Positions 1-38,341 of a stretch of DNA of 38,341 nucleotides are shown here, piece after piece (the first letter of the stretch is position 1; every line of letters begins with the position of its first letter). Below the pieces are notes generated by a model. The model ran no database searches. It saw only the letters and a list, made by a program, of their open reading frames with translations, and had not been told where the DNA came from. Source of the stretch: an uncultured Candidatus Melainabacteria bacterium. Lineage in GTDB: Bacteria; Cyanobacteriota; Vampirovibrionia; Gastranaerophilales; Gastranaerophilaceae. Made by a program: the position numbers and the translations under genes. The stretch lies in NCBI GenBank assembly GCA_949741915.1, contig CATJOM010000085.1, positions 1 to 38,341 of the forward strand. Reading direction: 5' to 3'.

Positions 1-112
1 AAAAGTCTTACATCTTTTACTTGTGTCACATCAGACTCCTTTTTCTTTTAATTTCTCTTAAAAGATTAATTTTGTCTAATATGTGTTTGAACTTGGACAC
101 CGGGATATTTTA

Positions 113-142
113 TTGACATTTTTAATAATTTTTTCTTATAAT
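113..142 (+). promoter_or_regulatory. Sigma-70-type promoter of the M48-like gene
   Basis: TTGACA at 113-118 and TATAAT at 137-142 are separated by 18 nt. They lie just upstream of a strong ribosome-binding site (AAGGAGG, 154-160) and the ATG at 167. Both boxes match the consensus exactly, so this is among the best promoters in the window. Confidence 0.8.
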
Positions 143-166
143 CAATGTAAATTAAGGAGGAGATAA

Positions 167-958
167 ATGAAAAAAATTTTACTGGCATTGCTTTGCACAA
201 TGGCTTTAACAATGCAAACTTATGCTGCAGCGTATAATTCTGCAGACAAAGTTCCATCAATAGGTGAAGCATTACTCACAAAAAACGGTATTACAGCAGG
301 AATTAAATTTGAAGTTACCTCAAAAACCCCTGACAACACAACATTTTTACAAGATAGAACCATAAGTATTTCAAAATCAGATTTGGAATTTGCAAAAAAT
401 GATAACGAAACCGCGGCTGTCATAGCAAATGAAATAGGTCACATAATTACAGGCAATGCATCAAAACAAAAATTAATTTCATCAGTTGTTGAACAAAACT
501 CATCAAACACAACAGCCAACAGCCTGGTTAAAAACTATACACAAACAAGATCAGACAAAGAAGCCGATGTAATTGCTGTAAATTTAATGGCTAATGCTGG
601 ATATAATCCACTTGCTGCAATAGTTGTACTAACAAGACAAACCCAAACCGCATGGAATGCAGTACTGGGAAAACCTGCTAATGCAGACAGGGCAATGAAT
701 ATATATGATTATACTGTATATGCCTACCCTGCAAAAGCAAAGGCAGGATACAACTGCAATGAATACAAAAACTTTCTAACATATGCTGACAGTGTAATAA
801 TTCAAAGAAAAGAAAACAAAAAACTTCAGTCCAAAACCGAAAAAGAACTCGCAAAATATAGAAAAAACAGTGTCTCACAAATATCTAAATTCAAAACAAG
901 GGGTGCAATGTCAGGCTGGGATGCCGCTTACAATATCTTAAATAACAACTCAAATTAA
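167..958 (+). CDS. Exported M48-like metallopeptidase homologue with altered zinc motif
   Basis: 263 aa. Residues 1-20 form a signal peptide (MKKILLALL core, cut near TYA-A), so the protein acts outside the cytoplasm. The middle follows the M48 peptidase pattern: a helix carrying N88-E-I-G-H92 where the family has HExxH, then 40 residues on R-S-D-K-E132-A-D, which fits the third zinc ligand, followed by LMANAGYNP like the LMA.AGY.P of M48 proteins. The first zinc histidine is therefore Asn (codon aat, one base from cat). The catalytic Glu and second His remain. Either zinc binding is lost (pseudo-enzyme) or Asn substitutes. The C-terminus is Lys-rich and predicted helical. The start is fixed by AAGGAGG seven bases before the ATG. 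It is a single-gene unit with its own promoter and terminator. M48 membership is a pattern reading; activity is doubtful. Confidence 0.75.
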   Translation: MKKILLALLCTMALTMQTYAAAYNSADKVPSIGEALLTKNGITAGIKFEVTSKTPDNTTFLQDRTISISKSDLEFAKNDNETAAVIANEIGHIITGNASKQKLISSVVEQNSSNTTANSLVKNYTQTRSDKEADVIAVNLMANAGYNPLAAIVVLTRQTQTAWNAVLGKPANADRAMNIYDYTVYAYPAKAKAGYNCNEYKNFLTYADSVIIQRKENKKLQSKTEKELAKYRKNSVSQISKFKTRGAMSGWDAAYNILNNNSN

Positions 959-986
959 TATATTTTATGACTTTTAAATAATGATT

Positions 987-1015
987 TTGCCCTGCTTATA
1001 ACAGGGCAATTTTTA
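987..1015 (+). terminator. Rho-independent terminator
   Basis: An 8-bp perfect stem, TTGCCCTG (987-994) with CAGGGCAA (1002-1009), a 7-nt loop and a T-rich tail. It lies 28 nt after the stop of the M48-like gene. Confidence 0.85.
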
Positions 1016-1289
1016 TTCAGTAAATCGCACCCATGCTAAAAAATACTGATAATTACATACAATTTTACAAGTATTAATTTGCTTAAGGCAAAAGTCATAT
1101 ATTTGCATATCTACTGCTTCTCTTGGAGCCTGTAGCTATAATCCCGCAATTTTTATGCGCATTACAAGAAAAGAAAGATGCGATTTAACAAATCTATACA
1201 AAATCACGCATTATAATTGCAAACAGACTTAATAATAAAATTCTCCACAGTGTGTGTTAAGGTTAAGTACGAATAATAAACAATATCGA
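1016..1289. other. Intergenic region without recognised gene
   Basis: Between the terminator of the M48-like gene and the end of the minus-strand sstT gene I find no reading frame with a ribosome-binding site, no tRNA and no convincing hairpin. Confidence 0.5.
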
Positions 1290-2522
1290 TTACAAAACCT
1301 GTTTTCTTATCTTTCTATATTCAGCTGCCGCAGTAAAAATAACATCCGATGAAGAATTTAGCGCTGTTTCCAAACTATCTTGAATTACACCAATTATAAA
1401 ACCGATTCCAACCACCTGAATTGCTATATCATTTGAAATTCCAAATAAGGAGCAAGCAAGTGGAATTAATAACAAAGACCCTCCTGCAACACCCGAAGCG
1501 CCGCAGGCAGCAAAAGAAGCCAAAACTCCAAGAATAACTGCTGTAAGAATATTTACATCAATACCCAGGGTATGTACAGCAGCAAGAGACATGACAGTAA
1601 TAGTTACAGCAGCTCCGCTCATATTGATAGTTGCACCTAGTGGAATAGAAATGGAATAAATGTCTTTATCTAATCCCAGTTTTTCACAAAGCGCCATGTT
1701 TACAGGAATATTAGCAGCAGAACTCCTGGTAAAAAATGCCATAATTCCGCTCTCTTTAAGAGATTTCATTATAAGCGGATATGGATTTTGTCTTGTTACA
1801 ATAAAAACGATTATGGGATTGGAAACAAAATAAACAAAAAACATACAAAAGGCAAGAATTAGTATTAGTTTGCCGTATTCACTAAAAATTTGCATTCCGC
1901 TAGATGAAACAGCCTGAAAGACAAGCCCCATGATGCCAAATGGCGCAAAATTAATAATTTTTGAAACCACTTTTGAAATACAAGCAGCAATATCTGATAA
2001 TAAATCTTTGGTAGTTGGTGCAGCAATATTTTTCAAAGCACATCCAAAAATAACAGCCCAGAACAATATTCCTAAATAGTTTCCGGAAACAATCGAAGAA
2101 ACGGGGTTTGAAACTATATTCATCAAAAGATTGTGTAAAACTTCACTTAAACTGGCAGGCACAGCTGCAGTATCCATATTTTGAACAGCAAGTGTCAGGG
2201 TTACGGGAAAAATAGTACTTACTAAGACCGAAATACAAGAGGCAAGAAAAGTTGATATCATATAAAGAAGCACTATTACATTAAAACGCCCGTCGCGGCG
2301 AGCTTGTTCTTGCACTAAGGAACTTATAATTAATGTAAACACCAGAATTGGAGCTATAGCCTTAAGAGCACCGATAAACAGTTCACCAAAAATCCCTACG
2401 TATTTAAATGTGGGAAAAAATAACGCAAGGCCAACACCAAAAGATATGCCAACTATAATCCTAAAAACAAGGTTGGTATTAGTATATTTGTTATACAGTT
2501 TAGAAAGAATATCGCTGCTCAT
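1290..2522 (-). CDS. sstT: Sodium:serine/threonine symporter, SstT type
   Basis: 410 aa, close to the usual length of SstT (about 410). It belongs to the dicarboxylate/amino acid:cation symporter family and imports serine and threonine with sodium across the inner membrane. The protein is hydrophobic throughout, with an N-terminal LVFRIIVGISFGVGLAL membrane segment. The family hairpin and substrate motifs are visible: FFTRSSAANIPVNM (the serine-rich re-entrant loop), GATINMSGAA (the NMxG motif region), and a C-terminal GASGVAGGSLLLIPLA loop followed by QDSLETALNSSSD. These resemble SstT more than the aspartate/glutamate carriers. An AGGGAA ribosome-binding site precedes the ATG. The upstream methyltransferase gene ends 119 nt away on the same strand, so co-transcription is possible but not shown. 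Confidence 0.9.
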   Translation of the reverse strand: MSSDILSKLYNKYTNTNLVFRIIVGISFGVGLALFFPTFKYVGIFGELFIGALKAIAPILVFTLIISSLVQEQARRDGRFNVIVLLYMISTFLASCISVLVSTIFPVTLTLAVQNMDTAAVPASLSEVLHNLLMNIVSNPVSSIVSGNYLGILFWAVIFGCALKNIAAPTTKDLLSDIAACISKVVSKIINFAPFGIMGLVFQAVSSSGMQIFSEYGKLILILAFCMFFVYFVSNPIIVFIVTRQNPYPLIMKSLKESGIMAFFTRSSAANIPVNMALCEKLGLDKDIYSISIPLGATINMSGAAVTITVMSLAAVHTLGIDVNILTAVILGVLASFAACGASGVAGGSLLLIPLACSLFGISNDIAIQVVGIGFIIGVIQDSLETALNSSSDVIFTAAAEYRKIRKQVL

Positions 2523-2641
2523 AAATTCCCTAAAAATTTTACTTCCAACAAAAAAAATATCACAAACAAAGCGATAAAAACAGGATGAATTGCAGCAATA
2601 TTCTTATTAAAACAAGTCAGCAAGGGCTGGTATCTGTGCAT

Positions 2642-3556
2642 TTACCTGCCAAAATTCTTTCTGCAGAAATCCTTTATACGAAGCCTCAAGCCACGTTTTT
2701 TCTGGGCTCTGAAATTCAATTCCTGTCTTTCAAGCACGGCTTTAAAATATTCCACATAATATTCTCCATAATATTTTTGAATAAACTTGCTAAATTGTTC
2801 AATGTCTGCATTATTGAGCAAATAAGACCATCTTATGGTTAAAAGATTAAATATTTCATATGCCGAATTAAAGGTGTCATCATTTGCCTGAATTGCACCA
2901 ATATTAGGGAAATAACGACCAAAGGCACTTGCGTTGAATTTATTACCTGGAATTAATTTATCACCCTTAACAGCACTCATTAAAAGGTTATTAGTAATCT
3001 GTTTAGCAGAAATGTCAACATCAACATCGCGCCGTGTATGTAAATTTGTATCATGAAAAACTATAAGCGCATCTTTTTTAAGATACGGCAATACCATTAA
3101 AATATCTAGAATCTCACCAGGATTACTGTGCACTGTATCTATTAGACAAAAATCTATGTCGCCACCAATTTCATCCAGATAATTAAGAGCAAACCCACCG
3201 CAAAAAAGTTTCCAGTTATTTTTGAGAGCAGGAAAATTATCCACATAAAATCCTGTATTTTTATCTTTAATTCTATAATGCTTTTCATTGTAATCACAGG
3301 AATAAAGCTTAGAACCTGGTATATTTTTAATTGCATTCAAAATAACAACCGAAGAACCGCCCATAGAAACACCTAATTCCAATACTTTCTTTGGCTGTTT
3401 CCTAAGCAAAAGAGTATTTAAAAAAGCCCGGTCCTGATTAGACATCTCAGAATATTGTTTATATTCTTCGCCAAGAGAATTCAATACTTCGAGTTCATCA
3501 CACGTTGATTCAATAATCTCTGCTTTATTTTTAAAAGTGCAAATAAAATCATGCAT
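2642..3556 (-). CDS. Class I SAM-dependent methyltransferase (Methyltransf_24-like)
   Basis: 304 aa. A Rossmann-type methyltransferase core occupies about residues 50-180: motif I VLELGVSMGGSS, then LYSCDYN (motif II acidic residue), DIDFCLIDTVHSNPG and LIVFHDTNLHTRRD. The late HDT motif and DxxHS are typical of the cephalosporin hydroxylase / Methyltransf_24 group, often found in glycan or O-antigen modification. The C-terminal 100 residues are helical and end in a basic tail (RAQKKRGLRLRIKDF). The substrate is unknown. The GAGGAA ribosome-binding site supports the ATG at 3556. It is divergent from a radical SAM gene and shares a 330-bp promoter region with it, so the two may serve one modification pathway (inference). 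Confidence 0.7.
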   Translation of the reverse strand: MHDFICTFKNKAEIIESTCDELEVLNSLGEEYKQYSEMSNQDRAFLNTLLLRKQPKKVLELGVSMGGSSVVILNAIKNIPGSKLYSCDYNEKHYRIKDKNTGFYVDNFPALKNNWKLFCGGFALNYLDEIGGDIDFCLIDTVHSNPGEILDILMVLPYLKKDALIVFHDTNLHTRRDVDVDISAKQITNNLLMSAVKGDKLIPGNKFNASAFGRYFPNIGAIQANDDTFNSAYEIFNLLTIRWSYLLNNADIEQFSKFIQKYYGEYYVEYFKAVLERQELNFRAQKKRGLRLRIKDFCRKNFGR

Positions 3557-3607
3557 ATACTATTCCTCAAAATACTAAAACTCAACACGTAGAACGATTT
3601 TGTAAAA

Positions 3608-3636
3608 ATTTTAGCAAAAATTATTGCACAAAGCAA
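3608..3636 (-). promoter_or_regulatory. Promoter of the methyltransferase gene
   Basis: On the minus strand TTGCTT (plus 3631-3636) and TAAAAT (plus 3608-3613) are 17 nt apart, about 50 nt before the methyltransferase ATG. Confidence 0.5.
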
Positions 3637-3833
3637 GAAAACAAAAGATAATAAAAATAGCATTTTTTGTCAAAATTTTAACACTTTATTTTAAATCACA
3701 TATTATTTCAATACACAATTTAAATGAATTAAAGCCATTGGCATAATTAGTGCTAAATTGTATTTTATTTATATTTTCACCTATTAAATATTGCCACAAA
3801 GTCGTTTTTTGTTGCAAAAAGATTATTTAGGGC

Positions 3834-3862
3834 TTGCACAAAAGAAAAATATTATCTATAAT
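3834..3862 (+). promoter_or_regulatory. Promoter of the radical SAM gene
   Basis: TTGCAC (3834-3839) and TATAAT (3857-3862) have a 17-nt spacer. They lie 35 nt before the chosen start codon. Confidence 0.7.
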
Positions 3863-3897
3863 ATAAAACATTTCAATTTATTTCAATGGAGAATAGC

Positions 3898-5361
3898 ATG
3901 GCAAAAATAATCAAAATTGAAGGCAATACTGTCTTTATAGGCACCGATGATTGGAAATTATTAGAAATCAACAAGAATGATTGCGTTTTTGAACCTGTTT
4001 TTGGAGCCGAAGTTGAAGTATATTCAAACGAAACAAAAACAATAGTTATTAAAAAAGAATCGCCTAAGTTATTAGTGCCTGCAGAAAATAATAATATAAT
4101 TGAAATCAAGAAAGATGTTATAGACAGACCTATTCTTTATTACGGCATATCAGAAAATATGAAAAAAAACTTTAGCAAATATGTCGAAATAACAGGCGAG
4201 CCAAAACTTATAATCGAACAAGATGATAATCTGAAAGATTTTCCAGAAAAACGCCTGTTTGATAAATACGACATTGTTTCATTGGATGAAGCACTAGAAT
4301 GCCATCCTGATGCAGTGATTTGGGTTACATATCTTTATGCAAACAATACGGCAAAAAGACTGCTAAAAAGAATTGAACCTGAAAGGATAAAATTTTTAAA
4401 AGCTGATTTAGAATACAGAAAAGGCTGCAGTTTTCTGGGCCACTTCATTGATTATCGTGTAGATAATTTTTCACCTTGTTGTGTATCTGGTAACTCCCAA
4501 GTTAAAACAAGCGGAACAATTGCCGAAAGAATGGCTCATTGGGAAAGGCATATTAGACAGCTTATAGATGATATAAAAAACGGAAGGCCAACCAAATGCG
4601 ATAACTGCAGATATCTTAAAGAAGGCTTTTGGCCCAAAAAAGTATGGCTTGATTACATATGCTTTGCAACAAATCATCCTGGCGATGTTTGTAATTTAAG
4701 ATGCAGTTATTGTTTTGTGGAAAAACGCTTCAAAGACCTTAATAGCGGCGATAAAGAGGGCTACACAACATATGAAACAATACAACAGCTTTCCCAAATG
4801 CCCGAGTATAATCGTCCAGATGTTTGCATTGAATTATCAAATGGAGAATTTTGCGCAAATAAAGATTGTGATGAAATTTTTGATGTTTTATTTAAAACTA
4901 AATGGAAAGTCAGATTTGTCACCAACATGACAATATATAAAGAAAAATTTGCCGAATTTTTAAAGACAGGAAGGACCACTAATGTTCTGACTTCTCTTGA
5001 CGCAGGTACGCCAGAAACATACAAAGCCATCAAAAAAGTTGATTGTTTTAACAAAGTAATAGAAAACATGAAAAGATATCCCCTCCAAGATGTTGATTTC
5101 AAGTTAAAATATATTTTCTTGGATGGGGTAAATGACAACGAAACTGATGTTGACGGGTTTTATAATATTGTAAAAGATGTCGGATGTAAAACAATATTTA
5201 TTTCAAGCGACAGATGTAAACCATTTACTGAAAAAATTAGAGAATTAGTAGTCAGACTTATCAAAAAAGCAAAACAAGACGGTATACGTATAGCAAAAAG
5301 CAGTTATATAGCATCACAAGACGATATTTTTATTGACAATATCATAAATGATGTCGAATAA
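3898..5361 (+). CDS. Radical SAM protein with an N-terminal Cys-rich extension
   Basis: 487 aa. The radical SAM core begins late: CNLRCSYC holds the CxxxCxxC [4Fe-4S] ligands C265, C269, C272. Before it lie about 75 residues of an N-terminal beta-like segment, then a region (80-165) alternating hydrophobic strands and helices like a nucleotide-binding fold, then a Cys cluster: C177, C194-C195 and a CDNC pair at C234/C237. Such a set resembles auxiliary-cluster (SPASM-like) ligands, but here it precedes the core. ELSNGE and TNMT fit core strands; residues 320-420 complete the barrel. Substrate unknown; peptide or sugar modification are options. An ATG at 3886 is in frame, but GGAGA (3888-3892) overlaps it and sits correctly for the ATG at 3898, so I chose 3898. 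It is divergent from a methyltransferase. Confidence 0.75.
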   Translation: MAKIIKIEGNTVFIGTDDWKLLEINKNDCVFEPVFGAEVEVYSNETKTIVIKKESPKLLVPAENNNIIEIKKDVIDRPILYYGISENMKKNFSKYVEITGEPKLIIEQDDNLKDFPEKRLFDKYDIVSLDEALECHPDAVIWVTYLYANNTAKRLLKRIEPERIKFLKADLEYRKGCSFLGHFIDYRVDNFSPCCVSGNSQVKTSGTIAERMAHWERHIRQLIDDIKNGRPTKCDNCRYLKEGFWPKKVWLDYICFATNHPGDVCNLRCSYCFVEKRFKDLNSGDKEGYTTYETIQQLSQMPEYNRPDVCIELSNGEFCANKDCDEIFDVLFKTKWKVRFVTNMTIYKEKFAEFLKTGRTTNVLTSLDAGTPETYKAIKKVDCFNKVIENMKRYPLQDVDFKLKYIFLDGVNDNETDVDGFYNIVKDVGCKTIFISSDRCKPFTEKIRELVVRLIKKAKQDGIRIAKSSYIASQDDIFIDNIINDVE

Positions 5362-5755
5362 AATAACCCAATCACTTGATTTGATTATTTTTAATAACTC
5401 AACTCTCAATCACAGCAATTTAGGCAAGTTATAAATTAATGCATTTCTAGCATTTTTTAAATTCGTAACGGATTTCTGTCACTAAATTTTCAGCAACTTT
5501 TAGGGCGAAGGATTTTTGAGACAAATTTGAAAAATAACTTCATGTATACCAATTGGATAAGAATCGAACCCTGGAAAATATGATACAAAAAATGGTGCCG
5601 CTTTTTTAAAGGAAGGAATATGTAAGAACAACAAGTAAAGGTAAGATTGATATTATTTTCATTCCTCATGAACCCATTTTAAAGCAAGATGATATAGGAA
5701 ATTATTTAAGAGATAATATTAAAAAATGTGCATAGTTTATTAATTTATTAGTTTG
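5362..5755 (+). other. Non-coding stretch with decayed coding traces
   Basis: No intact gene is visible. From about 5538 to 5735 the three plus frames in turn give protein-like runs (WIRIEPW, then YDTKNGAAFLKEGI, then SKGKIDIIFIPHEPILKQDD up to a TAG at 5735) broken by stops and frame changes. This is annotated separately as a possible gene remnant. Confidence 0.4.
5538..5735 (+). pseudogene. Possible remnant of a small gene, frameshifted
   Basis: Three consecutive frames carry amino-acid-like text: one with NWIRIEPWK, one with DTKNGAAFLKEGI, and a last one of about 38 codons containing GKIDIIFIPHEPILKQDD and NYLRDNIKK, ending at TAG. The last frame has no ATG, GTG or TTG start with a ribosome-binding site. 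This looks like a short gene broken by indels. The family is not recognised, and chance coding in AT-rich DNA cannot be ruled out. Confidence 0.3.
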
Positions 5756-5788
5756 AAAAAAGTGGTGTTAAACTATGACACCACTTTT
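5756..5788 (-). terminator. Bidirectional rho-independent terminator
   Basis: An 11-bp stem, AAAAGTGGTGT (5758-5768) with ACACCACTTTT (5778-5788), loop of 9 nt. The run of A at 5756-5761 gives a U tail on the minus strand, directly after the stop of the XRE regulator. The right arm gives a short U tail on the plus strand, so it can also stop transcripts from the decayed region. Confidence 0.85.
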
Positions 5789-5790
5789 GT

Positions 5791-6138
5791 TTAAATAATC
5801 TTTTCAGATTTTATAAAATTAAGCAATTTTAATGTCTTTTCGAGCTCATCATTATTAAAATCTTTCAATATAAGATTGATTTTGTCGATATTTTCTTTAT
5901 TTGTGGCATCAGGTGATAATTCCATGAATTCAAATAATTTATTTGGCAAAACCTCAAATGTATTGCACATTTTTGCAAGCATATCACAGGATATAAATAT
6001 CCTCCCTTTTTCAAGCTGTGTAATATGCGGAGCATCAGAACCAACCTTTTCTGCTAATCCTTCTTGGGTTAATTTAAAAGATTTTCTATACTTTTTTATA
6101 TTTTTACCAAAACCAGCTCTAATATCATCTGCATTCAT
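5791..6138 (-). CDS. XRE-family helix-turn-helix regulator
   Basis: 115 aa. Residues 9-63 are a Cro/C1-type HTH: GKNIKKYRKSFKLTQEGLAEKVG, then APHITQLEKGRIFIS and MLAKMCNTFEV. The C-terminal half (70-115) is charged and helical (FNNDELEKTLKLLNFIK), suited to dimerisation. It presumably binds DNA as a dimer. Many such small regulators repress their own promoter; a perfect 16-bp palindrome 45-60 bp upstream (6183-6198) is a candidate operator. The gene stands alone and is closed by a strong terminator. It could be the antitoxin or regulator of a former mobile element, given the decayed sequence beside it, but no toxin is visible. Confidence 0.85.
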   Translation of the reverse strand: MNADDIRAGFGKNIKKYRKSFKLTQEGLAEKVGSDAPHITQLEKGRIFISCDMLAKMCNTFEVLPNKLFEFMELSPDATNKENIDKINLILKDFNNDELEKTLKLLNFIKSEKII

Positions 6139-6182
6139 ATATACAGGTTAATTGCATTTTTGATTCTTAACAATTGTATATA

Positions 6183-6198
6183 ACTTATATTTATAAGT
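6183..6198. promoter_or_regulatory. 16-bp perfect palindrome, candidate operator
   Basis: ACTTATA-TT-TATAAGT is a perfect inverted repeat between the divergent XRE regulator (start 6138) and the small gene at 6299. Position and symmetry suit autoregulation by the XRE dimer, but this is inference. Confidence 0.4.
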
Positions 6199-6298
6199 AA
6201 TACTTAAAACTATCCTAATGGGCAGTATGCAAAGTACTTTATACGATTTAATATTTAAGTGTAATTAGACAGTTGGACTAGATAAGGTGGCTAAGCGT

Positions 6299-6529
6299 AT
6301 GATTAAAACAGGAAAAAAGACAGAAAAATTTAGTATTTTCAATATACAAGAAAAGTATGACCTCGAGAAATTGTCAACAAAGCACATAGAACTTATTGAA
6401 ATTGCAAGCAAATATGCTTTTTATAAAAAAAGATACGTTCGCTGGCATTTAAGACCATTTTATGAGCTTATTTATCTTTTAACATCATTTGAGGCAGAAA
6501 GGGAGATTAGTTTTGCGAAAAAAAATTAA
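6299..6529 (+). CDS. Small basic protein of unknown function
   Basis: 76 aa, rich in Lys, Arg and aromatic residues (YKKRYVRWHLRPFYELIYLL). No signal peptide or clear membrane segment; mostly helical. I do not recognise a family. A GTG at 6287 is in frame, but AAGGTGG (6284-6290) overlaps it and is well placed for the ATG at 6299, which I chose. It is divergent from the XRE regulator and shares the palindrome region with it, so it may be its target. Its 3' end overlaps the convergent gene at 6526 by 4 nt. Confidence 0.5.
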   Translation: MIKTGKKTEKFSIFNIQEKYDLEKLSTKHIELIEIASKYAFYKKRYVRWHLRPFYELIYLLTSFEAEREISFAKKN

Positions 6530-6834
6530 TTATCTAAAATATTGATAGGAACTATTATTTCCTTCCCAGTTAAACTATTAACATCATTGGCTATTCTCTT
6601 TATTTCTTTGTTTCTATAAACCCATAAGATTTTATCATAGTTAGTTTTATAGTGTAAAACACTATTTAATAGTTCATGGAGTGGATTATCAACAACTATT
6701 ATTATTTTTCCAATCTCTTTGTTTGACCTTAACAACTTAATTAATGCAGAATTGGCATTTGATTTTTCTATTGAATACGATTCTGCATTGATTTTTTTTA
6801 TTATTTTGTCAATATCAATTATTTTATTTTTCAT
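6526..6834 (-). CDS. Small protein of unknown function
   Basis: 102 aa, charged, with a hydrophobic strand IGKIIIVVDNPLHELLNSV in the middle and a second strand DKILWVYRN, so a small alpha/beta fold is likely. No signal peptide; family not recognised. AAGGAA lies about 9 nt before the ATG. The terminator hairpin at 6853-6878, oriented the same way, ends less than 20 nt before this start codon. The gene must therefore be read through from upstream or use a very close promoter. It is convergent with the gene at 6299 and overlaps it by 4 nt. Confidence 0.5.
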   Translation of the reverse strand: MKNKIIDIDKIIKKINAESYSIEKSNANSALIKLLRSNKEIGKIIIVVDNPLHELLNSVLHYKTNYDKILWVYRNKEIKRIANDVNSLTGKEIIVPINILDN

Positions 6835-7042
6835 TTCAAAGGTTCCTTATATAAAAAGGGCAGTCATAAAACTGCCCTACAAATAAATTACTACTTTCGC
6901 TATATTTATCTTTTTAATAAACATGCTAATTTTGTCTAATTCAAATAATATAGCTCAATACAAAATAATTTAAAAACTTCACGCCCAGCCACGCCATAAT
7001 TTTTTATATTTTTATAAAACCCTGAAAATAAGCAATAAAAAA
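6835..7042. other. Intergenic region downstream of tRNA-Asn
   Basis: It holds the minus-strand hairpin at 6853-6878. Otherwise I see only AT-rich sequence with no gene. Confidence 0.5.
6852..6878 (-). terminator. Rho-independent terminator (tRNA-Asn side)
   Basis: AGGGCAGT (6857-6864) pairs with ACTGCCCT (6871-6878) around a 6-nt loop. On the minus strand the stem is followed by TTTTTATAT. It would end the tRNA-Asn transcript, but it also sits immediately before the small gene that starts at 6834. Confidence 0.75.
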
Positions 7043-7114
7043 CTCCTCAGGTTGGACTCGAACCAACAACCTACCGGTTAACAGCCGGTTGCTCCGCCAT
7101 TGAGCTACTGAGGA
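7043..7114 (-). tRNA. tRNA-Asn (anticodon GTT)
   Basis: The minus strand folds as a tRNA: acceptor TCCTCAG (7114 to 7108) pairs with CTGAGGA, discriminator G at 7043; D arm with GCTCAATGG; anticodon stem-loop CCGGCTGTTAACCGG with anticodon GTT; T arm with GGTTCGAGTCC. CCA is not encoded. TATAAT on the minus strand (plus 7139-7144) is a likely -10 box. Confidence 0.95.
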
Positions 7115-7436
7115 ATAACTTTTTTATTAAATTTTGTTATTATAAACTGAATGTTTCTGAAATAATATTAGCATTAAAATTATTTTTTGTAAACTATACT
7201 TAGAATATTCAGATTACAATTTGCTAATTTGATAGAGATAAAATATTTGGGTTTATTGGATGATATTATATCTACCAAACTTATAAAATTATTATATCAA
7301 TAAATTATTTTTTTGCAAGAGATTTTAATCAAATCATACTTCAGGTTTATATTTTTAAAATATTGTATTCAAGAGGGGTTTTATATCATCAAAAAAAATG
7401 CTATAATTATCAAATCTTGATAAAAAGGAGAACAAT
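7115..7436. other. Intergenic region between tRNA-Asn and the YtxH operon
   Basis: AT-rich. It contains the -10 box of the tRNA and, near its right end, TATAAT (7402-7407) and AAGGAG (7425-7430) that belong to the YtxH-like gene. No other feature seen. Confidence 0.5.
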
Positions 7437-7745
7437 ATGTGTAAAAAAGATAACTCAATATGCTTTGCGCTAGGAATTCTTGCAGGCATAGTGGGCGGAA
7501 TAGCAGCCGGCGTTTTGTATGCGCCAAAGCCCGGCAAGGAATTCAGGGATGATATTAAAAAAACTGTTATCGATGTAGCAGAGAAATATTCTCCCGAAAT
7601 TCAAAAAGCAAAAAAACAGGCGCTTGATATTATCAAAAACTCAAAATACAAAATAGAAGAACAATATAATAATTTTTTAGATAATATGAAAGCAGAAAAG
7701 CTGGCAAACGCCAAAAATATTGAAACAGACGTTTATAATATGTAA
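7437..7745 (+). CDS. YtxH-domain membrane-anchored protein
   Basis: 102 aa. An N-terminal glycine-rich membrane segment (GILAGIVGGIAAGVLYAPKPG) runs directly into the YtxH signature APKPGKEFRDDI, then an amphipathic helical tail. YtxH proteins are small inner-membrane proteins linked in some bacteria to general stress; the biochemical role is unknown. AAGGAG 6 nt before the ATG fixes the start. It is the first gene of a three-gene operon (17 and 19 nt gaps) with a DUF948-like protein and a second YtxH protein. TATAAT at 7402-7407 is the probable -10. Confidence 0.85.
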   Translation: MCKKDNSICFALGILAGIVGGIAAGVLYAPKPGKEFRDDIKKTVIDVAEKYSPEIQKAKKQALDIIKNSKYKIEEQYNNFLDNMKAEKLANAKNIETDVYNM

Positions 7746-7762
7746 TTTTAAGAGGTATAGAA

Positions 7763-8119
7763 ATGGATTCAACAGTGCAAAACGGTTTAGTGGTATTGAT
7801 TTACACATCATCAATTTTACTTGTGTTAATAGCGGTATTCTTAATAAAATTAATACACACCTCCACCAAACTGGCAAAAACACTGTCAAAAACCTCTGAA
7901 ATGATAAATAAAGAGCTGGAGCCCACTCTCATTGAACTAAAAGAAACCCTGGGCTCAATAAATTCAATCGCCAAAAATACCGACGAGCAGATTGAAAAAG
8001 CAAAAGGCGCATTTGACAAGGTTATGGGCGTACCCTTTAGAATCGGACAAAAAATGCGCGGACTGTTTTCGGGCTTGAAAGAAGGCCTTATGACCGGTAT
8101 AAAATTATTTAGAAGATAA
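7763..8119 (+). CDS. DUF948-like membrane protein
   Basis: 118 aa. One N-terminal membrane helix (LVVLIYTSSILLVLIAVFLI), then a long coiled-coil-like helix (STKLAKTLSKTSEMINKEL and onward), ending in a basic tail (GIKLFRR). The pattern fits DUF948 proteins, which commonly lie beside YtxH genes. It probably forms a membrane-attached coiled-coil partner of the two flanking YtxH proteins. The assignment rests on layout and neighbours more than on diagnostic residues. Confidence 0.65.
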   Translation: MDSTVQNGLVVLIYTSSILLVLIAVFLIKLIHTSTKLAKTLSKTSEMINKELEPTLIELKETLGSINSIAKNTDEQIEKAKGAFDKVMGVPFRIGQKMRGLFSGLKEGLMTGIKLFRR

Positions 8120-8138
8120 AAGAAAGGAATAAAAAATT

Positions 8139-8405
8139 ATGTCAGTAGGAAAATTTGTAGTAGGATTCGTGGTAGGCAGCGTTGTAGGCTCAGTTATAGG
8201 CGTTTTGCTTGCTCCTCAATCTGGCGAAGAAACACGCGAAAAAATTTCTAAAACCACCAAAGATGCCGTAGATAAAGCTTCTTACGCTGTTAAAGAAATT
8301 CAAGAAAAGGCTGATGATATGGTTTCTGAAGTTCAAAAAAAAGGTGAAGAAATCATTGATAGAATTCAAGGCCTCATAAATAAACAAAAAGAAGGTCAAA
8401 ATTAA
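8139..8405 (+). CDS. YtxH-domain membrane-anchored protein (second copy)
   Basis: 88 aa. The glycine-zipper membrane segment FVVGFVVGSVVGSVIGVLLAPQ is followed by the YtxH signature APQSGEETREKI and a helical, heptad-like tail. It is a paralogue of the protein at 7437-7745 with the same hinge (LLAPxSGEE against LYAPKPGKE). Third gene of the operon. The AAAGGAA ribosome-binding site is clear, and a strong terminator follows 22 nt after the stop. Confidence 0.88.
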   Translation: MSVGKFVVGFVVGSVVGSVIGVLLAPQSGEETREKISKTTKDAVDKASYAVKEIQEKADDMVSEVQKKGEEIIDRIQGLINKQKEGQN

Positions 8406-8426
8406 TTCACCGCATTTAAATTTATT

Positions 8427-8460
8427 AAAACACCCTAAATGCTTATGCTTAGGGTGTTTT
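8427..8460 (+). terminator. Strong rho-independent terminator of the YtxH operon
   Basis: AAAACACCCTAA (8427-8438) pairs perfectly with TTAGGGTGTTTT (8449-8460) around a 10-nt loop, giving a 12-bp stem that ends in its own T run. Confidence 0.9.
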
Positions 8461-8822
8461 GGTTTGTAATAACAGATAAAAAATAGTAACGGCAAGCCTT
8501 TAGGGGAAATGGTTTCTTTAAAAATGCAACAGTGATATAGCAAGACATATGACAAACGGCAAAAAACAATATTGACAAGCATTTTATTTTTTTCAAACAG
8601 CCACAATACAAGCTAATTAACTGTTAATAGAATATAGCAACACAAAAAGCAAGGCAATGCAAGGACTTTTGCCAAAGTTTAAAAATCGTTTTCATCACGT
8701 ATAAAAAATCTAAGGCCGAAAACCCTTAAAAACAATGAAATTGAGACATTTTAATACGTTATTTTGCACATTTTTTGAAAAATAAAAATTTTAACCCATG
8801 GAAATAAAAGCACCCCAATGTT
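8461..8822. other. Intergenic region without recognised gene
   Basis: It separates the YtxH operon from the convergent MerR gene. I see no reading frame with a ribosome-binding site and no tRNA or strong hairpin. Confidence 0.5.
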
Positions 8823-9233
8823 TTACAAGGTCTCAAAGATGCCAAGAATATCGTCATTATAGCGTTTAAGGTTGTTTGTAATCTCTGTATCGCTTATTCC
8901 AATTGATTTTACCATGTCTTTAATAAGCTCAAGCCCGAGTTCAGGCTTCAAACGGCCTTTTTCTAAAAATTTTAAAATTAATTTTACGCCATTCAAATTT
9001 ATAAAAAGCCCGCGTGTCAGGTATAGTATGATTTTTGCACGTGCAAAATCTTCATCAGTATAGCCTCTTCTATTGGTATCACTGCGTTTCGGGCATAAAA
9101 TTCCTTCCTTATCATATATTCTTAAAGTTTGAACATTTACACGCAGCATTTCAGAAAATTTACCAATTTTATAAAATTTGTTTTTTTGGCAGTCAAATTT
9201 TAAATTATTTAAATTTTCATTTGATTTTGACAC
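8823..9233 (-). CDS. MerR-family transcription regulator
   Basis: 136 aa. Residues 19-85 form the MerR winged helix: FYKIGKFSEMLRVNVQTLRIYDKEGIL, then RRGYTDEDFARAKIILYL. The next stretch, TRGLFINLNGVKLILKFLE, has the spacing of the HspR subgroup (ELGVNLAGV.. ILE). The C-terminal 45 residues are helical with no Cys pair for metal binding. The start is GTG, overlapping the TAG stop of rimO as TAGTG with GGTGA just before, so translation is coupled to rimO. No dnaK or other heat-shock gene is nearby, so an HspR role is only suggested. Confidence 0.8.
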   Translation of the reverse strand: MSKSNENLNNLKFDCQKNKFYKIGKFSEMLRVNVQTLRIYDKEGILCPKRSDTNRRGYTDEDFARAKIILYLTRGLFINLNGVKLILKFLEKGRLKPELGLELIKDMVKSIGISDTEITNNLKRYNDDILGIFETL

Positions 9234-10555
9234 TAAATTTCACCATACAAATCATAATCAGTAAAATCTGTGATTTTAACATCCCAGATATCACCTGGCA
9301 CAAGGATTTTTGAATTGTCCGAATTTCTTGCATAAACTAAGCCGTCTACGTCAGGGGCATCTCTATAGCTTCTCAGTACAACAATATTATCATCCCTTAT
9401 TTGCTCTACAATGCAAGGAATTTGTCTGCCTAAAAGCCCTTTATTTATTGAATTTGAAATATTTTTTTGCAAATTTAAAATCTCATGCTTTCTTGCCTTC
9501 TTTGTCTTTGCAGGAATTTGCGGTTTTAAATTATACGCATATGTGCCTTTTTCTCTTGAAAATTCAAACACTCCAAGCCTGTCAAAACAGGCTTTTTCAA
9601 CAAAATTATACAAATGTTCAAAATGCTCTTCGCTCTCAGTAGGATAACCGGTAATCAAAGTTGTCCTGAGGCAAACATCTTTTATACTGGCTCTAATTTT
9701 TTCAATAAACGCCAAAACATCAATCACAGGGCGCCTCATAGCTTTTAAAACATCAGGATGAGAATGTTGAAGAGGAATGTCAACATATTTTACAACCTTA
9801 TCAAGCGTTGCAATTGCATTAATTAAATCATCGTTAAAATTTACCGGATAAGTATACAAAACTCTTATCCAGCCAAGGTTTTCAATATCATTCAGCTTAC
9901 CTAAAAGTTCAGATAGCACAGGCTTTTTATATAAATCCACACCATAGCTTGATGTATCCTGGGCAATAAGTATAATCTCTGAAACACCTTTATCAGCAAG
10001 GGTTTTTGCTTCTTTGACGATGGCTTCCATTGGTCTTGAAACAAAAGGGCCTCTGAGTTTTGGGATAACGCAGTATCCACAGGAATAATCACACCCCTCG
10101 GCTATTTTTATGTACGAGCTGGAACCTACTGTAATCTGTGCCCTCTCTATATGCTCAGGATACTTACAAATAGGATTATCCAAAACCAAGATATTATCAA
10201 AATTTTTGGATTTTTCGCCCTGAATAAGTTCAGCAACTTTTTCAATCTCAGAAGTTCCAACAAAACCAACAGCCTCTGGTATCAAGGCCTTAAGCTCAGC
10301 GGCATACTTTTGCGGAAGGCACCCTGCAATAATTACCTTTTTTTTTGCAGCAATCATATCAAAAATACTTGAAATGCTTTCCTTTTCGGCATCATGTATA
10401 AATGAGCATGTATTCACAATAACATAATTAACATTATCATCATATGCATCAAGCGTTATCTCATATCCCTTTTTTTGAAGCAAACCCAGCATAAGCTCAG
10501 TATCTACAAGGTTTTTAGCACATCCATGATGAATAATCGCAATTTTTTCAGGCAT
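9233..10555 (-). CDS. rimO: Ribosomal protein S12 methylthiotransferase RimO
   Basis: 440 aa, the usual length. RimO adds a methylthio group to the conserved Asp of ribosomal protein S12 using two [4Fe-4S] clusters. The N-terminal MTTase domain has its three Cys in HHGCAKNLVD (C12), VNTCSF (C50) and IAGCLPQ (C79). The radical SAM cluster is C155, C159, C162 in GCDYSCGYC, followed by PKLRGPFVSRP. A C-terminal TRAM-type beta region ends the protein. The CAKNLVD signature separates RimO from MiaB. It starts 3 nt after the GT-C-like gene and overlaps the MerR gene, so the three are one operon. Confidence 0.95.
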   Translation of the reverse strand: MPEKIAIIHHGCAKNLVDTELMLGLLQKKGYEITLDAYDDNVNYVIVNTCSFIHDAEKESISSIFDMIAAKKKVIIAGCLPQKYAAELKALIPEAVGFVGTSEIEKVAELIQGEKSKNFDNILVLDNPICKYPEHIERAQITVGSSSYIKIAEGCDYSCGYCVIPKLRGPFVSRPMEAIVKEAKTLADKGVSEIILIAQDTSSYGVDLYKKPVLSELLGKLNDIENLGWIRVLYTYPVNFNDDLINAIATLDKVVKYVDIPLQHSHPDVLKAMRRPVIDVLAFIEKIRASIKDVCLRTTLITGYPTESEEHFEHLYNFVEKACFDRLGVFEFSREKGTYAYNLKPQIPAKTKKARKHEILNLQKNISNSINKGLLGRQIPCIVEQIRDDNIVVLRSYRDAPDVDGLVYARNSDNSKILVPGDIWDVKITDFTDYDLYGEI

Positions 10556-10558
10556 ATT

Positions 10559-12295
10559 TTAGTCATTCCTTTCGAAAAGAAGCATCATAAAGAGTGCAGG
10601 ATTGGTTTTGCTGCCGAATGTACGTCTGAAAGTATATTTTTCACTGATTATTTCACATAATCTATGGCCATAATCCTTGCACAAAAAGGGTTTAGCATAA
10701 TCAGCAGTATTCCTGTTTGTAACAAGAACGTATTTAGGCAAATCAGCCAAGAAACCTTTAAGAAGATAATCTTCACCATAAGCATCAAAATCAAGAGGAA
10801 TAAAACTTGTATTAAAATACTTATAGTCCTTTCTGAATGCAAAATTTAAAAACAATCCTTCTGGAAGAATTAGAAAATCTTCATCTTCCTTCAAATTATA
10901 AAAAAACGGCAGTGATTCTGCAATAGCAGGTGCAGTCAGGCTTTCAACATAAATCGTACCAGATGGAGTTTTGATAGGAAACTTAACTTCGCCAAATATT
11001 AGCTGCGTATTGATACTTAAAAACAAGACAAATAAAACTAGATTAATAAGCCCTATTCCAGTCTTTGTCTCTTTTGGGGCGCCTTTAAACATTATAGATA
11101 ATACTACACAAGTAGCAAGGAAAACTATTGGAATATAATAAGTACCATATACTCCAGGATCAAGCATAAAAAATGATTTAAACGATACTAAAATTGCAAA
11201 CAAAATAAAAACATATTGTTCAATCTCAAAATTAGAAAGTGCCAAAAACCTCTTTTGAATAAAAAGGCGGACAAGTTTATACAAAATATAAAAAACAAGC
11301 AGAAGAGGTAAAAGTGCAAACATGGTCTGATTTTTAAGGACAATCGGACTTAAGGCAGCAAGGCAAAATGCTGCAATTAGAAGAAAAATAGCATATCTTC
11401 CTAATTTATTTTTTATTCTTGCAGAATAAAAGCCTATTCCAAAAATCAGAGTGAATGTTAATAAATACTTAACAAAATGAGGAAACAAGAAATTAATTTT
11501 TTTAAAACTAAAAATATATCCAGTATAATTTGAATAAAAATAAGCAAGCGAAGGCGAATGCGCCATATTAGACATCATTTTAAAATTAAATAATAGATTG
11601 GAAAGGTGAACACCCTGAAAAAGCATTATTAGCAAGATAAGAAAAAATGGTGCAAAAAATACTAGGCAAAATTTAAAAATGTTTGCAATGCCAAGATTCT
11701 TTCTGTAAAGAAAAGCGACACTTGCAAGAATTAAAATACATGGTGCAAAATCATACTTAGAAAGCACACACAATGATAAAAACAGAGCACTTAAATACAA
11801 ATACTTAGTCTCTTTTTTTTCTATATATTTTAATATAAAAAATATATAGACCATAGAAAATGCAAGTGCATAAACCATGGCATATGAATATGGGAAAATA
11901 AAATTAGTAATAACAGGTTTATATATGCAAGTAAAAAGCATTGCAAGAGAAAAAATTAAGCTGCATTTTGCACCAAGGAAGCGCTTAGCAATCAAATACC
12001 CAAACACAAGAAACACATACGAAGCAAATGCACCAAGGAAATACATAACATTTAAATGTGGCCCAAAAACTTTAAGTACAAAAGCGTTTAAGTAATATGG
12101 CAAAGGCCCGTAAATGCAGATTAAATCTTTAAATAAAATCTTGCCGAGATACGCCATACTATATGGAATAAAAGCCTCTCTACCACTATCAACAATAGGA
12201 TTTCCAAACCTGCCCCAAAAAATAGCAGTAAAAACTATGTAAACAATTGTTAAGATGACAAAATATATATTCTGTTCTTTTTTAAACCAATTCAT
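10559..12295 (-). CDS. Multi-spanning membrane protein, GT-C glycosyltransferase-like
   Basis: 578 aa. About ten to twelve hydrophobic helices are visible from residue 10 to 430, then a soluble C-terminal domain of about 130 residues. The first extracytoplasmic loop holds NPIVDSGREAFIPYSM followed by YGPLPYYLNA. An Asp-containing first loop of this kind is typical of GT-C enzymes that use a lipid-linked sugar (ArnT/PMT superfamily). A role in transferring a sugar to an envelope lipid or protein is inferred; no close family is recognised. The ribosome-binding site before 12295 is weak. rimO begins 3 nt after its stop, so they are co-transcribed. Confidence 0.6.
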   Translation of the reverse strand: MNWFKKEQNIYFVILTIVYIVFTAIFWGRFGNPIVDSGREAFIPYSMAYLGKILFKDLICIYGPLPYYLNAFVLKVFGPHLNVMYFLGAFASYVFLVFGYLIAKRFLGAKCSLIFSLAMLFTCIYKPVITNFIFPYSYAMVYALAFSMVYIFFILKYIEKKETKYLYLSALFLSLCVLSKYDFAPCILILASVAFLYRKNLGIANIFKFCLVFFAPFFLILLIMLFQGVHLSNLLFNFKMMSNMAHSPSLAYFYSNYTGYIFSFKKINFLFPHFVKYLLTFTLIFGIGFYSARIKNKLGRYAIFLLIAAFCLAALSPIVLKNQTMFALLPLLLVFYILYKLVRLFIQKRFLALSNFEIEQYVFILFAILVSFKSFFMLDPGVYGTYYIPIVFLATCVVLSIMFKGAPKETKTGIGLINLVLFVLFLSINTQLIFGEVKFPIKTPSGTIYVESLTAPAIAESLPFFYNLKEDEDFLILPEGLFLNFAFRKDYKYFNTSFIPLDFDAYGEDYLLKGFLADLPKYVLVTNRNTADYAKPFLCKDYGHRLCEIISEKYTFRRTFGSKTNPALFMMLLFERND

Positions 12296-12375
12296 AAAAA
12301 AATTTTACACCCAGGATCTTAAAAAAGGCAATTTTTGTAACATTTTTGTTTTTATTATTTTAGAAGGAAAGAATT

Positions 12376-12927
12376 ATGTATTTACCAAATTCAATCGAAA
12401 GATGCACAACAATAGTGGGATATGACCCATATGCATTCATTATGGACAGGCCCAGCAACCTAAAAATCCGCAAGATGAAAAGCCCGTATGACACAGGTAT
12501 TGACTATTTTTCAAAAGAGCCAGCGCCAGGAAGCAAAGAAGAAACCCAAAACAATATTAAAAAATCAAAAATTGTGAAGCTTTTAAAAATAGGAGGAGCA
12601 ATTTTAGCAGCAGCAGCGCTTTTTGTTGGAATTAAAAATCAAAAACACACAGCAGGCACAGGCAATGCAAACAAAGAAGGGTTTTTTGCAAAGGCCAAAG
12701 ATTTTATGAATAATAAACTGGAATCATTCAAAAGCCACTTTAAAAAAGAATCTTCCGCCAATGAGGCAGAAAATACCAACAAAGAAGGATTTTTCAAAAA
12801 AGCTAAAAACTTTATGGACAATAAAATAGAATCAATCAAAAATCATTTCAAAAAAGAACCCCAAAACAATAACACCAATACCGATGAAACCATTGATTTT
12901 GATATTGATGACTTTTTAGATGACTAA
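12376..12927 (+). CDS. Unknown membrane protein with internal duplication
   Basis: 183 aa. Residues 1-60 are polar. Residues 66-86 (IVKLLKIGGAILAAAALFVG) form one membrane helix. Then come two copies of a 27-residue unit: NKEGFFAKAKDFMNNKLES (from N99) and NKEGFFKKAKNFMDNKIES (from N135), period 36 residues. Each copy is an amphipathic basic helix ending in HFKKE. The C-terminus is acidic (IDFDIDDFLDD). AAGGAAAG precedes the ATG. Family not recognised. The basic amphipathic repeats could lie on a membrane or bind nucleic acid; this is a guess. Confidence 0.65.
   Translation: MYLPNSIERCTTIVGYDPYAFIMDRPSNLKIRKMKSPYDTGIDYFSKEPAPGSKEETQNNIKKSKIVKLLKIGGAILAAAALFVGIKNQKHTAGTGNANKEGFFAKAKDFMNNKLESFKSHFKKESSANEAENTNKEGFFKKAKNFMDNKIESIKNHFKKEPQNNNTNTDETIDFDIDDFLDD
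12670..12858 (+). repeat. In-frame tandem duplication
   Basis: Two copies (12670-12750 and 12778-12858) encode near-identical 27-residue helices. They share AACAAAGAAGG at their start, and most differences are third-base or conservative, indicating a duplication kept under selection. Confidence 0.7.
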
Positions 12928-12976
12928 GATTCATAAAACAATTGCAAATAATAATAAAAACATTATTATATAAATT

Positions 12977-13570
12977 ATGAAGCATTTTTTTATTGTATTC
13001 TTTTTTATACTAACAATCAGCGTGCAATACTGTTTTGCAGCCGATGATATGACAGATTTAGACTATGAATTTATTGATAATGCTTTTTCAAACCCAAACC
13101 CCACAACAAACAAACAGTTTGAAGAGGTTATGAAACGCTATGAAAACAAAGAACCAAATGGAATATTTTATAAAATCAAGAAATTTTTTAACAGGGATAA
13201 TCCAGAATACGATAAAAATTTCAAAAAAATGTATGAAGCACCAAACAATCAGCCTTTAAGAATAAAAGATGCCCCCGAAAATAAACCTTATGTTACAATT
13301 GGGGCAAATTTTTATGACTCTAAAGACAATATGATTCAGGCAGGACATTATCAAGCTGATTACAAAGAAGAAAATGGCAGCTATACAATTACACTTTTGC
13401 AGGGCACCACAAGAATTGTTGACATAAAAGCCATACCCTATGAAGACGACTGGGAAGCCCCTGCGGTTATCTACTGCAGAACCGAAAAAGTACAGGATGA
13501 TTTAATCAGGATAATATATTCAAACCTTGATTTAACAATTCAGGGATATATAAGGTTGAATAAAGAATAG
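12977..13570 (+). CDS. Exported protein of unknown function
   Basis: 197 aa. Residues 1-21 are a signal peptide (FFIVFFFILTISV core, cut after CFA). The mature part has a helical N-terminal half with charged residues (KQFEEVMKRYENKEP) and a beta-rich C-terminal half (VTIGANFYDSKDN, GSYTITLLQGTTRIVDIKA, LIRIIYSNLDLTIQGYI). No family recognised. It follows the repeat protein at 12376 by 49 nt. No Shine-Dalgarno is visible; a TATATAAA stretch ends 2 nt before the ATG, so the message may be leaderless. Confidence 0.7.
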   Translation: MKHFFIVFFFILTISVQYCFAADDMTDLDYEFIDNAFSNPNPTTNKQFEEVMKRYENKEPNGIFYKIKKFFNRDNPEYDKNFKKMYEAPNNQPLRIKDAPENKPYVTIGANFYDSKDNMIQAGHYQADYKEENGSYTITLLQGTTRIVDIKAIPYEDDWEAPAVIYCRTEKVQDDLIRIIYSNLDLTIQGYIRLNKE

Positions 13571-13638
13571 GACAAGTAACCAAATTTAAAGCATTGTGTA
13601 AAACTTAAATCGAGAAAAGCACAATTTGCAAAAAACTT

Positions 13639-15291
13639 TTAGCTAAGCAGCATTGGCTGATTTGCATTAATTTTTAGCTGTTTACTTTTATTTTTCTGCT
13701 GGGCGGCTGCTGAAATCAGTCCTACAAACAATGGATGAGGCTCCTCTGGTCTTGATTTAAACTCTGGATGAAACTGAGAAGCAACAAACCAGTCATTCTT
13801 GGGATACTCAATCATTTCGGCCAAAAGCCCATCAGGAGAAGTGCCCGAAAAGACAAGGCCAGCATCCTCAATTTGTTTTTTATATTCATTATTCACTTCA
13901 TAGCGATGCCTGTGTCGCTCTGATACAACGCTAGTACCATATGCTTCTCGTGCCTTGCTGCCTTCTTTTAGATGACATGGGTATGCCCCAAGGCGCATAG
14001 TACCGCCATAGCCTGCGACATCTTTCTGTTCAATCATTAAATCAATCACGGGATATTTTGTATTCTCAGCAAATTCGGTACTATTGGCATTTTCTATACC
14101 CAAGACATTTCTTGCATATTCAATTACAGCACACTGCATGCCAAGACAAAGACCTAAAAACGGTAGATTGTTTTCTCTAGCATACCTTATAACATTTAAT
14201 TTGCCTTCAATGCCTCTGACGCCAAAACCGCCAGGCACAACAAGCGCATCAACATCGCTAAGCATTTCCTTTGCATCATCCATGGTAAGACATTTTTCAG
14301 AAGCAAGCCATTTAATTTCAAGCTTGCAATCATGAATAAGACAAGCATGCTTTAAGGATTCTACCACTGAAATATAAGCATCATTCAAGTCAGTGTATTT
14401 GCCTGCAAGAGCAACCTTGAGTGAATCTTTGGGATGTTTAATTTTGCATACAAGTTTCTCCCAGTTTGAAATATCTGGAGTTTTATCCTCCATTTGAAGC
14501 TGTTTTAAAATCACGCCGGCAAGATTTTGCGCCTCAAGCGCCAGAGGAACTTCGTATATTGAATCCATATCTTTACATTCAATAACACAATCTTTCTGAA
14601 CCGAGCAAAAAAGCGCAATCTTATCCCTTTCGGATTTTGAAATGGTCTGTTGTGTACGGCATACAAGAACCTCTGGCTGTATACCATAACTTCTTAACGA
14701 ATAAACACTATGTTGCGAGGGCTTAGTTTTTAATTCACCAGATGTTGGAAGGTAAGGAAGCAAAGTAACATGAATAGATAAAGAATTACCAATGCCCTCT
14801 TCTGCCCTAAATTGCCTTATAGCCTCAATAAATGGTAGACTCTCAATATCACCTATTGTTCCGCCAATTTCTGCAATTAAAAAATCAGGCTCAAACTTCT
14901 TGGCACATGTTTGAATTCTTGCTTTAATCTCATTTGTTATATGCGGAATAGTTTGAACTGTAGCGCCAAGGTATTCTCCGCGCCTCTCTTTATCTATAAC
15001 TGTTTGATAAATACTACCAGATGTAACATTATTTATCTGATGCAAAGATGTATTTGTAAAGCGTTCATAATGCCCTAAATCAAGGTCTGTTTCAGCACCA
15101 TCATCCGTTACAAAAACCTCTCCATGTTGAAAAGGGCTCATGGTGCCAGGGTCAACATTTATATACGGGTCAAATTTTTGAATCGTTACAGAAAAGCCTC
15201 TAGCTCTTAAAAGCCTCCCAAGGCTAGCAGCAACAATTCCCTTACCTAATGAACTAACTACACCGCCCGTAATAAAAATATACTTTGTCAT
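13639..15291 (-). CDS. pyrG: CTP synthase
   Basis: 550 aa, the normal length. It makes CTP from UTP, ATP and glutamine. The N-terminal synthetase domain opens with KYIFITGGVVSSLGKG (P-loop) and continues with QKFDPYINVDPGTMSPFQHGEV and the DDGAETDLDLGHYERF Mg/UTP site. The C-terminal class I glutamine amidotransferase has FLGLCLGMQ with the nucleophile Cys, and the His-Glu pair in QFHPEF. GGAAGGAA lies upstream of the ATG. gatC lies 61 nt upstream on the same strand and the two probably share the promoter before gatC. All key residues seem present. Confidence 0.98.
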   Translation of the reverse strand: MTKYIFITGGVVSSLGKGIVAASLGRLLRARGFSVTIQKFDPYINVDPGTMSPFQHGEVFVTDDGAETDLDLGHYERFTNTSLHQINNVTSGSIYQTVIDKERRGEYLGATVQTIPHITNEIKARIQTCAKKFEPDFLIAEIGGTIGDIESLPFIEAIRQFRAEEGIGNSLSIHVTLLPYLPTSGELKTKPSQHSVYSLRSYGIQPEVLVCRTQQTISKSERDKIALFCSVQKDCVIECKDMDSIYEVPLALEAQNLAGVILKQLQMEDKTPDISNWEKLVCKIKHPKDSLKVALAGKYTDLNDAYISVVESLKHACLIHDCKLEIKWLASEKCLTMDDAKEMLSDVDALVVPGGFGVRGIEGKLNVIRYARENNLPFLGLCLGMQCAVIEYARNVLGIENANSTEFAENTKYPVIDLMIEQKDVAGYGGTMRLGAYPCHLKEGSKAREAYGTSVVSERHRHRYEVNNEYKKQIEDAGLVFSGTSPDGLLAEMIEYPKNDWFVASQFHPEFKSRPEEPHPLFVGLISAAAQQKNKSKQLKINANQPMLLS

Positions 15292-15352
15292 TGATTAATT
15301 CCTTCCTTCCCACTTTATCCCTTTTTACCTTATAAAATTTAAGGCTCCCGTA

Positions 15353-15634
15353 TTAATTAATTTTGGGAACCTTAAAAAAATCACCTTCGACATCCGGAGC
15401 ATTTGACATAAGCTCCACTTTGCTTACTTCATAAGTTTCAATATCTTCCCGCATCACATTCGAAAAATCAATGGAATGATTCATAGGCTCAACGCCAGAT
15501 GTATCAACCTCATTCATCATCTCAACATATTTTAAGATATCACCAAGCTGTTTTGAAAATTTAACCTTTTCATCCTCATCTAATTCAAGCCTAGCTAGCT
15601 TTGCAACGTGTTCAACATCTTTAGTTTCAATCAT
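15353..15634 (-). CDS. gatC: Asp/Glu-tRNA amidotransferase subunit C
   Basis: 93 aa, typical for GatC. It stabilises the GatAB complex that amidates Glu-tRNA(Gln) and Asp-tRNA(Asn). The family text is clear: VEHVAKLARLELDEDE, FSKQLGDILKYVEMMNEVDTSGVEP, then MREDI and DFFKVPKI at the end. AAGGA before the ATG. gatA and gatB are not in the window. It precedes pyrG. Presence of GatC fits a lineage that makes Gln-tRNA or Asn-tRNA by the indirect route. Confidence 0.95.
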   Translation of the reverse strand: MIETKDVEHVAKLARLELDEDEKVKFSKQLGDILKYVEMMNEVDTSGVEPMNHSIDFSNVMREDIETYEVSKVELMSNAPDVEGDFFKVPKIN

Positions 15635-15662
15635 AATTAAAAATCCTTAATCCTTAAATATA

Positions 15663-15691
15663 ATTAAACACAAAACCGAAAAAATTGTAAA
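15663..15691 (-). promoter_or_regulatory. Promoter of gatC-pyrG
   Basis: On the minus strand TTTACA (plus 15686-15691) and TTTAAT (plus 15663-15668) are 17 nt apart, about 30 nt before the gatC ATG. Confidence 0.5.
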
Positions 15692-15741
15692 TAGAATGTA
15701 AAGAATAAATAAATTAAGTGAATTTAAGCTATAATTAAGAA

Positions 15742-16389
15742 ATGGAAAAAAAGAATATACTGATAGTTGAAGACCATGCACTGACACGTTTTGCACTCTC
15801 GGCTTCACTAAAAGATGAAGACTTTATTGAGAATATCTTTGAGGCAAAAGAAGCATATGAAGCCTATACAATTTTATCCAAAAATAAAATTGATGTTATT
15901 TTAATGGACTTAGGACTACCGGGGGTTGACGGAATTAGTGCAACTATTGAAATAAAAAAGAAATATCCTGACATAAAAGTAATCATAATAACCTCACATA
16001 ATGAAGAAAGAGAGGTACAAAAATGTATGCAGGCTGGAATAAGCGCATATTGTTCCAAAGACATTAAGCCGGATAAACTCATAAGACTTATTCAGGATGT
16101 GATAAATGGCGCCATCTGGTTTGATTCAAACATTGCAAAATATGTACTAAATATGACAAGAACAAACAAAGAAGACTTTAGAAAAGAAACTTCATATAGC
16201 TTAACAAGCAAGGAAATGATGGTCTTAAACCTTATAAGCGAAGGGTATTCAAACCAGGATATAGCAAAAAAACTTGATATATCAGTAAACACAACAAAAG
16301 TACACGTTTGCAGCATTTTACAAAAATTGTCAGTAGATGATAGAACACAGGCTGCTGTTAAAGCACTTAAAGAAAATATTACAGGATAA
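15742..16389 (+). CDS. Response regulator, NarL/FixJ type
   Basis: 215 aa. Receiver domain at residues 4-120 with acidic pocket E10-D11, phospho-acceptor D56 in LMDLGLPGVDG and the switch Lys in CSKD. LuxR-type HTH at about 150-212: LTSKEMMVLNLISEGYSNQDIAKKL, then NTTKVHVCSILQKL. It is a DNA-binding response regulator of a two-component pathway. No histidine kinase is in the window, so the partner is elsewhere. TATAAT (15730-15735) ends 6 nt before the ATG with no Shine-Dalgarno, so the mRNA may be leaderless. The second regulator starts 5 nt after this stop, so they are an operon. Confidence 0.92.
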   Translation: MEKKNILIVEDHALTRFALSASLKDEDFIENIFEAKEAYEAYTILSKNKIDVILMDLGLPGVDGISATIEIKKKYPDIKVIIITSHNEEREVQKCMQAGISAYCSKDIKPDKLIRLIQDVINGAIWFDSNIAKYVLNMTRTNKEDFRKETSYSLTSKEMMVLNLISEGYSNQDIAKKLDISVNTTKVHVCSILQKLSVDDRTQAAVKALKENITG

Positions 16390-16393
16390 AAAT

Positions 16394-17029
16394 ATGACAA
16401 ATTCATCTTTGGGAAATATTTTATTGATAGATGATAACCCAAAATTAGTTAAAGATGCCCTTCCTATGTATGGCTATCATATAGATTGCGCTCAAGATGG
16501 TCTTCTTGGAATTGAATTTCTTGAAAAACATTATATGCAAATTGATTTAGTTCTACTTGATATTATGATGCCAAAAATGGACGGCTGGCAGACACTTAAA
16601 AGAATAAGAGAAAGTAAAAATTTCAATACAATCCCTGTCATAATGCTGACAGCCGTTGATGAAGATTACAAACAAATTTCTGGACTTAAAATAGGGGCTG
16701 ATGATTATGTTATAAAACCTTTCATTTTGCCAAACCTTCTAGCCAGAATTGAAGCACTTTTAAGACGCTCCAAGTGGAATAAAACAGAGAAAAAAACAAA
16801 AATAATTTCACCTGAAACAATAAAAAATGTTGGCAGATTAACCCAGAGAGAGCTGGAAATTTTAACAATGGTTAGTCAAGGCGCCTCAAATGCAGATATA
16901 GCTGACAAACTCTTTGTTAAAGAAGTTACAATTAAAACCCACTTAAATAGCATCTATAAAAAACTTAACGTCGAAAACAGAGTGCAGGCCGTACTTCTGG
17001 CCATTGAAACAGAAATTGTTAAACAATAA
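16394..17029 (+). CDS. Response regulator with LuxR-type HTH (second of a pair)
   Basis: 211 aa. Receiver at residues 7-122: ILLIDDNPK acidic pair, D56 in LLDIMMPKMDGW, T/A in MLTAVDED, and K in YVIKPF. The receiver is of the OmpR-like sequence type (DYVIKPF, LLARIEALLRR), joined to a NarL/LuxR HTH (LTQRELEILTMVSQGASNADIADKL, TIKTHLNSIYKKL). An upstream in-frame ATG at 16337 lies inside the first regulator; AGGATA before the ATG at 16394 and the receiver's natural beginning make 16394 the start. It follows the first regulator by 4 nt. The tandem pair suggests paired or hetero-dimeric control, which is not shown. Confidence 0.9.
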   Translation: MTNSSLGNILLIDDNPKLVKDALPMYGYHIDCAQDGLLGIEFLEKHYMQIDLVLLDIMMPKMDGWQTLKRIRESKNFNTIPVIMLTAVDEDYKQISGLKIGADDYVIKPFILPNLLARIEALLRRSKWNKTEKKTKIISPETIKNVGRLTQRELEILTMVSQGASNADIADKLFVKEVTIKTHLNSIYKKLNVENRVQAVLLAIETEIVKQ

Positions 17030-17111
17030 TTTTATTAAAGGGCTTCACATATAAAGAAAAATATGGCAAAATAAAATATACTCGTTTTTATTACTTAATA
17101 AGGAACAACAG

Positions 17112-17651
17112 ATGAGCACTTCTAAAGAAGAATTAATTGAGCTCCTTTTAACCAATAAAGAAGCTTTTGCAAATAAAAAAACAGAATTAAAAGATGAAAT
17201 AGATTTAAGCGAAGCAGAGATGTCATCTTGCAGTATTCATGGTGCAGATTTATCCGACATTGATTTTTCAGGTGCTAGCTTTACAGAATCTTCTTTAACA
17301 GATGTTAATTTTTCTAACTGTGATTTAACAAGTGCTGATTTTTCAAGATGCAGAATTGAAGAATGTGATTTTTCAGGCTGCATACTAAATGGAACAAATT
17401 TCAGCTATGCTACGCTCAATTTTTGCAATTTTAATGAAGCCGATATGGCAGGATGCGTATTGAACGAAGCTGAGCTTACTGATTCAGACTTTACAACAAG
17501 TGAAAATCTTAGCGCCTGCCGCTTTGACGAAGGAACTATATGGCCAGATAACGAAAAACTTCCTGAAGATTTTGATTCTACATACAATTATGACCTCTCT
17601 TCTCTGCAAGACAATGAAGAAAATAGTCAAAATTCAGGATATGAATATTAG
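17112..17651 (+). CDS. Pentapeptide-repeat protein
   Basis: 179 aa. Residues 1-30 are helical and charged. Residues 36-135 carry about 18 pentapeptide units of A(D/N)LxF type (GADLSDIDFSGASF, SADFSRCRIEECDF, GTNFSYATLNFCNF), predicted to form a right-handed beta-helix. Several positions are Cys. The C-terminal 40 residues are acidic. Pentapeptide proteins act as scaffolds or DNA mimics; none of the specific Qnr features is evident, so the function is open. AAGGAAC before the ATG. It lies 82 nt after the response regulators and may belong to the same unit. Confidence 0.9.
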   Translation: MSTSKEELIELLLTNKEAFANKKTELKDEIDLSEAEMSSCSIHGADLSDIDFSGASFTESSLTDVNFSNCDLTSADFSRCRIEECDFSGCILNGTNFSYATLNFCNFNEADMAGCVLNEAELTDSDFTTSENLSACRFDEGTIWPDNEKLPEDFDSTYNYDLSSLQDNEENSQNSGYEY

Positions 17652-17706
17652 TAAATAATTACAATTTTTTGTGGGTTTGCTACACTATTTGTGCTATAAA
17701 GTTATT

Positions 17707-18567
17707 ATGTTTAAGAAACTTTTTGCAACAATGCTTATGATGGGAGCATTTTTGCCCACTATAGCACATGGAGAGGAAATACTACTTCAAAATACAGAAG
17801 AATTTGAAGTACAGCTTGACAATCAGGTTAAAGCCCTGAAAGGCAGTCTTTTTGTAAATGACTCAGAAGACGCTCAGATTATTGTATCTAAACAGCAGCA
17901 AGCTGATATGGAAGATTTAGAAAAAATCTGGAACGGAACTGTAAACAGCAACTCGCTAATCAAATTTACCCTGCAAAAACTTGCAATCCCAGAAGAAGAA
18001 AGAAGGGTGCATTCTTCCCTGCTTGCAAAAAGTATGAGCGCAATAATAAGTGGGGCTGCCATGCTACCATCATTTATGGGAATGAATTACGGTATACAAT
18101 CAGCCTCATTTGCATCAGCAAGACTTGCCAATAATCTTCTAAATAAAAAAAATACAAAAATATTGCAAGAAACTCCATTAACAGATACAGAAGTTATTGA
18201 GCTTGCAGGCCTTATAGAAGATTTGCAGAGTGAAATAGTAACAACTTATTACTGCTACAAACACACTCTTCAGGGACTCAAAGAAACAAGGGCAGAATTA
18301 ATTCTATTAAATAAAAATTATTCACAAGCTCTAAAATCCGGTAACAGTCTTGAAATTACTGTTTCAAGCGCCCAATGGGAAGAAAAACAAATTGAAGAGC
18401 ATAGATTAAAGCAGGAGGCAAAAAGATACTATCTTATGCTTCAAAGACTTGCAGGAAAAGAAACTGTGGACAATTTAAATGTTGCAGCATACGATTTAAG
18501 CACCCAAAACATTAACCCAGATGACATAGATGTTTCAAAAAAGGAAATAAAGATTAAAACCCCATGA
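17707..18567 (+). CDS. Exported coiled-coil protein, TolC-like helical layout (paralogue 1)
   Basis: 286 aa. Signal peptide 1-23 (FKKLFATMLMMGAFLPTIAHG). The mature part is helical, with a hydrophobic Gly/Ala/Ser-rich centre (MSAIISGAAMLPSFMGMNYG) and two long helices: VIELAGLIEDLQSEIVTTYY and, at the end, EEKQIEEHRLKQEAKRYYLMLQRLAGKE. The end motif (Y.L...RLAGKE) recurs in the next gene and resembles the closing helix of TolC-like efflux proteins, but only half of such a fold is present. An in-frame ATG at 17671 would give a non-signal start. The ATG at 17707 follows an extended -10 (TGCTATAAA, 17692-17700) by 6 nt without a ribosome-binding site, so it may be leaderless. Confidence 0.65.
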   Translation: MFKKLFATMLMMGAFLPTIAHGEEILLQNTEEFEVQLDNQVKALKGSLFVNDSEDAQIIVSKQQQADMEDLEKIWNGTVNSNSLIKFTLQKLAIPEEERRVHSSLLAKSMSAIISGAAMLPSFMGMNYGIQSASFASARLANNLLNKKNTKILQETPLTDTEVIELAGLIEDLQSEIVTTYYCYKHTLQGLKETRAELILLNKNYSQALKSGNSLEITVSSAQWEEKQIEEHRLKQEAKRYYLMLQRLAGKETVDNLNVAAYDLSTQNINPDDIDVSKKEIKIKTP

Positions 18568-19457
18568 AAAATCATTTCTTAAAAAGTTTCATAATAATAT
18601 CATCATGCCTGTTTTTTATATTGGGAGAGGCTAATGCTGCAGTAAATTATGAAAATTTTGCACCAGCGGCTTTTTCAGAAAGAATGGGTGTTGGCAGCAC
18701 TATTGAAAACAAAAAAAATGTACAAGTAAAAAGCAAGAAACCCGAAGCAAAAATTGAAACCATAGGAAGCTCAAAAACAGATAAGGTGCTCACCTATGCT
18801 GATTTAAGCCTCAAGCAAATCTCGAAAGATGTTATAGGAGAAATGGATATAGAATCTCCAGAAATCCTTTCAGATTTAAGCATATTATATAATAGCGCGG
18901 TTCAAAGAAGCGAAACAATAAAATATGCGATATACAAGCTTTCAAACCCTGATGAAGACAAACCAAATGAAAGCGCCGTAAAAAGAATTCTAAGACCAAT
19001 TGCAAGCTTTTCGACAATAGCAGGAACCGCACTTTCTGCTAACCCCTATATGGCAAGCGGAGCACTTATAGGCGGAGGACTCTTAAATGCCTTTTCATCA
19101 AACGATAAAGAAGTTAATTACAAGTTTACAAAAGTAAATGATGCAGATATGGTTCTTTTAGTTAGAAAAATAGATGAATTGCAAAAAAATCTTTTAAACA
19201 ACTATATGAACTATAGAAACCAAAAAGAACTGCTCAAACTATCAATGCAAAATCTTGAAAACAGAAGAAATATCTATAATTCAATCCAAAAAAACTCAAA
19301 AAACATTACAAGAGAACAAATGATAATTGCAGACACATATTACAGAAATGCGCAGAATACATTAAAAAAAGCGCAGGCAGAATACAACCTAAGCCGTGTT
19401 ATACTTGAAAATTTAGCCGGAAAAGAAGCGCTTAGTGAAATAGAAAAAAATAAATAA
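18564..19457 (+). CDS. Exported coiled-coil protein, TolC-like helical layout (paralogue 2)
   Basis: 297 aa. Signal peptide 1-25 (SFIIISSCLFFILGEANA). The layout matches the preceding gene: a polar N-terminal part, a helix around SDLSILYNSAVQRSETIKYA, a hydrophobic Gly/Ala-rich middle (FSTIAGTALSANPYMASGAL), then paired helices ending YNLSRVILENLAGKEAL. The two probably arose by duplication and may form one complex. ATGA overlap (18564-18567) couples their translation. Function unknown. A periplasmic or outer-membrane structural role is inferred from the signal peptides and helix pattern. Confidence 0.65.
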   Translation: MKNHFLKSFIIISSCLFFILGEANAAVNYENFAPAAFSERMGVGSTIENKKNVQVKSKKPEAKIETIGSSKTDKVLTYADLSLKQISKDVIGEMDIESPEILSDLSILYNSAVQRSETIKYAIYKLSNPDEDKPNESAVKRILRPIASFSTIAGTALSANPYMASGALIGGGLLNAFSSNDKEVNYKFTKVNDADMVLLVRKIDELQKNLLNNYMNYRNQKELLKLSMQNLENRRNIYNSIQKNSKNITREQMIIADTYYRNAQNTLKKAQAEYNLSRVILENLAGKEALSEIEKNK

Positions 19458-19497
19458 ACCACCAGCTGGCTTCTTTAATAAATAGTTCAGAAGCACA

Positions 19498-19866
19498 TCA
19501 GTTTCTTCTGGCCTTTATTATCCATGACATAGAATTTTCAGGGTCTTTATTTCTGTTTAAATCAGGCAAAATATCACGCCCGCCAAGTGCATCCCGCAAA
19601 GCAGCATACTCGGGAGCAGATATAGGACGTCCATCTGCAGGAAGCCATCCTTTAGGATAGTTAGTTCCATACCAAGCAGCTATAACACCAACAGGCGTCG
19701 TATCAATAACATTAATTGAACCCGAACTGCTAGATGGATTTTTAACAGTAAAAGCAGGTGCCAAAATTGCAAGCATAATGGATACTACAACAAGCGCCAT
19801 CATGATTTCAAGAAGCGAAAAAGCCTGCTTTTTTAAATATACAACACAAGAAAAAATATTTTTCAT
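19498..19866 (-). CDS. Prepilin-like protein with a phage tail-collar-like C-terminus
   Basis: 122 aa. N-terminus: KKQA-FSLLE is a type III prepilin cleavage site (Ala15 in place of Gly, F16 as +1, Glu20 as +5), followed by the pilin helix IMMALVVVSIMLAILAP. Residues 58-103 read PVGVIAAWYGTNYPKGW, then DGRPISAPEYAALRDALGG and ILPDL. That is the pattern of the phage tail-collar domain (VGxIxAW...P.GWL..DGR.I...Y..L). The end, SWIIKARR, also resembles tail-fibre ends. AGGGAA 7 nt before the ATG at 19866 supports this start over an ATG at 19911. Likely a pseudopilin-type surface or secretion component. The fusion is unusual. Confidence 0.7.
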   Translation of the reverse strand: MKNIFSCVVYLKKQAFSLLEIMMALVVVSIMLAILAPAFTVKNPSSSSGSINVIDTTPVGVIAAWYGTNYPKGWLPADGRPISAPEYAALRDALGGRDILPDLNRNKDPENSMSWIIKARRN

Positions 19867-19949
19867 ACAATTTTCCCTATATTCTCCCCATACTACATAT
19901 AATAGGTGCATTAAAAAGATTAATTCAGCACAAGCTAAATAATAATTTA

Positions 19950-20009
19950 AAAAAATTTTTAAAACAAGTCTTTATTTTTTAATTACTTTAGTTTGGCTCT
20001 GACTTGTTT
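19950..20009 (-). terminator. Possible terminator of the 20027-22988 locus
   Basis: AAACAAGTC (19962-19970) pairs with GACTTGTTT (20001-20009), a 9-bp stem with a large AT-rich loop. On the minus strand it is followed by a long T run. It lies 18 nt after the stop of the last gene of the locus. Confidence 0.45.
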
Positions 20010-20026
20010 CATTACAAGAAAAACAA

Positions 20027-20548
20027 CTATGTTTGTGTATGTGCAAGATTCTGCCCGTAAACACTTTGCGCAGCATAAGACCTTAAATACTCTAATATTG
20101 CACCACCAGTTTCCTCGGTGGGGTCAAAATATTTTGAATTAGGATAGCGAATTTGCTTGTATAGCATTTTGCACAACGGCCCAAAAGCATCTGGCACGAG
20201 AATCTTTCTGTAAATCCCAGATAACATCACTTGGATATCAGGAGAATCGGTGTTGTTAAACCTTGAAAGAGAAGGGTATATATCAGAAAGAGCAGCGGAG
20301 CCTGTTTTTTCAATATTATCATCCGCAATCTTGTCTATAATAGAAAGCGCCTCCAATATTCCATTCTCATCATTTGAAGTCTTTAAATATTCCTTGATAT
20401 AGGGCAAAGACTTGTCTGGATAAGACGAAAGGACATCAACACGCATATTATTATAAATGCAGTAATTGCGAGTTGCATCTGCCCTTTTTACACCTGAGCC
20501 GAGAGTTTTTATATTCACCATAACATAAGGATTAAATTCAATATTCAT
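20027..20548 (-). CDS. Unknown helical protein (third gene of the riboswitch locus)
   Basis: 173 aa. No signal peptide or membrane helix. Residues 45-150 are a run of helices (LPYIKEYLKTSNDENGILEALSII, then AALSDIYPSLSRF, then DIQVMLSGIYRKIL, then AFGPLCKMLYKQ) that resembles HEAT/ARM-like alpha repeats. The family is not recognised. The ribosome-binding site is weak; no better in-frame start is apparent. It begins 27 nt after the membrane protein gene and is probably its cytosolic partner. Confidence 0.6.
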   Translation of the reverse strand: MNIEFNPYVMVNIKTLGSGVKRADATRNYCIYNNMRVDVLSSYPDKSLPYIKEYLKTSNDENGILEALSIIDKIADDNIEKTGSAALSDIYPSLSRFNNTDSPDIQVMLSGIYRKILVPDAFGPLCKMLYKQIRYPNSKYFDPTEETGGAILEYLRSYAAQSVYGQNLAHTQT

Positions 20549-20575
20549 ACATTCGCCGCGCTAGTTAAAACCAAA

Positions 20576-22285
20576 TTATGCATATACAAATGGTGGGCCA
20601 TTTTTAATTTCAAGCAAAATATTATCAGCCATTGTTTTTAATTCTTCCTTGGAAGCACCATTTTTAAGCTTTGTATTAAATTCGGCCATCATAGGCTCAA
20701 TGGCGCTCTGTTTCTTTGATTTAAAATTCCGAATCTCAGTATCAACAAGTCTTGCCTGCAAATCCTTCTCAGTATTCTTGTTCTCCCATATAACAGCAGC
20801 CTCCTGAACTCCTTCCATTGCAGTCTTAATTGAGTATCCGGCAGAATTCAAAAAGGCGAAAGCCAAAAACAGCTGCCCAGCAAAAGGATTATCTGGATTC
20901 ATAATCCAGTTATAAATATGTCCTCTTGTTTCATCAAGATAACAATAATACTGAATCTGATCCACTTTACCGCCCAATGTCTCAGGGGCATCACCATATA
21001 TAGCCTTAATTCCTGACATGATATCAAAATTCTCGCGGTTTATATCATCTCTACTCAAAAATTTAAACTGGCTAAGAGCCTCTTCTACCTCAAGAGAATT
21101 TGCTCTCTTCGTCTTTAGTAATGTTTTAAGCCTATCATATTCAGCACCTGCCTCATCTCTACTATTTGTCTCCTTAATTGCTGATACTAGTTTTTTAATC
21201 TCACCATTAATCTTCTCGGTTTCGTTTTGAATATATTTTTTTGTTGCGCTATCTGCCTGTGCTAAATTTTTAAGCATTCTTCTTCCCATAAAAATACTCA
21301 AAAGAAGCGTGCCCCCTGCAAGAAGCAACATAGTGGCAGGAGAATTTTTAAAATTAACCTTTTTATCCAAGGGATCTTCATTTACTCGATTTGCATCTTG
21401 TTTTTTATGCATACCAGCAAAAGAAATAAAATTAGAAAACGGACTTCCTGTCATACTTAAATCAGGATTTTGCGCATCCAAAGATATAAAAGGCGCGGTT
21501 TCTTTATCCAAAACACTCTTGAAATAATTTGCCTTATTGACTAATTCTTCTCTAATAACATCAAGCTTTCCTGCAAACGCTCTCGTTTCAATATCTATAA
21601 GGTTTTCCTGAAGATACTTGTTGGCATCTGCTTCTCTTTTTTTAACCCAAATGTCTTTAATGCCGTCTATCAGATTTTTTCCTGCTAGTGTAACACCGCT
21701 TGCAAGAATTACACCAATCATGGCAAAAATTGTTTTTTTGTTCGGATTTCGAAGCGCCATATATGTTGCAAATTCGCTTTCGTCTCTTATATTCATATTA
21801 AATGCAAGCTGGGGTAGCCTTTGTCCCTTAAGGATATTCTTATCATTTAAGGCTGCGGCTGATTTTTTAAAAAGAGAAGTAAGCCCCAAACCAGAAGCGG
21901 CAGCAGCAATTGAAATTGCAAGAAAAGGAAAAGCTTTAGATAATAAAGAGCATTGTTTTTTATTATCAGTATCCTTGGCTTCATTGCTTAAGACAGAATG
22001 AGTATTAAAAGTATCAGGAATAAGAAGCGTGCTGCATATATCATCCATATTTAACGCTTGTGTATTATTTTTATCATCCTTAATAAAATTATTAACAACA
22101 ACACCCTCGAAAGTCTTATTCATCTGATTTTTCTGACTTTGCGTTCGGTTTTTGTTTTGTCTAAGAAGCTCTGCAGATTTCAAATAAGGTTTTTCAGCAG
22201 AGTTGTGTGTCTTTTTTTGCCTTTGAGCATTTTTAACTTTAGAACTAGATGCATCTTGCGAGCTATTCATCTTGAATGTTATCAT
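20576..22285 (-). CDS. Large unknown membrane protein (second gene of the riboswitch locus)
   Basis: 569 aa. Residues 1-115 are polar and basic, likely disordered (many Gln, Asn, Lys, Ser). Three hydrophobic segments follow: about 117-140 (FPFLAISIAAAASGLGLTSLF), 185-203 (IFAMIGVILASGVTLAG) and 320-338 (PATMLLLAGGTLLLSIFMG). After each comes a long charged helical stretch. The C-terminus ends in NGPPFVYA. No family is recognised. Two ATGs are possible, 22285 and 22270. The first has GGAAAC about 12 nt before it; the second overlaps the previous stop by 8 nt. Overlap with the upstream gene shows operon structure. The Gly-rich segments resemble those of the proteins at 28017 and 31109. Confidence 0.7.
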   Translation of the reverse strand: MITFKMNSSQDASSSKVKNAQRQKKTHNSAEKPYLKSAELLRQNKNRTQSQKNQMNKTFEGVVVNNFIKDDKNNTQALNMDDICSTLLIPDTFNTHSVLSNEAKDTDNKKQCSLLSKAFPFLAISIAAAASGLGLTSLFKKSAAALNDKNILKGQRLPQLAFNMNIRDESEFATYMALRNPNKKTIFAMIGVILASGVTLAGKNLIDGIKDIWVKKREADANKYLQENLIDIETRAFAGKLDVIREELVNKANYFKSVLDKETAPFISLDAQNPDLSMTGSPFSNFISFAGMHKKQDANRVNEDPLDKKVNFKNSPATMLLLAGGTLLLSIFMGRRMLKNLAQADSATKKYIQNETEKINGEIKKLVSAIKETNSRDEAGAEYDRLKTLLKTKRANSLEVEEALSQFKFLSRDDINRENFDIMSGIKAIYGDAPETLGGKVDQIQYYCYLDETRGHIYNWIMNPDNPFAGQLFLAFAFLNSAGYSIKTAMEGVQEAAVIWENKNTEKDLQARLVDTEIRNFKSKKQSAIEPMMAEFNTKLKNGASKEELKTMADNILLEIKNGPPFVYA

Positions 22286-22988
22286 CTTTAGTTTTTGTTT
22301 CCTTTCTGGTGAGGCTAATTAAAAATTCCTTTATTGATAATATGTCTTTGGGCTTAAATGCAGCAATTTCAGCGTCAACTTTCTCATCATCCCCTAAATC
22401 TTCTTCATTATTAAAACCAAAAATATTTAATATTCTATAAACTTTTTTTGTAAATTTTTTAAAACTTTCCGAGAGTTTTTTTTGAATAAAATTCTTAATT
22501 TCTCCAAAAATACTAACTAATTTTTCAGCTGCATTATAAACTTCTCTTTGAATATTTTGTATGAATTTGCCTGCATGTTTCATGAATTCTGGAAGATTTT
22601 TAATAATATTTAATAGCGGCCTTAAAATATTTCCCATTGACGCATTAAATAAAGCAGCAAACGATTTTGGAAGGCTACTTTCAATCCTGTTTAGAATATT
22701 TAGAAGTTTATCTGCAGCGTTCTGCATCATTTTTTGGGTATTTTGGATAAATGCAGCCTGTCTTTGATTATCAGCTTTCATTTCAAGCTTATCTCTGTCT
22801 GCCGCCTTCATTCGCATCCATATCGCATAACACTGTGCATAGGACATCTCATTCTTCTTTGGTGGATCTGCTTTTTTGACACTGCCACCTCCACCACCCA
22901 TTCCATTGCAAACAGGACAAGCCCCAAAGGGAAGCCCATGGGGACAGGTTTTAACATTATTCGTTGTTACCGGGCTAATTGATGCCAT
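22263..22988 (-). CDS. Unknown protein with CPHG-CPxC zinc-ribbon-like head (first gene of the riboswitch locus)
   Basis: 241 aa. The head, KTCPHGLPFGACPVCNGMGGGGG, has C15, H17, C24 and C27 spaced like a small metal-binding or zinc-ribbon knuckle followed by a Gly linker. Residues 50-190 are long amphipathic helices (MQNAADKLLNILNRIESSLP, FIQNIQREVYNAAEKLVSIFGEI) without a clear signal peptide. The C-terminus is acidic then basic. Family unknown. AGG 9 nt before the ATG. It is the first gene after the cobalamin-riboswitch-like leader (about 45 nt downstream), so the element most likely controls it and the two following genes. Confidence 0.7.
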   Translation of the reverse strand: MASISPVTTNNVKTCPHGLPFGACPVCNGMGGGGGSVKKADPPKKNEMSYAQCYAIWMRMKAADRDKLEMKADNQRQAAFIQNTQKMMQNAADKLLNILNRIESSLPKSFAALFNASMGNILRPLLNIIKNLPEFMKHAGKFIQNIQREVYNAAEKLVSIFGEIKNFIQKKLSESFKKFTKKVYRILNIFGFNNEEDLGDDEKVDAEIAAFKPKDILSIKEFLISLTRKETKTKDDNIQDE

Positions 22989-23033
22989 TAAAAAACCTGC
23001 TCATATTTTCTTTTGATAAAAATTCAAAACAAA

Positions 23034-23152
23034 AGCCGCAGCAGATAAACTAATTAATTTCCGGAATTTCCGCGGATAATTAATCAATAAGTTTTCCGAC
23101 TTTAACGGCTGCGGCCCAGTTAAGGATTTTCACCTTATTTCCTCGTGTTATT
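23034..23152 (-). ncRNA. Cobalamin-riboswitch-like leader (compact, AdoCbl-variant-like)
   Basis: The minus strand contains the conserved cobalamin core: GAGGAAATAAGG, then GGTGAAAATCC (plus 23124-23134), then AACTGGGCCGCAGCCGTTA, then GTCGG. P3-type stem TAAGG/CCTTA (plus 23133-23137 with 23121-23125). P5-type stem AACTGG/CCGTT (plus 23116-23121 with 23104-23108) with loop GCCGCAG. That loop is perfectly complementary to CTGCGGC further down (plus 23035-23041), as expected for the L5-L13 kissing contact. AATAA/TTATT (plus 23148-23152 and 23086-23090) may close the core. A hairpin ATTAATT..TCCG/CGGA..AATTAAT lies between. The predicted transcript start leaves almost no 5' peripheral arm, so it is a compact form. 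FMN-type sequence (CCGGCGGTA) is absent. Confidence 0.72.
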
Positions 23153-23157
23153 TAGTC

Positions 23158-23186
23158 TTTATACCATAGAGAATATAGCCCGTCAA
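23158..23186 (-). promoter_or_regulatory. Promoter of the riboswitch-led locus
   Basis: On the minus strand TTGACG (plus 23181-23186) and TATAAA (plus 23158-23163) are separated by exactly 17 nt. The start of transcription would fall near 23151, just before the riboswitch-like core. Confidence 0.75.
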
Positions 23187-23227
23187 ATTATATTTTGCGC
23201 AATGTAAACATTATGCCAGTGGGCTAT

Positions 23228-23262
23228 TTTAGATGCTAAAATATTATAAATATAATTAGCAT
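23228..23262 (+). promoter_or_regulatory. Efflux operon promoter with overlapping interrupted palindrome
   Basis: TTTAGA (23228-23233) and TATAAT (23251-23256) with a 17-nt spacer. ATGCTAA (23233-23239) and TTAGCAT (23256-23262) are perfect inverted arms bracketing the spacer and -10, a good position for a repressor. The gene starts at 23331. Confidence 0.5.
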
Positions 23263-23330
23263 GAACAATTCAAAATTTAAATCGTTTTAGTATACAAATA
23301 ACATTAAAACAACGGAGCAGACAATAAATA

Positions 23331-24770
23331 GTGAAACATACAGGAATAATAATTGCAATATTTTGCCTTTTATCAATACCACCTTCCTTTGGAATAGAAA
23401 CAATTCACAAAGGAGATATTCTCAGCCTTGAAGAATGCATAGATATAGCGATTCAGAACAACCCGAATGTTGAAATCTCAAAAAATAATGTTAAGCTCAT
23501 TGAAAGCAGGGTGGGGCAAGCAAAATCAGACTACTTTCCAAGCATTGGACTCAATAGCGGATATACTGGTGACAATTCACTACATAATTCCGGATATTCA
23601 AACAGCCACAATTATTACTACACTGCTGGTATCAGCCTTAAGCAGCTTATCTTTAACTTTGGAAAGACAAATGCCTCGATTAAAATGCAAAAATTCAACA
23701 AAATTTCATCTGAATTTGATTTAGATTACACAATTCTAAGAACAGCTTATGATGTAAAAAATGCTTACTATGGCGTACTCGCAGCAAGGGCAAAGATTGA
23801 TATAGCAGAGTCAAACCGAGAAATAAACAAAAGACAGTACGCACAGATAAAGGCATATTTTGAGGAAGGAATAAAATCCCGCATAGATTTTGTAAATGCA
23901 GAAGTCAATTTAAGCAATTCAGAGATTGAGCTCATAAACGCCCAGACAGAGTATGAAAACATGCTGGTAAAACTAAATAATGCAATGTATGTAGCATATG
24001 CACCTGAGTATTCTATAAAAAATACTGAAACATTTAATTTGGCAGAAAACTGGACAGATATTAAATTCCTAAACATTGGAAATTACAAAAAGCTTGAAGA
24101 GGAGATTAATGCAGAAGATACAGAGCCTCTCAATTATACAACTTCAACACTAACTTCCAAAATAGAAAAAAGTGACATTTTGGAAGATTATGTATTTAAG
24201 CCACTAGAAATCTCCTTTGAAGAGGCCCTTGAAAAGGCTAAAGAAAATAGGCCCGATTTAAAATCATACCTTGCAACAAAGGATGCTATGGCAGAATCAT
24301 TAAAATACGCACAAAGAGAATATTTTCCACAAATTACGGCAAATGCAGGCTATACTTGGAGAAATTCTGATGCACCATACACAAGCAGCCTAAGCTACGG
24401 TGCAGGCCTAGATATAACTTCAGTTAATCCTATGAGAACAAAATATAAAATTAACGAAGCTAAAACACAGCTTGATATTGCGATAGAAAACATAAACCTG
24501 ATTGAAAAAAATATATTTTTTGAGGTGCAGGATGCGTTTATAAATCTGACACAGTTTGAAAAACAAATACCCTTATACAAAAAACGAGTTTATCAGGCAC
24601 TTGAAAACTTTGAACTTGCAGACGGCAGATACGGCATAGGCTTGGCCAATTTTATTGAACTGCAGGATGCAAGAAGCAAATACTTAAACTCTCAACAGGA
24701 GTACATTCAAACCATATATAACTATAATATTGCAAGGGCTAATTTAGAAGTTGCAATGGGGGAAAGATGA
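23331..24770 (+). CDS. TolC-family outer-membrane efflux protein
   Basis: 479 aa. Signal peptide 1-21. Two OEP repeats: the first around LSLEECIDIAIQNNPNVEISKNN, the second around ISFEEALEKAKENRPDLKSYLATKD, each with long coiled coils and a strand such as YFPSIGLNSGYTG or YFPQITANAGYTW. The protein ends with the typical NYNIARANLEVAMGE. It would form the outer-membrane exit duct for the export complex encoded next. Length is normal (about 450-480). The start is GTG, with ACGGAG about 13 nt upstream, a rather long spacing. The 3' end overlaps the next ATG (ATGA), showing coupled translation. Confidence 0.92.
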   Translation: MKHTGIIIAIFCLLSIPPSFGIETIHKGDILSLEECIDIAIQNNPNVEISKNNVKLIESRVGQAKSDYFPSIGLNSGYTGDNSLHNSGYSNSHNYYYTAGISLKQLIFNFGKTNASIKMQKFNKISSEFDLDYTILRTAYDVKNAYYGVLAARAKIDIAESNREINKRQYAQIKAYFEEGIKSRIDFVNAEVNLSNSEIELINAQTEYENMLVKLNNAMYVAYAPEYSIKNTETFNLAENWTDIKFLNIGNYKKLEEEINAEDTEPLNYTTSTLTSKIEKSDILEDYVFKPLEISFEEALEKAKENRPDLKSYLATKDAMAESLKYAQREYFPQITANAGYTWRNSDAPYTSSLSYGAGLDITSVNPMRTKYKINEAKTQLDIAIENINLIEKNIFFEVQDAFINLTQFEKQIPLYKKRVYQALENFELADGRYGIGLANFIELQDARSKYLNSQQEYIQTIYNYNIARANLEVAMGER

Positions 24771-25936
24771 AAAGAAAAATAGCAATAATAACACTAGCTT
24801 GTTTGGCGCTCTTAGCCTTTGGTGGCTTTTTATTTAAAAACAAAAAACAGGCTAAAACCTATATAACAGAACCGCTTCAAAAAAGAACAATAACACAAAT
24901 TGTTGAAGCCTCTGGCACCATAAATCCTGTCCAGACAGTCAGCATAGGCTCACAGGTATCAGGCCAAATAAGCGCAATCTATGTTGATTACAATTCAGAG
25001 GTTAAAAAAGGCCAGCTTCTTGCGGAAATTGATACATCCCTTTTTGAAGCACAGGTAAACCAGGCAAAAGCAAGTATAGACAATGCAAGGGCAAATCTTG
25101 CAAAAATTCAGGCAACAGCAGCCAATGACAAACTAACCCTAAATAGATATAAGAACTTATACAAAAAAGGCTTTATTGCAAAGAGCGAATTAGACCTCGC
25201 TGAAAGCACTTATTCAGCAGATGTTGCACAAATAAGAGCCGCTCAAGCACAGATAAACCAAGCTCTCGCATCTTATTCAACAGCGGAATCCAATTTAAGA
25301 TACACAAAAATAACATCCCCTGTTGATGGCGTTGTTATTTCACGCGCTGTTGATGTAGGACAGACTGTTGCTGCAAGCTTTCAGACACCTGAGTTATTCT
25401 CTGTAGCACAAGATCTAACCCAGATGCAGATTGAAGCAAGCGTTTCAGAGGCCGATATAGGAAAGGTAAAAAAGCATCAAAACGTGGAATACACACTGGA
25501 CGGTTATCCCGATGAAACATTCACGGGAAAAGTAAGCCAAGTAAGGATTTCGCCTACAACAGTATCTAATGTTGTAACCTATAGTGTAATTATAGATGTA
25601 AACAATGACGATTTAAAACTTATACCAGGCATGACAGCCAATGTTTCAATAATTACCTCAAAAAAAGAAGATATTTTATGTGCCCAGAATGCAGCACTAA
25701 AATTCACTCCAAACACAGATGGAAAAGGTGAAAAATACGAAAAACAGGGGATATGGCTTTTGTCTGAAGGGGTGCCAAAAAGGGTTGAAATTCAAACAGG
25801 CGTCAGTGATGATTCATACACAGAAATTATTTCAGACAAATTACATGATGGAGACAATGCCATAATATCAATAGAAGAAAAAGGCAAAGGAAAAGATGCA
25901 AATAAAGGCAGAAAAATGCCTCCAAGGATGTTTTAA
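24767..25936 (+). CDS. MacA-like periplasmic adaptor (HlyD family)
   Basis: 389 aa. One N-terminal membrane anchor (IAIITLACLALLAFGGFLF). Lipoyl halves flank a coiled-coil hairpin: VEASGTINPVQTVSIGSQVSGQI and ITSPVDGVVISRAVDVGQTV, with KKGQLLAEIDTSLFEAQVNQ leading into the hairpin and YKKGFIAKSELDLAE in it. Beta-barrel and membrane-proximal domains follow (NVEYTLDGYPDETFTGKV, LIPGMTANVSI). It joins the TolC-like duct to the ABC transporter. The tail is basic (GRKMPPRMF). It overlaps both neighbours, TolC by ATGA and the ATPase by TAATG. Confidence 0.92.
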   Translation: MKRKIAIITLACLALLAFGGFLFKNKKQAKTYITEPLQKRTITQIVEASGTINPVQTVSIGSQVSGQISAIYVDYNSEVKKGQLLAEIDTSLFEAQVNQAKASIDNARANLAKIQATAANDKLTLNRYKNLYKKGFIAKSELDLAESTYSADVAQIRAAQAQINQALASYSTAESNLRYTKITSPVDGVVISRAVDVGQTVAASFQTPELFSVAQDLTQMQIEASVSEADIGKVKKHQNVEYTLDGYPDETFTGKVSQVRISPTTVSNVVTYSVIIDVNNDDLKLIPGMTANVSIITSKKEDILCAQNAALKFTPNTDGKGEKYEKQGIWLLSEGVPKRVEIQTGVSDDSYTEIISDKLHDGDNAIISIEEKGKGKDANKGRKMPPRMF

Positions 25937-26649
25937 TGGCACTAATTGAAGTAAAAAATATAGTAAAAACATATACTATGGGCAATGAAACCTTCTATGC
26001 CCTCAAAGGGGTTTCTCTTCAAATAGACAGCGGCGAATTTGTTGCAATAATGGGCGCATCTGGTTCTGGCAAGTCAACGTTTATGAATATTATAGGCTGC
26101 CTCGATAAGCCCGTTTCGGGTGATTATTTCTTAGATGGCAAAAACATTGTGGATACCAAATTAGACAAACTTTCGGAGGTCAGAAATGCAAAACTGGGAT
26201 TTGTCTTCCAAGGTTTTAATCTAATTTCAAGAACATCAGCTCTTGAAAACGTAGAATTGCCAATGATTTACAATGGAATACCAGCAAAAGAAAGAACCGA
26301 GAGAGCAATGGAAGCTTTGAAAATAGTAGGATTAACAGGCAAAGAACATAATATGCCAAATCAGCTATCTGGCGGCCAGCAGCAAAGAGTAGCAATAGCT
26401 AGAGCAATCGTGAATGACGCACCTGTTATACTTGCAGATGAACCTACGGGAAACCTTGATACCAAAACAAGTTACGAAGTTATGGATTTCTTTGTAAATC
26501 TGAATGAACAAATGAAAAAAACCATAGCATTAGTTACCCACGAAGATGATATAGCAAGTTATTGCAAGAGAATAGTAAGATTTAAGGATGGAAATATAAT
26601 AAAAGACACCCAAAATAATCCCATCAAAGGAGGAAGTACGGCAGTATGA
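25936..26649 (+). CDS. ABC transporter ATPase (MacB/LolD type)
   Basis: 237 aa, with all motifs: Walker [10 protein letters not shown] (from 40), Q-loop FQGFN, signature LSGGQ (144-148), Walker B VILADEP (164-170) followed by TGNLD, and the switch His in LVTHE. It belongs to the MacB/LolD/FtsE group. In enterobacterial MacB the ATPase and permease are fused; here they are two genes. The start overlaps the stop of the adaptor gene (TAATG), and the end overlaps the permease start (ATGA). Confidence 0.95.
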
Positions 26650-27875
26650 TTGATTTTTTATCAACATTTAAAATGGCAACCGTTTCTCTAAGAGTTAATA
26701 AAATGCGCTCAATTTTAACTAGTCTTGGCATTATAATTGGTGCAAGTGCAGTAATTATTATGCTCGCAGTGGGACAGGGTGCTAGTGTTAAAATTCAAAA
26801 AGATATGGCCTCAATGGGCAGTAATCTTTTAATGATATCATCAGCATCAGTTACATCTGGCGGGGTGCGAATGGGAAGAGGCACAAAGCCAAGTCTCACA
26901 ATGAAAGATGCCCTAGCTATAGAAAAAAACTGCCCGTCAGTAGGCTATATAGCCCCATACTCAAGCGAAGCAAAGCAGGTAACATATGGAAACCAAAACT
27001 GGTCCACCAGTATAGCAGGCACCACGCCAGAATACATGAAAATAAGAGATTGGAAAATTAATCTCGGCAGAAACTTATCTTCTGAAGATATTTCAAACAT
27101 GTCAAAAGTTGCAATCATTGGAAATACCGTAGCAAACGAACTTTTTGGTGATTTAGACCCCATCGGAAGAACTGTTCGCATAGGCGGAGTGCCCTTTAAG
27201 GTGATAGGTCTTCTTGAAAGCAAGGGCCAAAATTCTATGGGGCATGACCAGGATGATTTTATAATAATACCAATTACAACAGGGCAAAAGAAAGTTTTTG
27301 GAACAAATTTCCCTGGCACAGTAAATATGATAAATGTCAAAGCTAAAAATTCTGATTCAATATATTCTGCAGAAGAAGAAATAACCGAATTATTAAAAAA
27401 GCGACACAGAATAGGCAAAAAACAGGAAAACGATTTTCAGGTAAGAAACTTAACCCAAATGATGGAAACAATGAAAAATACCGTTAAAACAATGTCATTA
27501 TTATTAGGATCAATCGCTGGAGTATCTCTGCTTGTCGGAGGAATAGGCATTATGAACATTATGCTTGTTTCAGTGACAGAAAGAACAAAAGAAATAGGCA
27601 TTAGAATGGCAATCGGCGCAAAATCATCTGATATTAGAATACAATTTTTAATAGAAAGTCTACTGTTATCCTTCATTGGCGGTATACTTGGCTTAATAGC
27701 GGGTGTTACCGGCGCAAAATTAATCGAATTTTTTGGCTCTATGACAGTATATATCAGCAGCTTCTCAATAATATTATCCCTAGGCTTCTCGGGCCTTATT
27801 GGTGTTATATTTGGCTATTATCCGGCATACAAAGCCTCCCTTCTAAACCCGATTGACGCACTAAGGTATGAATAG
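26646..27875 (+). CDS. MacB-like ABC permease
   Basis: 409 aa. MacB_PCD/FtsX layout: first membrane helix at about 21-42 (ILTSLGIIIGASAVIIMLAVG), a large extracytoplasmic domain (45-280), then three membrane helices (about 283-310, 330-355, 370-395). The segment GIGIMNIMLVSVTERTKEIGIRMAIGA is the MacB signature. The end, NPIDALRYE, is the usual C-terminal motif. It is the last gene of the four-gene export operon. The substrate may be a macrolide, peptide or glycolipid, which cannot be told from sequence. Confidence 0.93.
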   Translation: MIDFLSTFKMATVSLRVNKMRSILTSLGIIIGASAVIIMLAVGQGASVKIQKDMASMGSNLLMISSASVTSGGVRMGRGTKPSLTMKDALAIEKNCPSVGYIAPYSSEAKQVTYGNQNWSTSIAGTTPEYMKIRDWKINLGRNLSSEDISNMSKVAIIGNTVANELFGDLDPIGRTVRIGGVPFKVIGLLESKGQNSMGHDQDDFIIIPITTGQKKVFGTNFPGTVNMINVKAKNSDSIYSAEEEITELLKKRHRIGKKQENDFQVRNLTQMMETMKNTVKTMSLLLGSIAGVSLLVGGIGIMNIMLVSVTERTKEIGIRMAIGAKSSDIRIQFLIESLLLSFIGGILGLIAGVTGAKLIEFFGSMTVYISSFSIILSLGFSGLIGVIFGYYPAYKASLLNPIDALRYE

Positions 27876-28016
27876 ATTTATGTGCCATTTTCACCTAGTG
27901 CAAAATAAAAAATCAAGCCTTAAAATACTGAGCTAAAAAACTTATTTTTGCTAGCAATATTTTTTTTGTTTATGTTTTTATATTAATATAGCAAACGCCT
28001 AAAGGAGATAAGCATC

Positions 28017-29066
28017 ATGCTTAATAATGTAGTTCAAAAACAGACACAAACATTCAACACTGTTAAGCAAAATCCAAATTCAATTAATGCTTCAGCTGTT
28101 AATTCACCTGCTAGCACAAAGCAGGAAAGCGACAGTGTTCAAATTAATAATAAAATTAAAACCGCAGCCATAATAACTTCAGGATTAACTCTTGGGGGAA
28201 TTACTGGTGGAATTTGGGGTTTTATTAAAGAAAAGTCCAAATACCAAAAAGACACTATGATAGAAGATAAAACAAGAGACTTACAGGATGAAATTTGCGG
28301 AAAGTTTTATGATGAAGTCAAAAATACTTTTGATAAGGTAAAAGCTGGTGCAAACCTTGCAGAAGAAGATAAAACGCTTTTAAAAGATTTAGGGTTTAAT
28401 CATCCATTATTTAAATTTTTAGATAAGAATATTCAAAACAGATATTTAACATTAAATGATAAACAAAGTGTAATAAAAGACATTCACCCAGCCTATTCTC
28501 ATCCTAACACAGTATACTCAAGCGGGCCGGGAAGCCTTGCAATAGATTTTTACACTTGGCTTAATGAAAAATCATTTAAATACATTGATTTTCTTAACAA
28601 TACGAAAGAACTATCCAAAGAAAATCAAGAACTTTTTAGTCTCTTGGGAAAGGATTTTCAAAATCAGCTTAAAAAAGCCAATGATAAATATCATGGATAT
28701 GCTGCCGTTTCTGCAATGGGTCTTACAATGGGTAAATTTCTCCCCAATGGTGGAGGAATTGATAAAAACAACATGTTTATCGCCAAAATAACCAATGCAA
28801 AGTGCGATTATTCAGAATTGGCAAACGCCTTTTCGGGATTGCCCGGCTCTATAGAAAGTCTTCAAATTCAGCTTAATAAAAAATATGGCACCGCCCTGGA
28901 AAATGCTGCAAAAGAAGCAGCCGCAAATGTGGATAAATTAGTTAAAAACAAAAGTACAAAAGCCGCACTGAAACCGGCAGCGATTGCTGCCTTACTTGTT
29001 GGCGGAATCACTGCAGCTGGCACACTTATGCATTCAAAAGGCAAAAAGAATGATGCCGATAAGTAA
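28017..29066 (+). CDS. Unknown protein with terminal glycine-rich membrane segments
   Basis: 349 aa. Residues 1-45 are polar. Residues 48-69 (TAAIITSGLTLGGITGGIWGFI) and about 322-342 (PAAIAALLVGGITAAGTLM) are glycine-rich membrane segments, so the 250-residue domain between them lies on one side. That domain is helical with a GGG-containing loop (KFLPNGGGIDKNN). The GITGG and GGITAAG stretches resemble those of the proteins at 20576 and 31109. Strong ribosome-binding site AAAGGAG. Family not recognised. It stands alone, 140 nt after the efflux operon. Confidence 0.65.
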   Translation: MLNNVVQKQTQTFNTVKQNPNSINASAVNSPASTKQESDSVQINNKIKTAAIITSGLTLGGITGGIWGFIKEKSKYQKDTMIEDKTRDLQDEICGKFYDEVKNTFDKVKAGANLAEEDKTLLKDLGFNHPLFKFLDKNIQNRYLTLNDKQSVIKDIHPAYSHPNTVYSSGPGSLAIDFYTWLNEKSFKYIDFLNNTKELSKENQELFSLLGKDFQNQLKKANDKYHGYAAVSAMGLTMGKFLPNGGGIDKNNMFIAKITNAKCDYSELANAFSGLPGSIESLQIQLNKKYGTALENAAKEAAANVDKLVKNKSTKAALKPAAIAALLVGGITAAGTLMHSKGKKNDADK

Positions 29067-29949
29067 TTTTAATAAAGATAAAAATGAGAATCAATAATGC
29101 TTGAGGCTTATATATAGTTACAAGTTTCTATTAAATATGTTTAAAACATGATCGCAACGCCATACTGAGCTTGTATTTTTTTGCCAACATGGTGTATTTT
29201 TTACACAAAATAGGTTAAACATAGAGTGATTTAAGTATTTTGCCGAATTTATTTAATTTTTCTGCAAAGCGTCTGACTTTCCACAGCACCTTGCTGTCTT
29301 CAAGGCATTCAGAATGAAAACATTAAATACATTTAGTGAAATTTACTATATAAATCTCTAATAATAGAACGCCTGTAAAGAATTCTGTTTAAACACCGAA
29401 TATTTTGCTGCAAAAAAACATAAACAAATAATACAGATACTAAAAAATAAAGCCCTGTATAATTACTTACACAGGACCTTAAGGTCAAAAAGGGTGAAAC
29501 TTGTTTTCTAAGCCTTGCAGTTATAATTAGCATTGAGACTTAATATCCTCAATCTTAAGATTTTATGACATCTTTAGACTGGAACTCTATTATTGCAAAT
29601 CAAAAATAAAATGCAAGTATTTCCTTTGAAACTATTTACAAAAGTTAACAAATGCCATACACAGCAGCATCAAAAGAACTTTTGAAGGATAGTATTAATT
29701 CAACACTCTGACTCTATATATTTTAATTATATTGTTACACGCAACGCCGCCATGTATATTGCCACGACACACAAAGAAAATAAAAGCATTCAAATAAACC
29801 AAGACTATGTGTAAAATTACTTGACTTCAATAGGCATAACTTAATGGCATAGGTATTTATCCACTAAAGAAAAACTATTCAAGCTCTTAATTCATATACC
29901 ATATAGTTAGTATTTTGTTCAAATTAAAATTACCCATAATTTACCCATG
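29067..29949. other. Long non-coding stretch upstream of tRNA-Leu
   Basis: About 880 nt without a convincing gene. A 66-codon minus-strand frame (29333-29533) has a hydrophobic translation but only a distant GAGGA. Small hairpins are visible, including the perfect 12-bp palindrome GACCTTAAGGTC (29475-29486). I see no insertion sequence or integrase remnant. Confidence 0.5.
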
Positions 29950-29977
29950 AAAAAAGGGTTCATTTCCTGAACCCTTT
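29950..29977 (-). terminator. Rho-independent terminator after tRNA-Leu
   Basis: AAAGGGTTCA (29953-29962) pairs with TGAACCCTTT (29968-29977) around a 5-nt loop. The A run at 29950-29955 gives a U tail on the minus strand. Confidence 0.85.
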
Positions 29978-29982
29978 AAACT

Positions 29983-30068
29983 TGCTCCAGACCAGACTTG
30001 AACTGGTACGAGGTTTGACCCTCATTGGATTTTAAGTCCAACGTGTCTACCGATTCCACCACTGGAGC
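29983..30068 (-). tRNA. tRNA-Leu (anticodon TAA)
   Basis: 86 nt on the minus strand with a long variable arm (class II). Acceptor GCTCCAG pairs with CTGGAGC, discriminator A at 29983; D arm GTGGTGGAATCGG..; anticodon loop CTTAAAA with anticodon TAA; variable arm TGAGGGTCAAACCTCG; T arm with GTTCAAGTC. CCA is not encoded. A TATAAT-like -10 lies at plus 30094-30099. Confidence 0.95.
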
Positions 30069-30113
30069 GAAATAACTTTTACATGACAATTTTATTATAA
30101 AAAGATTAACTGT

Positions 30114-30317
30114 CTAGTGTTTTTCTATTAAATCATTTATTTCACCGACCATAACTTCAGGATCAACTCCATGAACCTTGGCACCAGCCTCTAAATTTTC
30201 AAATCTAGCAGCAGCACAGCCAATACAGCCGAGGCCATATTTTGCAAACACTTCTAAGCTTTCAGGATATTGCTGTACAATATCAATAATACCCATATCT
30301 TTTGTTACTTTTCCCAT
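30114..30317 (-). CDS. DUF1858 domain protein
   Basis: 67 aa. The whole protein is a DUF1858 domain: MGIIDIVQQYPESLEVFAKYGLGCIGC followed by ARFENLEAGAKVHGVDPEVM. The redox Cys pair is C31-x2-C34. These small domains occur near or fused to hybrid cluster proteins and other redox proteins; the role is not well defined. It is cytosolic. An AAAGGC-type ribosome-binding site precedes the ATG. tRNA-Leu follows 45 nt downstream on the same strand. Confidence 0.92.
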   Translation of the reverse strand: MGKVTKDMGIIDIVQQYPESLEVFAKYGLGCIGCAAARFENLEAGAKVHGVDPEVMVGEINDLIEKH

Positions 30318-30495
30318 TTTTCTTTGCCTTTTCTTAATACGACATTAATATTATACTATGAAATTTTTAAATAAAATAAATAGGGTGAAAAACTACAATC
30401 ATATTGGTTTAGCGAGCATAACAAAAACTCAGAGAAAAACCGAGTTCAGCTTTGAACCACAAGAAGCAATATTGGTTGTTGATTTAATAAAAAAA
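30318..30495. other. Intergenic, weak terminator of the BFN gene
   Basis: On the minus strand AACTC (plus 30442-30446) pairs with GAGTT (plus 30426-30430) and is followed by a T-rich run. It may end the BFN transcript. No gene is seen. Confidence 0.3.
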
Positions 30496-31005
30496 TTATT
30501 GATCAGATTCGAAATTCTTCTTTATTAATTTTTCAAAATCAGAAGGCTTAATATCTTTTATGAAATTTTTAAACTCCATGGCCTCTTCCTCATCTTTCTG
30601 GGAATCAACAGAAACTGCACCATTAAGAAGCACATTTGATGTGACGAATATAGGAACTTCAGCCCTTATTGCAATAGCAATAGCATCGGACGGCCGCGAA
30701 TCAAGCCGAATCTCAGAACCAGCTTCATTAACAAGATAAAGAGTGGAAAAATATGTCTGCTCATCTACATCATTAATTTCAACCCTGTCTAACCTAAAAC
30801 CGGTTGTCTCAATTAAATTTATAAATAAGTCATGGGTCATAGGTCTTGCAGAAGGAATATTTTCAATTTTTCTAATAATAGAGCTTGCCTCAGCAGAACC
30901 TATCCAGATAGGAAGTGCTCGCCTGTTCTCTAAATCATTTAAAACAACAATAGGAGAGCCGCTTCTTGTATCAAGTGCAATACCCATAACTCTCATTTCT
31001 ATCAT
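30496..31005 (-). CDS. Bifunctional nuclease family protein (BFN/DUF151)
   Basis: 169 aa. The DUF151 core is complete: MRVMGIALDTRSGSPIVVLNDLENRRALPIWIGSAEA, then RPMTHDLFINLIETTGFRLDRVEI and DSRPSDAIAIAIRAEVPIFVT. This family includes proteins with nuclease activity in plants and conserved bacterial members of unclear role. The C-terminus has an acidic-basic extension of about 40 residues without the UVR motif that some members carry. AAAAGGAG precedes the ATG. It stands alone, between DUF1858 and the large membrane protein, all on the minus strand. Confidence 0.92.
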   Translation of the reverse strand: MIEMRVMGIALDTRSGSPIVVLNDLENRRALPIWIGSAEASSIIRKIENIPSARPMTHDLFINLIETTGFRLDRVEINDVDEQTYFSTLYLVNEAGSEIRLDSRPSDAIAIAIRAEVPIFVTSNVLLNGAVSVDSQKDEEEAMEFKNFIKDIKPSDFEKLIKKNFESDQ

Positions 31006-31048
31006 AAAAAACTCCTTTTAAATATTTATCATTATACAATAACAAAAG

Positions 31049-31078
31049 AAAAAATGCTCCTTTAAAACAAAAGAGCAT
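31049..31078 (-). terminator. Rho-independent terminator
   Basis: ATGCTC (31054-31059) pairs with GAGCAT (31073-31078), extended by TTT/AAA across a bulge. On the minus strand a T-rich tail follows. It ends the transcript of the gene at 31109-32710. Confidence 0.7.
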
Positions 31079-31108
31079 ATGAGCAAATTAGAAATAATTC
31101 TTAACCAT

Positions 31109-32710
31109 TTAGTATATTCCTGATGTATCTTCACCATTTTGCTTGGCTTCAATAAATCTATCTATTTTTTCCGCAGTATCAAATAGTAATTCTTCTATTT
31201 CTTCGCACGTTTTTGTCTCGCCATCAACAGATATTTTAGAGCCATTGTTTGCAGCATTCCAGGCGTTTTGATATACATCAAGTTTTTTATAAAGATTTTT
31301 TAATTGGATCTCTTCCTTATTAGTATAGTTGCTGGTATTTTTATTGTTTTCCGCTTGTTTGCTTTTTTCATCAATAGAAGTCTGGGCTTTTTTTACAGCT
31401 TCTTGTTGCACATTTGCAATTTTTTCTGGTTCTAAATATTTATTTGCTTCGTCAATTTGCATTAAAACTCCTGGCTTGATTGTTCCATCCTCTTCTGCGC
31501 CTAAAAGATACTCGCTATTTATGCCTGATTGTTTGGCAATCTCTGAATCAGAATCTGTAATATCAAGTTCTCTCAATTTATCTGAAAGCGAAGCACCATA
31601 ATTATCCTGATAATACCTTTCAAAGGCAATAAATTCTTCTTGATTTCCTTCTTTTAAAAGTCCGTCCAATTTTTTCTTTAGTTTATTCCCAGCATCAAAT
31701 GCATCGTCACGCAAAGCTTCTTTGCTTTTTTCGTCTATTTCTTTAGCATCACTCTTGCTGACATCAGAAACCACCTTGGCTCCAAAGAAACCTAAAATTG
31801 CACCTGTAAGTGTTATACCTGCTGCAGCAATTTTACCTCCCACGCCAGGAAGTTTGTTTAAAAGCTTTGTACCAGCAGTGACCAATAGACCACCAGTAAC
31901 ACCACCGGCAATTGTTCCGCCAATTATAGATAGCAAGCCACCTGATTTTTCAATTTCTTTTGGCTTTGCATTTTGCGTCTCTTCGACTCTGTTAATAGCT
32001 TTTGCAATTTGATCAAATTTATACTGTTCAGCCGAATTTGATGCTATTTCGTCTATGTTATCACTTTTTTGTTTATTCACTACATAGCCTGTTCTTTCAT
32101 CAATAATTTTACTTTCAGCTAATTCTTCAAGTTCCTTAATATATTCATCAGGCAAAGTCTCATCTAATTGTGCGGAAGAATCCCCCTGGGCGCCATCATT
32201 GCAGTCAATATCGGACTTTTGTCTGGAGGTAAAATAGGAATCCAAGATAGCCTTGTTGTAATCATTTAATGAATCAAAAGCATTTCCTTGCGAGCTTCCT
32301 GTTATACCATATTGATTATAAGGATTATATGATGGTGAAACTGTGCCAAATATGCTGTCACCACTGGAAGAGCCTATAGCAGTTGAGGAAGTGTCAGCGT
32401 TACTGCTTTTAGAATCAGTGTTAACATCAGTACTTGAGTCAAGTGGCGACATTTTAACACTGCCTGTCTTATAATCATAAGCAAAATTCATACCAAAAAC
32501 AGGACTTTTCCAGGTTGTACCACCTTTTGTGTCCATATCCTGAACTATATTTGATGTTCCATCTTCATTTGCATAGATACTGTAACCATTTTGGCTTAAC
32601 GCCTCAATCACAGGCGCCATCAGATTATTTGTACCACAGGCAAAAGCCATAAGACGCCCCTGAGCATCGGCTGTTATATTTCTTGCTGTAGCATAATCAT
32701 ATAAGCTCAT
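31109..32710 (-). CDS. Unknown large protein with a glycine-zipper hydrophobic hairpin
   Basis: 533 aa. Residues 1-95 are compact (MSLYDYATARNITADAQ, GTNNLMAPVIEALSQNGYSIY). Residues 95-150 are Ser/Asn-rich and disordered. Residues about 270-330 hold two hydrophobic segments dense in glycine (LLSIIGGTIAGGVTGGLLV and GGKIAAAGITLTGAILGFFG) that could form a membrane hairpin. Long charged helices follow to the end. No signal peptide. Family not recognised. An ATG at 32743 is in frame, but AGGAGAG sits just before the ATG at 32710, which I chose. An 18-bp palindrome lies upstream. Confidence 0.65.
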   Translation of the reverse strand: MSLYDYATARNITADAQGRLMAFACGTNNLMAPVIEALSQNGYSIYANEDGTSNIVQDMDTKGGTTWKSPVFGMNFAYDYKTGSVKMSPLDSSTDVNTDSKSSNADTSSTAIGSSSGDSIFGTVSPSYNPYNQYGITGSSQGNAFDSLNDYNKAILDSYFTSRQKSDIDCNDGAQGDSSAQLDETLPDEYIKELEELAESKIIDERTGYVVNKQKSDNIDEIASNSAEQYKFDQIAKAINRVEETQNAKPKEIEKSGGLLSIIGGTIAGGVTGGLLVTAGTKLLNKLPGVGGKIAAAGITLTGAILGFFGAKVVSDVSKSDAKEIDEKSKEALRDDAFDAGNKLKKKLDGLLKEGNQEEFIAFERYYQDNYGASLSDKLRELDITDSDSEIAKQSGINSEYLLGAEEDGTIKPGVLMQIDEANKYLEPEKIANVQQEAVKKAQTSIDEKSKQAENNKNTSNYTNKEEIQLKNLYKKLDVYQNAWNAANNGSKISVDGETKTCEEIEELLFDTAEKIDRFIEAKQNGEDTSGIY

Positions 32711-32785
32711 TTTCTCTCCTAGTATGTTTTTTTCCTCGTACATTAATAAAGTATTTTTGTTTATAAAAATTGCCTAAAAAGTATA

Positions 32786-32803
32786 TACATTTTATAAAAT
32801 GTA
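32786..32803. promoter_or_regulatory. 18-bp perfect palindrome, candidate operator
   Basis: TACATTTTATAAAATGTA is a perfect inverted repeat between the divergent genes starting at 32710 (minus) and 32875 (plus). Its TATAAA core may overlap a -10 on either strand. Confidence 0.45.
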
Positions 32804-32874
32804 CTCAGTGCAAGGGTTTTAGAGTTAACATTTCTTAACAAATAAAACAGATATTTTATGCTATTATAATTTTT

Positions 32875-33711
32875 ATGCTAAAAGGACCATTTTTAAGCAA
32901 AAATTTTATAGGTGCTGTTGAATGCTGGCGCGATGCAAAAGTTGTAATGATGGGTATGCCATATGATGGCACTGTTACGAATCGCCCAGGAACAAGATTT
33001 GCACCACAGCAAATAAGATTAGAGAGCATTGGCATAGAAACTTATTCACCAATTTTTGATAAAGATTTAGAAGACTGCAAATTTTATGATGCAGGCGACT
33101 TGGAATTACCTTTTGGAAATGCACAAAAGGCACTTGATACAATCAAAGAAAATACTCTTGAAATTTATGATTCTGGAAGAAAAATTTTAGGAATAGGTGG
33201 TGAACATTTAGTAACACTTGCAGAAATACAGGCAATAAACGAATATATTGAAAATTTAGCAGTAATTCAGTTTGATGCGCATACAGATTTAAGAGAAGAA
33301 TACCTTGGCGAAAATCTTACGCACTCAGGCGTAATGAAACAAATAGCAAAAATTATTGGTTTTGAAAATATTGCTCAAATCGGTATCAGATCAGGGGAAA
33401 AAGAAGAATTCAACCTGATGAAAACTCATTCTACGCTTAAATTTAATCACAAAGACCTTGACAAATTCAAAGATAAAAATATTTTTATAACGATTGACTT
33501 AGATGTGCTCGACCCTGGCATTATGAGTGGCGTAGGAACGCCAGAAGCTGGAGGTTTGAGCTATACAGAACTTATTAACTGGCTAAAATACTTAAAAAGC
33601 TTTAACATAATAGGAATCGATGTTGTAGAATTGGCACCAGACATAGATATCACAAAAAATTCAACAGCAACAGCATGCAAACTGATAAGAGAATGCTTAA
33701 TGCTTCTTTAA
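32875..33711 (+). CDS. speB: Agmatinase / ureohydrolase family enzyme
   Basis: 278 aa, typical of bacterial agmatinases, which split agmatine into putrescine and urea. The binuclear manganese ligands are all visible: GGEH111; FDAH(T)D with D134, H136 and D138; and TIDLD with D208 and D210, followed by DPGIMSGVGTPEAGGL. The MMGMPYDGTVTNRPGTRFAPQQIR start is that of the SpeB group. Arginase or another ureohydrolase substrate cannot be excluded. TATAAT (32865-32870) ends 4 nt before the ATG with no Shine-Dalgarno, so the mRNA may be leaderless. The 3' end overlaps convergent coaE by 15 nt. Confidence 0.88.
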   Translation: MLKGPFLSKNFIGAVECWRDAKVVMMGMPYDGTVTNRPGTRFAPQQIRLESIGIETYSPIFDKDLEDCKFYDAGDLELPFGNAQKALDTIKENTLEIYDSGRKILGIGGEHLVTLAEIQAINEYIENLAVIQFDAHTDLREEYLGENLTHSGVMKQIAKIIGFENIAQIGIRSGEKEEFNLMKTHSTLKFNHKDLDKFKDKNIFITIDLDVLDPGIMSGVGTPEAGGLSYTELINWLKYLKSFNIIGIDVVELAPDIDITKNSTATACKLIRECLMLL

Positions 33712-34266
33712 AATTTTTTTAACAAAGTCATCGGTTTTTTGGCGCAGTTCTTCTTCTGTACCCAAATTTTCTATAACAAAATCAGACAGTGGTATTTTAT
33801 CTTCTTCATTAATTTGAGAGTCTACCCTTAAAACTGCCTGCAGATATGACAATCCACTTCTTTTCATAAGTCTTTGAATTCTTGTATCCCTATTAGACAA
33901 AATCAAGACAATCTTGTCAAAATACTTATTAAAACCAGCCTCAAAAAGTACAGCGGCACTTACAAATAAAATTTTTTCAAACCTATTTTTATCAAAAAAC
34001 TCTTCCATCTTGTCTAATATTAAGGGATAAATAAAATCTTCAAGCTCCTTTTTAAGTTTTACATCCCTAAATACCAGGCTGCTTATTTTTAATCTCTCAA
34101 AAGTATTAAATTTTTTTAACAAAAATTCTTTTAATCTAATATCATTTTCATATAAAAAATGTGTAACAGAGTCAAGACACAACACTGGAAAACCTGCATT
34201 TTTCAGGTATTTCTCAAATAAACTTTTTCCAGATGCTATATTGCCTGTTATTCCAATTTTAAGCAT
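33697..34266 (-). CDS. coaE: Dephospho-CoA kinase
   Basis: 189 aa. Last step of coenzyme A synthesis. P-loop GNIASGKS (8-15), DSVTHFLYE (substrate region), LILDKMEEFF and the lid with RDTRIQRLMKRSGLSYLQAVLRVDSQ, then FVIENLGTEEELR. All fit CoaE, though the sequence is a little divergent (Tyr/Phe-rich). No clear Shine-Dalgarno; TATACT on the minus strand lies about 22 nt before the ATG. It is convergent with speB (overlap 33697-33711) and divergent from the BI-1 gene. Confidence 0.92.
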   Translation of the reverse strand: MLKIGITGNIASGKSLFEKYLKNAGFPVLCLDSVTHFLYENDIRLKEFLLKKFNTFERLKISSLVFRDVKLKKELEDFIYPLILDKMEEFFDKNRFEKILFVSAAVLFEAGFNKYFDKIVLILSNRDTRIQRLMKRSGLSYLQAVLRVDSQINEEDKIPLSDFVIENLGTEEELRQKTDDFVKKILKKH

Positions 34267-34333
34267 GGCTTTATTTTACATTAAAATCATAGTATAATCT
34301 AATAAACCAAATATTTTTATAGGGGGAATATAA

Positions 34334-35068
34334 ATGACATCAAATCCTATGATGAACGAAAGAGTTTATGAAGGAATAATTAGTACAGATAAACCCATGA
34401 CAATAAGCGGTACCGTAAACAAAACAATGGGACTATTGGCTATTGTAGTACTGGTTTCTGCATATACGTGGCATCTTGTAACTACAGGCTTTGCTGATAA
34501 ATTAAATCTACTTATGTGGACAGGCGCTATAGCAGCCTTTGTAATGGCTGTGATTGCAGCTTTTAAACCCCAATATTCAAAACCATTAAGTATAGCATAT
34601 GCGGCATTTAAAGGTTTATTTCTTGGTGGAATCTCTGCAGTATTTAATGCAATGTATCCAGGTATTGTTGTTCAGGCTGTTGCAGGCACATTTATCAGCA
34701 TGTTTGTAATGCTATTATTGTTCAAAGCAAGGCTTATACGCGCAACAGAGCGTTTTAAATCAACTGTGCTGACTGCTACCTTGTCTATTGCATTATTTTA
34801 TGGTCTTGCAGTAATTTTAGGATTGTTCCACATAAATGGACCATTGCAGTTAATCTCATCAAGTGGCTTACTTGGAATAGGCTTAAGCGTATTTGTAATA
34901 ATCATTGCCTGCCTTAATTTTATCCTCGACTTTGATTATATTGAAACCGGAGCACAAAGAATGGCTCCAAAATACCTCGAATGGTATGGCGCGCTCAGCC
35001 TGCTTATAACACTAATTTGGCTTTATCTTGAAATTTTAAGGCTTTTAGCCAAACTAAACAGAAGATAA
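34334..35068 (+). CDS. Bax inhibitor-1/YccA-family membrane protein
   Basis: 244 aa. Seven hydrophobic helices from residue 30 to 235. The N-terminal region (NPMMNERVYEGII, ISGTVNKTMGLL) and the C-terminal block (FILDFDYIETGAQRMAPKYLEWYGALSLLITLIWLYLEILRLL) match the YccA-like subgroup with its conserved Asp pair. Relatives include calcium-leak channels and FtsH modulators. AGGGGGAA precedes the ATG, and TATAAT lies at 34293-34298. recJ begins 5 nt after its stop, so the two may be one unit. Confidence 0.93.
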   Translation: MTSNPMMNERVYEGIISTDKPMTISGTVNKTMGLLAIVVLVSAYTWHLVTTGFADKLNLLMWTGAIAAFVMAVIAAFKPQYSKPLSIAYAAFKGLFLGGISAVFNAMYPGIVVQAVAGTFISMFVMLLLFKARLIRATERFKSTVLTATLSIALFYGLAVILGLFHINGPLQLISSSGLLGIGLSVFVIIIACLNFILDFDYIETGAQRMAPKYLEWYGALSLLITLIWLYLEILRLLAKLNRR

Positions 35069-35073
35069 AATAA

Positions 35074-37413
35074 ATGAAGTTCTGGAATACAAAAATTGAA
35101 CACAAAGCAGATTATCCACTAAAGTGTGGTGATAATCTGCTTTTTTCACTCCTTGAATCAAGGGGAATTGATGAAAAAGATTATGATGAATTCTTAAACC
35201 CGCTTGATAACAAGCTTCAAAGTCCTTATGTTTTTTCAGATATGCAAAAAGCAAAAGAGAGAATAGAAAAAGCAATTCAAAACAAAGAGCTAATTCTAAT
35301 TTGGGGCGATTTTGATGCAGATGGCGTAACTTCAACTTCTATTCTATACAAAACTTTCAAAACTCTCGATGCAAATTTTGACTATATTATTCCAGATAGA
35401 GAAAAAATGGGCCATGGAATAAATACAAAGTTTCTGCTTCCATACATTGCAAAAAATAAGCCAAAAGTACTAATTACTGTGGATTGCGGCATATCAAACG
35501 CAAAAGAAATTTCCCTCATAAAAAACTTTGGCATAGATGTAATTCTTACAGACCATCACAAAGCCCCAGATGTTTTACCCGAGGCCTACGCAATCATAAA
35601 TCCAAAGGCGCAAAACTCACTAAAAGAGGATTTGCCAATATCAGAAATTAAAAAAATCCAAGACTTGGCTGGCGCAGGGGTTGCACACAAGCTCGCAATC
35701 GCCCTATTGGAAAATATTGAAAACGAAAAGCTAAAAAACGAAATACTAGTACTTGCATGCGTTGGCACAATTGCTGATGTTGTTCCACTTTTATATGAAA
35801 ACAGAACAATAGCAGCAAAAGGAATTGATTTAATAAATAAAGGCTTTCATAAAGGTATTAAATTTTTATTTGCAAAAAACAATAAAACAGAAGAGATTAC
35901 AAGTTATGACATCGCTTTTATTTTGGCACCAAGGATTAATGCAGCAGGTAGATTATCAACAGCAGATTCCTCATTTAGATTACTAACAGAAGAGGATGAT
36001 ACCATATTAAATGCCTCCCTAAAAGAGCTTGATAACTACAACAGGATAAGACAAAACCTCTGTGACAATATCTACGCAGAAGCGCTTGATATCATTAATA
36101 ACGATGGAAACTCCAAAAAACAAAAGGCCTTAATATTGTTTAATGAAGAATGGCATATGGGTGTCATTGGAATAGTAGCTTCAAAGCTGGTTGAGAAATT
36201 TTACAAACCTGTATTCATAATAACAAAAGACGACAACAATATGGCAAGGTGCTCCATCAGAGGTGCAGAAGGATATAACATTGCAGAGATTCTAGATGAA
36301 AACTCGCAATATTTCACAGGTGGTTTTGGCGGTCATGCTCTTGCTGGAGGCTTTTCGTTTGATTTAGGTCAATTTAGCTTTGAAGAAATAAAAACAGCAC
36401 TTCTTGAAACTTTTGAATCCAAAGAAGATATTAAAACCACAGGAGCAAGCCTTGAAATAGATGCAATACTAGAAGCAGACCAAGTAAATGAAGCATTAAT
36501 TCAAACAATTAAAAAACTTGAGCCCACAGGGCAAAATAATCCAGCACCTGTTTTTGCTCTAGAAAACATCGTACTTGTATCCAAAAAAAATATCGGCAAA
36601 GAACACCAACATATAGCATTCAAAGGAAAAAAAGATAACTGTGAACTTAATTGCGTCTGGTGGAAGCATTCAGATATTACAGTAATTGAGAATGAAAAAT
36701 TTGACCTTGCTTTCAGCCCTAAAATAAACATATTCAACGGCGAAAGCACAATAAAGCTATACACTGTAGATATTAAATCAGAAAAAAACAGCATAGGCTA
36801 TTCTGAGCGCAAATTTTACGACCACAGAATGAAAAGCGGAATCTTGCCTCAAATTGAAGAGTATATAAAAAGACCAAATCTAGATATTACTATTTTTGCA
36901 AAAAAAATAAAAACCAAAGCAATTCTTCAAAATTATCCAGCACTTTTAGCAAAAATATCTTATAATAACCCAAAAGCCGAAGATATAATGTTTTTCGACT
37001 ATCCTCCTGATATTAAAGAATTTATAGAAGTATTAAACAAAAAAAATGGCAAAATTCACCTAATGAAAGAAGAATTTGACGAAAATGTAGAGAGCTATAT
37101 AAAACAATTAATTGGCATGTTGAAATATTCAACAAATAACAAAAATGGAGAAATTTCCATAAAAGATTGCAGCCAGATGATAAGTACAACAGAAGATTTT
37201 ACAAATATTTGCCTCGAAATACTTGAAGATTTAGGCTCACTGGAAATACTTGATGTTGAAAAAATACAATTCCTGAACCCGCCTCGCATGGAAAATTTTT
37301 ACAGCCACAAAGCATATGAGGATTTAAAATCAGAATTCGATAAAATAATGGAATTTAAAAAATATATCGCCAAAGCAAGCCTTGACGATATAGAAAAACT
37401 TATAAACAGCTAA
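35074..37413 (+). CDS. recJ: Single-stranded-DNA exonuclease RecJ
   Basis: 779 aa, long for RecJ because of the C-terminal extension found in Firmicute-type proteins. DHH-family motifs: GDFDADG (78-84), TVDCG (from 135) and DHH (160-162); DHHA1 region GGFGGHALAGGF with the GG-H-A-AGG motif. The OB-like domain follows (about 470-565), then a helical C-terminal domain (about 570-779). It degrades 5' single strands in RecFOR recombination and mismatch repair. The ribosome-binding site is weak and overlaps the end of the BI-1 gene 5 nt before. No frameshift is apparent. Confidence 0.95.
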   Translation: MKFWNTKIEHKADYPLKCGDNLLFSLLESRGIDEKDYDEFLNPLDNKLQSPYVFSDMQKAKERIEKAIQNKELILIWGDFDADGVTSTSILYKTFKTLDANFDYIIPDREKMGHGINTKFLLPYIAKNKPKVLITVDCGISNAKEISLIKNFGIDVILTDHHKAPDVLPEAYAIINPKAQNSLKEDLPISEIKKIQDLAGAGVAHKLAIALLENIENEKLKNEILVLACVGTIADVVPLLYENRTIAAKGIDLINKGFHKGIKFLFAKNNKTEEITSYDIAFILAPRINAAGRLSTADSSFRLLTEEDDTILNASLKELDNYNRIRQNLCDNIYAEALDIINNDGNSKKQKALILFNEEWHMGVIGIVASKLVEKFYKPVFIITKDDNNMARCSIRGAEGYNIAEILDENSQYFTGGFGGHALAGGFSFDLGQFSFEEIKTALLETFESKEDIKTTGASLEIDAILEADQVNEALIQTIKKLEPTGQNNPAPVFALENIVLVSKKNIGKEHQHIAFKGKKDNCELNCVWWKHSDITVIENEKFDLAFSPKINIFNGESTIKLYTVDIKSEKNSIGYSERKFYDHRMKSGILPQIEEYIKRPNLDITIFAKKIKTKAILQNYPALLAKISYNNPKAEDIMFFDYPPDIKEFIEVLNKKNGKIHLMKEEFDENVESYIKQLIGMLKYSTNNKNGEISIKDCSQMISTTEDFTNICLEILEDLGSLEILDVEKIQFLNPPRMENFYSHKAYEDLKSEFDKIMEFKKYIAKASLDDIEKLINS

Positions 37414-37415
37414 GA

Positions 37416-37847
37416 TTAGTCAATATTATTATTTAACATTTTCTTCATCTTATCAACATTTTTAATCTTCTTTTGAAGAGCCTTGTATTCTTTTTTTAGT
37501 ATTGTAAGCTCAGCCTTCTTGTTGCTAAGTTCATTTTCTTTAGTCTCAACAAGTTCTTTGCAGCTCGCAAGCTGTTCTCTTATATCAACCTGAGCAGACT
37601 CAAGATCATTCACGGCACTCTTGAATTTTTCATTCGAGAAGGATTCAGAAGAGGGCTGCTTATTCACAGCATTGTTAACAGCTGGTTCATCACTTTTTGT
37701 CTCACTGTCGATTGAAGCAGCATCTGTATTGACTTCAGCTTGTGAGGCATTATTGCTAAAAACAGCTTCATCAGCAAAAGCTGAACTAGCAGCAATAAAC
37801 AATAAAAACAAAACTAAAAGTCTTCCAGTATTAAATATTTTAAACAC
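37416..37847 (-). CDS. Small exported coiled-coil protein
   Basis: 143 aa. Signal peptide 1-26 (MFKIFNTGRLLVLFLLF, cut near SSAFA). An acidic, Ser/Asn-rich linker follows, then a coiled coil (LESAQVDIREQLASCKELVETKENELSNKKAEL and on, with Leu/Ile heptads) to the end. A GTG start at 37847 is preceded by AAGGAG at 7 nt; a longer ATG start at 37874 lacks such a site and would spoil the signal peptide. Function unknown. It is convergent with recJ and ends 2 nt after recJ does. Confidence 0.6.
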   Translation of the reverse strand: MFKIFNTGRLLVLFLLFIAASSAFADEAVFSNNASQAEVNTDAASIDSETKSDEPAVNNAVNKQPSSESFSNEKFKSAVNDLESAQVDIREQLASCKELVETKENELSNKKAELTILKKEYKALQKKIKNVDKMKKMLNNNID

Positions 37848-37934
37848 ATTTTTCTCCTTATAATATCTGCACAACCATGGTCATGATGACAATATAGTAT
37901 AATACTACAAGGAGAAAAACTCTTTTGTCAAATA

Positions 37935-38117
37935 TTAAATATCCTCAATCCATATAGCATTTACGGGGCAAACAAGCGCTGCATCAATACAATCCTGCTC
38001 ATTGCCATTAATTTGAGAATCATTCACATGGGCTATAACATCAACTGAAAAAACATCCGAATTAATAGCTTCACATGCGCCACATGCAACACAACCATCC
38101 ATTATACAAACATTCAT
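37935..38117 (-). CDS. [4Fe-4S] ferredoxin
   Basis: 60 aa. Single-cluster ferredoxin: C9-x2-C12-x2-C15 in DGCVACGACEAI and C50-P in LVCPVNAI. Extra Cys C4 and C43 could form the disulfide seen in some monocluster ferredoxins. The Asp/Glu-rich surface is usual for an electron carrier. Strong ribosome-binding site AAGGAG. The exported protein gene lies 87 nt downstream on the same strand. Electron partners are not in the window. Confidence 0.92.
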   Translation of the reverse strand: MNVCIMDGCVACGACEAINSDVFSVDVIAHVNDSQINGNEQDCIDAALVCPVNAIWIEDI

Positions 38118-38168
38118 TAAAAAATCTCCTTACTAAATTTCAAGGACATTTTATTAAACATAAACACA

Positions 38169-38197
38169 AAATAAATCGCCCAATATTCTACTGTCAA
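38169..38197 (-). promoter_or_regulatory. Promoter of the ferredoxin gene
   Basis: On the minus strand TTGACA (plus 38192-38197) and TTATTT (plus 38169-38174) with a 17-nt spacer, about 50 nt before the ferredoxin ATG. The -35 is perfect; the -10 is weak. Confidence 0.5.
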
Positions 38198-38230
38198 GCT
38201 TATTTAATAGTTGGTTTCAAAATTTTAAAC

Positions 38231-38341
38231 TCGGCACACAGTGCACCCCAAGGGCAAGCGTAGCTGACCAGCAACCTGAAATAAAATTCCCTGTTTCTAT
38301 ACGATATGAACATCTGTTACCGCTAGTATCCTGTGCACTAG
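38231..38341. other. Structured, relatively GC-rich end of window, nature unknown
   Basis: The last 110 nt differ from the AT-rich surroundings. AGTGCAC (38240-38246) pairs with GTGCACT (38333-38339), and inner pairs such as GCTG/CAGC (GCTGACCAGC) are visible. This looks like part of a structured RNA gene or an element end cut by the window edge. It did not fit tRNA, SRP RNA, tmRNA or RNase P RNA when I compared conserved parts. Confidence 0.25.

Follow-up and report, generated by a model that had tools for sequence, protein, structure and literature searches.

An AdoCbl-II riboswitch before an order-wide operon of three orphan protein families in the Gastranaerophilales

The regulons known to be governed by cobalamin riboswitches fall into four classes, i.e. 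B12 synthesis, transport of B12 or its precursors, cobalt transport and isozymes (PMC3766115). The described family closest to the element reported here is AdoCbl-II (Rfam RF01689, clan CL00101), which has in common with it the conserved core, the short P6 and the L5-L13 kissing contact, and which sits before B12-repressed genes; class I (RF00174) has a larger aptamer. What distinguishes our locus from the described AdoCbl-II switches is its target operon, whose three genes (c0, c1 and c2) belong to families not known from B12 regulons. Within the window, by which we mean the whole stretch of 38,341 nucleotides under analysis, the riboswitch adds a member to a known class, and the novelty lies in what it controls: three orphan families whose operon extends across an order, is found in B12 users without the supply routes tested, is near-universal and B12-controlled, and by sequence fits none of the four regulon classes. 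Should this operon import or capture B12, a gap in the pathway would be closed for a group with few cultured members, by a mode of vitamin uptake not described before; otherwise it would serve a process so far undescribed that is switched on when B12 runs out. In the open literature, to which our search was confined (subscription papers being outside its scope), we found no description of the switch-c0-c1-c2 operon and no paper treating riboswitches together with the Gastranaerophilales (class Vampirovibrionia, phylum Cyanobacteriota), the order to which the host probably belongs.

The aptamer and its promoter

Positions 23159-23081 of the minus strand match the RF01689 covariance model over its full span (model positions 1-81) with 38.6 bits, compared with a gathering score of 36.5, and an E value of 7.5e-6. 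An earlier note, made from the letters of the DNA, had proposed a cobalamin riboswitch in this leader, and the Rfam result bears the proposal out: the quoted core motifs (GGTGAAAATCC, AACTGGGCCGCAGCCGTTA and GTCGG) are all present on the minus strand, and the description of the leader as compact and lacking 5' arms is correct and agrees with the 81-position AdoCbl-II model. The Rfam scan of the window lists no other cobalamin family at 23159-23081; class I is not the best family at the locus and the RF01689 match was kept, while a permissive scan covering 16 kb around it yields no second cobalamin element. The aptamer is preceded by a sigma-70-like promoter on the same strand (23186-23158, by direct reading), in which the two boxes claimed in that note, TTGACG at 23186-23181 and TATAAA at 23163-23158, are indeed separated by 17 nucleotides. 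This pair escaped the consensus promoter scanner, which requires the -10 box to end in T; many of the orthologous leaders are likewise preceded by a comparable TTGAC box and a TA-rich -10 element.

The window score is only 2 bits over the gathering score, which could be taken to mean that the match is a chance one or a decayed remnant, uninformative on the operon. We regard this as extremely improbable, considering that orthologous leaders reach up to 54 bits, covary and stay before c0 in several families, and that another family carries a class I switch instead. In fact, among 38 AdoCbl-II aptamers located before c0 orthologues, helices P3-P6 are conserved, with 86% of the pair cells holding standard pairs as compared with 25-48% in slid controls, and both-sided changes are found in 10 of the 16 aptamer pairs. 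The covariation score of the aptamer is 0.337, against 0.181 in shuffles, and none of 500 shuffles reaches it. B12 control of the operon, as a prediction, is strongly supported.

The kissing contact and the expression platform

The P5-L5 hairpin (CTG-GGCCG-CAG, 23119-23109, minus strand) is defined by sequence, folds and covariation, and contributes to a segment, GCCGCAGC at 23115-23108, which can also pair, as an alternative, with the switching strand described below. Downstream, a P13 stem-loop occupies 23083-23050 of the minus strand, its stem appearing in the leader fold and its loop L13 (CGGAAATTC, 23072-23064) being placed by the covariation between L5 and L13. In the window leader the contact is short, as CGG of L13 (23072-23070) can kiss CCG of L5 (23114-23112) with only three Watson-Crick pairs. 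A CCG:CGG kissing contact of 3 bp is supported by mutation in the P. megaterium metE riboswitch, and bulged contacts have similar support among other cobalamin riboswitches (PMC10653944). Across the leaders, L5 pairs better with the segment at the offset of L13 than it does after random reassignment of L5 between leaders (none of 5000 permutations reaches the observed value), and the matched variants comprise GCCG with CGnGC (one bulged base), GGGACG with CGTTCCC, GTGTCG with CGACAC and TGCG with CGCA.

The earlier note had assigned the role of L13 to another segment, CTGCGGC at 23041-23035, on account of its complementarity to GCCGCAG. The complementarity is present, and even extends to an exact match of 8 nucleotides (GCTGCGGC with GCCGCAGC), for which the probability by chance is 0.17 against the whole aptamer, which is unremarkable, and 0.005 against the L5/P5 stretch. 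The kissing role does not hold: in other leaders L13 is found about 20-35 nucleotides past the core, and the candidate was rejected since it lies outside this position and overlaps the strand that is complementary to the Shine-Dalgarno sequence. The segment at 23072-23064, around 30 nucleotides closer to the aptamer, is the likelier L13.

The rejected segment is part of a switching strand, CTGCTGCGGC (23044-23035, minus strand), which has two mutually exclusive partners. Its portion GCTGCGGC (23042-23035) can form eight pairs with L5/P5, and CTGCT (23044-23040) can pair with the Shine-Dalgarno strand GAGCAGG (23002-22996), which is followed by a run of six T (22995-22990) and by the ATG start codon at 22988; the element at 23002-22989 would thus form the 3' arm of an OFF hairpin, according to sequence and folds. 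The minimum-energy fold of the ligand-free leader places the switching strand with L5/P5, and the fold of the platform alone places it with the Shine-Dalgarno strand. Both pairings are kept with changed bases in a same-genus leader (CTGCC:GGCAG and CTGCGG:CCGCAG). Where a T-run precedes the start codon (24 leaders), the upstream complement of the Shine-Dalgarno strand is longer than in shuffles (Wilcoxon P 1.7e-6), and in many other leaders an anti-Shine-Dalgarno TCCTCT or TCCTTAC can pair either with the Shine-Dalgarno strand or with an identical aptamer AGAGGA or GTAAGGA. Many AdoCbl-II relatives use a P3 strand as the partner of the switching strand, whereas in the genus of the window this role falls to L5/P5.

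Alternative pairing of an anti-Shine-Dalgarno strand with the aptamer or with the Shine-Dalgarno sequence is the usual layout of a B12-OFF switch, and since the strand at this locus pairs with either L5/P5 or the Shine-Dalgarno sequence we assign it to such an expression platform; that the switch acts with the OFF sign in the cell is what we infer. Transcription would start from the sigma-70-type promoter and the leader would fold as an AdoCbl-II riboswitch. When B12 is absent, 23042-23035 would pair with L5/P5, leaving the Shine-Dalgarno sequence free and c0-c1-c2 expressed; when B12 is bound, L5 would kiss L13 and the released switching strand would capture the Shine-Dalgarno sequence in a hairpin before U6, which would block translation and may also end transcription. 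The OFF-switch model therefore predicts that the operon is on when B12 is scarce.

The operon in relatives and its proteins

By computation, RF01689 is present in 52 of 59 relatives, and homologues of c0 and c1 are found in 47 and 45 of them, respectively. The order switch-c0-c1-c2 is kept in about 40 genomes belonging to nearly as many genera; it is near-universal in the family of the host and absent from every distant relative sampled. When the phylum is sampled more widely, c1 occurs in nearly all genomes of the family and has no full-length match outside the order. A cobalamin riboswitch, usually AdoCbl-II, precedes c0 in 45 of the 47 relatives having this gene, the two without a model match being G040 and G053. 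By eye, the leader of G040 (L128, around 4572-4680) is AdoCbl-II-like with an insertion in P4, is missed by the Rfam model and is possibly a variant aptamer.

Class I switches, which differ in aptamer size, resemble the window switch in standing before the orthologous operon in one family, f3, where it is mostly preceded by RF00174 (G037, G043, G047, G052, G055, G056 and G057; 38.7-51.6 bits). At these loci (L131, L132, L183, L184, L185, L187 and L188) the riboswitch class has changed before one and the same operon.

All three genes lie on the minus strand. The first, c0 (P0001, 22988-22263), encodes 241 residues with an invariant CPHG...CPxC, a near-invariant C53, a glycine-rich linker and amphipathic or coiled-coil helices. 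It is followed by c1 (P0002, 22285-20576), a protein of 569 residues with 3-4 transmembrane segments, in which a module of 82 residues is tandemly duplicated (E 2e-12), and by c2 (P0003, 20548-20027), of 173 residues, which from its sequence and a low-confidence model is soluble and all-helical. The earlier description of these products as a CPHG-CPxC protein, a membrane protein and a helical protein is therefore accurate. Its further claim, of an undescribed B12-controlled envelope system, stands as regards the cobalamin switch and the fact that the families are not described as B12 genes; the term envelope is not borne out, as transmembrane segments are consistent in c1 only and are missing from c0 and c2 in most members.

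Single-protein and profile searches gave no curated Pfam or NCBIfam match and no convincing PDB relative for c0, c1 or c2, the weak matches obtained being helical noise in both kinds of search, and no relatives of these proteins were found in viral contigs. The AlphaFold2 model of c1 (pLDDT 40) is unusable; that of c2 (pLDDT 59) finds designed armadillo repeats as its best fold matches (E 0.05), which were not relied on given the weak score and the low confidence of the model; c2 is perhaps ARM/HEAT-like. With models of this quality, no structural similarity of c0-c2 points to transport. Concerning metal binding by c0 and the topology of the proteins, we infer that c0 would be a coiled-coil protein associated with the membrane and probably carrying a metal site, c1 the inner-membrane part and c2 a helical scaffold.

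B12 supply and the possible role of the operon

The genome of the host encodes an AdoCbl-dependent NrdJ (on contig C68), as do most relatives. The supply routes tested were CbiC, FecCD, TonB plug and EcfT, and the host genome holds none of them: no FecCD/BtuC (PF01032), no TonB plug/BtuB (PF07715), no CbiC and no CbiQ/EcfT. Within the family, EcfT (CbiQ family, PF02361) is found in none of 36 genomes, that of the host included.

Among the 59 relatives, all six NrdJ-positive genomes lacking the operon have CbiC or FecCD, which is the case for only 4 of the 41 having it (Fisher P 2e-5, with phylogeny ignored and some genomes incomplete). When the genomes without CbiC or FecCD are considered, 37 have the operon and NrdJ, five the operon only, none NrdJ only and four neither (P 8e-4, again ignoring phylogeny). 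In this counting, the FecCD matches of G036, G047 and G054, being weak (21-28 bits), did not count as BtuC, and weak TIGR02504 matches in two genomes were not taken as NrdJ, in G010 because an adjacent NrdB-like gene suggests class I and in G022 because the score is only 24.7 bits.

This phyletic pattern points to acquisition or handling of B12, which is more specific than an envelope function. Together with the regulation, it leads us to read c0-c1-c2 as an operon that is repressed by B12 and serves to acquire or handle it when scarce, with a probability of roughly 0.5. The process would be a lineage-specific acquisition of cobalamin, by import, capture or retention, in a B12 user without the de novo pathway or any of the known importers tested. 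Being order-wide with its switch, in B12 users mostly without the tested synthesis and import routes, the operon provides the best candidate genes for this role. A bolder version, that it constitutes a new means of acquiring cobalamin, without relation to BtuBCDF or ECF importers, which replaces synthesis and known import and is near-universal in this order of non-photosynthetic cyanobacterial relatives, is a tentative proposal that falls short of even odds. Compared with BtuB-BtuCDF import, which is riboswitch-controlled in G019, G041, G042, G044 and G046, the c0-c2 operon is without TonB-dependent receptor, FecCD permease, ABC ATPase and binding protein, and no TonB plug or FecCD Pfam match lies within the three proteins. 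Neither beta-barrel, signal peptide nor ATPase was recognised in the operon, which leaves the outer-membrane route and the energy source unaccounted for. Five genomes that have the operon but neither NrdJ nor an alternative supply also count against acquisition. Furthermore, c1 cannot be the sole importer, as it is absent from two genomes, G026 and G031, in which NrdJ, c0 and two copies of c2 are present and Btu and Cbi genes are not.

In these two genomes (L123, L124) c1 has been lost and c2 duplicated, and the switch and c0 remain, which suggests c0 and c2 as the core of the operon.

Elsewhere in the order AdoCbl-II sites precede nrdD-nrdG, metE, btuB-btuCDF and a CbiM-like cobalt-transport gene, as named from their sequences. 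The nrdDG, metE, btu and cobalt-transport genes are classic B12-repressed targets. A second AdoCbl-II switch of the host genome lies before nrdD-nrdG (L134 4184-4264, i.e. G000:C59:18183-18263). Two btuB-btuC-btuD-btuF-like operons, at L179 3457-8201 (G001) and L180 2221-7016 (G013), have no cobalamin riboswitch ahead and may therefore serve another substrate.

The control of the isozyme nrdDG by the other switch of the host makes it conceivable that c0-c1-c2 is likewise part of a B12-sparing or shortage programme and not of uptake, with B12 entering by a route beyond those tested, e.g. through a BtuM-type solo S component or through an ABC importer of the SbmA/BacA type. The dispensability of c1 in G026 and G031 and the soluble c0 and c2, devoid of transporter features, fit such a programme. 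The NrdDG and MetE isozymes share with our operon the riboswitch class, the presumed OFF logic and the taxonomic order, but c0-c2 resemble no enzyme family: against Pfam and NCBIfam they have no recognisable enzyme domain, which a B12-independent isozyme would have. Moreover, what replaces the operon across genomes is synthesis or import genes and not another isozyme. On balance we consider a shortage programme rather unlikely, and nevertheless a serious rival, owing to the losses of c1, the missing outer-membrane and energy parts, the five genomes having both operon and FecCD, and the existence of importers outside the tested set.

The amphipathic and coiled-coil helices of c0, with weak SseC-like and tape-measure-like matches, and the genes flanking the locus in the genus of the host (prepilin-like on one side, a MacAB-TolC-like export set on the other) would be compatible with a surface, secretion or cell-contact structure built under B12 starvation, for example one taking cobamides from neighbours, acquisition being then indirect. 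We find this improbable, as matches of this kind are typical noise from helical, low-complexity sequence, conservation of the flanking genes stops at the genus and the operon has no secretion machinery.

As for these neighbours, a divergent set at 23331-27875 (plus strand of the window) encodes a TolC-like outer-membrane protein, an HlyD/MacA-like adaptor, an ABC ATPase and a MacB-like permease, and adjoins the operon only in the genus of the host. Just downstream of c2, at 19911-19498 (minus strand), a small protein combines a type IV prepilin N-terminus with a phage tail collar domain, and a similar gene occupies the equivalent place in a same-genus relative (L033 8035-8496).
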